From a virus, in the IMG/VR virus record IMGVR_UViG_3300036859_000609, positions 1-41,714 of that record: DNA of 41,714 bases; one strand, written 5' to 3'. The notes below the pieces were generated by a model. The model was not told where the DNA came from, made no database searches, and saw nothing but the letters and a program-made list of their open reading frames with translations. Within the stretch, counting starts at the first letter, position 1, and every line of letters begins with the position of its first letter. The position numbers and the translations under genes are program-made. Shown here piece by piece: positions 1-41,714 of the stretch.

Positions 1-122
1 GGGTGGTGTTCGAGCGTCGGCAGCGCAAACCGGTCGCGCGGACGTGCCCGACGTGCGGAGCCGTCAACTACGCGTGCGGGATGCCCGCCCTTGAGGCTGA
101 GCCGATCGAGGTCGGCCTGTGA
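1..122 (+). CDS. 3' end of FkbM methyltransferase/transferase fusion gene (partial, duplicate copy)
   Basis: This is the last part of the gene that is complete at the right end of the window. It encodes the terminal zinc-ribbon-like segment (CPTC, then a later C) and ends ...PIEVGL at the TGA at 120-122. It is present here only because the circular contig repeats its ends, and should be merged with the full copy at 40282-41709. Confidence 0.9.
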   Translation, partial: VVFERRQRKPVARTCPTCGAVNYACGMPALEAEPIEVGL

Positions 123-127
123 CGGCC
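1..127. repeat. Terminal redundancy, left copy
   Basis: These 127 bases are identical to the last 127 bases of the window. The repeat starts and ends inside coding sequence (the 3' end of the FkbM/transferase gene and the first codons of the next gene), so it is not a biological end structure with its own signals. 127 is a common largest k-mer in short-read assemblers, so this is best read as the overlap of a circular assembly. The unique genome is then 41,587 bp. Confidence 0.93.
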
Positions 128-994
128 GAGATCATCGGGCCTGGCGGACAGGTCGACGTCAGCGACCGGCCCGATCGCGAGCTCGGCAAGGTCTCCGTCG
201 AGGGCGACATCATCGTCGACGAAGTCACGATCGAGAACTTCCCGGCGGACTTCCCTGACGCCGCGGCGACGGCCGTGCTTGACGACATCAAGGCGCGCGC
301 CGATCTGCTCGCGACCGAGGCGAAGCTCGAAGCGGTGCGCGCGCTGCTGGCGGCCGCCCTCAGCGTGCAGGGGACCGTGGCGCTCGACGCGGCGACGCTG
401 GCGGCGCTGGAGTCGATCAGCGCGGTCGTGTCCGGAACCGTGGCATTGGATGCGCCCACCTTGGCGGCACTCGAGACGATCAACGCTGTCTGCTCGGGGA
501 CCGTGGCGCTCGACGCGACGACGCTGGCGGCGCTCGAGACGATCAACGCGATCGTGACCGGTGCGGTCTCGGTCACGAATCTCCCTGACGACTTCCCCGA
601 CGAGGCATCCAAATCGGCTCTCGACGCGATCAAGGCGCGTGCGGATCTGCTCGCCAGCGAGGTGACGCTTACCGTCGTGCGCGACAAGCTCGGCCCGGTC
701 GCTACCGCGAACGGGGTGGCGAGTTCGATCGGCGACACGGTCGTCCATACGCCCCAGGCGGGTAAGGCGATCCGGCTCCGCTGGATCTGCATCCAGACCC
801 CGAAGATCAACGGCGCTGAGGTCGATGTCACGATCCGGATCGGGGACGAGGTGGTGTACGGGCCGATCGAGCTCGAGCCCAAGCGGCTGTGGATGCACGG
901 GACGCACTTCCCCGGCGCAGTCGACGACGAGCTGATCGTCGAGCTGTCGGCCGCCCAGCAGGTTCGCGTCTTCGCTGACGTCGAGGAGTTCTAG
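119..994 (+). CDS. Putative virion surface or head-decoration protein with internal repeats
   Basis: A 291-residue protein starting at a GTG that overlaps the stop of the FkbM fusion gene (GTGA). It has no recognisable enzyme motif. Residues 85-147 are three 21-residue repeats beginning GTVALDA and containing TLAALE. They are flanked by two copies of a FPDD/IKARADLLA segment (about residues 40-65 and 154-180). The C-terminal 100 residues look like a beta-rich domain. The repeats suggest an elongated helical shaft with a globular tip. The position after the coat and glycosylation genes and before the connector genes suggests a head fibre or decoration protein. This role is inferred from context. 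Confidence 0.72.
   Translation: MTAEIIGPGGQVDVSDRPDRELGKVSVEGDIIVDEVTIENFPADFPDAAATAVLDDIKARADLLATEAKLEAVRALLAAALSVQGTVALDAATLAALESISAVVSGTVALDAPTLAALETINAVCSGTVALDATTLAALETINAIVTGAVSVTNLPDDFPDEASKSALDAIKARADLLASEVTLTVVRDKLGPVATANGVASSIGDTVVHTPQAGKAIRLRWICIQTPKINGAEVDVTIRIGDEVVYGPIELEPKRLWMHGTHFPGAVDDELIVELSAAQQVRVFADVEEF
371..559 (+). repeat. Three tandem 63-bp coding repeats
   Basis: Three consecutive in-frame units, each 21 codons, encode GTVALDA-x-TLAALE-x-I-x-A-x3. The nucleotide sequence has diverged more than the protein, so the repeat appears to be kept for its protein shape. A fourth, degenerate unit (GAVSVTN) follows directly. Confidence 0.85.
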
Positions 995-1002
995 GAGGGG
1001 CC

Positions 1003-1206
1003 ATGCCAGAGGACGAAGCACCCGATCTTACTGCGGTCTCCTGCTCGGCTTGCGGCGATGGCGCCGAGATAATGACCCCAGCCCCCGAGGCCTTCGAGGT
1101 GGCCCCGTTCGTCTTCGAAGGCCACGACGAGCCCGTCCAGGGCGTGCAGTGGCTCTGCCCCAGCTGCAAGGAGCCGAACCTGATCGTGAAGCCGGAGGAG
1201 GCGTAG
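1003..1206 (+). CDS. Small zinc-ribbon protein
   Basis: A 67-residue acidic protein with two knuckles, CSAC near residue 14 and CPSC near residue 53, as in a zinc ribbon. A GGAGGGG ribosome site lies directly upstream of the ATG. It sits between two putative virion proteins in the late operon, so it may be a minor structural or assembly factor. No specific function can be assigned. Confidence 0.75.
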   Translation: MPEDEAPDLTAVSCSACGDGAEIMTPAPEAFEVAPFVFEGHDEPVQGVQWLCPSCKEPNLIVKPEEA

Positions 1207-1208
1207 CC

Positions 1209-1919
1209 ATGGGTGTGCAGGCGCTCGGGGTTCTCGGCCCCACCGGCGAGGTCAAGACGCGGGCTATCCGCAAGGTGCGCAACGAGGGCTTCGGGCCTGG
1301 TCGCGAGCTGACGGTCAAGGAGATCCTTCAGTACGGCGCGCCCAACCGGGAGTGCTCCGAAGAGGTCAACCGCTGGCGCCGGCACAACACCGCGAACCTG
1401 TTCCGAGGCGTCCGTCGCGTGCTTGCAGCTCGCGCGCTCAACCTCCCGACGCTGTACGGCCAGCTCTACATCCGCGTGCACCGCGCGAAGACGGGTCTGT
1501 GGGTTCCCTACGGGCTCGCCTCGATGCGCGTGGTCACCTCCGCCGGCGTCAACTTCATCGTCGACGGGTTCCAGAACCTCGTGGAGCTCGAGAACATGAA
1601 GTTCCACGGGATCGGGACCGGCTCGACTGCCGAGGCCTCGGGTGACACCGCCCTGGTGACCGAGCTGACCACCCAGTACAACCCCGACAGCACGCGCGCG
1701 ACCGGTACCACCACCGAGGGCGCGAGCGCGAACATCTACCGCACCGTGGGGACGAACGCCGTCGACGCGACCGTCAACCTGCGAGAGCACGGCGTGTTCA
1801 CGCAGGCGGCGACGGGTGACGGCACGCTGCTCGACCGCTCACTGTTCGCGGGCATCAACCTCGACTCGGGCGACTCGATCGAGACGACGTACGAACTGAC
1901 CGTCGTCGCCGGCGGCTAG
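1209..1919 (+). CDS. Putative phage structural protein
   Basis: A 236-residue protein starting at an ATG two bases after the preceding stop. The open frame extends upstream, but that part overlaps the zinc-ribbon gene out of frame. The N-terminal third is basic and helical. The rest is Gly/Thr-rich with a segment like GTGSTAEASGDTALVTEL, a pattern I associate with conserved phage structural proteins of unknown role. The spacing within the late operon fits a virion component. No catalytic motif is visible. Confidence 0.7.
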   Translation: MGVQALGVLGPTGEVKTRAIRKVRNEGFGPGRELTVKEILQYGAPNRECSEEVNRWRRHNTANLFRGVRRVLAARALNLPTLYGQLYIRVHRAKTGLWVPYGLASMRVVTSAGVNFIVDGFQNLVELENMKFHGIGTGSTAEASGDTALVTELTTQYNPDSTRATGTTTEGASANIYRTVGTNAVDATVNLREHGVFTQAATGDGTLLDRSLFAGINLDSGDSIETTYELTVVAGG

Positions 1920-1931
1920 GAGGCGAGCGGG

Positions 1932-2132
1932 ATGCCAGTCGACCCGCAGGTCACCCTCACCCAGGTTGAGAAGGACGCGCTCGCGGCGTTCCTGCGGCCG
2001 CTCGTGAACGGGTTGACCGTGGCTCAATCCAAGACGCTCGCGACCGGGTGCGTCACCTGGATGACGACGAACCACAAGCTCCGTCTCGACTGGCCGCTCG
2101 CGTGTAAGGCGGCGGGAGGGGTCATCCTCTGA
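1932..2132 (+). CDS. Small hypothetical late protein
   Basis: A 66-residue protein preceded by an AGGAGGCGAGCGGG ribosome site. It reads as a small helical protein (LTQVEKDALAAFLRPL, then a Trp-containing second half) with no transmembrane segment or metal site. Its TGA overlaps the ATG of the next gene, so the two are translationally coupled. Function unknown; probably a small virion or assembly protein from its position. Confidence 0.65.
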   Translation: MPVDPQVTLTQVEKDALAAFLRPLVNGLTVAQSKTLATGCVTWMTTNHKLRLDWPLACKAAGGVIL

Positions 2133-2344
2133 TGGGCACCTACGCGCTGACCACGACCGCGGACGAGTACGTCATCGAGGACCCCGTCTCGGGGCACCGC
2201 TACACGGTGAACCGACACCCTGGTCATTTCTGCGCGGAGGAGTTCTACCCGTGGGCGATGGACGGAACCGGCCGCAGCACCCACGAGCAGGTACGAGACT
2301 GGTTCATCGCCTCGATCGAGGCCAACGGCAACACGGTGACGTGA
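2132..2344 (+). CDS. Small hypothetical late protein
   Basis: A 70-residue acidic protein whose ATG shares its A with the upstream TGA. It contains a beta-rich start (YALTTTADEYVIEDP) and a DPVSGHRYTV motif. I do not recognise the family. The gene ends two bases before the repeat-protein gene and is clearly part of the same late transcript. Confidence 0.65.
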   Translation: MGTYALTTTADEYVIEDPVSGHRYTVNRHPGHFCAEEFYPWAMDGTGRSTHEQVRDWFIASIEANGNTVT

Positions 2345-2345
2345 C

Positions 2346-3743
2346 GTGCCGATCGGGCACGGCGTCGGAGACTTCTATCTCCGGGTGATCAACCTCACGC
2401 CGTCGGAGACGAAGCGCAAGCTGCTCTCCGACACCAGCGGCACAACCGACGACAACACGACGAAGTGCAACTTCGGAACGAGCGGCGCAGCCGCATGGAT
2501 CATCTGCGATCCGCTGCTGACCAACGCGACCAAGGAAGGCACGGGCGCGGACCCGACCCCGTGGTCGACGGCGCAAAACAAGGGGTGGAAGTTCGACCCC
2601 GACGACCTTGACACCTCGGCTGGCCCGCCGATCCGCAACCGGCGCCTGCAGGCCCAGACCATCGGCCTGATCTACAACGTGACCGCCTCCGTCACGCAAG
2701 CCACCGCGGACACAACCATCCTCGCTGCTATCTACCGTATCGCCTCAGGCGGTGGCGCCACGCTGCTCGCCTCAGCCCGCACGACGTTCGCCGCGACCGT
2801 CAACCGACTCAACAACACGCTCAACATCACTCTGCCGGAGACGATCCTGGGTCCAGGCGAGTCGCTGCAGCTCGAGATCTGGCTCAAGGCGCCGTCGATC
2901 CCTGTCACCGGCCAGACGCTGTCGCTGATCCTGGAGGCGTCGGGTGTCGCGTCCGGCGGCGTCATGGAGCTGTCGACGACCAGCCAAGGCTTGATGTACC
3001 ACTACCAGCAGACCAAGGCGGGATCCTCAACGCCCTCCGGCGGGCTGCTGAAGAAGGTCAAGGACAAGGAAGCCGGTTCGACCACCCCGACGGGTGCGAT
3101 CCGCAAGCTGATCCACTCGCGCGCGGCACGCACGGCTGGCAGCTCGACGCCCACCGGAGCGATCCGCAAGCTGATCCACTCGCGCGCGGCACGCACGGCT
3201 GGCAGCTCGACGCCCACCGGCGCGCTGCTGAAGAAGCCGAAGCTCCCTCGGGGCGGCTCGACCACGCCGACCGGCGCGCTGACGCGACGCAACGTCTTCA
3301 AGAAGCTCGCCGGCTCCACGACCCCGACCGGAGCGATCCGCAAGCTGATCCACTCGCGCGCGGCACGCACGGCCGGCAGCTCGAATCCGACGGGCGCCAT
3401 CCGGAAGCTGATCCACAGCCGCGCAGCTCGCACGAGCGGAAAGATCTCCACGCTGACAGGGCTGCTGCTGAAGCGGCCGCGAAAGGTGCTCGGCGGGAGC
3501 ATCTCGCCGGGCCCCGGAACGATAACGCGGCGGAACATCTTCAAGAAGCTGGCCGGCTCGACCACGCCGACCGCTGCGCTGCGCAAGTTCATCGCGAAGC
3601 GAGGCGGGATCTTCTCCGGATCGACCACGCCGACGGGGGCGCTGCGCAAGAAGCCCGGCATCACGCTCGAAGGCGTGATCGCGCCCACCGAGGTTGGTGA
3701 GACCCCCGAAGAGACCGTCGTGATGATCGTCGACGACCTGTGA
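2346..3743 (+). CDS. Virion protein with 11 basic Ser/Thr-Pro-Thr-Gly repeats
   Basis: A 465-residue protein with a GTG start one base after the upstream stop. Residues 1-220 form a beta-rich domain suited to particle attachment. Residues about 225-442 consist of 11 imperfect repeats of 18-21 residues with the core (A/G)GS(S/T)TPTGA followed by a Lys/Arg-rich stretch, in several copies IRKLIHSRAART. An acidic tail ends the protein. Ser/Thr-Pro clusters are plausible O-glycosylation sites, and the sugar-transfer genes lie just upstream in the same operon. A head or tail fibre, or adhesin, is the likely role. Glycosylation is inference. Confidence 0.72.
   Translation: MPIGHGVGDFYLRVINLTPSETKRKLLSDTSGTTDDNTTKCNFGTSGAAAWIICDPLLTNATKEGTGADPTPWSTAQNKGWKFDPDDLDTSAGPPIRNRRLQAQTIGLIYNVTASVTQATADTTILAAIYRIASGGGATLLASARTTFAATVNRLNNTLNITLPETILGPGESLQLEIWLKAPSIPVTGQTLSLILEASGVASGGVMELSTTSQGLMYHYQQTKAGSSTPSGGLLKKVKDKEAGSTTPTGAIRKLIHSRAARTAGSSTPTGAIRKLIHSRAARTAGSSTPTGALLKKPKLPRGGSTTPTGALTRRNVFKKLAGSTTPTGAIRKLIHSRAARTAGSSNPTGAIRKLIHSRAARTSGKISTLTGLLLKRPRKVLGGSISPGPGTITRRNIFKKLAGSTTPTAALRKFIAKRGGIFSGSTTPTGALRKKPGITLEGVIAPTEVGETPEETVVMIVDDL
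3018..3670 (+). repeat. Tandem repeat array in the Ser/Thr-Pro virion gene
   Basis: Eleven coding repeats of about 54-63 bp. The two units starting at 3096 and 3159 are nearly identical over 63 bp, and closely similar units start at 3333 and 3396. Such similarity at the DNA level allows unit gain and loss by recombination, so the copy number may differ between related phages and could be miscounted by a short-read assembly. Confidence 0.9.
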
Positions 3744-3756
3744 GCGGAGGAGCCGC

Positions 3757-4536
3757 ATGGCACGCAAGGTAGGTCGTGGCGGCTCGATCACGCTCGACGC
3801 CGAGTTCAAGGACGGCACGGGCTCGCTCGTCGATCCTCTCACGCCGCGCGTCGACATCGTCGACTCCGACGACGTCGAGGTTGTCACCGACGCCGTCCCG
3901 ACACGGATTGCCGAGGGGCGCTACGAGTACACCTACGACGTCGCAGTCGACGCGCCGCTGGGGTCCTGGCTGGCGCACTGGACGGGCACAATCAACTCGG
4001 CGGCCGTCTCCGGGGACGAGGCTTTCGAGGTCGTCGAAGCCGGCTCGGTCGGCGCACCCGGCGACGCGTGGATCGACCACGTGCCCGTCGGTGTGCTGGT
4101 GCAGACGGACCTGAGCGGGGACGACTACATCGAGGGACTGATCGCGCAGGCGCAGGGCCTCGCCGAGGTTGAAGTCGGGACGCAGGCCACACCGAGCGCG
4201 GGGCTGAAGGCGGTGCTTGCGCAGATCGTCGCGCGGATGTGGCAGGCGGGGAAGTCGGCGCAGGTCAATCCGGCGGCGATGCAGTCGGAGACGGTCGGGC
4301 CGTTCAACTACCAGAACCCCAACGCCGGCACCGCGGGCCTGGGGCTCACCAACCGCGAGAAGGCGGCGCTGCGCAAGGCTGCAGGCGTCACCGGGCTGTG
4401 GATCCAGCCGACGACGCGCGGCGAAGTCGAAACGGCGCCGATCCACGAGAACCGCCAGGGCGTCACGGCCGCCCAGCAGCTGCAGGTGGCTGGCGGCGCC
4501 GACATCACCTGGTTCGACCCTGAGGACATCCCGTGA
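3757..4536 (+). CDS. Head-tail connector (gp6-like adaptor) with N-terminal Ig-like domain
   Basis: A 259-residue protein with a GGAGGAGCCGC ribosome site. Residues 1-90 are a beta-sandwich-like segment (LDAEFKDGTGSLVDP ... YTYDVAVDAPLGSWLAHW), typical of Ig-like modules added to phage proteins. The C-terminal part (DYIEGLIAQAQGLAEVEVG ... LKAVLAQIVARMWQ) has the alternating helix pattern of small head-tail connector proteins that bind the portal. Position directly before the stopper and tail-terminator genes supports this. Usual connectors are about 100-150 residues, so the extra domain is an addition. Confidence 0.75.
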   Translation: MARKVGRGGSITLDAEFKDGTGSLVDPLTPRVDIVDSDDVEVVTDAVPTRIAEGRYEYTYDVAVDAPLGSWLAHWTGTINSAAVSGDEAFEVVEAGSVGAPGDAWIDHVPVGVLVQTDLSGDDYIEGLIAQAQGLAEVEVGTQATPSAGLKAVLAQIVARMWQAGKSAQVNPAAMQSETVGPFNYQNPNAGTAGLGLTNREKAALRKAAGVTGLWIQPTTRGEVETAPIHENRQGVTAAQQLQVAGGADITWFDPEDIP

Positions 4537-4883
4537 ACCGCGGCATCACGATCACCGTGCTGCCCCGGGATCTGGGCACCGACGAGAACGGCGACCCGGT
4601 CGAGCCGGATCCCGACGACGAGGGCTTCGAGATCGCGGGCTGCGGTGTCGCCCCCCGCACCAGCGACGAGCTGCACGCGGACGGCCGCGCCGGCGTCATC
4701 GTTGGGCTCACGCTGTACGCGCCGGCCGGCTCGGACCTGCGCACCCGCGACCGGATCGAGATCCCCGCCGGCGCGCCGAACCCGGGCACCTACGAGATCG
4801 AAGGCGAGCCCGGCGAGTGGCGATCGCCGCTGACCGGGTGGGCCCCAGGCGTCGAGGCCGCGCTGCGCAGGGTGGAGGGCTGA
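4533..4883 (+). CDS. Head-tail stopper / head-closure protein
   Basis: A 116-residue beta-rich protein starting at a GTG that overlaps the connector stop by four bases (GTGA). The layout (LYAPAGSDLRTRDRIEIPAG, then GTYEIEGEPGEW) resembles head-closure/stopper proteins of siphoviruses, where a small barrel presents a loop that plugs the portal channel. Gene order connector, stopper, gp10-like, tail terminator, tail tube is the standard one. The assignment rests on order and fold pattern, not on a strict motif. Confidence 0.72.
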   Translation: MNRGITITVLPRDLGTDENGDPVEPDPDDEGFEIAGCGVAPRTSDELHADGRAGVIVGLTLYAPAGSDLRTRDRIEIPAGAPNPGTYEIEGEPGEWRSPLTGWAPGVEAALRRVEG

Positions 4884-4886
4884 GCC

Positions 4887-5153
4887 GTGGCGACCTACAA
4901 GCGTGATTCCGCCGGAATCGCCGAGGTGCTCAAGAGCCCGGAGGTGGCGGCCGCCGTGCGCGAACTTGCCGAGACGATCGCCGGCGAGGTCCGCGCCCAA
5001 GTCGACGCCGAAGTCGTGGTCGACGCCTACGAGACGGACCGCGCCGCGGCTTCGGTCACGATCCGCGACTCACGAGGCCGGCTCTGGGAGGTCCGCGACG
5101 GCGTGCTCACGCGCGCGGCGAAGAACGCAGGCCTCGAGGTGACACGCAAGTGA
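4887..5153 (+). CDS. Small gp10-like neck protein
   Basis: An 88-residue protein with a GTG start and AGGGCTGAGCC upstream. An N-terminal helix (AEVLKSPEVAAAVRELAETIAGEVRAQV) is followed by a short beta-hairpin, the pattern of HK97 gp10-like neck or tail-completion proteins, here shorter than usual. One copy of the genome's 17-bp palindrome lies 17 bases after the start codon, inside the reading frame. The stop overlaps the next gene by four bases. Confidence 0.65.
   Translation: MATYKRDSAGIAEVLKSPEVAAAVRELAETIAGEVRAQVDAEVVVDAYETDRAAASVTIRDSRGRLWEVRDGVLTRAAKNAGLEVTRK
4904..4920. promoter_or_regulatory. Dispersed palindrome, copy 1
   Basis: The sequence is TGATTCCGCCGGAATCG. It contains the 15-bp core GATTCCG-C-CGGAATC, with perfect 7-bp arms around a single central base. 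It lies just inside the start of the gp10-like gene. Copies with the same core occur at 13789, 25521 and 32531. Odd-length palindromes of this size are typical of dimeric repressor operators. Confidence 0.6.
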
Positions 5154-5566
5154 AGCTCGCCGTGGTCTTCCCCGATGCTGAGCGGCTGGTGCGCGCGCTG
5201 CTCGCCGATCTGATCGCCGAGCACGAAGACGACGTCACAGTGGGGGTCGACGTCCCTGGGGACTGGACGCCGGCGAGCCCGCCGCACCTGCAGGTGGTCT
5301 GGGACGGCACGCCGAGTCAGGTCCGCCCGGTGATCGCGCGCTGCTCGGTCCGTGTCGTCGCGCGCGCGGCCTCGACGAGCCGAGCCAAGGAGCTCGCGGC
5401 GCTGGCTGAAGGCCTGCTGTGTGCCTACGCCGGCGGCGACGGCATCGTCTCGATCCAACCGCTCGCGGGCGTGCTGCCGGCGCGCGACCCCGACACACAC
5501 GCCGAGCTTGCTTCGATCACCGTCCGCGTGACGGTGCGTTCCACGTCCATCCCGGACGGTTCCTAG
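5150..5566 (+). CDS. Tail terminator protein
   Basis: A 138-residue protein starting in an ATGA-type overlap (GTGAAG read from the upstream stop region). It begins with a helix (DAERLVRALLADLIAE), followed by a beta-sheet segment and a long helix (SRAKELAALAEGLLCAY). This alternation matches the tail-terminator family that caps the tail tube and joins it to the head. It sits directly before the tail tube gene, its usual place. No catalytic residues are expected. Confidence is moderate because the family is defined mainly by structure. Confidence 0.7.
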   Translation: MKLAVVFPDAERLVRALLADLIAEHEDDVTVGVDVPGDWTPASPPHLQVVWDGTPSQVRPVIARCSVRVVARAASTSRAKELAALAEGLLCAYAGGDGIVSIQPLAGVLPARDPDTHAELASITVRVTVRSTSIPDGS

Positions 5567-5610
5567 ACCCCGCGCACTGGGCGCGACAACCCCCCCGAAG
5601 GAGGGCCACT

Positions 5611-6135
5611 ATGGCTGGCGATCCCGCGAAGGCAACGATCTGGCCGGATGCAGACGTCTACGTCGCCCCCCTGGGCACGGCCATCCCCGCCGACGTCGAC
5701 ACGGACTTCGGCGCAGGCTGGGACCTGGTCGGTCTGCTCGACGGCGAGCAGGGCTTCGCCCAGAACCGCAGCGAAGACGTCACCGACCACTACGCCTGGG
5801 GCGGGATCCTCGTCCGCACGGCGCGCAAGAACTTCAAGTCCACGACGGCGTTCACGCCGCTCGAGGACAACGACGTCGTGCGCGATCTCGTGTGGCCGGA
5901 CTCGCCGGCGGGCCAGATCATCCGTCCGCGTCCCAAGCGGATCCTGATCGCGTTCGAGCTGCGCGAGGACACCACGGTCAAGCGGCTGATCTCGGCGTAC
6001 CAGGCCGAGGTCTCGCTGAACGCGGACATCGTCGACAAGGAGGACGACCTCACGAAGTACCCGCTGCTCGCCACGATCTTCCCCGACTCCGACGGCGTGC
6101 TCTTCACCGAGCAGAAGACCGAGGAGGGTTCGTGA
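5611..6135 (+). CDS. Major tail (tube) protein
   Basis: A 174-residue protein with an ATG preceded by the strong site GAAGGAGGGCC. The sequence VYVAPLGTAIPADVDTDF followed by GWDLVGLLDGEQGF is characteristic of actinophage-type tail tube proteins, which open with a strand-loop segment naming the tube repeat. The length fits the family (about 170-250). The gene lies between the tail terminator and the assembly chaperones. The frame is open further upstream, but the ribosome site and the family both favour this start. Confidence 0.85.
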   Translation: MAGDPAKATIWPDADVYVAPLGTAIPADVDTDFGAGWDLVGLLDGEQGFAQNRSEDVTDHYAWGGILVRTARKNFKSTTAFTPLEDNDVVRDLVWPDSPAGQIIRPRPKRILIAFELREDTTVKRLISAYQAEVSLNADIVDKEDDLTKYPLLATIFPDSDGVLFTEQKTEEGS

Positions 6136-6443
6136 CCCCAGCGAAACCTGCCCCCCCGGTCGAGACCGAAGCGAAGGGCGATGACGGGCCGGTCGTGCTC
6201 CAGTGGGAGGGACTCGAGATCCCGGTACCGGCCACCATGGACGATTGGGATCCCGACCTGCTCGAGGTGCTCGAGCAGGGCAAGGCCGTGTCGTTCCTGC
6301 GCGCGCTGTTCGGCTCAGCCGCCTACGAGCGGATCCGTGCCGGGTTCCGCGCCAAGCACGGGCGCAAGCCCACCGTGGGCGATCTGGGTCGGCTCGCCGA
6401 GATCATCGCGAACCACTACGGCTTCGAGTCCGTCCCGGAATAA
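6132..6443 (+). CDS. Tail assembly chaperone, short form
   Basis: A 103-residue protein starting at a GTG overlapping the tail tube stop. The sequence VLQWEGLEIPVPATMDDWDPDLLEVLEQGK is typical of the first tail assembly chaperone (lambda gpG-like) that coats the tape measure during assembly. It lies directly upstream of the second chaperone frame and the tape measure gene, as in other siphoviruses. The stop is TAA at 6441. Confidence 0.82.
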   Translation: MTPAKPAPPVETEAKGDDGPVVLQWEGLEIPVPATMDDWDPDLLEVLEQGKAVSFLRALFGSAAYERIRAGFRAKHGRKPTVGDLGRLAEIIANHYGFESVPE

Positions 6444-6826
6444 GCGGCCTCCTCCGCCTTCTGCGTGAGCACGCGGAGGCGGTGGAGGCCGACCTCCAGC
6501 GGTACTACCGCATCGACTACCGCGATCGCTGGCGCGGCGATCTGACGCTTCGTCGGCTGTGGGTGCTCATCAAGCACCTGCCGCCCGACGCAGCCACGTC
6601 GACGGCAGCGCGCGATGGGGACGCGCACTGGGCGATCGAGGCGCATCTCCTCGACGACATCCGCATGGCCCTGACGACCACCGAGAAGGCGCCGGCGAAG
6701 CCGCATCCGGCGCGGCCGCGCGGCAAGCCCAAGGCACAGGACCCGGCGCGCCTTCGCAAGCTCGCCGACGCACGCCGTCGCGCGCGCGAGCGCCGGCTCC
6801 GACTCCAAACCGAGGGTGGTGACTGA
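6132..6826 (+). CDS. Tail assembly chaperone, extended form made by -1 frameshift
   Basis: The second chaperone part (LLRLLREHAEAVEADLQRYYRIDYRDRWRG region, then LTLRRLWVLIKHLPPD and a basic tail) lies in the -1 frame relative to the short form and has no convincing own start with a ribosome site. Siphoviruses make this product by programmed -1 slippage near the end of the first frame. Here the overlap near 6432-6443 reads GTC CCG GAA TAA and lacks a classical X-XXY-YYZ heptamer, so the slip point is uncertain. A GTG at 6482 could alternatively start the second part alone. Confidence 0.7.
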
Positions 6827-6829
6827 GCA

Positions 6830-9406
6830 ATGGCGGACGGCCCGAACATCGGCTTCGCCACGCTTTCCGTTATCCCCTCGCTCAAAGGGATGGACGCCAC
6901 CATTCGCGGGCAGCTCGGCGGGTTCGGTCCGCTCGGCCAGTCGGCCGGGAGGCTCCTCGGCGACGGCATCAGCGGTGGAGCCACGGCCGGCACGAAGTCC
7001 CTGAAGTCGAAGCTCCTGCCGCTGATCGGCGTCGCCGGAGCTGTCGGCACCGCCCTGTTCAAGATCGGGTCGGACTTCGACGACGCGAGCGACACGATCC
7101 GCGTCGGGACGGGCGAGACGGGCCGCGCGCTGGGGCGGCTCGAGGGTGACTTCCGCAAGGTTGTCTCCACCGTCCCCGCCGACTTCGGGTCGGCCGCGAC
7201 CGCCGTCACCGATCTGCATCGGAGGCTGGACATCACGGGGCGCCCCCTGCGGCGCCTCTCAGCTCAATTCCTCGAGCTCTCGAGGATCACCAAGACCGAC
7301 GTCGGCCAGAACGTGGCCGACGTCACTCGCGTCTTCGGGGACTGGGCGATCGAGATGCGCGATCAGCCCAAGGCACTCGATGCGATCTTCCGCGCGTCGC
7401 AGGCCACCGGTGTCGGCGTCGGCCGGCTCTCGCAGGGCGTGGTGAAGTTCGGCGCGCCCCTGCGCCAGCTCGGTTTCGGGTTCGCCCAGTCGCTCGGCCT
7501 GATGGGGAAGTTCGAGAAGGAAGGCGTGAACACCGAGCTCGTCATGGGCTCGCTGCGCATCGCCTTGGGCAAGCTCGCGCGCTCGAGCGCCGACGTGCAG
7601 AAGGCGCAGCTCGCCGTCACCGTGGCCGAGGCGGCGCGGAACAAGGCGCTGCGCGAGCACGGCGCGGCAAGCGTGGAGGCGCGCGCGGCCGAGCAGAGCC
7701 TCGCCGAGGCGCGCGCGACGGCCGCGGCCGCGCTGAAGGCTCAGGACGTCCCGGCTGCGTTCCGCGCCCAGGTCGACGCCATCAAGGACGCCGGCTCAGC
7801 CGCCAAGGCCAACGCGCTCGCGTTGCAGCTGTTCGGCGCGCGCGCGGGCCCCGACATGGCCGCGGCGATCCGCGAGGGGCGCTTCAACATCGGCAAGCTC
7901 TTCGACACGATCGCCAGCGGCAAGGACACGGTCCGCAAGGCCGGGAAGGACACCCGCGACCTCGCCGAGGAGTGGCTGCTGTTCAAGAACCGGCTCAAGA
8001 CCGCGATCGAGCCGCTCGCGCGCGGGGTGTTCGACGCGCTCGGCAAGGCGATGAAGTTCATCAACACCCCTGCGGGTCGCATGATCGCCACCTTCGTCGG
8101 CATCGCCGGCGCCGCGATCGGCCTCGCATTCGGGATCAAGCAGGTGGGCGAGGCCTTCACAGCGATCAAGGCCCTGGCGACCACCAACCCCTTCGCTCTG
8201 GCGCTGGCCGGGGCGATCGTTGCCGCCGTCCTCATCATCAAGAACTGGGACAAGGTCAAGGGTTTCTTCCTGGCCATCGGCCGGTTCTTCAGCCGGATCG
8301 GCGCCGCGATCGGTCGCTTCTTCAGCGGCCTGGCCGCCAAGGTGATCCCCTTCGCGAAGAAGTTCTGGCCGCTGCTCATCGCCGTGCTGTTCCCCCTCGC
8401 CGGCGTCGCGATCGCACTGGTGAAGTTCCGCGGACCGATCATCGACTTCTTCAAGAAGCTCCCGGGGTGGATCCTCAAGGCGCTCGGCGCCGTCGGCTCG
8501 TTCCTGCTCAACGCCGGCAAGGCATTGCTCGAGGGGCTGTGGAACGGCGCCAAGGCGATCCTGGGGGCGTACCTGCGCTTCTACGTGCAGCTCCCCCGGC
8601 TCGTCCTGCGCGCGCTGGGCAACGTCGCGCGCTGGCTCTTCGACGCCGGAAAGGCGGTGCTCCGCGGGCTGTGGAGCGGGGCCAAGGTCGTCATCCCCGC
8701 GATGCTCCGCTTCTGGGCCTCGATCCCCGTGCGCGTGCTGCGCGCGCTGGGCAATCTCGTGAAGTTCCTGTTCGACAAGGGCAAGGAGTTGCTCGGCGGG
8801 CTCTGGGACGGCGCGCAGGCGATCTTCGGCAGCCTCTTCGACTGGGTGAAGGGCCTGCCGGGCCGGATCCTGCGCGGCATCGGCAACCTCGGGACGCTGC
8901 TGATCGAGGTCGGCAAGGACATCATCCGAGGGCTGTGGGAAGGCATCAAGGCCATGGGCCCGTGGCTGCTCGGCAAGCTCACAGGCTTCTTCAAGAGCTT
9001 CGTGCCGGGCCCGATCAAGCACATCTTCGGCATCGACTCCCCGTCGAAGCTGTTCAAGGGCTACGGCCGCAACATCGTCGAGGGCTTCGCGCTGGGCATC
9101 GTCGGCAGCCAGCGCACCGTGACGCGCGCGATGGACCAGCTGAGCCGCGCGGTCACGACCCCCGACATCGAGCTCGAGCCCATCTCCGTCACGCGCGCGC
9201 GCCACCAGGCCGCGCGCTTCTCGGCGCGTCCGGCTCCTGCGTTCGGCACTGAAGGGGCGTCGGCGGATCCCGGTCGGCTGCGTGTGATCGAGGGCCGGCT
9301 CACGCTGGACCGCGACGGTCACGCCTTCATCCGCGGCATCGTCGTGGATGAGATCACCGACGCGCGCGAGCACAGCCGGGCGCTGAACAGGATGCGGCGT
9401 CGATGA
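6830..9406 (+). CDS. Tape measure protein
   Basis: An 858-residue protein, the longest in the genome. The N-terminus (IGFATLSVIPSLKGMDATIRGQLGG) is typical of tape measure proteins. A long alpha-helical body includes an Ala-rich stretch (about residues 250-300). Hydrophobic segments near residues 420-530 are followed by repeated amphipathic units with W/F-x-x-G-K-x-x-x-x-G-LW (about 545-730). A late FGIDSPSKLFKGYGRN motif (about 730-745) is common near the end of these proteins. Tail length scales with this protein, so the tail is probably somewhat over 100 nm. Its ATG follows the chaperone stop closely, and its stop overlaps the next ATG. Confidence 0.92.
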   Translation: MADGPNIGFATLSVIPSLKGMDATIRGQLGGFGPLGQSAGRLLGDGISGGATAGTKSLKSKLLPLIGVAGAVGTALFKIGSDFDDASDTIRVGTGETGRALGRLEGDFRKVVSTVPADFGSAATAVTDLHRRLDITGRPLRRLSAQFLELSRITKTDVGQNVADVTRVFGDWAIEMRDQPKALDAIFRASQATGVGVGRLSQGVVKFGAPLRQLGFGFAQSLGLMGKFEKEGVNTELVMGSLRIALGKLARSSADVQKAQLAVTVAEAARNKALREHGAASVEARAAEQSLAEARATAAAALKAQDVPAAFRAQVDAIKDAGSAAKANALALQLFGARAGPDMAAAIREGRFNIGKLFDTIASGKDTVRKAGKDTRDLAEEWLLFKNRLKTAIEPLARGVFDALGKAMKFINTPAGRMIATFVGIAGAAIGLAFGIKQVGEAFTAIKALATTNPFALALAGAIVAAVLIIKNWDKVKGFFLAIGRFFSRIGAAIGRFFSGLAAKVIPFAKKFWPLLIAVLFPLAGVAIALVKFRGPIIDFFKKLPGWILKALGAVGSFLLNAGKALLEGLWNGAKAILGAYLRFYVQLPRLVLRALGNVARWLFDAGKAVLRGLWSGAKVVIPAMLRFWASIPVRVLRALGNLVKFLFDKGKELLGGLWDGAQAIFGSLFDWVKGLPGRILRGIGNLGTLLIEVGKDIIRGLWEGIKAMGPWLLGKLTGFFKSFVPGPIKHIFGIDSPSKLFKGYGRNIVEGFALGIVGSQRTVTRAMDQLSRAVTTPDIELEPISVTRARHQAARFSARPAPAFGTEGASADPGRLRVIEGRLTLDRDGHAFIRGIVVDEITDAREHSRALNRMRRR

Positions 9407-11295
9407 CGATCTCCAAGCAGGAGGACCTGATCGGGACGTTCGCGCGCGAGGACCTGCCCGACGCGAACTTCGGCCGCAAGACGTTCCTCACCGTGCGCGC
9501 CGTGTCCGGTGGCGAGGGGCGCTACGCGTACATCTGGGCCGATCAGCCCTTCGACACCGACGATCACGTCTTCGATGCGCTGCTCGACGTCTACACGCGC
9601 TCAGGCTGGGATGCCGGCGGGCCACACACGATCACCGTGCGGCGGATCTCCGAGCCGTGGGTGACGACTGGGGCCAGCGGATTGACGTGGAACAACGCGC
9701 CGGCCGTCGCCGGCACCGCGGTCACCCTCGAGGTCGACGACACCGACGACGGCACGCTGATCGAGATCGACGTGACCTCGATCCTGGAGGAGGCCGCCTC
9801 GGGCGAGCCGTTCTACGGCTTCCGACTCGCGGTCGACACCACGGGCATCAAGCGCCTGCACTCCGCGCGCGCGGCGGCCGGCGAGGTGCATCCCTCCCTG
9901 GCAACCGACTGGAGCGCAGATCCCGGTCCGCCGACCGACCAGAGCCCCTCGGGTGGGCGCTCCATCTCGCTCGCGCAGCCGCCCTTCGGCTGGGTCTTCG
10001 CCGACACCAAGGGCGAGTACCAGACCGAGTTCCAGCTGCAGATCGACAACGCGACGGACTTCGCGACGCCCGTGTACGACTCGGACTGGGTCGCCTCCGA
10101 GGACTGGGAGCACACCCCCGACGCCGGCGACTTCGCCGCCACCGACGGCTCGACCTACTACTGGCGCGTCCGCGTCCGGGATAACTACGGGCTCGAGAGC
10201 GACTGGTCCGATGTCGCGAGCTTCCGGCGCGACACCAAGGGCACGCTCGCGATCACCAACCCTCCGGCGTCGCCGAACAACCAGGTCACCGACACCACCC
10301 CGGTCATCACCCACACGTTCAGCGACCGCACCCAGGAGGCCGTCGAGTACCTGCTCTACGAGTTCGACGACGACGACAGCCAGTGGCACCTGATCTACCG
10401 CACGCGTCGAACGACCACGGACACCAGTTTCACGCTGCCCGAGGAGGACGACGAGGGCAACATCTTGCTCGATCTCGAGCTCTACCGGATCAAGGTCCGC
10501 GTGTGGGACACCCTCGACCGCGAGAGTCGTCCCGGCGACCGTGCCTACGTCGAGCTCACGCGCGAGTTCACGGTCGTGCCCGGCGATCCCGATCCCGTCG
10601 AGACGCTCGTCGTCGCCCAGGGCGAGGGCACGGACGGCGGCGCGGTCGAACTCACCTGGACGATCACCGTGCAGCCCGACGCCTTCACGATCCTGGTCGA
10701 CGGCCGCATCGTCGCGCTGCGCATCCCCTCCGAGGACGTGCTGGTCGGTGGAAGCACCTATAGCTACCTGCTCTGGAACGTCTCGGGGCGCACGGAGCAC
10801 GACTTCGAGGTGCGCGCGGTGCAGCTGGACGGTGGCGAGTGGAGCCACTCCACCGGCAACCCGGTCGAGACGTTCCAGCCGGAGCCGAAGGGCATCTGGC
10901 TCGTCGCGATCGAGGAAGACATCCGCCTGGTGCTCACCACGCCGGCGGGAAGCAGCGAACAGAAGCTCGCGATCGCCAAGAGCGGCGCCACCTACAACCC
11001 CGTCGGCCGGCGCGCGCCCGTGGTCATCATCGACGCCGTCCGCGGCTACGAGGGCTCGATCGCCGGCAGCATCGGCGACTACCTCAGCGTCGCGGGCGAG
11101 ACCTGGAAGCACCGGCTCGAACGCCTGCAGGGCTTGCGGCCCGACTCCGAGATCCGGCTGATCTTCGACGACCTCAACATCCGGGTCGCCCTCAACGGCG
11201 AGCCCGACGTCGGCTTCATCGGCGAGGGCGAGTGGTCGGCGACGATCCCCCTGGTGCAGACCGGGAGCTTCACGTTCCGCACGGTGCGGCCGTGA
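9403..11295 (+). CDS. Tail tip protein with DNRLRE-like and fibronectin-like domains
   Basis: A 630-residue protein overlapping the tape measure gene by four bases. The N-terminal 180 residues resemble DNRLRE-type carbohydrate-binding domains (FLTVRAV...SWV-like TGASGLTWNNAP...IEIDVTSIL...FYGFRLAVDT). The middle holds repeated beta-sandwich units with fibronectin-III-like patterns (YYWRVRVRDNYGLESDWSD near residue 252, YRIKVRVWDTLDRES near 364, DFEVRAVQLDGGEWS near 467). The last 150 residues are unassigned. It is probably part of the tail tip that contacts the cell surface. Confidence 0.8.
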   Translation: MTISKQEDLIGTFAREDLPDANFGRKTFLTVRAVSGGEGRYAYIWADQPFDTDDHVFDALLDVYTRSGWDAGGPHTITVRRISEPWVTTGASGLTWNNAPAVAGTAVTLEVDDTDDGTLIEIDVTSILEEAASGEPFYGFRLAVDTTGIKRLHSARAAAGEVHPSLATDWSADPGPPTDQSPSGGRSISLAQPPFGWVFADTKGEYQTEFQLQIDNATDFATPVYDSDWVASEDWEHTPDAGDFAATDGSTYYWRVRVRDNYGLESDWSDVASFRRDTKGTLAITNPPASPNNQVTDTTPVITHTFSDRTQEAVEYLLYEFDDDDSQWHLIYRTRRTTTDTSFTLPEEDDEGNILLDLELYRIKVRVWDTLDRESRPGDRAYVELTREFTVVPGDPDPVETLVVAQGEGTDGGAVELTWTITVQPDAFTILVDGRIVALRIPSEDVLVGGSTYSYLLWNVSGRTEHDFEVRAVQLDGGEWSHSTGNPVETFQPEPKGIWLVAIEEDIRLVLTTPAGSSEQKLAIAKSGATYNPVGRRAPVVIIDAVRGYEGSIAGSIGDYLSVAGETWKHRLERLQGLRPDSEIRLIFDDLNIRVALNGEPDVGFIGEGEWSATIPLVQTGSFTFRTVRP

Positions 11296-12470
11296 TCGAC
11301 CTTGGGTTGACCCATGCGGAGCGCCGCGCCTACCACCGGGCGCTGCGCCACTCGCGCCTGATGGCGATCAAGGTCACCATCCGCGACCAGAACGAGAAGC
11401 CGGTCGGCGAGCTCACGACGCGCGTCCTCGAGGGCTCCGTCGAGGTCGACTGCAGCGGGCAGATCAAGCGCCGGCTCGACCTGCGGCTGCTCGACCCCTA
11501 CGGGCGCTTGCATCTCAGCGGCCGCTCGCCGGCGCCCACGGCCCTGTTCTTCGACCGCTTCATCTCGGTGGAGCGCCTCGACTACGTCGCCGAGCTCGAC
11601 GAGTGGGTCGAGTGTCCGGTGTTCTGGGGCCCCCTCACGCGCTTCGAGCGCCAGGGCGCCCTCGTGGCGATCGAGGCGCTGGGCAAGGAGATCCTCGCGC
11701 TCGAGCCGGCGGTCGTCTGGCGGCACTTCAAGCGTCGCAAAGGCACGCTCGCGACGCAGGCGATCCGCGACATCCTCGCTCTCGCCGGCGAGACGCGCTT
11801 CGATCTCCCGGAGCTGCCGGGGGAGCGCCTTCCGCACCGGCTTGGTCTCACGCGACACGACGAGGCCTGGCCGCGCGCCAAGCGGATCGCCAAGTCGATC
11901 GACCGGCAGATGTTCTACGACGGTCGCGGCCGCGTCCGGCTGCGCAACTTCCCCCAGAAGCCCTGCTTCGAGTTCTGGGCGATCGAGGCGGACGGCGCGC
12001 CTGCGCCGACGGTGATCGGAGACCCCGTGGTCACCTACGACCGCGAGATCCTGCGCAACGTCGCCGAGGTGCTCGGGCGTCCGCCCAAGGGCAAGCGCAA
12101 GAAGCGGATCCGCGGGGTCGCGCGCGCCAAGCGTCGGAACCCGCTGTCGCCGCACTCGCTGGCTCGCAACGACGTGCCGCTGCACCTGGTCATCACCCAC
12201 GAGAACGACAAGATCCGCCGGCGGCCGCGCGCACGCACGATCGCGCGGCGCCTGCTGCGCAACCACCTCAAGCTCGGCGTGCACCCGTCCTTCTCGTGCC
12301 TGCCGGTACCCCACCTCGAGGAGAACGACGTCGTGCAGCTCGTCACGCGCGACACGACCTTCACGTTCCGGCTCCGGTCGTTCTCGATCCCCCTGACGGC
12401 CGAGGCGCCGATGACGATCGGGGTCCTGCCCGAGCAGCCGGTGCGCAGGGCCCGCAGGAGGCGCAGGTGA
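11292..12470 (+). CDS. Minor tail / baseplate hub-like protein
   Basis: A 392-residue protein with a GTG start overlapping the upstream stop. It has an N-terminal beta domain (IKVTIRDQNEKPVGEL...GSVEVDCSGQIKRRLDLRLLDP), a region that suits a hub fold (ALGKEILALEPAV, ATQAIRDILALAG), then a very basic segment and a final beta part. The order tape measure, distal tail protein, hub, fibre supports a tail-tip hub. The C-terminus ends in a run of arginines, which may bind another tail protein. Confidence 0.75.
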   Translation: MIDLGLTHAERRAYHRALRHSRLMAIKVTIRDQNEKPVGELTTRVLEGSVEVDCSGQIKRRLDLRLLDPYGRLHLSGRSPAPTALFFDRFISVERLDYVAELDEWVECPVFWGPLTRFERQGALVAIEALGKEILALEPAVVWRHFKRRKGTLATQAIRDILALAGETRFDLPELPGERLPHRLGLTRHDEAWPRAKRIAKSIDRQMFYDGRGRVRLRNFPQKPCFEFWAIEADGAPAPTVIGDPVVTYDREILRNVAEVLGRPPKGKRKKRIRGVARAKRRNPLSPHSLARNDVPLHLVITHENDKIRRRPRARTIARRLLRNHLKLGVHPSFSCLPVPHLEENDVVQLVTRDTTFTFRLRSFSIPLTAEAPMTIGVLPEQPVRRARRRRR

Positions 12471-13621
12471 GCCGCACGGTCGAGTACGGCGTGATCCTCA
12501 ATGTCGACGAGGAGATCGACGGCAGCGTCCTGACCTCCGACGCGGCCACCGACGATACCGTGCTGTACGTCGATGACACCACCGACTTCGAGGAAGAGGG
12601 CGGCGACGTCATCATCGACGAGGTCATCTACGAGTACACCGCCGTCGACGATGAAGCCGGCACGATCACCCTCGCCACGGGCCTGCTGGCCGATGCGGCC
12701 GCGGAGACTTACGTCGACATCACGCCTTCCGGGGACGACCGCATCGCCACCGTGCGCATCGACAACGCGCACGACGAGGGCGAATACATCGAGGCGCCGA
12801 TCCTGCACTCGTTGTTCCCGTTCCTGGCCCCCGGGGCGCGCGACCAGCGCGGCGGCGAGCAGGTCAAGCTCCGCGACGATGGATCCGGCTGGATCGTCGT
12901 CGACGTGCTCGGGCAGGTTCCCGTACCGGACCCCGAGATCCTCCAACCCCCAGGTGGTGGAGGGGGGACTGGCTCGCTCGAGGCGCTGGGGCGCGCGTCG
13001 GTCGAAGCCGCGCCGCTAGGCGCCGACGACGAGGAGTTCACCGAGGATCTCGGCGGCCTCACGGTCGAGGTGCAGCGCAGCGGCGACACGAACTCGTGGG
13101 CCGTGAAGCACGAGCGCGCGCTGTACGTCAACACCGATACGCCCGGCGGCAACGGGGACATGCACGCCATCCTCAAGGCCGTCGCGCTGTCGGTCGGCGA
13201 CTACATCGAGTGCGCCGTCGAGTTCACGGTCGACAAGGTCTACTTCGGGCCGGCCCTGGTCATCAGCGACGGAGCCGCGTTCGGGTCGGGCAAGCAGGCG
13301 GTCGTGTGTATCTTCTCGCCCGGCTCGACGTGGACGTCGCGCATCGAGAACCGATCCAACTGGTCCTCGACCGCAGCGCAAGGCGGCGACTTCGACTACT
13401 CGACGCCGCGCTACGCCTACCTCAGGTTGAAGTACGAGGCCACCGACACCTTCCGCGGTTACTACTCGATCGACGGCAAGACGTGGCAGGACATCGGGTC
13501 GCTCACGATCTCTATGACGCCGAGCCACATCGGCATCGCCGCCTATCACTTCAACGCGAGCAGCCCCGTCTCCGGGTGGCTGCAGTACCACAACTTCCGC
13601 GTCAACCCCGCCGACGACTGA
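12467..13621 (+). CDS. Tail fibre / receptor-binding protein with lectin-like C-terminus
   Basis: A 384-residue protein coupled to the hub gene by a GTGA overlap. The N-terminal 150 residues are beta-rich and acidic and end in a Gly/Pro linker (QPPGGGGGTG near residue 165). The C-terminal 200 residues show the pattern of concanavalin-like, DUF1349-type domains: FTEDLGGLTVEV at the start, YAYLRLKYEATDTFRGYYSIDGKTWQDIG, then HIGIAAYHFN. Such domains bind sugars. This is the best candidate for the receptor-binding protein. Confidence 0.78.
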   Translation: MSRTVEYGVILNVDEEIDGSVLTSDAATDDTVLYVDDTTDFEEEGGDVIIDEVIYEYTAVDDEAGTITLATGLLADAAAETYVDITPSGDDRIATVRIDNAHDEGEYIEAPILHSLFPFLAPGARDQRGGEQVKLRDDGSGWIVVDVLGQVPVPDPEILQPPGGGGGTGSLEALGRASVEAAPLGADDEEFTEDLGGLTVEVQRSGDTNSWAVKHERALYVNTDTPGGNGDMHAILKAVALSVGDYIECAVEFTVDKVYFGPALVISDGAAFGSGKQAVVCIFSPGSTWTSRIENRSNWSSTAAQGGDFDYSTPRYAYLRLKYEATDTFRGYYSIDGKTWQDIGSLTISMTPSHIGIAAYHFNASSPVSGWLQYHNFRVNPADD

Positions 13622-13630
13622 GGGCGCGAG

Positions 13631-13828
13631 ATGAACGAGACGATCATGCTGCGGGGCGGGCCGGCCGACGGCACGATCCGGCCGCTCGCGGAGGCAGGTG
13701 CCGACGAGTACGTCGTGCGCGACGCGACCTATGTTCGCACGAACGAGCTCGTGGACGGGCGCCCCGTTTTCGAGTTCCGCCCCGGGGCGATTCCGCCGGA
13801 ATCACTCCGCCAGCCCAGCGAGGCGTAA
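13631..13828 (+). CDS. Small conserved-looking phage protein
   Basis: A 65-residue protein opening MNETIMLRGGPADG, a pattern I recall in small proteins beside phage tail genes, whose function is not known. A GGGCGCGAG site precedes the ATG. The 3' end contains the second copy of the dispersed palindrome, which encodes IPPES here. It is the last gene of the tail block before the membrane proteins. Confidence 0.7.
   Translation: MNETIMLRGGPADGTIRPLAEAGADEYVVRDATYVRTNELVDGRPVFEFRPGAIPPESLRQPSEA
13789..13803. promoter_or_regulatory. Dispersed palindrome, copy 2
   Basis: GATTCCGCCGGAATC followed by AC, identical in its 15-bp core to copies 1 and 3. It lies 25 bases before the stop of a small gene and about 48-62 bases upstream of the membrane-protein start at 13851, so a protein bound here could affect entry into the lysis block. 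Confidence 0.6.
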
Positions 13829-13850
13829 CCCGATTCGAAGGGCCCCTCTC

Positions 13851-14627
13851 ATGGCAGATCACGACCACGCGAAGCTCGAGGCGCAGGTCGAGAACATCGA
13901 CCGGAAGGTGGACCGCCTGAACACCCTGTTGCTCGGCGTCAACGGGCAGCAGAGCCTCGTGGGGCGCGTCGGAATGCTCGAGCGCGACCAGAGGCAGCTC
14001 GGCGACGACCTCGCCGGCGCGCGCCTCCAAGGCGAGGTGCGGTGGGCCAAGCTGACGATGATTCCCGCGGTCATCGCGGTGCTCGTCAGCTTCGGGGTCC
14101 TCGGCATCGGCAGCCTCTTCAGCGGATCCACGCCGCCCCAGCAGCCACCCGTCATCACCGTCGTGGTGCCCACGCCGAGCGCCGCACAGGAAGGAGCGTC
14201 ACGTGGCACGACGTCGCAGGCTCCGCCCGTCCCGGGAACCGGTAGCGCTGGGGCATCTGGCGGCGATCTTGTTCGGCTTGTTCGCAGCCAAGGTCCTGCA
14301 TCTCACGCTCAACGAGCTCACGGTCGCCCAGGTCGCGGCGAACACCGTGGTCGCGCTGCTCGTGCGCACGCGGACGCAGCCCGTGCGCGCAGACGGCACC
14401 CCCATCGCCCCGCGAAGGCGCGGCTGAACCATCCGCCGCTCTTCGCGATCGACCTCGGAGGCGTCCATGCGCGCGCGCTTGTTGTGCCCGCACTGCTTCC
14501 GGGTTGGGATTCGCCACGAGCTCTCGGAGAGCGAGATCCGGGGCTGGATGTGCAACTGCTGCGGCCGGCTCGACCTAGGCGAGGGTGCCCTCGTGGAGGA
14601 CGACCATGGAGAGCGAACTCGACGTAG
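13851..14627 (+). CDS. Coiled-coil membrane protein of the lysis block (3' extent doubtful)
   Basis: The ATG follows GAAGGGCCCCTCTC. Residues 1-65 form a coiled coil (LEAQVENIDRKVDRLNTLL), residues about 67-88 are one transmembrane helix (MIPAVIAVLVSFGVLGIGSLF), and a Pro-rich segment follows. This layout fits phage lysis-block membrane proteins. After residue about 118 the frame runs for more than 400 bases over two other genes and becomes Arg/Ala/His-rich, like an out-of-frame shadow. No stop occurs in any frame before the next ribosome site. Either a stop was lost, or a base is missing, or the long overlap is real. Treat residues beyond about 118 as unsupported. Confidence 0.6.
   Translation: MADHDHAKLEAQVENIDRKVDRLNTLLLGVNGQQSLVGRVGMLERDQRQLGDDLAGARLQGEVRWAKLTMIPAVIAVLVSFGVLGIGSLFSGSTPPQQPPVITVVVPTPSAAQEGASRGTTSQAPPVPGTGSAGASGGDLVRLVRSQGPASHAQRAHGRPGRGEHRGRAARAHADAARARRRHPHRPAKARLNHPPLFAIDLGGVHARALVVPALLPGWDSPRALGERDPGLDVQLLRPARPRRGCPRGGRPWRANST
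14203..14427 (+). CDS. Small membrane protein, candidate holin
   Basis: A 74-residue protein with a GTG preceded by the strong site GGAAGGAGCGTCAC. It has a basic N-terminus (MARRRRLRPSR), two hydrophobic helices (HLAAILFGLFAAKVLHL and VAQVAANTVVALLVRT) and a basic C-terminus, a typical two-span holin layout. The nearby endolysin-like gene supports this role. It starts inside the upstream reading frame. Confidence 0.68.
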   Translation: MARRRRLRPSREPVALGHLAAILFGLFAAKVLHLTLNELTVAQVAANTVVALLVRTRTQPVRADGTPIAPRRRG

Positions 14628-14658
14628 CGAGGGAGCCGATCGACAACGCTCTCCATGA
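14467..14658 (+). CDS. Small zinc-ribbon protein
   Basis: A 63-residue protein with a CGGAGGCGTCC ribosome site. CPHC (residues 8-11) and CNCC (about 30-33) form a clear zinc ribbon. The last 20 residues overlap the next gene in another frame and look like spill-over, so the functional part is probably the first 42 residues. Function unknown. Confidence 0.62.
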   Translation: MRARLLCPHCFRVGIRHELSESEIRGWMCNCCGRLDLGEGALVEDDHGERTRRSEGADRQRSP

Positions 14659-14836
14659 GACGGTGTCGAAGACGACCGAGGAGCTGCTCGTCGCGTGGTG
14701 TCTGGTGGTCGAGACGATCGACGGCGAGAGCGAGCGCCACCTCCACTATCTGGACTCCAACCTCACGGCCTGGGCGGCGCGCGGGATGCTCGAGGAGGCC
14801 GTCGATCTCGCGAGCCCGGACGAGGACGACGACTGA
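14606..14836 (+). CDS. Small hypothetical acidic protein
   Basis: A 76-residue protein. The frame is open from 14585, but a GTGGAGGACGACC ribosome site points to the ATG at 14606. The sequence is helical (HETVSKTTEELLVAWCLVVETI) with an acidic end (SPDEDDD). Its TGA overlaps the next ATG. I do not recognise the family. Confidence 0.65.
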   Translation: MESELDVAREPIDNALHETVSKTTEELLVAWCLVVETIDGESERHLHYLDSNLTAWAARGMLEEAVDLASPDEDDD

Positions 14837-15078
14837 TGGCCCCCAAGGCGAAACTGTCCCTCGAGGAGTTCCTCGGTTCCTACACGGGGCGCGTGAACAA
14901 GGGAACGTGCTTCGTCTGCCTGCTCGCCGAGCGCGTCGACATCGACACGGCTCTGCGGGAGAAGGTCCCGGCGACACCATTGGCCCGCTGGTTGCGCGCG
15001 CGCGGCTACACCGAGCCGGAGGGCGCGCTCACGGCGCGCATCAACAACCACAAGACGAGGGGGCACCATGAAGGATAA
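14836..15078 (+). CDS. Small hypothetical protein
   Basis: An 80-residue basic protein coupled to its upstream neighbour by TGATG. It contains two cysteines close together (CFVC) and a segment TPLARWLRARGYTEPEGALTARI that reads as a small winged-helix-like fold. It overlaps the start of the metallophosphoesterase gene by 11 bases. Function unknown. Confidence 0.62.
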   Translation: MAPKAKLSLEEFLGSYTGRVNKGTCFVCLLAERVDIDTALREKVPATPLARWLRARGYTEPEGALTARINNHKTRGHHEG

Positions 15079-16129
15079 GCCCTCCGAGCCCCAGCCCGAT
15101 CTGCCGCGCTTCCTCAACGAGCAAAACGAGGAGCTGCGTAGCTCCAACCGTCGCCTCGTCGCCGATAACCGCCGACTGCGCGTGCAGCGCGCGGAGCTCG
15201 TCGAGGCGGTCTACGAGGCCGCGCGTGACGCCGCCAGCGGCCTGCAGATGCCCCCGGTGAAGCCCCCACCGGCGGATCGGCGTCGCAAGACGTCGGAGAC
15301 CGCGATCGCCGTGCTCAGCGACTGGCAGCTCGCAAAGGTGACGTCGACCTACTCGAGCGCGGTCTGCGAGGAGCGCATCGAACGCTACGCGGACAAGCTG
15401 ATCGAGCTCACGCGGATCCAGCGCGCCGACCACCCCGTCAACGACCTCCGCGCTTACCTGCTCGGCGACCTGATCGAGGGCGAGCAGATCTTCCCCGGGC
15501 AGGCCCACCACATCGACGCGTCTCTGTACATGCAGGTGATGGTCGACGGCCCGAGGATCCTCGGGAACTTCATTAGGCGCATGGAGGGTTTCTTCCCCGG
15601 CAAGATCCACGTCGCCGGCGTCAGCGGCAACCACGGCTTCCTGGGCGGCCGCACACGCAAGGACTACCACCCGGAGTCCAACGGCGACACGATGCTCTAC
15701 GAGGTCACCAGGATCGCGCTGGACGGCCGTTCCCGCGCGACCTGGTCACCCAACATCACCAAAGGCGCGCGGCACTGGTACGCGCTGGACACCGTCGGCG
15801 AAAAGACCTTCTTCCTGTTCCACGGCGACCAGGTGCGCGGCTACAACGGCTTCCCCTGGTACGGGATGGGCAAGAAGGTCCCGGGGTGGTTCACGTCGTT
15901 CCTCAACGTCTGGGACGAACGGCGCTTCCACTACGTCCTGCACGGCCACTTCCACACGCCCAACCGCATGTACCTCAACGGGCTGCGGATCTACGGGAAC
16001 GGCTCGACCGAGTCGCACAACCCCTACGCGCTCGAGCAGCTCGCGGCCGCCGGTGAGCCGATGCAGTGGCTGCTGTACGCGCACCCACGGCGCGGCATCA
16101 GCGCCGAGTACGAGGTTGCCCTGGCCTGA
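15068..16129 (+). CDS. Calcineurin-like metallophosphoesterase
   Basis: A 353-residue protein with a GAGGGGGCACC ribosome site. Residues 1-60 are a coiled coil. The catalytic core then follows in order: SDWQLAK (about 85), GDLIEGEQ (about 135), GNHG (about 191), FHGDQ (about 254) and HGHFHTP (about 295). These match the five blocks of metallophosphoesterases, which use a two-metal site to cut phosphate mono- or diesters, including nucleic acids. The first block has Q where many families have H, so metal binding may differ. The target in the phage cycle is not clear from its place beside the lysis genes. Confidence 0.85.
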   Translation: MKDKPSEPQPDLPRFLNEQNEELRSSNRRLVADNRRLRVQRAELVEAVYEAARDAASGLQMPPVKPPPADRRRKTSETAIAVLSDWQLAKVTSTYSSAVCEERIERYADKLIELTRIQRADHPVNDLRAYLLGDLIEGEQIFPGQAHHIDASLYMQVMVDGPRILGNFIRRMEGFFPGKIHVAGVSGNHGFLGGRTRKDYHPESNGDTMLYEVTRIALDGRSRATWSPNITKGARHWYALDTVGEKTFFLFHGDQVRGYNGFPWYGMGKKVPGWFTSFLNVWDERRFHYVLHGHFHTPNRMYLNGLRIYGNGSTESHNPYALEQLAAAGEPMQWLLYAHPRRGISAEYEVALA

Positions 16130-16146
16130 CAACGAGAGGACCCCCG

Positions 16147-16701
16147 ATGCCCACGCTCCAATCGCACCCCTGTCCCAAGGGCGGGATCAAACGACCGGCC
16201 ACCGACACCGCCTACACCTGGGAAGGGGACAAGCCGACGGGCGGCTCCTACTCACCCGGCCGCAAGCACGGGAGCGCGCGGTGGGTGCCGATGCACGCCG
16301 GCTGCGACGTCAAGCCGAACGTCGCCGGCCACGCCGGCGCGCTGATCGTCAACATGTACGACGGCTGGGTCGAGGACCTCGGCGTCGTCTGGGACGTTTC
16401 GGCCGGCGGCTACTTCTACGGCCACGCGCAGGTGCTGATGCGACACCGCTACAAGCGGAAGTCGGGCCTGATCGTCGACCGCTGGTCGTTCCATGCTCAC
16501 GGCTTCAACCTCGTGGAGGGGCTGCGCCGCGGCCGCAAGGTCGACGCCGGCGAGCCGCTCGTGCACATGGGAGCCGAAGGCACCGTCGAGAACGTGCACG
16601 ATCACACGACCTGGCAGTCGACGCCGCGCCACAAGGACGGCGTGATCGACATCGCGACGGAGATCGAGCGCCTGCGACGCAAGCGCCTGCGCGCGGCGTG
16701 A
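16147..16701 (+). CDS. M23-like peptidase, likely endolysin
   Basis: A 184-residue protein with a GAGAGGACCCCCG ribosome site. The zinc-site pattern of LytM/M23 peptidases can be read: HAGCD (H-x-G-x-D, about residues 52-56), the strand GYFYGHAQVLM, and the VHDH motif near residue 152 for the later H-x-H. M23 enzymes cut peptidoglycan cross-bridges. A small single-domain enzyme at the end of the late operon, with holin-like genes upstream and a terminator directly downstream, fits the endolysin. No signal peptide is visible, so release through a holin is expected. Confidence 0.75.
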   Translation: MPTLQSHPCPKGGIKRPATDTAYTWEGDKPTGGSYSPGRKHGSARWVPMHAGCDVKPNVAGHAGALIVNMYDGWVEDLGVVWDVSAGGYFYGHAQVLMRHRYKRKSGLIVDRWSFHAHGFNLVEGLRRGRKVDAGEPLVHMGAEGTVENVHDHTTWQSTPRHKDGVIDIATEIERLRRKRLRAA

Positions 16702-16720
16702 AAAGGATTCACCCATGACG

Positions 16721-16746
16721 ACGCCCCCGGCTCCGGCCGGGGGCGT
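16721..16746. terminator. Bidirectional terminator between convergent operons
   Basis: A perfect 11-bp stem, ACGCCCCCGGC / GCCGGGGGCGT, around the four-base loop TCCG. It lies between the end of the late operon and the end of the convergent minus-strand gene. The T tract after it is weak (CTTGG), but the stem is very stable and the position is right for stopping both transcripts. Confidence 0.82.
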
Positions 16747-16756
16747 CTTGGCGTTC

Positions 16757-17113
16757 TCAGGTCGTCGGCTCGGGGCGCGCGCCCGTCGCCCAGTTGTACC
16801 CGCAGTTCGTGCAGACGATGACGCCCTTCTTCACGTCGGTGCCGCAGACGGGGCACTCGCGCGTCTTCTTCTTGTTCGTTACGAGCCACGTGATCCCAAG
16901 GATGATGTCGACGAGGACCCATAGGAACACGATGATGCCGACACCGATGGACGCTCCGATAGCCTCGCCCGCCTGACAGAAATCGAGGTCGTCGCCCTTG
17001 AGTCCGCTGCAGCTGCTACCGGACGCGGCCAGGCCGCCAATGATCCAGGCCAGGAAGAGGACCTGCACGATCACGAACACCCACGTGAGCTTTCGCCATT
17101 TCGGCAGCGCCAT
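16757..17113 (-). CDS. Two-span membrane protein with cytoplasmic zinc ribbon
   Basis: A 118-residue protein with a GGGAGGAATCCG ribosome site. Two hydrophobic helices (about residues 10-30 and 52-78) flank a loop with two cysteines. The C-terminus has CPVC and CTNC, a zinc ribbon. It has its own sigma70-like promoter inside the end of the upstream gene, so it can be made separately in the lysogen. Small membrane proteins expressed alone beside the integrase often block superinfection. That role is inferred. Confidence 0.78.
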   Translation of the reverse strand: MALPKWRKLTWVFVIVQVLFLAWIIGGLAASGSSCSGLKGDDLDFCQAGEAIGASIGVGIIVFLWVLVDIILGITWLVTNKKKTRECPVCGTDVKKGVIVCTNCGYNWATGARPEPTT

Positions 17114-17143
17114 CGGATTCCTCCCTCGGCTTCACCTCGGCCG

Positions 17144-17172
17144 AGGCTAAGGCGACGAAACGGGCAGGTCAA
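17144..17172 (-). promoter_or_regulatory. Promoter of the membrane zinc-ribbon gene
   Basis: On the minus strand TTGACC (17172-17167), a 17-base spacer and TAGCCT (17149-17144) form a good sigma70-type promoter. The predicted start lies about 25 bases before the ATG. A hairpin with arms CCTCGGC / GCCGAGG (17124-17146) overlaps the -10 element and leader next to the ribosome site and could modulate expression or end the upstream operon. Confidence 0.6.
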
Positions 17173-17537
17173 GCGGGCAAGACGATGGTGGTCCCCGCCC
17201 AAACGGCGCCGCCATCGCCGCAGGGCTCTCCCGGCTCAACCGCGCAGAGGTAGGTGCGGTAGGTACCCGTTCGAACGTAGTGGGCGAAGGAACCACACCC
17301 CGGCGTTTCGCGTGACGCGACGAGGCCGTGGTCCCACCGGGCCTCCACCGTGTTCTGCTGCGGACTGACGAAGGAGAAGGCGTAGACGTCGGCCGGCGCA
17401 TCCACGCACCAGGTGATCGCGGCGTCATCGCCCACGCGGTAGATGGGCTGTCCATACCCGGGACTTGAAACGGTGGGCTGCGGGGCTGCCTGAGCCAAGG
17501 CCGGGACCAGGACCAGCATGCACAAGAGCTTCTTCAC
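17169..17537 (-). CDS. Secreted protein of the lysogeny operon
   Basis: A 122-residue protein. The frame is open further upstream, but GGAGGAGTCCC directly before the GTG at 17537 fixes the start. The first 20 residues are a signal peptide (basic KK, hydrophobic LLCMLVLVPALA, then AQA). The mature part is beta-rich with four cysteines that could form two disulfides. It is the last gene of the operon that starts with integrase or repressor, so it is probably made in lysogens. The GTG overlaps the upstream stop (GTGA). Confidence 0.72.
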   Translation of the reverse strand: MKKLLCMLVLVPALAQAAPQPTVSSPGYGQPIYRVGDDAAITWCVDAPADVYAFSFVSPQQNTVEARWDHGLVASRETPGCGSFAHYVRTGTYRTYLCAVEPGEPCGDGGAVWAGTTIVLPA

Positions 17538-17797
17538 GGGACTCCTCCGACTAGATAGGGCTGCCACGAGCACGGTCGACGGTGAACCATGCGACCCTCG
17601 TGGTTGCGGCGCGCGCGGCTGCTCGGCCGGTCGATCCCCTCGTCGCAGTACGCGCAGATCGGGTCGGCCGGCGGGGAGGAGGGCGGCTCGCTGCGTGCGT
17701 CCTCTCCCTCCTCCACCGCCAGCCTCGGGGGTTCACCACTCGCGACGGGTGTGCCGTTCACGACGCGGCGACCAACGCGAACGCCTCGGTATTGCAT
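17534..17797 (-). CDS. Small basic zinc-binding protein
   Basis: An 87-residue protein with GTGGAGGCCGTG before the ATG. The start shares its A with the TGA of the tiny upstream gene. A CAYC motif near residue 53, followed by HEGRMVHRRPC, gives a C2-H-C type knuckle. The remainder is Arg/Pro-rich. It is coupled on both sides by overlapping start and stop codons, which is strong support that it is real. Function unknown. Confidence 0.68.
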   Translation of the reverse strand: MQYRGVRVGRRVVNGTPVASGEPPRLAVEEGEDARSEPPSSPPADPICAYCDEGIDRPSSRARRNHEGRMVHRRPCSWQPYLVGGVP

Positions 17798-17916
17798 CAC
17801 GGCCTCCACGCGGGCTGGCGCCGCGCGCGGCGCGCCCACGACACGATCCACGCCAGCGTGGCGATCGACCCCACGACCGACCCGACGAGGCCGGCCACAA
17901 CAACCTGAACGCTCAC
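17797..17916 (-). CDS. Tiny single-span membrane protein
   Basis: A 39-residue protein. Its GTG overlaps the integrase stop (GTGA) and its TGA overlaps the ATG of the next gene. Residues 4-27 are one hydrophobic helix with small residues (VVVAGLVGSVVGSIATLAWIV), followed by a short Arg-rich cytoplasmic tail. The coupling on both sides and the clear membrane span support a true gene. The role is unknown; candidates are membrane anchoring or exclusion. Confidence 0.6.
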   Translation of the reverse strand: MSVQVVVAGLVGSVVGSIATLAWIVSWARRARRQPAWRP

Positions 17917-18818
17917 GGCGCCTCCTTCTCCCCCGCAGCGCGGTACCTCAGTCCGTTGTGCGCGCGCGCGAGCTCGTCGGGGAAGACCTGCATGTAGATC
18001 GCTGTCGACTTCGGATCCGCATGACGGAGCCCGAGCTGCACGACGGCCTGATCGGCGCCGGCGCGGCGGAGATAGGTCGCGTAGGAGTGACGCAGCTGGT
18101 GCAGCGCCGTCTCGATCGGGATCCCCGCGACCTCGCAGATCCGATGGTGCGCGCCCGACATCCAGGTGCCGCTGATCGCGGCTCCGTGGCGCAGTGGGGA
18201 CGGGAGCAGCCAGACGGGATCGTTGTGCGCCCCTCGTAGGCGGGGCAGCAGGTTCGCCGTGCGATCGTGGACATGCACGCGCGCAACCTTCGCGCCCTTA
18301 CCGACGACGTCGGCCCACAGGAGACCGTCGGCCGCGAAGAACCACGACCACTGCGACAGGCGGATCTCCGAACGGCGCCATCCCTGGTAGAGCCCGAGGG
18401 CCGCGATCGTCTCGTACACGAGGCCGAGCTCTATCGCCGCCTGCTCGTACCGGAAGCACGCATCCTCGGGGAGTGGCCGGGGGGCGTGTTTGAGCATCGG
18501 CGGCCGGCCGATCTGACGAGCGGGGTTGTCCTTTCGCAGGCCCTGAACCATCAGGAAGTCGTAGAAGGCTTGGATCGCCGAGATGTAGCCGGTCTGGGTC
18601 GTGGGGTGCGGCGGGAACCGACCGAGCACGAAGCGCAGCGTGCGAACGTCGTCGGCGAGCAGGCTGTGCCCGCCCCTCTGCGCCTCGGCGATCGCGCGCC
18701 CGACGCGGCCCCGGTAGTTGTAGCGCGTCTCCCTCGAGAGCGGCTTCGGCTTGCGATCCGCCATGTAGGCGGTGAACGCCAGGAGGAGGGCATCGAGCTT
18801 CTTGGCAGACCGTTCCAT
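17913..18818 (-). CDS. int: Tyrosine recombinase (integrase)
   Basis: A 301-residue site-specific recombinase that inserts the phage at the bacterial attachment site. The catalytic set is complete: Arg in GWRRSEI (about residues 148-149), Lys in GKGAK (173-177), H240-x-x-R243 (HQLRHSYATYL), His266 (LRHAD) and the nucleophile Tyr275 (TAIYMQV). An N-terminal SAM-like core-binding domain covers residues 1-105. The frame is open to 18920, but the attP-like sequence lies inside that extension, so the ATG at 18818 is preferred. It is followed by three overlapping small genes. Confidence 0.93.
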   Translation of the reverse strand: MERSAKKLDALLLAFTAYMADRKPKPLSRETRYNYRGRVGRAIAEAQRGGHSLLADDVRTLRFVLGRFPPHPTTQTGYISAIQAFYDFLMVQGLRKDNPARQIGRPPMLKHAPRPLPEDACFRYEQAAIELGLVYETIAALGLYQGWRRSEIRLSQWSWFFAADGLLWADVVGKGAKVARVHVHDRTANLLPRLRGAHNDPVWLLPSPLRHGAAISGTWMSGAHHRICEVAGIPIETALHQLRHSYATYLRRAGADQAVVQLGLRHADPKSTAIYMQVFPDELARAHNGLRYRAAGEKEAP

Positions 18819-18856
18819 GGTGCGCAGACGGCTCCTGGGCACCGACTTCGCTGCGC

Positions 18857-18879
18857 GGTGCCCACAGCAGGACTCGAAC
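18857..18879 (-). other. Candidate attP core (3' end of a tRNA gene)
   Basis: Read on the minus strand, this 23-base sequence starts GTTCGAGTCC and ends GTGGGCACC. It matches the T-loop, the 3' T-stem, the acceptor strand, the discriminator A and CC of a tRNA. The matching 5' T-stem is missing, so this is not a tRNA gene. A tRNA 3' end 40-60 bases upstream of an integrase start is the classical form of attP. An inverted repeat TCGAAC-GTAT-GTTCGA overlaps its edge and may be the strand-exchange core. Confidence 0.78.
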
Positions 18880-18920
18880 GTATGTTCGAATGGGCGCACG
18901 GTAGCAACGGCCGCTGACAC

Positions 18921-19035
18921 TCTCCACCCCCATTGACCAGGGACAACGAGTTACACCCCTGTCGTTTCGCCGGTGCGGGCCTACTTGTTGGGAAAGAAAT
19001 CGCTTCTGAACACCCCAACCCTTCGACGGCGGTGC
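18921..19035. other. Non-coding region upstream of the integrase
   Basis: No supported gene lies here. The DNA is less GC-rich than the rest, with GGGAAAGAAATCG near 18990, and it adjoins the attP candidate. It may hold arm-type integrase sites or the integrase promoter, but I see no clear repeats or -35/-10 pair. Confidence 0.4.
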
Positions 19036-19227
19036 TCAGGCTTCGTGCCTCCACATCGCGTGGAGGTCGTCCGGGTACTCGTTGACGCGCTCGACGAGCT
19101 GGTCGAGCAAGCTCCGCACCGTGTCGCGGACGCTCTCCTCGGTGCGGCTGGCGCGGTCGTACTCGACGATCACGACGTAGGCGATCCAGCCAACCGGCGT
19201 CGGGACCGCCTCGACGTGGCGCAACAT
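19036..19227 (-). CDS. Small hypothetical protein between repressor and integrase
   Basis: A 63-residue protein (71 if it begins at the GTG at 19251). The frame is open much further, but that part is a shadow of the repressor gene. The sequence has a beta strand (GWIAYVVIVEYD) followed by a helix (EESVRDTVRSLLDQLVERVNEY). No ribosome site is clear. It probably belongs to the repressor-integrase transcript. Function unknown. Confidence 0.5.
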   Translation of the reverse strand: MLRHVEAVPTPVGWIAYVVIVEYDRASRTEESVRDTVRSLLDQLVERVNEYPDDLHAMWRHEA

Positions 19228-19294
19228 GCGCGCGCCGGCCGACGCTCTCACGACGCGAGCCCTTTGTGCGCGCGCGCGGCGAAAGTTCGCAGGA

Positions 19295-19789
19295 TCACGC
19301 CGCCGCCTGATGCATCGCCGCAGGCAGAGCGGGGGTTTTCGGGACCCCCCCTTCCCGACCATCCTTTCCACGCTGACGCTTCGCCTGGTCAGCGCGACGA
19401 GTGACCCCGCGCGCCTCGCGTGTCGTGTTGGGATGGGACCGGGTTGAGGAGCGGCGGCTGGTACCAGCGTTCCCCGCGTCCTCTTCCGCCGGCACGCCCG
19501 CGGGGACGCCCGCGCGCCGGCTGAACCATTCCAACACCGCAGCTGGCGGACGGAGTCGATCGCGGTAGTCGGTCGGGAGCAGATCCTCGAGCGGCATCCC
19601 GAGGACGGCGGCCAGTCGCATGGCCGTCTCGAGCTTCGGCGATCGCTCACCGGCCTCGAAGCGCCGCAGGGTCTCCTGCTGAATCTGCGCGAACTCCGCC
19701 ACGAGGTGAGGGGGATAGCCGCGCGCGCGGCGGGCCTCTCGCAGCCGAGCCCCGAACTCACGCCTGTCGTGCTGGATCTCAGGAAGCAC
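19295..19789 (-). CDS. XRE-family repressor, likely immunity repressor
   Basis: A 164-residue DNA-binding protein with a GTG start. Residues 10-70 are a classical XRE helix-turn-helix: FGARLREARRARGYP, LVAEFAQIQQETLRRFEAGER, then LETAMRLAAVLGM and LEDLL. The C-terminal half is low-complexity and basic. There is no S24 peptidase domain, so RecA-driven self-cleavage is not expected. It is divergent from the early operon, with three GTTGACAAC-type sites between, so it likely shuts off the rightward promoter and controls itself. Confidence 0.85.
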   Translation of the reverse strand: MLPEIQHDRREFGARLREARRARGYPPHLVAEFAQIQQETLRRFEAGERSPKLETAMRLAAVLGMPLEDLLPTDYRDRLRPPAAVLEWFSRRAGVPAGVPAEEDAGNAGTSRRSSTRSHPNTTREARGVTRRADQAKRQRGKDGREGGVPKTPALPAAMHQAAA

Positions 19790-19803
19790 GTCCGACCCTT
19801 TCA

Positions 19804-19873
19804 GGTTGACAACCGGTTGCTGCCAGTGGTCTTACCATACAAGCACCACCGTTGACAACCCTCATTGACAACT
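19804..19873. promoter_or_regulatory. Operator cluster of the genetic switch
   Basis: Three related sites lie between the repressor and the early operon: GGTTGACAACC (19804-19814, an 11-bp palindrome around a central A), CGTTGACAACC (19850-19860) and ATTGACAACT (19863-19873). The last two are 13 bases apart, and the third contains the -35 box of the rightward promoter. Binding there would directly block RNA polymerase. Which protein binds is inferred from position. Confidence 0.72.
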
Positions 19874-19893
19874 ACCATTTGGGGGTAGATACT
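19865..19893 (+). promoter_or_regulatory. Early rightward promoter
   Basis: TTGACA (19865-19870), a 17-base spacer and GATACT (19888-19893) form a near-consensus sigma70 promoter. The expected start point is 19900-19902, at the first GTG codon of the early operon, which predicts a leaderless mRNA. The -35 box sits inside an operator. Confidence 0.78.
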
Positions 19894-19901
19894 CCTGACC
19901 C

Positions 19902-20081
19902 GTGGCGCCACCAAACGGTAGTGGACGAGCGGGAGGCCGCTCCCGTGCTCGAGTCGCCAAACTCCTCGACGAGGGAAAGAGCGTTCGAGAGGTCGCCCTT
20001 CGACTGCGGATCTCGACGCAGGCCGTCTACAAGCACAAGAAGGCCCTGGCTCTCGAGGAGCCCAGGAAGGCGAGCGCGTGA
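19902..20081 (+). CDS. Small HTH protein, first early gene (Cro-like position)
   Basis: A 59-residue protein from a GTG that lies nine bases after the -10 box, so its mRNA should be leaderless. After a short flexible Gly/Arg start, residues about 15-50 form a helix-turn-helix: ARVAKLLDEGKSVREVALRL followed by RISTQAVYKHKKAL. The position opposite the repressor is that of Cro-type regulators, but this HTH resembles the resolvase/sigma-like class, not XRE. Its TGA overlaps the GTG of the next gene. Confidence 0.75.
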   Translation: MAPPNGSGRAGGRSRARVAKLLDEGKSVREVALRLRISTQAVYKHKKALALEEPRKASA

Positions 20082-20260
20082 CCTGCGATCGCGTGAAGGG
20101 TGACGGCCGGGTCTGCGACGAGCCGGTCGAGTGGGTCGTCCGCTACGCTCCGCGCGAGCACGACATCGTCTGCGGCGCGTGCCTGCTCGAGGTCCTCGAC
20201 CACGAGCGCGAGCAGATGGTGCGCCACGTGCGCACGCTCGAAGGGATGCGCCCCCTGTGA
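20078..20260 (+). CDS. Small zinc-ribbon early protein
   Basis: A 60-residue protein coupled to the HTH gene (GTGA). Cysteines at about 3, 13, 32 and 35 (TCDRVKGDGRVC, then CGAC) can form a zinc site, followed by an amphipathic helix (LEVLDHEREQMVRHVRTLEGM). Function unknown. It is the second gene of the early operon. Confidence 0.65.
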   Translation: MTCDRVKGDGRVCDEPVEWVVRYAPREHDIVCGACLLEVLDHEREQMVRHVRTLEGMRPL

Positions 20261-20451
20261 ACCAGGGCGACCCCTCCGTCGAGCGCATGGGTCAGCTCGT
20301 GCACGGCGACGACTGGCCCAAGGTGCGACGGCGCGCGCGCTGGGAGCGCATCGGCCACGTGATCGGGCAGCTGCTCGGCTGGACGATCGTGATCGCTCTG
20401 TGCGCCGCCATGTGGTTCGGGATCATCGCGGCCTTCAAGGCGGTGTTCTGA
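20257..20451 (+). CDS. Small single-span membrane protein
   Basis: A 64-residue protein coupled by GTGA to its upstream neighbour. A basic segment (KVRRRARWERIGHVIGQ) precedes one transmembrane helix (LLGWTIVIALCAAMWFGIIAAF). Small early membrane proteins of phages often affect the host envelope or exclude other phages. No direct evidence of either exists here. Confidence 0.65.
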   Translation: MNQGDPSVERMGQLVHGDDWPKVRRRARWERIGHVIGQLLGWTIVIALCAAMWFGIIAAFKAVF

Positions 20452-20482
20452 CGGGTGAGCGTGGCTAGCGGTCTTTCCAGCC

Positions 20483-20917
20483 GTGAAGGTCGGCCTGCGC
20501 GCGCGCGGCGAGCGGCATTGGCTGCGATCCGTCGCCTCGCGCACCAGCGTCAAGGACAGTCGGATGCCGCACCCGACCCAAGGTCGACCGCCACGCTCAC
20601 CCGTCGGGAGCACGCGCGTGGGTGACATCCAGTACCGCGTCATCGGTGCGATCGAGCGCCAGCGTGGCCACCTCGAGATGCAGCACTTCGCCGGCTGGAC
20701 GCGCGAGCAGCGACACGCCGGCATCACCTCCGCGCGCGAGATCCTCGGGCGCTTCGGCGTCGACCTCAACGACGAACGCGACCGCGCCGCGGTCGTGACC
20801 GTGATCGAGGCGCTCACCACGCCTGAGATGACCGAGGACGGCCGCATCGCGGTGATGCGCTGGTTCAGCGCCGCAGCGATCGCCGCCCACGACGACGCGC
20901 GAAGGAGGGGCGACTGA
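20483..20917 (+). CDS. Hypothetical early protein
   Basis: A protein of 144 residues from GTG 20483, or 98 residues from GTG 20618. No clear ribosome site separates the options. The frame from 20483 keeps the high third-position GC of neighbouring genes, which favours the longer form. A competing 56-codon frame (20455-20625) has a weaker bias. Residues 50-144 are helical with WTREQRHAGITSAREILGRFG. The stop overlaps the next ATG. Function unknown. Confidence 0.6.
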   Translation: MKVGLRARGERHWLRSVASRTSVKDSRMPHPTQGRPPRSPVGSTRVGDIQYRVIGAIERQRGHLEMQHFAGWTREQRHAGITSAREILGRFGVDLNDERDRAAVVTVIEALTTPEMTEDGRIAVMRWFSAAAIAAHDDARRRGD

Positions 20918-21159
20918 TGGCCAGACGAATCCAGGCAGGCGCGATCAAGCTCCGCGGCGTGCTGCAGGGCGAGATCTCGATCGACGCGGACTGGAAGCCC
21001 GCCGAGGGCGATCGGATCCGCATGGTGCTCGAGCTCGACTGCACGGGATCGGGCGTCGAGCGCAAGCCCAACGGCATCCGCCAGCGCATCGCGTTCGCGC
21101 GCGTGGGCGCCGTCACCACGACCCCGGTCCAGGACAAGGACGCGCGGCGCGCGCGCTGA
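20917..21159 (+). CDS. Hypothetical early protein
   Basis: An 80-residue basic, beta-rich protein (IKLRGVLQGEISIDADWKPAEGDRIRMVLELDCTGSG) starting in a TGATGG overlap after GAAGGAGGGGC. The pattern of alternating strands suggests a small barrel or OB-like fold. I do not recognise the family. It lies upstream of the ParB-like gene in the replication region. Confidence 0.62.
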   Translation: MARRIQAGAIKLRGVLQGEISIDADWKPAEGDRIRMVLELDCTGSGVERKPNGIRQRIAFARVGAVTTTPVQDKDARRAR

Positions 21160-21170
21160 GGAGGAGAGCG

Positions 21171-21542
21171 ATGACGATCCGGATCGACGGCCTCGACGAC
21201 GAACAGCAGGGCGCCCTCGAGGCCGTCTTGACGAGCGGATATGGTCCCCGACCTGATCTCACTCTCAACGGGACAGAGATCGGCGCCGTCATCAGGCTCG
21301 CCGCTCGGGCTCAGCTCGAGGTCACCCGCCTCGAAGCGGGAGTCGTCACTAAGTCGACGAGCATCCGCAGACAGGTGCGCGAGATTGAGCGGCTCACCCG
21401 ACGCATCAGGGAGCTCAACGACCGGCTCGACCAGGTAGCAACGGTGTGCGCGCGCGCGCTGGCCGGCTCGGGCCCGCGGTCCAAGGAGCGCGCGCTGGCG
21501 AACGCGATCGCCGTGGTGCTGGGCTCGAAGGACGAGGACTGA
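21171..21542 (+). CDS. Coiled-coil early protein
   Basis: A 123-residue protein with a GAGGAGAGCG ribosome site. Residues 45-92 form a long amphipathic helix suited to a coiled coil (QLEVTRLEAGVV, RRQVREIERLTRRIRELNDRL). The N-terminal part is a short alpha/beta segment. Its TGA overlaps the ATG of the ParB-like gene, so the two are co-translated and may act together. Function unknown. Confidence 0.65.
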   Translation: MTIRIDGLDDEQQGALEAVLTSGYGPRPDLTLNGTEIGAVIRLAARAQLEVTRLEAGVVTKSTSIRRQVREIERLTRRIRELNDRLDQVATVCARALAGSGPRSKERALANAIAVVLGSKDED

Positions 21543-23002
21543 TGGCACCCCACGGCAACGCCAAGGCACGCCTGTCGATGAGCGGGGACCAGGCGTCGCT
21601 GTTCCCGGTGATCGTCCAGGCGAAGCTCGACCTGGTCGAGCCGGCGAACGACAACATCCGCCGCGAGCTGCAGGGCATCGACGAACTCGCGGCCTCCGTC
21701 GAGGCCGTCGGCATCCTCGAGCCGCTGATCGTCACGGAGATCCTCGACACCGAGCCGATGCGCTACCGGATCGTCGCGGGCGCGCGGCGCCACGCCGCGG
21801 CGCAGAAGGCCGGGCTGACCCACGTCCCGGTGATTGTGCGCGAGCTCGACGACCGCGCGCGGATCGAGATCATGCTGATCGAGAATCTGCAGCGCTTCGA
21901 CTTGACGCCGGTCGAAGAGGCCGTCGCCTACCAGCGCCTCGAGCTCGTGGGGCTCAAGCAGCGCGAGATCGCCCGCCGCATCGGCCGCTCGCAGTCGCAC
22001 GTCTCCAAGCGCGTTCAGCTCCTCGAGCTCCCCGAGCGCGCGCTGAAGGCGATCGAGACCAACGAGCTGACGCTCGAGACGGCGCTCGACCTGACGAAGC
22101 TCGCCGACACCGCCGACGGGCGTGCTGAGATCGAGAAGATCGTCGAGGCCGGCGCGCAGCCCTGGCGCATCAACGAGGCGATCCAGCGCCGCGATCGCGA
22201 GGTCCACCGCCGGAATCTCCGGGTGAAGTTCGCCCAGGATGGCATCCGAGTCGTCGAGTCCCCCGAGGAGGACGCCGACGGCGAGGCGTTCGACGCCTGG
22301 CGTTCGACGGTGATGCAGATGCCAGGCCAGAAGCGGCACGCCTGGGAGCTCCTCGACCCCTCCGACGTCGAGGGCGGGATGCCCTCGATCGAGGAGCACG
22401 CATCCGAGCCTTGCCACGCCGTCTGGATCCCCGAGGGCAACTACGGGGAGGCGTTCGCCTACTTCGTCTGCACCGAGCCGGCACGGCACGGGTTCGACCC
22501 GTCCACGGTATTCGGCATCGACGAAGACCCGGAGGACGAGGCGGCGGCTGAGGCTCGTGAGAAGGCGAAGGAGCGCGCGCGCGCGGAGGCGCTCGACCGC
22601 TTCGACACGTTCGTGCCCGAGCTCCTCTCGCGCCACGTCGAAGGTCGCGTCCCGAGCGCACCGCTGAGCCTGTTCGTCGGCTATTGGTTGCAAGTCGATC
22701 TCGATCCCGAGCACTACGTTCCGGTTCTGAAGCTGCTCGCCGTCGACGTTCCCGACGTCGAGAGCGATCTGGACGGCGACAAGGTCATCGGGCTGCTGAA
22801 CGAACGGATCGCCGTCGAGCCCGCGCGCGTCGTTCTTGCGCACGTGCTCTGGCAGTACCGGGCGCAGCTCGTGGCCGCCTGGCGCGTGATGGGGGGATGG
22901 ACCACGCAGGTGTTTGAGTGGTTGGTCACCCAGGGCTACAACCCCACTGCCCACGAGCTGGCCATTCACGCCATCGAACCCGAGGAGCGCGTCGACACGT
23001 GA
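21542..23002 (+). CDS. parB: ParB-like DNA-binding protein
   Basis: A 486-residue protein. The ParB N-terminal domain is clear: the phosphate-binding GARRHAAA (residues 80-87, equivalent to GERRxRAA) and ENLQRFDL (114-121), both linked to CTP binding in ParB. A helix-turn-helix follows at 138-160 (LKQREIARRIGRSQSHVSKRVQL). The C-terminal 250 residues are longer than in chromosomal ParB and unassigned. No ParA gene is in the genome, so roles in gene control or replication are as likely as partition. The dispersed 17-bp palindrome is a possible target. Confidence 0.85.
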   Translation: MAPHGNAKARLSMSGDQASLFPVIVQAKLDLVEPANDNIRRELQGIDELAASVEAVGILEPLIVTEILDTEPMRYRIVAGARRHAAAQKAGLTHVPVIVRELDDRARIEIMLIENLQRFDLTPVEEAVAYQRLELVGLKQREIARRIGRSQSHVSKRVQLLELPERALKAIETNELTLETALDLTKLADTADGRAEIEKIVEAGAQPWRINEAIQRRDREVHRRNLRVKFAQDGIRVVESPEEDADGEAFDAWRSTVMQMPGQKRHAWELLDPSDVEGGMPSIEEHASEPCHAVWIPEGNYGEAFAYFVCTEPARHGFDPSTVFGIDEDPEDEAAAEAREKAKERARAEALDRFDTFVPELLSRHVEGRVPSAPLSLFVGYWLQVDLDPEHYVPVLKLLAVDVPDVESDLDGDKVIGLLNERIAVEPARVVLAHVLWQYRAQLVAAWRVMGGWTTQVFEWLVTQGYNPTAHELAIHAIEPEERVDT

Positions 23003-23397
23003 TTCCGCTCAAGGGCGCGCGCGGCACCGTCCGTGTCACGGGGCTCAAGCCCGGACGCGACGGACGGATGCCGCCCACGGTCAAGACGCATCGCGGTCCG
23101 CTCGGCGTGATCGTCGAGGCGGAGGCGGGCCTGACGGCCGTCGTGGTCCGGCTCGAGCCGGACCAGCACGGTCGCGTCGCCGGGCGGATCACGTGCACCC
23201 GCAACGACGCCGAGTTCTTCACGTACGACATCGCGCCCGAGGGCTCGGTATTCGAGCAGGCGCTCCTCGCGGGGATCGCGCGCGACGAACGTCTCGAGCG
23301 CTGGAACGAGGGGCGGCCGGCCAGGCCGCAGGGTAGGGCCGCACCCGGCGAGCGTCCGCCGGCCGCCCCTCGTTCCGCCGACGGAGATCTCGCGTGA
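22999..23397 (+). CDS. Hypothetical early protein
   Basis: A 132-residue protein starting in a GTGA overlap with the ParB-like gene. Strands such as LGVIVEAEAGLTAVVVRLEPDQHGRVAGRI suggest a beta-barrel. The C-terminal 40 residues are Arg/Pro-rich and disordered. The first codons (GTGATTCCG) carry a half-copy of the dispersed palindrome. It lies between ParB and the replication initiator. Function unknown. Confidence 0.65.
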   Translation: MIPLKGARGTVRVTGLKPGRDGRMPPTVKTHRGPLGVIVEAEAGLTAVVVRLEPDQHGRVAGRITCTRNDAEFFTYDIAPEGSVFEQALLAGIARDERLERWNEGRPARPQGRAAPGERPPAAPRSADGDLA

Positions 23398-24275
23398 GCG
23401 CCGAGGCTGTGGGCTACGTCTACCGCCACTCACCGTACGAGGGCGCCACCTTCCAGGTGCACCTGGCGATCGCGGACTCGGTCAACGACCAGAACCGCAA
23501 CGAGTTCTTCATGCGCCTGCACCGGCTCGCCGACAAGGCCCGCGTCACCCGCCAGAGCGTCTCGCGCGCGGTAGGCCGGCTCCTCGAAGACGCCTTCCTC
23601 GTGATGGTCGCCGAAGGTGGCGGCCGGGGTCGTCCGGCGCGGTACCGCTTCGCGTTCCCGGAGTGCTCCGTCGTGTTCGACTCGCGCTCGGAAACTGTCA
23701 CCGCAGACGACAGTAAGCGGGCGTCGAGGGGCGTGGGTAAGCCAGTTACCCGATCGCCCGCCGGCGCGGAAACTGTCAAGCGAGGCGACAGTTTGAGCGC
23801 CGATACCGTCACCAGGGCCGACAGTATCGAGGCGGAAACTGTCACCCCACACGACGGTTTGGAGCCACAAACTGTAAACGTCGGTTCCCCGAAACTGTCG
23901 CCTACGGTTCCACAGGAACCCAAGGAAGAACCCAAAGAACTTACGGGTTCTTCGAACCCGCCGGAGACGCGAGACCGCGACGACGCGTCGGGAGTCATCG
24001 CCCACTACGTCGACGCGTTCGGTGCGAGGTTCGGATCCGAGCGCGCGCCGACCGACATCGGCGAGCTCGCCTCGCTCGTCGCCAATGAGCTCAAGGCGGG
24101 CTGGCCGGTCGAGCTCTGCAAGCGCGCGGCCGCCGCGGCCGCCGGCGACGAGTTCGGGGCGCGCGCCTTCCGCAAGCACCTGCGCCGGCTCGGCGGCGCC
24201 AACGGCCAGGCCCGGGTCTCGAAGGCTGCGCGCGCCGACTACGACCGCGAGGACTACGCGGAGGCGAGCTGGTGA
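23394..24275 (+). CDS. Replication initiator (O-like) carrying origin iterons
   Basis: A 293-residue protein. Residues 1-95 form a winged HTH (VHLAIADSVNDQNRNEFFMRLHRLADKARVTRQSVSRAVGRLLEDAFLVMV), as in phage replisome organisers. Residues 100-168 are a linker of 11-residue repeats (ETVxxxDSxxA) created by iterons in the DNA. The C-terminal part (DIGELASLVANELKAGWPVELCKRA) is helical and may bind the loader. It is followed directly by the DnaC-like gene. The order initiator then loader, with the origin inside the initiator, parallels lambda O and P. Confidence 0.82.
   Translation: MSAEAVGYVYRHSPYEGATFQVHLAIADSVNDQNRNEFFMRLHRLADKARVTRQSVSRAVGRLLEDAFLVMVAEGGGRGRPARYRFAFPECSVVFDSRSETVTADDSKRASRGVGKPVTRSPAGAETVKRGDSLSADTVTRADSIEAETVTPHDGLEPQTVNVGSPKLSPTVPQEPKEEPKELTGSSNPPETRDRDDASGVIAHYVDAFGARFGSERAPTDIGELASLVANELKAGWPVELCKRAAAAAAGDEFGARAFRKHLRRLGGANGQARVSKAARADYDREDYAEASW
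23691..23899. repeat. Iterons, probable replication origin
   Basis: Four 26-bp units of the form GAAACTGTC-N9-GACAGTTT start at 23691, 23769, 23802 and 23835; the last three are spaced exactly 33 bp apart. Further left halves occur at 23868 (CAAACTGTA) and 23891 (GAAACTGTC). Arms are 8-bp inverted repeats with minor changes. An A-rich stretch follows at 23910-23945. Phage initiators often bind repeats inside their own gene, beside easily melted DNA. Confidence 0.82.
23944..23960. repeat. Hairpin beside the A-rich part of the origin
   Basis: CGGGTTC-TTC-GAACCCG, two 7-bp arms around a three-base loop, directly after the A-rich stretch downstream of the iterons. It could be a boundary of the unwound region or a protein site. 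It is also coding sequence, so it may be accidental. Confidence 0.45.
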
Positions 24276-25012
24276 ACCCAATCATCCCCAAGCTCGAGAC
24301 GGTCACGCGCTCCTGCGTCGAGTGCGGCGCCGAGTTCACCACCGAGGCCGCGGTGCTGGTGGCGCCCGCCGGCAGCCGCGAGGAGGGCCGCCGCTCGGTG
24401 ATCGGGCGCAACCGCTGCGACGCCTGCACCGCCGCGATCGAGGCCGACCAGGCCGCCGAGGCCGAGCGCGCGCGCCAGTCGCGCACCGACGAGCTCCTGC
24501 AGCAGATCCCCGCCGAGTTCGTCGCGGCCTCGCTCGGCGACGAGGCGGCCGTGGCCACGTGGACCGCGAAGTTCCTGACCGGGATCCGCACGTCGCTGGT
24601 CCTGATCGGTCCGGTCGGTGCCGGCAAGAGCTACCAGGCCTGGGCAGCCTGGCGCGAAATCGCGCTGGCGCGCCCCGAGACCGGCATGCGCGCCTTCCGC
24701 GTCAGCGACCTGCTGCAGCAGCTGCGCGCGGCGGACCCCGAGGAGCACCTGCAGCTGCTGCGCCGCTGCCAGCGCGCCGAGCTTCTGTTCCTCGAGGACC
24801 TCGGCGTCACGGCCCCCTCGGAGTGGGTCTTCGAACAGCTGGGCGAGATCGTCGACGAGCGCTGGACGCAGGGGCGACCCATGTTCGTCACCACCAACGT
24901 GAAGCCTCGCGAGCTCGGCGAGCGCGTCGGAGAGCGCGTCGTGTCGCGGCTCGCGGACATGGCCGGCGCGCCCGTGCACATCGACCACGCGGATCGGAGG
25001 CGCGCGCGGTGA
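24272..25012 (+). CDS. DnaC-like helicase loader ATPase
   Basis: A 246-residue AAA+ protein coupled by GTGA to the initiator. Residues 15-52 hold a zinc site (CVEC, then CDAC). The ATPase core shows Walker A GPVGAGKS (113-120), Walker B LLFLEDLG (171-178), a sensor-1 region VTTN and the arginine-containing RVVSRL near the end. DnaC-type loaders place the replicative helicase on the melted origin. The genome has no helicase gene of its own, so it probably recruits the host DnaB. Confidence 0.9.
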   Translation: MNPIIPKLETVTRSCVECGAEFTTEAAVLVAPAGSREEGRRSVIGRNRCDACTAAIEADQAAEAERARQSRTDELLQQIPAEFVAASLGDEAAVATWTAKFLTGIRTSLVLIGPVGAGKSYQAWAAWREIALARPETGMRAFRVSDLLQQLRAADPEEHLQLLRRCQRAELLFLEDLGVTAPSEWVFEQLGEIVDERWTQGRPMFVTTNVKPRELGERVGERVVSRLADMAGAPVHIDHADRRRAR

Positions 25013-25209
25013 CGAGGGTCGCCCTGATCCGCGCCGTCTGCCCTCTGTGCCGGGTGCGCTCTGTCGTCCGCATCGACGGCGAGGTCTACGTGGACCCGGA
25101 GGGCACACGGTGCGTTCGAGTGAGGGAACGCGCGACGGTGCCGATGTGCGATCACCTGAAGAACGCTGTCCTCGTAGAAGACGAGGCCACTCCTGGGGAT
25201 GCCAAGTGA
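25009..25209 (+). CDS. Small zinc-ribbon protein
   Basis: A 66-residue protein in a GTGA overlap with the loader gene. It has CPLC near residue 11, then C35 and C47 (MCDHLKN). The strand-rich middle (VRIDGEVYVDPEG) fits a zinc ribbon with a spread-out second pair. Function unknown. Confidence 0.6.
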   Translation: MTRVALIRAVCPLCRVRSVVRIDGEVYVDPEGTRCVRVRERATVPMCDHLKNAVLVEDEATPGDAK

Positions 25210-25505
25210 TGGTGCAGGCGCGCGCGCTGGTTGCGACCGCGATCGCCGCGGTGCTGGTGCTCGGCTCGGGCGCCGCGATGCTGCGCGCAAGCGCCCCGCG
25301 GATCCCCGCCGAGATGCACGTGACCCACGAGGTCGACGGCAACGCCCACGTCTGGCTCCACGTCGAGGGCCTCGAGGAGCTGCAGCCGCTGCCCAAGGGC
25401 TTCCGGATCCAGATCGTGCTGCCGAGCGGGTTCCGGCTCGACTGGCCCGCCCAGACGCGCGCGCGGGTCGACGGCGACGTCGCGGTTCACCAGGAGCAGC
25501 CGTGA
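25209..25505 (+). CDS. Secreted or membrane-anchored small protein
   Basis: A 98-residue protein with ATG in a TGATGG overlap. Residues 4-28 form a hydrophobic helix with small residues (LVATAIAAVLVLGSGAAML), either a signal peptide or an anchor. The outer part is beta-rich (HVTHEVDGNAHVWLHVEGL, then FRIQIVLPSGFRLDW). Its place inside a DNA-replication operon is unexpected. Function unknown. Confidence 0.65.
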   Translation: MVQARALVATAIAAVLVLGSGAAMLRASAPRIPAEMHVTHEVDGNAHVWLHVEGLEELQPLPKGFRIQIVLPSGFRLDWPAQTRARVDGDVAVHQEQP

Positions 25506-25756
25506 GCCACCAGCCGGGCATGATTCCGCCGGAATCACCCGCCCTGGTCGAGGTCGGCGGCGTGTTCGTCCGCGTCGCCCACGACGAGGACTGCGATGGC
25601 TGGATCGCGGAAACGCCGGTCCAAACGGTGACGATCCACGGCCGGCATCGCGCTGCGCCTCGTTACTCGCGGTGCGAGGACGTGACCCATCACGCGGTCT
25701 CCCCTCGGGCACCTGCTGCGGCTGATCCGAAGGCCGAGCCCTGGTGGGCCCGCTGA
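25502..25756 (+). CDS. Hypothetical early protein with palindrome at its start
   Basis: An 84-residue protein with CCAGGAGCAGCC before the GTG, which favours this start over the ATG at 25520. The middle (ALVEVGGVFVRVAHDEDCDGWIAE) looks like a small beta fold. The third copy of the dispersed palindrome begins 19 bases into the frame. The stop overlaps the ATG of the next gene. Function unknown. Confidence 0.6.
   Translation: MSHQPGMIPPESPALVEVGGVFVRVAHDEDCDGWIAETPVQTVTIHGRHRAAPRYSRCEDVTHHAVSPRAPAAADPKAEPWWAR
25521..25537. promoter_or_regulatory. Dispersed palindrome, copy 3
   Basis: TGATTCCGCCGGAATCA, a perfect 17-bp palindrome with 8-bp arms around a central C. It is the best-formed copy together with copy 4, which is the same sequence read on the other strand. 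Confidence 0.65.
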
Positions 25757-26208
25757 TGCGCCGGCCCAACCCCGCCGGCGTCCGCGCGATCTGGGGCGCC
25801 ATCCTGCGCGCGCCGGATGCGACACCGGCGCAGCTGGCCGAGGCGACCGGCTACAACGCCGGGAACATCGCCTACGTCGCGGAGCAGATGCGCGCGCAGG
25901 GCTGGTCCTGGCGGCCGAAGAAGCCCCAGGCGGCCGGCCGGGGTCGGACCGTGCCAGAAGCGCGCCCGACTCCGCCGGCGTCCCCCACCCATGATGCAAA
26001 AGCCATTACCAAACGACGCGGTGATGAAAAGAAAACATCACCGCGTCGCTCGGTAATCGACCCGATGCACGTGAACTCGATCGAGACCGTCGCGCGCAAG
26101 CTCGGGCTCGAAGGCGTGACCACGCTCGAGCAGCTCGCCCCCCACCTGGTGGACCACGGCAACAAGCAAGGGGGGGGGTCGGCGCGAAGGAGCGCGCGAT
26201 CGGGATGA
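25756..26208 (+). CDS. DNA-binding-like early protein, short form
   Basis: A 150-residue protein whose ATG shares its A with the upstream TGA. Residues 1-55 resemble a winged helix (VRAIWGAILRAPDATPAQLAEATGYNAGNIAYVAEQMRAQGW). A disordered Lys/Pro linker and a second helical segment (VNSIETVARKLGLEGVTTLEQL) follow. At 26170-26178 the gene contains nine Gs in a row (codons GGG GGG GGG), after which this frame ends within 13 codons. Confidence 0.65.
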   Translation: MRRPNPAGVRAIWGAILRAPDATPAQLAEATGYNAGNIAYVAEQMRAQGWSWRPKKPQAAGRGRTVPEARPTPPASPTHDAKAITKRRGDEKKTSPRRSVIDPMHVNSIETVARKLGLEGVTTLEQLAPHLVDHGNKQGGGSARRSARSG

Positions 26209-26297
26209 AGAGCGCAGGCGTTCCCCTCGGCCGCATCGCCTTCGCGCTCGGCGTCAGCGAGCGCACCGTGCACCGCTACGTCGGGGCCTCGAGGTGA
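25756..26297 (+). CDS. DNA-binding-like early protein, long form by -1 frameshift, with second HTH
   Basis: Slipping back by one base on the nine-G run gives a 180-residue product. The added part (AKERAIGMKSAGVPLGRIAFALGVSERTVHRYVG region) is a clear resolvase-type helix-turn-helix, so it is unlikely to be a shadow. GGG codons re-pair perfectly after a -1 slip. Alternatives are a separate 30-codon gene from the ATG at 26205, or an assembly error in the run. The next gene follows closely after the long form's stop, which favours it. Confidence 0.6.
26170..26178 (+). other. Nine-G slippery run
   Basis: GGG GGG GGG in the reading frame of the upstream part. All tRNA positions remain paired after a -1 slip, so this is a good frameshift site. 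It is also a run where sequencing, or replication slippage in a population, can change the frame. Confidence 0.65.
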
Positions 26298-26304
26298 TCG
26301 CTGC

Positions 26305-26742
26305 GTGAGCGAGCTCGTGCGCATCGACGTCCCGGTGAACCCGCTGCCCCACGTCTGCCTGCACGTGAACATCCCCGGGCGCGGCGGCCGCGTCGGCGTC
26401 TCCAAGCCCGAGAAGCTCGCCGACCGCCGGCAGTTCCGCGAGGACCTCAAGCTCGTGATCCCCAAGCGCGCGCGCCGCGGCCTCACCGGAGCGCTCTCCG
26501 TCCGCGTGCTCCTGTGGCACCGGGGCACGCGCGTCGCAGACGGCGACAACCTCCAGAAGGAGCTGTTCGACGCCCTCACCGAAGCCGGCGTGTGGGCCGA
26601 CGACCGCCTGGTGCGCGACTGCCACTGGACTGTTGTCGGTGACGGCCCGCGCGTGAATCCCCGCATCGTCGTCGAGATCCGCGCCTACAGCGAACAGCTC
26701 GTTTCCAGTCCGACGCACGAGGGAGCTTCCGTGAGTCCGTGA
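26305..26742 (+). CDS. rusA: RusA-like Holliday junction resolvase
   Basis: A 145-residue protein with a GTG start. The signature D-x-D-N (DGDNLQKELFDAL, Asp79, Asp81, Asn82) and the later acidic pair DD at 99-100 match RusA endonucleases, which cut four-way DNA junctions using a metal. The length fits the family (about 120-150). It lies in the replication operon, where resolvases of this type usually are. The C-terminal extension of about 15 residues is Ser-rich. Confidence 0.87.
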   Translation: MSELVRIDVPVNPLPHVCLHVNIPGRGGRVGVSKPEKLADRRQFREDLKLVIPKRARRGLTGALSVRVLLWHRGTRVADGDNLQKELFDALTEAGVWADDRLVRDCHWTVVGDGPRVNPRIVVEIRAYSEQLVSSPTHEGASVSP

Positions 26743-27260
26743 CCAACCCCGCTCCTTTCGGCGTCGAGCCATCGCCCTCGTCATCATCGTCGCCGCTGCA
26801 GCCGGCGCTGACGCCGGACCTAGACCCGAACCTGCGCCGCTGCGAACGCTGCGGGAACCCCTCGCAGGACCTGTTCTGGAAGATCGTGCGGTTCCCCGGG
26901 CATCGCGCGCCCATCTACGAACGCTGGTGTCCCCACTGCGCCGCCGAACCGTGGGAGCGCCCCGCGGAGCCGGAGGTTCGTGCGAGGCCTCGTGGTACGG
27001 AGCTGAGCTGGCCGGTCACCTCACCGCCAGCGGCGCCCCCTTCGATCCGGCTCGTCTCACCGCTGCCCACCGAACCCTTGCCTTCGGGACGCGAGTGGTG
27101 GTCGCGCGCGGCCGGCGTCGCGTCGTGGTCCGAATCACTGATCGCGGTCCCGCTGCTTGGACTGGCCGCTGCCTCGATCTCTCGCGGGCTGCGTTCGCTC
27201 GTGTCGCGCGCCTCTCGAAAGGCCACGTCGTCGTCCGATGGAGGGTCCTCCCATGAGTAA
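26739..27260 (+). CDS. Zinc-binding protein whose frame overlaps an RlpA-like domain
   Basis: The frame starts in a GTGA overlap with RusA. Residues 1-70 are credible: a Ser/Pro-rich start, CERC (about 35-38), FWKIVRFPGHRAPIYERW and CPHC (about 64-67). After about residue 80 the sequence is low-complexity and covers the RlpA-like domain in another frame, so that part is probably not the real product. The -1 frame continues into the RlpA domain, so one gene broken by a frameshift is possible. Confidence 0.5.
   Translation: MTNPAPFGVEPSPSSSSSPLQPALTPDLDPNLRRCERCGNPSQDLFWKIVRFPGHRAPIYERWCPHCAAEPWERPAEPEVRARPRGTELSWPVTSPPAAPPSIRLVSPLPTEPLPSGREWWSRAAGVASWSESLIAVPLLGLAAASISRGLRSLVSRASRKATSSSDGGSSHE
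26927..27256 (+). CDS. RlpA-like double-psi beta-barrel domain
   Basis: From about residue 18 the sequence follows the RlpA-like barrel: SCEASWYGAELAG, then LTASGAPFDP, LTAAHRTLAFGTRVVV, VVVRITDRGPAAW and LDLSRAAFARVARLSKGHVVV. The catalytic-type Asp of DRGP and the His of TAAH, as in expansin/RlpA folds that bind or cut peptidoglycan, are present. Start codons (GTG 26927 or GTG 26951) lack ribosome sites. Its TGA overlaps the ATG of the next gene, as elsewhere in this operon, so this frame is the real end. Expression may need a frameshift from the zinc-binding frame. Confidence 0.7.
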   Translation: MSPLRRRTVGAPRGAGGSCEASWYGAELAGHLTASGAPFDPARLTAAHRTLAFGTRVVVARGRRRVVVRITDRGPAAWTGRCLDLSRAAFARVARLSKGHVVVRWRVLP

Positions 27261-27813
27261 GCCGGTCCTTGGTCTGTTCGGCCGGATGCGCGAGACACTG
27301 CGCGAGCGCAAGAAGCAGACGCGCGCGCGCGTCTGGCGCACCAGCGACAAGCGATGCCTCTACTGCGATCGCCGCGATCCCCACGAGCACCAGCGCGTGC
27401 TCGTGAAGTCGCTCGACAAGCTCCGCGACGTCGCGCCCCAACCGCTCGAGATCGTCCAGGTGCTGCCGTTCGGCTCGTTCGTGCAGGCGACGACCGACGG
27501 CGGCACCGAGACCGTCCCGTTGACGCGTGCTTTCAGGCGGCCTGCGGTGCTCGACGAGCGTCGCAAGGCCAAGCCGAAGCTCCGCGGCCTGCTCAACCTG
27601 CCGAAGCGATGCCCGGGCTGCGGTGCCCCGCACTCGGTCGACGCGAAGCGATGCGTCGACCCGGACTGCGGCGCGCGCCTACCGTCCATGGCGAGCGTGC
27701 GCGCCGACTGGAACAGCGAGCGCGGCGCGCGCTTCGCCGAGCTCCCGAGCATGGAGAGCCTCCGTGAGCACCGCGAGATCCCCGCCACCGTCGGATCCGG
27801 GAGGGCCGGATGA
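27253..27813 (+). CDS. Zinc-binding early protein
   Basis: A 186-residue basic protein with GGAGGGTCCTCCC before its ATG. Two possible metal sites are visible: CLYC near residue 36 with DPHEH after it, and CPGC (about 120) with CVDPDC (about 137). The helical N-terminus has RMRETLRERKKQTRARVW. Such layouts are common in phage proteins that bind nucleic acids, but I do not recognise the family. Its stop overlaps the beta-helix gene's start by four bases. Confidence 0.62.
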   Translation: MSKPVLGLFGRMRETLRERKKQTRARVWRTSDKRCLYCDRRDPHEHQRVLVKSLDKLRDVAPQPLEIVQVLPFGSFVQATTDGGTETVPLTRAFRRPAVLDERRKAKPKLRGLLNLPKRCPGCGAPHSVDAKRCVDPDCGARLPSMASVRADWNSERGARFAELPSMESLREHREIPATVGSGRAG

Positions 27814-29063
27814 CCATCAAGCGACTGACCTACCTGAAGCTGCTGGTCGTCGGGATCATGGCGTGCAGCATCGCGATCGGCGGCTTGTTCGTGGGGAGCC
27901 TCAACGCTCCCCTCGCCGGTGCGCAGGTCGACTGCGGCACCCCGACACCCACTCCGACCGCATCGGCGTCACCTTCCCCGACGCCGACCGGCTCGGGCGT
28001 GCAGCTGAAGGCTGGCGCCTCCCTCAGCACCGCGATCGCGAACTACCCCGCCGGCATGCGCTTCGACCTAGCCGCCGGCACCTACAAAGTCACCAGCTCC
28101 CTGGTCCCCAAGGACCGCCAGAGCTTCGTCGGCGCGCCCGGCGCGCTGCTCACCGGCTCGGACTCCACCCCCTACGCCTTCACCGGCTCGGCCAAGGGCG
28201 TGCAGATCCACGGCCTGATCGTCGAGCACTTCAAGTCCGCCAAGCAGGAGGGCGCGATCAGCTCCAAGAACGCGACGGGCTGGCTGATCGAGTCGAACGA
28301 GATCCGCCACAACGCCGCCGGCGGCATCTACGCAGGCCCAGGAACGCACGCCATCGGCAACTACGTCCACCACAACCACCAGATCGGAATCAAGGCCAAG
28401 GGCGCCGACATCGCATTCGAGGACAACGAGGTCGCCTTCAACAACTGGCTCAAGGAGTACTCCTACGGCTGGGAAGCCGGCGGCTCGAAGTTCTGGTCGA
28501 CCACGAACCTCGTGCTCCGCGGCAACGACGTCCACGACAACTGGGGCCCGGGCCTGTGGACCGACCACGACAACACCGGAACCCTGATCGAAGGCAACAC
28601 CGTCACCCACAACGCCGACGCCGGCATCTTCCACGAGATCAGCTACTCGGCGACGATCCGCAACAACACGATCACCCAGAACGGCTACGACCGCGGCGAC
28701 TGGCTCTGGGGCTCCGGCATCCAGATCGCATCAAGCGGCGGGACCGGCATCGACATCTACGGCAACACCCTCGATGGCAACGCGAACGCGATCGGGCTGA
28801 TCCAGCAAAACCGCGGCTCGGGCAACCAGGGCACCTACCTCGTCCAGAACGTGCGCGTGCACGACAACGTCATCAAGCTGAGCTCCGGCCACTCGGGCGC
28901 AGTCCAGGACGTCGGCTCGAACGCGATCTTCACCTCGCGCAACAACCGCTTCGACCACAACACCTACACGCTCGGCTCGGTCTCGAAGCCCTTTTACTGG
29001 AACAACGGCGCGCGCGCGTGGTCGGAGTGGAGCTCGATCTGGCCCACGGAGGTGAAGGCGTGA
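27810..29063 (+). CDS. Secreted right-handed beta-helix protein (pectate-lyase/NosD-like)
   Basis: A 417-residue exported protein. Residues 1-38 form a signal peptide (KLLVVGIMACSIAIGGLFV ... APLAGA). A Pro/Thr/Ser linker follows (about 43-62, PTPTPTASASPSPTPTG). Residues 65-410 show repeated short strands with Asn ladders: ESNEIRHNAAGGIY, IGNYVHHNHQIGIK, LRGNDVHDNWGPGLW, IEGNTVTHNADAGIF, IYGNTLDGNANAIG. These are PbH1 repeats of parallel beta-helix proteins, many of which cleave or bind polysaccharides. It is not in the tail operon, so it is probably released by the infected cell or lysogen, not a tailspike. The substrate cannot be told. Confidence 0.82.
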   Translation: MTIKRLTYLKLLVVGIMACSIAIGGLFVGSLNAPLAGAQVDCGTPTPTPTASASPSPTPTGSGVQLKAGASLSTAIANYPAGMRFDLAAGTYKVTSSLVPKDRQSFVGAPGALLTGSDSTPYAFTGSAKGVQIHGLIVEHFKSAKQEGAISSKNATGWLIESNEIRHNAAGGIYAGPGTHAIGNYVHHNHQIGIKAKGADIAFEDNEVAFNNWLKEYSYGWEAGGSKFWSTTNLVLRGNDVHDNWGPGLWTDHDNTGTLIEGNTVTHNADAGIFHEISYSATIRNNTITQNGYDRGDWLWGSGIQIASSGGTGIDIYGNTLDGNANAIGLIQQNRGSGNQGTYLVQNVRVHDNVIKLSSGHSGAVQDVGSNAIFTSRNNRFDHNTYTLGSVSKPFYWNNGARAWSEWSSIWPTEVKA

Positions 29064-29260
29064 CTGCGAACAAGGCTTCTGCGCCTCCGCACATGTGCGA
29101 CCCGGAGTGTCTCGACGCAAGGGCGGACGGATGGTTCCAGGGGCGATGCGACTGCGGCTGGGTTGGTCAGGTCGTTCCGGACCTCGACATCCTCGTCGAT
29201 GACCTCATGGAGCACGCCCGCGTGCGCGCACTGATCGAGGACAAGGACGCGGTCCGATGA
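29060..29260 (+). CDS. Small zinc-binding protein
   Basis: A 66-residue protein starting in a GTGA overlap with the beta-helix gene. Cysteines at about 13, 17, 30 and 32 (MCDPECLD, then GRCDCGWVG) suggest a compact zinc fold, followed by an acidic helix. Its end overlaps the next ATG. Function unknown. Confidence 0.62.
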   Translation: MTANKASAPPHMCDPECLDARADGWFQGRCDCGWVGQVVPDLDILVDDLMEHARVRALIEDKDAVR

Positions 29261-29517
29261 CGGGGAACGAGCGTTCTGCGCCGACCGGCAGTTCTGCGCC
29301 CACGGTCGTCGACGAAGGTGTCCATTGCGCGCGCTGCGGCTCCTCGATGGACTTTGACGTCGACGCCGGCGAGCGCGGGCTCTGGCGTTGCCTCTCTGAC
29401 CTCGAGTGGTGCCAGGCCAACCCGAGGGAAGGGCGCGAGGACGTCGAGGCGCGCTGGACGCCTGAGTTCTTCGAGGTCCTGGGCGACGGCACCATCCGCA
29501 CGGAGGTGAAGGCGTGA
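29257..29517 (+). CDS. Small zinc-ribbon protein
   Basis: An 86-residue protein in an ATGA overlap. CARC (about 24-27), then C45 and C52, fit a zinc ribbon, and the text GLWRCLSDLEWCQANP resembles small phage zinc fingers. The last 8 residues (TIRTEVKA) resemble those ending the beta-helix protein (WPTEVKA), because both genes end with a GGAGGTGAAGGCGTGA junction that also serves as ribosome site and start. Confidence 0.62.
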   Translation: MTGNERSAPTGSSAPTVVDEGVHCARCGSSMDFDVDAGERGLWRCLSDLEWCQANPREGREDVEARWTPEFFEVLGDGTIRTEVKA

Positions 29518-29711
29518 AGCCCCGGAGCATCACATGGTGGACGCTCCTCTCTGACCTCGTCCTGATGGTTCTGCTCAGCCTCCAAGTGTTCACGGGCCTG
29601 GTCTTCGCCGTGCGGGTCGTCTGCTTCGTCCTGGTCGTCGTGCTGGCGTTCTTGTGCGGCGCGGGGCTGGTCTTCCGACTGCAAGAGCTTGCCGAGGAGG
29701 GAGGGCGCTGA
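29514..29711 (+). CDS. Small two-span membrane protein
   Basis: A 65-residue protein starting in a GTGA overlap. Two hydrophobic helices (about residues 9-30 and 33-53) are nearly continuous, followed by a short charged tail (RLQELAEEGGR). The end of the gene, GAGGAGGGAGGGCGCTGA, holds a strong ribosome site for whatever follows. Function unknown. Confidence 0.62.
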   Translation: MKPRSITWWTLLSDLVLMVLLSLQVFTGLVFAVRVVCFVLVVVLAFLCGAGLVFRLQELAEEGGR

Positions 29712-29899
29712 GAAGCCTGCTGGGGTTCCCCTGTCTGCTGCGCGCCCCGAGCCGGCCGCGCCGCAGGCCACGTCCGCGCGCGCTGGTTGACCGATCCGTG
29801 CGCCGATTCGGGACGTGCGCGATCGCGGCCCCCGAGGTGCACTGCATTCACGAGTGGCTGCCGTCGTGGTGCGACTGGTGCAAGGACCGCGTCCTGTGA
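29708..29899 (+). CDS. Small Cys/His protein with possible CTG start
   Basis: The C-terminal 30 residues (CAIAAPEVHCIHEWLPSWCDWCKDRVL) are a convincing metal-binding motif. No ATG or GTG lies near the strong ribosome site GAGGAGGGAGGG, but a CTG overlaps the upstream stop (CTGA) exactly where neighbours use GTGA. This predicts a 63-residue protein from CTG. The alternative is a 33-residue protein from the GTG at 29798, which lacks a ribosome site. Confidence 0.5.
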   Translation: MRSLLGFPCLLRAPSRPRRRPRPRALVDRSVRRFGTCAIAAPEVHCIHEWLPSWCDWCKDRVL

Positions 29900-30363
29900 G
29901 CCGACGAGCCGACGTCTGCATCCACAAGCTCCGCCGCGGCGAGTGCGTCGTCTGTGGGATGCGCCCCAACGAGTACCTTCACGAGCCCGCCGAGCTGCAC
30001 GATCTGCGCGCGGCGGTCGCGCTGCTTGGTTGGCACGCCGAGCCGGGGCGCGTTCAGCCGGAGTCGGGGCGCGTGAGCGGCGGCAGCGAGTTCACGCTCC
30101 CGGCCGACCACGACACCGAGGGCTTCCGTGTCCTGCAGGACGCGGTCCGCAAGGAGATCGGGCGCCTGGCTGCGCGGATCCGCGAGCAGATCGGCTCGGG
30201 GCGCGCGCCGACGGAAGACGTGGTCAGGTGCGCGCGGTGTGGGGGGAACGGACCGCGTACCAAGGCCTCGGCTCTCGCCGATCGGCGGGTCGCGAAGCAG
30301 GCGAAGGACGAGGCCCGGCACAACGAGGCGCGCGCGCTCGAGGAGCGGCGCACCGCGCGGTAA
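29896..30363 (+). CDS. Zinc-binding protein with charged helical tail, last early gene
   Basis: A 155-residue protein in a GTGA overlap. The N-terminus (CIHKLRRGECVVCGM) holds a CxH...CxxC zinc site similar in style to its upstream neighbour. A second pair (RCARCGG) lies near residue 114. The end is a highly charged helix (KQAKDEARHNEARALEERR). It closes the early plus-strand operon, and a toxin gene ends 20 bases later on the other strand. Function unknown. Confidence 0.65.
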   Translation: MSRRADVCIHKLRRGECVVCGMRPNEYLHEPAELHDLRAAVALLGWHAEPGRVQPESGRVSGGSEFTLPADHDTEGFRVLQDAVRKEIGRLAARIREQIGSGRAPTEDVVRCARCGGNGPRTKASALADRRVAKQAKDEARHNEARALEERRTAR

Positions 30364-30382
30364 ACGACTGGGCCGAGAACGG

Positions 30383-30715
30383 CTAGTCGTAGGGAACGTT
30401 CTCCCGCGTCCCCACCCATTTGACCACGAGGGTCTCGGTGGGCCCGTCCTGCACGCGCTTCTCGGCCGGGATGGGCTCCATGGCGAACACGACGCGGTAG
30501 TGGTCGCCGACCTTGGCCCGCCAGTTCCCCGCAAAGTCGCCCTTCAGCTGAAGCAGATGGGGAACGAGGTGCTCGGCGCTGGTCCCGTTCTTGGCGAGGT
30601 CCTCCACGCGACTGACGATGCGCTTCTGGTGGTTCTGCGGGATGCGCTTCAAGAGGCGCAGCGTGCGCCCGGCCCAAACGATAGGGCGTGGGTTCGGTGT
30701 CCCGGATGTGCTCAT
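30383..30715 (-). CDS. RelE/ParE-family toxin
   Basis: A 110-residue basic protein. The core pattern of RelE-like toxins is present: helices LLKRIPQNHQKRIVSRVEDLAKN, then LLQLKGDFAGNWRAKVGDHYRVVFAME and a final strand (TLVVKWVG). RelE-type toxins cut mRNA in the ribosome; ParE-type toxins attack gyrase, and sequence alone does not separate them here. The gene lies head-to-head with a Phd-type antitoxin gene. Its promoter places the transcription start at the ATG, so the mRNA should be leaderless. Confidence 0.83.
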   Translation of the reverse strand: MSTSGTPNPRPIVWAGRTLRLLKRIPQNHQKRIVSRVEDLAKNGTSAEHLVPHLLQLKGDFAGNWRAKVGDHYRVVFAMEPIPAEKRVQDGPTETLVVKWVGTRENVPYD

Positions 30716-30721
30716 GCCCCC

Positions 30722-30750
30722 ATATTACCGTACGTTCAAACGTACGTCAA
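30722..30750 (-). promoter_or_regulatory. Toxin promoter (leaderless)
   Basis: On the minus strand, TTGACG (30750-30745), a 17-base spacer and TAATAT (30727-30722). This is the best promoter in the cassette. The expected start point coincides with the toxin ATG at 30715. Confidence 0.75.
30729..30746. promoter_or_regulatory. Toxin-antitoxin operator
   Basis: CGTACGTT-CA-AACGTACG, an 18-bp palindrome that fills the space between the -35 and -10 boxes of the toxin promoter. A second pair of related elements, GCCGTAC (30751-30757) and GTACGGC (30790-30796), flanks the antitoxin promoter. Such CGTACG sites fit DNA binding by the Phd-type antitoxin, giving self-control of both genes. Confidence 0.72.
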
Positions 30751-30780
30751 GCCGTACTCACAACGAGTCATGTAAACGTA

Positions 30781-30808
30781 TTGACAGACGTACGGCTGGT
30801 GGTAGGAT
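30781..30808 (+). promoter_or_regulatory. Antitoxin promoter
   Basis: TTGACA (30781-30786), a 16-base spacer and TAGGAT (30803-30808). It gives a short leader with the ribosome site AAGAGGAGGATTCC before the antitoxin ATG at 30831. The GTACGGC element lies in the spacer. Confidence 0.68.
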
Positions 30809-30830
30809 GCCTTCCCAAGAGGAGGATTCC

Positions 30831-31085
30831 ATGGACGCCACGTTCCCCATTACCGAGGCCCGCGCGAAGATGAAGGAGATCGCGGCCAAGGCGCACGAGA
30901 CGCCGGTTGTGCTGCTCAGTAGGAGCCGGCCTGTCGCGGTCGTCCTCAGCCCCGAGCGCTACCAGGCGATGCTCGATCGCGTCGAAGAGCTCGAGGACCA
31001 GGCCGCGATCCTGTACGACCAGCTGCACCCGGAGGAGCGCATCTCCCACGAGAAGGTGCTCGCTGAGCTCGGCCTGATGGCCTAG
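30831..31085 (+). CDS. Phd/YefM-family antitoxin
   Basis: An 84-residue acidic protein. The N-terminal 50 residues have the Phd/YefM fold pattern: FPITEARAKMKEIAAKAHETPVVLLSRSRPVAVVLSPERYQAML. The C-terminal acidic helix (EELEDQAAILYDQLHPEER) would neutralise the toxin. A strong ribosome site fixes the ATG; the frame is open upstream without support. Phd-type proteins bind their own promoter, which fits the CGTACG palindromes here. Confidence 0.86.
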   Translation: MDATFPITEARAKMKEIAAKAHETPVVLLSRSRPVAVVLSPERYQAMLDRVEELEDQAAILYDQLHPEERISHEKVLAELGLMA

Positions 31086-31101
31086 AAGAGGGGCTCGCGC
31101 G

Positions 31102-31177
31102 GACTCCGTTATGCTCGCGGGCCTGACGGAGTCGGCTATACGCTGCGCGTGTTGCTGCCCGCGAGCATAACGGAGTC
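31102..31177. repeat. Perfect 21-bp inverted repeat, non-coding
   Basis: Arms at 31102-31122 (starting GACTCCGTTA and ending GCGGGC) and 31157-31177 are exact inverse complements, separated by 34 bases. There is no T tract, so this is not a typical terminator, although it could stop transcripts from the antitoxin gene. It may instead be a protein site, a recombination site, a tiny mobile-element remnant or a structured RNA. Confidence 0.8.
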
Positions 31178-31232
31178 GTCAAGTGTGGTGCAGGGTCCAA
31201 TGAGGGAAAACCCCTTGATAATCGCTGTAACC

Positions 31233-31262
31233 CTGGCAGTCATCCGACCGAAGTGCTAGCCT
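31233..31262 (+). promoter_or_regulatory. Possible upstream promoter with extended -10
   Basis: CTGGCA, an 18-base spacer and TAGCCT preceded by TGC (extended -10). The same GTGCTAGC core recurs upstream of the gene at 32234, which supports a promoter element used twice. The -35 match is only 4 of 6. Confidence 0.4.
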
Positions 31263-31336
31263 GGTCCCAGGTCGGACCGTTCTTCCCCCGGTCCGAAAGG
31301 GGAAGGATTGTCCCTGTTGGGTCAGAGTTGAGACGC

Positions 31337-31365
31337 TTGACGAAGGCCCCTCGGTGACGTAAGGT
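31337..31365 (+). promoter_or_regulatory. Promoter of the leader/NYN gene
   Basis: TTGACG (31337-31342), a 17-base spacer and TAAGGT (31360-31365). The expected start near 31372 lies just before the terminator stem. Confidence 0.68.
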
Positions 31366-31380
31366 CCGGGCCGCAATCCT

Positions 31381-31421
31381 CCCCGGCGTTCGCGTGAGCG
31401 AACTGCCGGGGTTTGTTTTTG
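31381..31421 (+). terminator. Strong intrinsic terminator (attenuator position)
   Basis: CCCCGGCGTTCGC pairs with GCGAAC and GCCGGGG (one bulged T) around the loop GTGA, followed by TTTGTTTTTG. This is a canonical rho-independent terminator. It lies about 10 bases after a predicted transcription start and 24 bases before the NYN gene, with no gene between, which is typical of attenuation or of a very short RNA. Confidence 0.85.
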
Positions 31422-31444
31422 CGGCCCGGCGGGAGGGAGCCGCC

Positions 31445-32110
31445 GTGAGTACCGAGCCGCACAGGGTCGCCGTCTTCATCGACGAGCGGAATCTCTACAA
31501 CGACGCGCGCCGAGCGTTCCACAAGGACAAGGACCCAGCCAGTTCTGGGCACGTCGACCCCTGGGCCTTTGGCGAGCTGATTGCCAGTCGGATCGCCAAA
31601 GGAAGTCCGCCTCGGCAGCTCGAGAAGGTGTGGGTCTATCGCGGCCTGCCGGGTCCGAACCAGCAGCCGATGGCACACGCTGCGACGCAGCGCCAAGCCG
31701 CCTTCTGGCGTGCGCGAGGATGCAACGTCCAGCTCCGGCCCTTGCGGTACCCGGCCGATTGGCCTCGAACGGCCGCCCAGGAGAAGGGGATCGACGTCCA
31801 GTTGGGCACAGACGTGATGGTGTGCGCCGCGTGGGGCTTCTACGACTACATCGTCATCGCCTCCACCGACACCGACCTGCACCCCGTGCTCGAGGGTGTC
31901 GAGATCCTGCGTACGATGGGACATGAGCATGATCTCCCGTCCAAGCGCGTGCGAGCGGTCGAGGTGTCGAGCTGGTACCCGACGAACCCGATTCCCCGCA
32001 AGCGGTTGCGGCACCCCTTGAAGAACCTGTGGTGCCACTGGCTGGACGAAGCTGCATACGAGAGCATCCGCGATCGCACGAACTACACCCTCGACCCTAA
32101 CCAACCCTGA
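31445..32110 (+). CDS. NYN-domain (PIN-like) nuclease
   Basis: A 221-residue protein. GGCGGGAGGGAGCC before the GTG at 31445 sets the start; an upstream GTG at 31394 lies in the terminator loop and is not credible. The NYN/LabA pattern is complete: FIDERNLYN (Asp13, Asn16), KGIDVQLGTDVMVCAA and DYIVIASTDTDLHPVLEG. These acidic residues form the metal site of PIN-like RNases. It lies with the toxin-antitoxin genes in an accessory cassette and may be a defence or conversion factor. Its expression is probably limited by the leader terminator. Confidence 0.82.
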   Translation: MSTEPHRVAVFIDERNLYNDARRAFHKDKDPASSGHVDPWAFGELIASRIAKGSPPRQLEKVWVYRGLPGPNQQPMAHAATQRQAAFWRARGCNVQLRPLRYPADWPRTAAQEKGIDVQLGTDVMVCAAWGFYDYIVIASTDTDLHPVLEGVEILRTMGHEHDLPSKRVRAVEVSSWYPTNPIPRKRLRHPLKNLWCHWLDEAAYESIRDRTNYTLDPNQP

Positions 32111-32158
32111 TTTCGGACAGCCCTTCGTTCCTCGCTACCAGCAGAGGCGCGGATCTCG

Positions 32159-32227
32159 TGCTAGCGTCGGACTAGGGTCGGTGCATTGCGCCGGCCCTCC
32201 GTCTTTCCCCGATCTCACGAGGAGGGC
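32159..32227 (+). promoter_or_regulatory. Extended -10 element and ribosome-site hairpin
   Basis: TGC-TAGCGT (32159-32167) looks like an extended -10 without a clear -35. Downstream, GCCCTCC (32194-32200) can pair with GGAGGGC (32221-32227), which is the ribosome site of the gene at 32234. This hairpin would lower its translation. Confidence 0.42.
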
Positions 32228-32233
32228 TCTCGC

Positions 32234-32533
32234 ATGTCCTGGTCCCTATCGCTGTCCGGCCACATCAACGACGCGACCGCCGAGCAGTGCGCTCAGGTCG
32301 GTGCGATCATCGACGACGCAATCGACGCCCTGGCTGCCCAGGGGATCACTGGGATGAGCGGGAGCTTTTCCCGTCCGGACGGGACATCGCGCGGCATCAG
32401 TCACGCGGTCGAGATACCCCCCGCCCCGGCCGAAGATACCCCCCCGGCATCTGAGACCCCGGCCCCCGAGGCAACGGAGGAGGGGCCCACGATGGCGGCC
32501 GTCGAGCCGGAGGCCACGAGCACGCCCGAGTGA
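32234..32533 (+). CDS. Hypothetical small protein with acidic Pro-rich tail
   Basis: A 99-residue protein with CGAGGAGGGCTCTCGC before the ATG, which excludes the upstream start of the open frame. Residues 1-60 form a compact domain (SWSLSLSGHINDATAEQCAQVGAIIDDAIDALA). The rest is Pro/Glu/Ala-rich and disordered. The fold resembles small actinophage proteins of unknown function. Its TGA lies within the fourth palindrome and overlaps the HNH gene's GTG. Confidence 0.65.
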   Translation: MSWSLSLSGHINDATAEQCAQVGAIIDDAIDALAAQGITGMSGSFSRPDGTSRGISHAVEIPPAPAEDTPPASETPAPEATEEGPTMAAVEPEATSTPE

Positions 32534-32844
32534 TTCCGGCGGAATCATCGAGTTCATGGTCGCGCGCGCGGCGCGCATTCCCCGCGGCGACACGCAAGCG
32601 GATCCTGCGCCGAGACGGCTACGAGTGCCAGCTGCGCGCGCCGGGCTGCCTGATCGAGGCGACGATCGCCGACCACGTCGTCCCGCACGCCGAAGGTGGA
32701 ACCGACGACGAGTCCAACGGTCAGGCTGCGTGCGCGCGCTGTCACGACACGAAGACACGCGCTGAGATCGCGCGAGGCCGCGTACGGATGCCGAGGCGCG
32801 CGCGCGCGGCGGCGAACGAGAAGAAGCATCCCGGTCTGCTGTAG
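32530..32844 (+). CDS. HNH endonuclease
   Basis: A 104-residue protein starting in a GTGA overlap. The HNH pattern is clear: CQLRAPGCLIEATIADHVVPHAEGGTDDESNGQAACARCHDTKT, with the His of ADHVVP, the Asn of SNGQ and the His of CHDTKT, framed by two cysteine pairs. Small HNH nucleases directly upstream of terminase genes are common in phages, and several are needed for packaging by long-tailed phages. Its first codons carry palindrome copy 4. Confidence 0.88.
   Translation: MIPAESSSSWSRARRAFPAATRKRILRRDGYECQLRAPGCLIEATIADHVVPHAEGGTDDESNGQAACARCHDTKTRAEIARGRVRMPRRARAAANEKKHPGLL
32531..32547. promoter_or_regulatory. Dispersed palindrome, copy 4
   Basis: TGATTCCGGCGGAATCA, the inverse complement of copy 3, a perfect 17-bp palindrome. 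It covers the stop of one gene and the start of the HNH gene. Confidence 0.65.
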
Positions 32845-32869
32845 GCGGGGGTGGGGGAGACCCCCCCGC
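32845..32869. terminator. GC-rich hairpin after the HNH gene
   Basis: GCGGGGG / CCCCCGC arms, or alternatively GGGGG-AGA-CCCCC, begin directly at the HNH stop. There is no T tract, so this is a possible terminator separating the accessory cassette from the packaging operon. The rest of the gap to 32977 holds a CATAAT element (32923-32928) that could be the -10 of the late promoter, without a convincing -35. Confidence 0.5.
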
Positions 32870-32977
32870 TGACCTGCACAGATGTACGGTCGGCATAGCA
32901 GCTCGCGGTGTGTAGGAGTTTCCATAATGGGCGGGCCGACATGGCTTGCCCTCCCACCGACACGGAGGGGCGCACCA

Positions 32978-33529
32978 ATGGCAGGTCCCCGAGGTCCACT
33001 CCCCAACCCAGAACATCGACACCGCAATGCCCCGACGATCCCAACCACGAAGCTCCCCGCCGCCGGCCGCGAAGGCCCGACACCGCGGCTGCCTCGCTGG
33101 GTCCGGCTCGACAAGGCCGGCAAAGCCTGGTGGAAGTGGGCCTGGTCGACGCCGCAAGCCGCGGGCTGGTCGAGCGGTGACGTCGCGCTCGTCGCCCGGC
33201 GCGCCACGCTCGAGGACGACCTGATCGCGCTCGAGGAGCTCGACGGCCGGCTCGACCTGGCCGAGTTGCTGGGGATCGAGGATCAGCGCGAGATGGTCTC
33301 CCACCTCGAGTGGATCATTTCCACGCTGAAGCGCCTCGCCAGCGGGAAGATCGCTGTGCTCAAGGAGATGCGCGAGTGCGACGACCGGCTCGGGCTCAAC
33401 CCGAAGGCGTCGGCCGCCCTGCGCTGGTCCATCACGGCGCCACCGCCGGGCGGTGAGACGACGTCGCCGGTGCCTCCGGGCGTGACCGACCTCGAGGACA
33501 GACGGCGGCGTCTCGCCGCAGATGCGTGA
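32978..33529 (+). CDS. terS: Terminase small subunit
   Basis: A 183-residue protein with ACGGAGGGGCGCACC before the ATG; the open frame upstream lacks a ribosome site. The segment WVRLDKAGKAWWKWAWSTPQAAGWSSGDVALVARRATLEDDL is typical of small terminases of this type, which recognise phage DNA and load it on the large subunit. A disordered Pro-rich start precedes it. The gene overlaps the large subunit by eight bases, as expected. Confidence 0.85.
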   Translation: MAGPRGPLPNPEHRHRNAPTIPTTKLPAAGREGPTPRLPRWVRLDKAGKAWWKWAWSTPQAAGWSSGDVALVARRATLEDDLIALEELDGRLDLAELLGIEDQREMVSHLEWIISTLKRLASGKIAVLKEMRECDDRLGLNPKASAALRWSITAPPPGGETTSPVPPGVTDLEDRRRRLAADA

Positions 33530-35207
33530 CCTGATCCGATCGCCGCTGCATGACCGGCAGCGTTCGCTCGGCGTGGTGCTCGCCTGGATCGAGTGGTTCT
33601 GCGTGCACGGGCCCGGCGATGTCGAGGGTCGGCCGCTGGATCCGCGCCGCGGCGCCGACGCCTTGCCGCTCGACGACGAGCTCGCCGGCCTTGTGTTGGA
33701 CTGCTACTGCCACGGGACCGAGGGTCGCCGACTCTACGACACGGTGTTCCTGTCGCGGGCGAAGGGACGGTCGAAGTCGGAGCTGGCCGCGTTCTTCGGT
33801 CTCGCCGAGTCGTTCGGTCCCGTGCGCTTCGCCGGTTGGGCAGAGGGCGGTGAGACGTTTCGCTGGCGCGACTTCGTCTACCGGTATGGCCCGGGTGAGC
33901 CGATGGGCCGCGCGGTCACCTACCCGTTCATCCGGTGCCTCGCGACCGAAGAGGGCCAGGTCGGCCACACGTACGACAACATCTACTTCAACCTGACGGA
34001 CGGTCCGCTCGGTGAGGACCTCCCGAAGGATGCCGCCGGAATCACGCGCGTGTACCTGCCGCACGGCGGGGAGATCCGCCCCTCGACCGCATCGTCGGCC
34101 GCGAAGGACGGCGGCAAAGAGACGCTCGCGACCTTCGACGAGCCGCACCTATACCGGCACCCCGAGCTACGCCGGATGTACAAGACGGTCGACCGGAACC
34201 TTCGCAAGCGCCGGGACTCCCAGCCGTGGGCGCTGCTCACGTCGACCATGTACCAGCCTGGCGAGGACTCGGTGGCCGAGGCGCTGCACAAGCGTGCGAA
34301 GCTGATCCGCGAGGGGAAGACGCGCGAGACGCGGCTGCTCTTCGATCACCGGGAGGCACCGGCCGACGTCGACCTGACCGACATGGACGCGATGGTCGAG
34401 GCGCTGCGCGAGGTGTACGGCCCCTTCGCCGACGCGCTGGATCTCCGCGGGATCGTCGAGGCGGAGTTCTGGAACGTGGAGAAGGACATCGAGGACTCTC
34501 GACGCTACTTCTTCAACCAGCCCACGGCGGCCGTCGATGCCTGGACCACCCACCCGGACTGGGAAGCCTGCGCGCACCCCGAGCTCCCGCTCGAGGACGA
34601 CGAGACCATCGGGCTGTTCTTCGACGGCTCGATCTCCGACGACGCGACGGGGCTGATCGGCTGCCGGATGTCCGATGGGCACCTGGGGACGCTGGGATGC
34701 TGGGAGAAGCCCCAGGGGCCGCAGGGCGAGGACTGGCGCGTCGACCGAGTCGACGTCGATCGCACAGTGCGAGCGGTGTTCGAACGATTCGACGTCGTCG
34801 GGTTCTTCGCGGACGTCCGTGAGTTCGAGCAGTACGTCGACGGCTGGGCGCAGGACTTCGGCCAGCAGCTCCTCGTCGAAGCGACGATCGGCAAATACCG
34901 ACACGCGGTCGCGTTCGACATGCGGCACCGGGTCCAGGAGTTCACCCAGGCCGCGGAGCGGTTGCTGATCGACATCAACCAGCGAGCGATTACTCACGAC
35001 GGTGACCCGCGGCTCGCGCGCCACGTGCTGAACGCGCGCCGCGCGCCGAACCGCTACGGCGTCTCGATCTCGAAGACGGGACGCGAGTCGCCGGACAAGA
35101 TCGACCTCGCGGTGTGCGCGATCGGCGCGCGCCTCGTGCGGCGGCTGGTGCTCGCATCGCCGGCGTGGGCCAAGCGATCGAAGAAGCGCTCCGGGAAGGT
35201 CTGGTAA
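33522..35207 (+). CDS. terL: Terminase large subunit
   Basis: A 561-residue DNA-packaging motor. The ATPase part has a variant Walker A (SRAKGRSKS, residues 78-86) and a Walker B (ATFDEPHLY, about 203-211). The nuclease part shows LFFDGSISDDATGL (about 365-378) and DKIDLAVC (about 524-531), with acidic residues for metal binding. The length fits the family. The cut mechanism (cos or headful) cannot be read from these motifs; the circular assembly and absence of fixed ends are compatible with headful packaging. Confidence 0.94.
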   Translation: MRDLIRSPLHDRQRSLGVVLAWIEWFCVHGPGDVEGRPLDPRRGADALPLDDELAGLVLDCYCHGTEGRRLYDTVFLSRAKGRSKSELAAFFGLAESFGPVRFAGWAEGGETFRWRDFVYRYGPGEPMGRAVTYPFIRCLATEEGQVGHTYDNIYFNLTDGPLGEDLPKDAAGITRVYLPHGGEIRPSTASSAAKDGGKETLATFDEPHLYRHPELRRMYKTVDRNLRKRRDSQPWALLTSTMYQPGEDSVAEALHKRAKLIREGKTRETRLLFDHREAPADVDLTDMDAMVEALREVYGPFADALDLRGIVEAEFWNVEKDIEDSRRYFFNQPTAAVDAWTTHPDWEACAHPELPLEDDETIGLFFDGSISDDATGLIGCRMSDGHLGTLGCWEKPQGPQGEDWRVDRVDVDRTVRAVFERFDVVGFFADVREFEQYVDGWAQDFGQQLLVEATIGKYRHAVAFDMRHRVQEFTQAAERLLIDINQRAITHDGDPRLARHVLNARRAPNRYGVSISKTGRESPDKIDLAVCAIGARLVRRLVLASPAWAKRSKKRSGKVW

Positions 35208-35224
35208 GCGGGAGGACGCGTCGC

Positions 35225-36595
35225 ATGGTGATGACTCCAGGTGACGCCTTCGAGCTCGCAAGGACCTACATCCCGAGCTGGCACGCAACGCACGAGTCGA
35301 TCGACCGCGTCGACCGCTGGTACCGCGGCAAGCTGGACGCGAACGACAAGCCCACGATGCCGAAAGAGACGACGCGCGAGTACAAGGAGCTGCGCGAGCG
35401 GTCGCTGACGCCGTGGCTCAAGTACGTGGTGCGTTCCCTGGCGCAGGGCCTTTACGTCGAGGGGTACCGCCGGTCGGACCAGCCTGACGACGCCGCGTCG
35501 TGGGCCGTGTGGCAGGCCAACGGGCTCGACGCGCGCCAGATCGCGATCCACCGCAGTGCCATGGCGCACGGGCTCAGCTACGTCACGGTTCTGCCGGGCG
35601 AGCCGTTCCCGAAGGTCCGCGGAGTGAGCGCGCGGCGGATGCTCGCGTTCTACCAGGACCCGGCCGACGACGAGTGGCCGATGTTCGCCCTGCGCGGCGA
35701 CGTGATCGGTGCCCGCGATGGTTCCTCGAAGTGGCGCTTTCGCCTGTACGACGAATCGGCGATCTACACGTTCGACGCGAAGGACGGGCAGGGAAGCGGT
35801 CTCGAGTTCATCACCTTCGAGGAGCACGGCGCCGGCGTGTGCCCGGTCGTCCGATTCGCGAACGAGATCGACCTCGAGGGGCGCACCGACGGCGAGGTGG
35901 AGTCGTACATCGACGTCGCTGCGCGGATCGACCAGGACGCGTTCGACCGGCTTGTCGTTCAGCGCTTCGGCGCGTGGGTGGTGCGTTACATCTCCGGCAT
36001 GGCGCAGCCGGAGACGGACGCAGAGAAGCGCGCGGAGAAGATCCGACTCCGGGTCGAGGACATGCTCGTCGCCGAGGACCCTGACACGAAGTTCGGAACG
36101 CTTCCGGCGACGCCGCTGAGTGGGTACATCGAGGCGCGCGACTCCGACATCCGCGATCTCGCGGTCATCACGCAGACGCCGCCACAGGACCTGCTCGGCC
36201 AGATGGTGAACCTGTCGGCGGAGGCCCTCGCCGCCGCCGAGGCCGGCCGGACGCGCAAGTGGCAAGAGCGTAAGCACACGTTCGGCGAGTCGCACGAGCA
36301 GGTGCTGCGGATGGCGGCGCACCTGATGGGCGACACGGCCGGCGCCGGGGACTTCAGCGCCCAGGTCGTGTGGCGCGACATGGAGTCGCGATCGCTGGCC
36401 CAGGCCGCTGACGCCTTCGGCAAGCTCGCCCAGATGCTCGACATCCCCGTCGAGGTGCTCTGGGACAAGGTGCCCGGGCTCACGCGGCAGGACGTCGAGC
36501 GCGCGAAGTCGATTCGTGAGGCCGGCGGCGGGGTCGAGAATCTCCTCAAGGAGCTCATGGCCTCCCAGCAGCCAGCGGTGGGCGCTGCGGTCTGA
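35225..36595 (+). CDS. Portal protein, SPP1 gp6-like
   Basis: A 456-residue protein with GGGAGGACGCGTCGC before the ATG. The start (DRVDRWYRGKLDANDKP, then LRERSLTPWLKYVVRSLAQGLYVEGY) and the helical stem and crown region (IRDLAVITQTPPQDLLGQMVNLSAEALAAAEAG) are typical of SPP1-type portals. A ring of portals forms the DNA channel at one head vertex. Length and order after the large terminase agree. Its stop overlaps the next ATG. Confidence 0.92.
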   Translation: MVMTPGDAFELARTYIPSWHATHESIDRVDRWYRGKLDANDKPTMPKETTREYKELRERSLTPWLKYVVRSLAQGLYVEGYRRSDQPDDAASWAVWQANGLDARQIAIHRSAMAHGLSYVTVLPGEPFPKVRGVSARRMLAFYQDPADDEWPMFALRGDVIGARDGSSKWRFRLYDESAIYTFDAKDGQGSGLEFITFEEHGAGVCPVVRFANEIDLEGRTDGEVESYIDVAARIDQDAFDRLVVQRFGAWVVRYISGMAQPETDAEKRAEKIRLRVEDMLVAEDPDTKFGTLPATPLSGYIEARDSDIRDLAVITQTPPQDLLGQMVNLSAEALAAAEAGRTRKWQERKHTFGESHEQVLRMAAHLMGDTAGAGDFSAQVVWRDMESRSLAQAADAFGKLAQMLDIPVEVLWDKVPGLTRQDVERAKSIREAGGGVENLLKELMASQQPAVGAAV

Positions 36596-37311
36596 TGGCC
36601 GTCATGGTAGAGGCTCGACGCCTGACCGAGGCACACCGCCGCGCGCAGCTGCGGATCGGCGCTACCACGATCCGGCAGATGCTCGCGGCATGGGGGCTGC
36701 TTGACCCCAAGGATCTCGATCGCACGGTCGCACGGTGGACGCGAGTCGCGATCCCGATCGTGAGCCAGCAGCGGGCGTCCTCCGCGGCGCTCGCCGGCGG
36801 CTACATGAGCGCCTTCCGTGCGCTCGAGCTTGGGCCCGGCGCCTTCCAGCCGACCCTCGCCGGCGCTTCCGATAGGGCAGCCCTGCTTACGTCCCTCACG
36901 GTCACGGGGCCCGCCACCATCAAGCTCGCCATGTCGCGAGGCGTGACGCTCGAGCGAGCGATCGGAATCGCCCAGGCGACGTCGGCCGCGGCGGCCATGC
37001 GCCACGCGCTAAACGGCGGCCGCGGCACGATCCTCGCGTCGGTGCAGGCCGACACGGCCGCGCTTGGCTGGGCGCGCGCGACCTCGGGAAACGCTTGCGC
37101 GTTCTGCGAGATGCTCGCCAGCCGCGGCCCGGTGTACGGCGAGGAGTCCGCCGACTTCCAGGCCCACGACAACTGCGCGTGCACCGCCGAGCCGGTGTAC
37201 GACCGCGAGACAGAGTGGACCCCGGGCGCGCGCGCGGCGCGCGAGCTGTGGGACCGAACCGGTTCGCTGAACGAGTTCCGACGTGCGCTCGCCGAGAGCC
37301 GCGCCGGCTAG
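36595..37311 (+). CDS. MuF-like minor head protein
   Basis: A 238-residue protein in a TGATGG overlap with the portal gene. The C-terminal part (CAFCEMLASRGPVYGEESADFQAHDNCACTAEPVY, about residues 166-200) is the typical Cys/His-containing MuF segment of minor head proteins that enter the prohead with the portal. The N-terminal helices probably bind the portal. No toxin domain follows, unlike some MuF proteins. Confidence 0.87.
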   Translation: MAVMVEARRLTEAHRRAQLRIGATTIRQMLAAWGLLDPKDLDRTVARWTRVAIPIVSQQRASSAALAGGYMSAFRALELGPGAFQPTLAGASDRAALLTSLTVTGPATIKLAMSRGVTLERAIGIAQATSAAAAMRHALNGGRGTILASVQADTAALGWARATSGNACAFCEMLASRGPVYGEESADFQAHDNCACTAEPVYDRETEWTPGARAARELWDRTGSLNEFRRALAESRAG

Positions 37312-37361
37312 ATCCCGGACCGCCGACAGGCGATCCGCAACCCGACACGGGAGGTACCACC

Positions 37362-37889
37362 ATGCCGGAGGACAAGAGGCCCGAGGAGAAGCCCGACGAG
37401 AAGCCGGACGAGAAGCCCGAGGGCGGAACGTCGACCGACACGGTCGATCACGCAGCGGAGGCGGCGAAGTGGAAGGCGCTCGCGCGCAAGCACGAGTCGA
37501 CCGCCAAGTCGAACGCCGACGCGGCGAAGAAGCTCAAGGACCTCGAGGACGCCGACAAGAGCGAGCTCGAAAAGGCGACGAGCAAGGTCACGGAGGCTGA
37601 GAGGCGTGCATCCGAGGCAGAGCTGAGGTCGCTGAAGTACGAGATCGCAGCGGAGAAGGGGCTCACGGCCGGCATGGCCAAGCGGCTCCACGGCTCCACG
37701 AGGGAGGAGCTCGAGGCTGACGCCGACGAGCTGCTCGAGTCCTGGGGCGGCAACGGGTCCGAGGGTGGCGGTGACGGGAAGAAGCCGCCGGCGAAGAAGC
37801 CGAGCGAGAAGCTGAAGACCGGTGCCGGCTCCGACGACGACGCGACCCCGGACATCGCGGAGATCGTGAAGTCGGTTCCACGCATGTGA
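37362..37889 (+). CDS. Scaffold protein
   Basis: A 175-residue, highly charged protein with GGGAGGTACCACC before the ATG. An acidic/Lys-rich start (EEKPDEKPDEKP), a long central coiled coil (KWKALARKHESTAKSNADAAKKLKDLEDADKSE) and a Lys-rich end are the hallmarks of phage scaffold proteins, which guide coat assembly and then leave. It lies directly before the coat gene. No protease motif is visible, so exit without cleavage is likely. Confidence 0.88.
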   Translation: MPEDKRPEEKPDEKPDEKPEGGTSTDTVDHAAEAAKWKALARKHESTAKSNADAAKKLKDLEDADKSELEKATSKVTEAERRASEAELRSLKYEIAAEKGLTAGMAKRLHGSTREELEADADELLESWGGNGSEGGGDGKKPPAKKPSEKLKTGAGSDDDATPDIAEIVKSVPRM

Positions 37890-37944
37890 AGACGAGCCGG
37901 ACGGCAGCCGCCGTCGGCTCACGAAGAAGAAGGAGTGAGCCGCA

Positions 37945-38910
37945 ATGGCGAACAAGTTCCTGAAGGTCGGGGTCATCGGTCAGACGATGATCCAGCTGCT
38001 GTTCCGCGAGCTCGTCGTGGCTCGCACCGTCTGGACCGACGCGGTCCGTGCGGACGAGTTCGTCGGCGCCCTGGGCGACACGGTCACGCTGCGCGTGCCG
38101 GCTCGTCGCACGGCGCGCACGCGCGCGCTCCGAGGCACCGGCGGCGCTCGCACGCTCACGCTCGACGACTCGAACGAGTACGCGGTCCCGGTGAAGATCG
38201 ACACGGACGTCTACAACGGCGCCCCGATCACAGACGAGGAGCTCGACCTGGACATCAAGGACTTCGCGGCCCAGGTGCTCCTGCCCCAGGTCCGCGCGGT
38301 CGCCGAGAAGATCGAGGACATCATCGTCGACGAGATCCAGGGTGCGGACTACAGCGAGGATCTCGACATCGACGACTCCGACCCGTACAAGACGTTCGTC
38401 GCGGCTCGGAAGATCCTCAACGACCGCAACGTCCCCAAGGCGAGCCGGTTCATGCTCGTCGGCTCCGGGATCGAAGCGCTCCTGCTGGAGTCCGACCGCT
38501 TCGTGAAGGTCGACAACCTCGGCAGCGACGCCACGGACGCCTTCCGCGAGGGGACGATCGGACGCGTCGCCGGCTTCACGGTCCTGCAGTCCAATGCCGT
38601 CGACGAGGAGGAGGCGTTCGCCTACCACCGCACGGCGTTCGTCGCCGCCGGCCGCACGCCGAGCGTCCCGCGGGGCGCAACGGCGGGCCAGTCGGTGCCG
38701 CTGTCGCGCGGTGAGGTCCAGCAGGTCGGCGCGTCCATGGGCGGGCTCTCCGCTCGCTGGATCATGGACTACGACCCGACGATCGCCACCGACCGCTCGT
38801 TCACCTCGAGCTGGATCGGCACGGCGACCGTGGAGGACCCGGACGACATCACCGACCCGGACTCCGCGACCTCGTTCCTGAGGGGTGTTCGGATCCACAT
38901 CGGTAGCTGA
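37945..38910 (+). CDS. Major capsid protein, P22-coat type
   Basis: A 321-residue protein with GAAGGAGTGAGCCGC before the ATG. The pattern (VGVIGQTMIQLLFRELVVARTVWTD, GDTVTLRVPARR, VPVKIDTDVYNGAPITDEEL, then RFMLVGSGIEALLLES and GTIGRVAGFTVLQSNAV) is that of P22-like coat proteins with the HK97 fold. No N-terminal delta domain is seen. The order scaffold then coat supports it. A very stable hairpin follows 13 bases after the stop. Confidence 0.93.
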   Translation: MANKFLKVGVIGQTMIQLLFRELVVARTVWTDAVRADEFVGALGDTVTLRVPARRTARTRALRGTGGARTLTLDDSNEYAVPVKIDTDVYNGAPITDEELDLDIKDFAAQVLLPQVRAVAEKIEDIIVDEIQGADYSEDLDIDDSDPYKTFVAARKILNDRNVPKASRFMLVGSGIEALLLESDRFVKVDNLGSDATDAFREGTIGRVAGFTVLQSNAVDEEEAFAYHRTAFVAAGRTPSVPRGATAGQSVPLSRGEVQQVGASMGGLSARWIMDYDPTIATDRSFTSSWIGTATVEDPDDITDPDSATSFLRGVRIHIGS

Positions 38911-38912
38911 GC

Positions 38913-39584
38913 ATGACGCACGTGATGGAGGGGGCTTCGGCCCCCTCCATCATCCCTTGCGTCATCCACCGGATCTGGGTGGGCTCGCCGATGCCCGATG
39001 TCTTCGTCGAGTACGGACGCGAGTGGCAGCGGCTCCACCCCCACTGGGCCTTCATCGAGTGGGGCGACCACAACCGACCCACGCTGTTCAACGAGCCCCT
39101 CTACGTGCACGCGGAGCGGTACGTTCCGCTCGCGAACGTAGGGCAGTTCCGCTCCGACATCCTGCGGCTCGAGATCCTGTGGCACCTGGGCGGCCTGTAC
39201 GTCGATACGGACTTCGAGCCGCGCAAGCCGATCGACGATCTGCTGGCCGGTGCCGAGTTGTTCGCGACCTGGGAGGTCGACGGCCGCTGGATCGCTAACG
39301 GGCTGATGGGTGCGCGGCCGCACCACTCGTTCATCCGCCGGCTGATCCAGGGCCTGCCCGACAGCGTCGGGGCGTCGCCGGGCGTCACGCCGAATCGCAC
39401 CAGCGGGCCGCAGTACCTCACGCGCATGTGGCGCGAGCTGAAGCCGGACATGCGGATCGCGCCGTCGCGCCTGTTCTATCCGTACGGCTGGAACGAGCTC
39501 CACCGCCGGGACGAGGAGTTCCCAGACGTGTACGCCGTGCATTTATGGGCCAACCAGCGTCGGAAGCGAGGGATCCCGCTGTGA
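38913..39584 (+). CDS. DXD glycosyltransferase (GT32/OCH1-like)
   Basis: A 223-residue sugar transferase. The pattern is clear: IPCVIHRIWVGSPMPD near the start, FIEWGDHN, QFRSDILRLEILWHLGGLYVDTDFEPRKPID with the metal-binding DTD at about residues 96-98, and GLMGARPHHSFIRRLI. These enzymes use nucleotide sugars. The start may be ATG 38913 or ATG 38925; both lie at or within a very stable hairpin, so translation should be held down relative to the coat gene. It lies between coat and virion genes, so a virion protein is a likely target. Confidence 0.85.
   Translation: MTHVMEGASAPSIIPCVIHRIWVGSPMPDVFVEYGREWQRLHPHWAFIEWGDHNRPTLFNEPLYVHAERYVPLANVGQFRSDILRLEILWHLGGLYVDTDFEPRKPIDDLLAGAELFATWEVDGRWIANGLMGARPHHSFIRRLIQGLPDSVGASPGVTPNRTSGPQYLTRMWRELKPDMRIAPSRLFYPYGWNELHRRDEEFPDVYAVHLWANQRRKRGIPL
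38923..38952 (+). terminator. Hairpin between coat and glycosyltransferase genes
   Basis: GATGGAGGGGGC pairs with GCCCCCTCCATC around the UUCG-type loop TTCG, and one more T-A pair extends it to 13 bp. No T tract follows, so termination may be partial. It lies inside the start of the glycosyltransferase frame and includes its second possible start codon, so it can lower both transcription and translation of the sugar module after the highly expressed coat gene. Confidence 0.78.
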
Positions 39585-40285
39585 ACGTCGACCACCTCGT
39601 CATCGGCGCCGGCGAAGTCGGCCGAGCGGTCGCGGAAGTCCTGCAGCGCGGGCCGGGTACCGTTGCGATCCGCGACGTGGTGCCGGGTGACGACGACCCA
39701 GGTCACGCTCGGATGCTGCACATCTGCTTCCCGCACGGCGACGGCTTCGAGGACCAGGTGATCGTCTACCGCGCGATCTACGTTCCCGACGTCGTCGTGA
39801 TCCACTCCACCGTGCCGGTCGGCACGACGCGGTACCTGGGCGAGGTGCACTCGCCGGTCCGTGGGATGCATCCCAACCTTGTCGAGGGGCTCCTGACCTT
39901 CGTGAAGTTCTTCGCCGGCGCCGGGGCGGAGGACGCCGCCGCGGCCTTCAAGGAGTGCGGGGTGCCGGTCGAGGTCGCGGTGCAGCCCGAGACGACCGAG
40001 GCGGGCAAGCTCTGGGAGCTCCTGCAGTACGGGCTCGCGATCGTCATCCAGAAGGAGATCTACGCCTGGTGCGAGGCCGTGGGGGCGGACCCCGAGGTCG
40101 CTTATCGCCGGTTCGCAGAGACGTACAACGAGGGCTACCGCCTCCTCGGAAACCATCGGGTCGTGCGGCCGGTCATTCGGCCGATGCCCGGCTCGATCGG
40201 TGGCCACTGCGTGGTGGCCGGCGCGCGCCTGCTTGAGCACCCGCTCGCGGACCTGCTCGCCACCCTGAACGAGGAGCACGCATGA
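39581..40285 (+). CDS. Short nucleotide-sugar dehydrogenase-like protein
   Basis: A 234-residue protein coupled by GTGA. An NAD-binding start (LVIGAGEVGRAVAEVL), VVVIHSTVPVGTT, the helix PETTEAGKLWELLQYGLAIVIQKEIYAWCE and a late MPGSIGGHCVV correspond to the N-terminal and central parts of UDP-sugar (WecC/UDP-glucose) dehydrogenases. The family is usually about 400 residues, and the C-terminal sugar-binding domain is missing. It may have lost oxidation activity or act on another substrate. It lies with the transferases in one operon. Confidence 0.75.
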   Translation: MNVDHLVIGAGEVGRAVAEVLQRGPGTVAIRDVVPGDDDPGHARMLHICFPHGDGFEDQVIVYRAIYVPDVVVIHSTVPVGTTRYLGEVHSPVRGMHPNLVEGLLTFVKFFAGAGAEDAAAAFKECGVPVEVAVQPETTEAGKLWELLQYGLAIVIQKEIYAWCEAVGADPEVAYRRFAETYNEGYRLLGNHRVVRPVIRPMPGSIGGHCVVAGARLLEHPLADLLATLNEEHA

Positions 40286-41709
40286 ACGTCGCGCTCAAGG
40301 CGCATGGACGACACGTCCGGCTCGACCTCGCGGATCCCGACGACCACATCTCGCGCCGGATCAGCAGGCGCCGCGACTTCTACGAGCGGGACCTCCTCGA
40401 GGACCTGCACGCCCGCGCGCGCGGCGGGGTTGCGATCGACGTCGGCGCGCACGTCGGCAACCACACGGTCTGGATGGCCGCGATCTGCGGGCTCGACGTG
40501 GTGGCCATCGAGCCCAACGCGGGCTCGCTCGCGCAGCTCAACCGCAACGTCGCCGTCAACGACCTGGCCGGCAAGGTCCGCGTCATCGCGGCGGCCGCCG
40601 GAAGGGCGCCGGGCTTCGCGCGCGTCGAGATCCCGAACCCTGCGAACACCGGCATGGCGCGCGCGGTTCTTGACGACGCCGGCGTTGTCGAGGTCGTCAC
40701 GATCGACGAGCTTGAGCTCGACAACGTCAGCGTCATCAAGGTCGACGTCGAGGGCTCGGAGATCGAGATCCTCGAGGGCGCGCGCCGCACGATCGAGCGC
40801 TGCCGCCCGCTGCTGTACGTCGAGGCTCAGACCGACGAGGCCCGCTCGCGCACCACGGCATTCCTCGCCGAGCTCGGGTACCGCTGCTTCGGCTGCTACG
40901 CGTTGACGCCGACCTACGGCTTCGAGCCGGCCCCCGAAGCGGTCGAGCCGGCCGCGATCCGGGTCTCGGTCGCGATCATGGCCCACCCCGCGCGCACGGC
41001 GTTCGTCGAGCAGCTCGTCGACGCGATCGACGCGCCGGTGCAGACCTGCTGGGACGAGCTGAACGATCGCTGGGACACGGGGCGGCGCGCGCTCCTCGCC
41101 TATGACCCCCTGGCAACACACCACATGGTCATCCAGGACGACGGAGTTGTCTGCCAGGATCTAGTGAAGGGTGTCACGCGCGCGCTCGAGCGCAACCCGC
41201 ACTGCCCGACTTCGCTCTACCTGGGCCGCCAGCGCCCCAACGGGCCGCACTTCAACAAGGTGATGGCGCAGGCGACTGAGGTCGGCGCCACGTGGATCAT
41301 CGGGCCGGAGCTCTGCTGGGGAGTCGCGCTGTGCTTTCCCGTCGGCCTGATCGAGCCGATGGTCGCCGCCGGTGACGCAAGCACCTCCCCGAACTACGAC
41401 AAGCGGCTGAGCGCGTATCTGCTCAAGCAGAAGATCCCGACTTGGTACACCGTGCCGTCCCTGGTGGATCACCGGCGGCAGGAGGAATCACCGAGCCTGG
41501 TCCCCGGTCGCACGGGACCGAACCGGGTCGCGCATCGCTTCGTCGGCTCGACCGAGAGTGCGCTCGCCCTCGACTGGGCGGGTGGGCGGGTGGTGTTCGA
41601 GCGTCGGCAGCGCAAACCGGTCGCGCGGACGTGCCCGACGTGCGGAGCCGTCAACTACGCGTGCGGGATGCCCGCCCTTGAGGCTGAGCCGATCGAGGTC
41701 GGCCTGTGA
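40282..41709 (+). CDS. FkbM methyltransferase fused to a transferase-like domain and zinc ribbon
   Basis: A 475-residue multidomain protein. Residues 1-210 are an FkbM-type methyltransferase (AIDVGAHVGNHT at 51-62, VVAIEPNAGS, then VIKVDVEGSEIEILEGAR). Residues 228-420 resemble a GT-A-type glycosyltransferase (SVAIMAHPARTAFVEQLVDAID, HHMVIQDDGVVCQDLV with the acidic motif QDD, GLIEPMVAAGDASTSPNYD). The C-terminus has a CPTC...C zinc-ribbon-like end. FkbM enzymes O-methylate sugars and related groups, so the fusion may add and methylate a sugar. The last 122 bases are duplicated at the left end. Confidence 0.83.
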   Translation: MNVALKAHGRHVRLDLADPDDHISRRISRRRDFYERDLLEDLHARARGGVAIDVGAHVGNHTVWMAAICGLDVVAIEPNAGSLAQLNRNVAVNDLAGKVRVIAAAAGRAPGFARVEIPNPANTGMARAVLDDAGVVEVVTIDELELDNVSVIKVDVEGSEIEILEGARRTIERCRPLLYVEAQTDEARSRTTAFLAELGYRCFGCYALTPTYGFEPAPEAVEPAAIRVSVAIMAHPARTAFVEQLVDAIDAPVQTCWDELNDRWDTGRRALLAYDPLATHHMVIQDDGVVCQDLVKGVTRALERNPHCPTSLYLGRQRPNGPHFNKVMAQATEVGATWIIGPELCWGVALCFPVGLIEPMVAAGDASTSPNYDKRLSAYLLKQKIPTWYTVPSLVDHRRQEESPSLVPGRTGPNRVAHRFVGSTESALALDWAGGRVVFERRQRKPVARTCPTCGAVNYACGMPALEAEPIEVGL

Positions 41710-41714
41710 CGGCC
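41588..41714. repeat. Terminal redundancy, right copy
   Basis: Exact copy of bases 1-127. See the left copy. It ends in the middle of codons of the next gene, so the window can be closed by joining 41587 to base 1. Confidence 0.93.

Follow-up and report, generated by a model that had tools for sequence, protein, structure and literature searches.

The window analysed here is a 41,714-nucleotide stretch covering the whole of IMG/VR virus record IMGVR_UViG_3300036859_000609. Its first and last 127 bases form an exact terminal direct repeat (1..127 and 41588..41714), so that the record closes into a circle, as the initial annotation had assumed. Close to the right end, a + strand gene (37945..38910) encodes a P22-like major coat protein of 321 aa (phrog_283, 4e-45; PF11651, 3e-9). 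After a gap of only 2 bases comes a gene for a GT32-type DXD glycosyltransferase, called GT32 below (38913..39584, +, 223 aa; PF04488, 1.3e-11). It is followed by a gene with a GTG start for a short nucleotide-sugar-dehydrogenase-like protein, NSDH (39581..40285, +, 234 aa; TIGR03026, weak, 0.0012), and by a fusion gene (40282..41709, +, 475 aa). The N-terminal part of the fusion protein is an FkbM (Methyltransf_21) domain (40282..40950, +; PF05050, 3e-21; TIGR01444, 6e-27). Its C-terminal part is a glycosyltransferase domain, GT854 (40951..41709, +), assigned to phrog_854 (glucosyltransferase) by a match over residues 228-422 (8e-36) and ending in a short CxxC-type tail (TCPTCGAVNYACG). Neighbouring module genes share 4-base stop/start overlaps (GTGA/ATGA) of the translational-coupling type, and the run of three genes on one strand directly after the coat gene, as first described, is thus present.

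Across the circle closure, the stop of the fusion gene overlaps the GTG of a further gene (119..994, +) in the same way (GTGA). The product of this translationally coupled gene matched no family and contains three 21-residue repeats, encoded by internal 63-base units (VSGTVALDAPTLAALETINA). Downstream of the module lie genes without assigned role and then a head-tail adaptor gene (3757-4536, phrog_137). The module had been placed between the coat gene and surface-protein genes; the coat neighbour stands, while surface-protein genes were not shown on the downstream side. A major tail (tube) protein is encoded at 5611..6135 (+; phrog_117, 6e-30). Distant from the module are genes for a ParB-like protein (21446-23002, phrog_6218) and a right-handed beta-helix protein (27810-29063, PF13229). 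Megablast of 20 kb of the record against phages gave no match.

The GT32 gene product passes the PF04488 cut-off (45.5 bits versus 23). Its DXD motif corresponds to Y96-V-D98-T-D100, and residues H19, W22, D82, G93-G94 and D98-x-D100 are invariant in the window protein and five relatives, which confirms the DXD glycosyltransferase of the initial annotation. The GT32 profile matched, among others, the Och1-type alpha-1,6-mannosyltransferase 9n3s (5e-11). Its matches to other DXD enzymes are confined to a short shared core and were set aside as superfamily resemblance only. The FkbM domain also lies above its cut-off (TIGR01444, 94.8 versus 37.7 bits), and with phrog_854 it accounts for the methyltransferase-transferase fusion noticed earlier. 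No solved structure was matched by GT854 at the sequence level. The methyltransferase and GT854 are fused in the window, in locus L007 and in a few others, and are encoded by separate adjacent genes in most relatives; this pattern links the two activities to one pathway.

The description of the second gene as a shortened nucleotide-sugar dehydrogenase holds for fold and length, whereas the sequence match is weak: NSDH scores 17.7 bits against TIGR03026, whose curated cut-off is 189.8, and no Pfam family was matched above its cut-off. The best PDB matches of an AlphaFold model (pLDDT 75) are the UDP-glucose dehydrogenases 3plr and 1dli, with beta-hydroxyacid dehydrogenases fitting the fold nearly as well. 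NSDH thus has in common with the UDP-glucose/UDP-ManNAc dehydrogenases of TIGR03026 the fold, a Rossmann NAD site with GxGxxG, the STVPxGT motif (STVPVGT), a catalytic-type Lys and the catalytic-type Cys of GGHC. It differs from them, apart from its score, by a length of about 230 aa and by the lack of the C-terminal NDP-binding domain, the chain stopping about 24 residues past GGHC. In an alignment of 21 members, all short (215-252 aa as aligned) and with a similar end, GxGxxG is found in 20 and T77, TEA-x-K143, N183 and GGHC210 are kept, with K143, N183 and GGHC210 invariant. Since the short length is common to all 21, it represents a family-wide form and not a broken gene. UDP-glucose dehydrogenases carry an Asp four residues after the catalytic Cys. 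This Asp is absent from NSDH, and because the NDP-binding domain is missing as well, the activity of the protein is uncertain; for the latter reason the enzyme may not need an NDP-sugar.

Close relatives of NSDH were found only in IMG/VR phage contigs and in one bacterial genome, that of Streptomyces aidingensis, where a prophage-like locus with the module (L149) corresponds to one of the phage contigs; tblastn against isolate phage records gave no match. In nine distinct close relatives (50-54% identity), GT32 is adjacent in every case, GT854 is present in eight and FkbM in seven, the contig of the ninth (L136) ending soon after GT32. More distant members (L137, L142-L145, L148, L138) belong to low-GC phages, where their genes lie in structural operons. 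Some of these distant loci lie near Gmd, DegT or NeuB genes, without GT32 or GT854: in L148 the NSDH gene adjoins genes for a GDP-mannose dehydratase, a DegT aminotransferase and an adaptor, and in L143 a NeuB gene is about 8 kb away.

A scan with the GT854 domain returned 80 loci; those already found brought the total to 87, which cluster at 90% identity into 53 groups. Of these groups of viral contigs, 44 contain GT32, at a median distance of 1.25 kb and a maximum of 4.4 kb; several of the nine groups without it have short flanks. FkbM is present in 28 groups and NSDH in eight. In 237 control viral loci (2.16 Mb), GT32, GT854 and NSDH were never found and FkbM was found once. Extra tailoring genes, assigned by Pfam (some weakly) and by sequence inspection, occur in relatives: they encode LicD-type domains, in many cases as fusions with GT32, additional methyltransferases, and proteins resembling sulfotransferases. 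LicD domains fused to or beside GT32 are seen at L130:10770-11936, L132:4176-5309, L135:10678-11811 and L134:7810-8304; sulfotransferase-like proteins are encoded within the module at L132:6348-6989 (Pfam, weak) and, by inspection, at L130:12346-12882 and in L280 and L292. Among isolates, Mycobacterium phage Phrappuccino (NC_054727) encodes a GT32-like gp142 and a GT854-like gp154, about 6 kb apart.

The upstream neighbours of the module were identified by PHROG hits and then used as queries across the 53 groups. They comprise at least seven major head families (phrog_283, 10, 1328, 1650, 133/4523, 9953, 212, 777) and one major tail-tube family (phrog_792). Forty-six groups were informative, having enough flank or a hit, and the remaining seven had too little flank. 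A major head or tail-tube gene lies about 2 kb or less upstream (3 to 2017 bases) in 34 of the 46, a count that describes the position rather than testing it against chance, since the queries came from the same loci. Such a gene is downstream of the module or farther off in three of the 53 groups, and in nine no head or tail-tube match was seen despite at least 3.5 kb of flank. The module of the window is one version of a set that dozens of phages carry alongside genes for the shell or the tail tube, apparently next to the major head or tail-tube gene of each phage, of whatever family. Since the coat families beside it are not recognisably homologous, a coat-specific acceptor sequence is unlikely, and the module may lie by the coat gene because it is expressed late and not because the coat is its target. 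One contig with a 58% identical coat carries a different sugar set (L010:1607-2989): after its head-closure gene come a Che8 gp108-related glycosyltransferase gene (phrog_14775) and another transferase-like gene.

The initial annotation had proposed as substrate a protein with 11 repeats of GS(S/T)TPTG, encoded three genes after the module. The repeat protein (2346..3743, +, 465 aa, repeats at residues 224-440) is in fact the product of the sixth gene past the module (119, 1003, 1209, 1932, 2132, 2346), and GS[ST]TPTG occurs six times exactly, 10-11 copies being reached only by loose matching. These six Ser/Thr-Pro motifs, and a + strand structural region common to the repeat protein and the module, would fit glycosylation of this protein as a virion fibre; we nevertheless hold this to be very unlikely. 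The T-P-x-G core is kept where the flanking Ser/Thr become Val, Ile or Gly, so that the repeat reads as structural and not as an acceptor, and the repeat region is highly basic (net charge +43 over 217 residues). The AlphaFold model of the protein has a pLDDT of 39, too low to be of use.

It is on co-occurrence that the repeat protein was rejected as acceptor. A repeat profile scored strongly on the window and on three positive controls; when nine records with the module and two coat relatives were searched, it gave no more than two marginal matches (E 0.004, 0.006), and a pattern screen of GT854/NSDH loci found the array in the window only. Conversely, the 18-21 residue repeat (GSxTPTGxLxK...) is also found in phages without the module, and GT854 and PF04488 were absent from the repeat-bearing records examined, an absence that is not absolute because many surveyed records are fragments. 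DNA-pattern scans for the repeat gave mostly chance or unrelated matches and were filtered by repeated spacing; a locus search with the repeat protein, whose query patterns lay mostly outside the repeats, returned nothing.

The partner of the repeat protein is instead the gene-1212 family rather than the sugar genes. The gene-1212 protein (1209..1919, +, 236 aa, phrog_5417) is not part of the sugar module; in L069, L120, L195 and L250, the gene for a homologue (49-65% identity) adjoins a repeat-protein gene or lies close to it. In a survey of 80 gene-1212 loci in 69 groups, the repeat array was present in at least 27 groups (records L162, L160 and L199 included) within the stretch examined; GT32, GT854 and NSDH were found in none, and an FkbM match was seen in two groups. 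Several further records also have arrays without GT32, GT854 or NSDH. Frequent occurrence of the repeat protein without the sugar genes is what the initial annotation itself had named as evidence against its proposal, and the idea of the repeat protein as substrate is thereby corrected. The repeat protein is therefore part of a gene block of its own, and its co-presence with the sugar module here does not reflect a general link. In many phages, the gene-1212 family and the GSxTPTG repeat protein recur together as a block (1003-3743 in the window). In L250 a small CxxC protein (1900-2103) is encoded beside the gene-1212 homologue, with a window counterpart at 1003-1206. Besides the window, L138 and L139 are the sole loci seen in which a gene-1212 homologue and NSDH are both present.

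The explanation that we favour, and consider probable, is a late-expressed virion-decoration module. GT32 and GT854 would assemble a short glycan on one of the major virion proteins, the FkbM domain would O-methylate it, and the short NSDH would oxidise or otherwise tailor the sugar, before or after transfer. The acceptor would most likely be the coat protein encoded just upstream or, as second choice, the tail-tube protein. The grounds for this explanation are homology and gene position, the module being known here from its genes alone; sugar identity, step order and benefit to the phage, for which evasion of recognition had been suggested, are conjectural. GT854 is related to gp110 of mycobacteriophage Che8, which itself belongs to phrog_854 (1e-99; 26% identity to the window domain, 5e-13; hhalign 99%). 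Virion self-decoration, as a proposal, is well supported because GT854 falls in the Che8 gp110 family and the module adjoins head or tail-tube genes. Of the earlier suggestion that the virion glycosylates and methylates its own proteins, this part may thus be retained, without the repeat protein. With an identity to gp110 of only 26%, donor and acceptor may differ from those of Che8.

Phage-borne glycosyltransferases that modify host surface glycans are known, and cell-surface glycans are also among the substrates of the GT32, LicD and FkbM families. The module might accordingly modify a host surface glycan, so as to mask the receptor or exclude other phages. We consider this improbable: no transmembrane-like segment stood out in the module proteins, the module has neither a membrane anchor nor a flippase-like gene, and its position in most relatives is within head/tail clusters. 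In addition, the capsid is the reported target of Che8 gp110, which is the closest relative with experimental data (PMC12363180).

DNA glucosylation, for which other phages provide a precedent, is another conceivable role. That the module glycosylates phage DNA bases seems to us hardly credible, as no thymidylate-synthase-type base-modification gene was found in the record, a scan of the nonstructural genes gave no base-modification gene either, and FkbM, LicD and sulfotransferase-like partners fit glycan tailoring.

With decoration of the virion as the preferred reading, the short dehydrogenase family now has an obvious place in a pathway. A bolder version, to which we give a rather low probability, is that NSDH oxidises a sugar already carried by the capsid or tail tube, giving uronic-acid-like or aldehyde-bearing glycans, and that coat-adjacent modules are a general and mobile virion-coating trait of actinophages.

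Virion glycosylation, which among the cases found here has been shown experimentally in a few mycobacteriophages, is suggested here as a recurrent module in environmental phages. Capsid and tail-tube proteins of mycobacteriophages are reported as glycosylated (PMC12363180, PMC11600133), and Che8 gp110 and Corndog gp38 are described as essential capsid glycosyltransferases (PMC12363180, citing Freeman et al. 2023). Cluster O phages have an O-methyltransferase and three transferases encoded between the portal and protease genes; in Corndog, these four gene products were seen when infected cells were analysed but not when virions were, and few peptides came from the coat (PMC4351075). Like these sets, the window module brings together glycosyltransferases and a methyltransferase and, as in cluster O but not in Che8, it is linked to head or tail-tube genes. 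Corndog gp35-38, known to us from papers, lie within the head genes as the window set lies by the coat gene, whereas the Che8 sugar genes are near the right end of the genome. Che8 gp108-110 and the window module have the GT854 family in common, and gp108 is a glycosyltransferase-methyltransferase fusion, a type of fusion also made in the window.

Further differences concern the other enzymes. The window methyltransferase is of FkbM type, a short NSDH is added, and the partner glycosyltransferase is of GT32 type, whereas Che8 gp109 is a phrog_1721 protein without a match to that of GT32, which makes the window module a variant and not a copy of the mycobacteriophage module. Microbacterium cluster EC phages, with two glycosyltransferases and a UDP-glucose dehydrogenase (PMC7302621), resemble the window in that a single phage has both glycosyltransferases and a sugar dehydrogenase; as tblastn with NSDH against phage records gave no match, NSDH is no close relative of the cluster EC enzyme. 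In Actinoplanes phage phiAsp2, pas33-pas35 form one gene run, shortly after a putative major head gene, and encode a glycosyltransferase, a protein annotated as methyltransferase and an enzyme resembling phrog_854 (33.5% against the window domain); this run differs by lacking NSDH, which had no match across the phage collection. The window module is thus a known kind of virion-decoration module, in a variant form with a GT32 partner, an optional short dehydrogenase and a coat-adjacent position.
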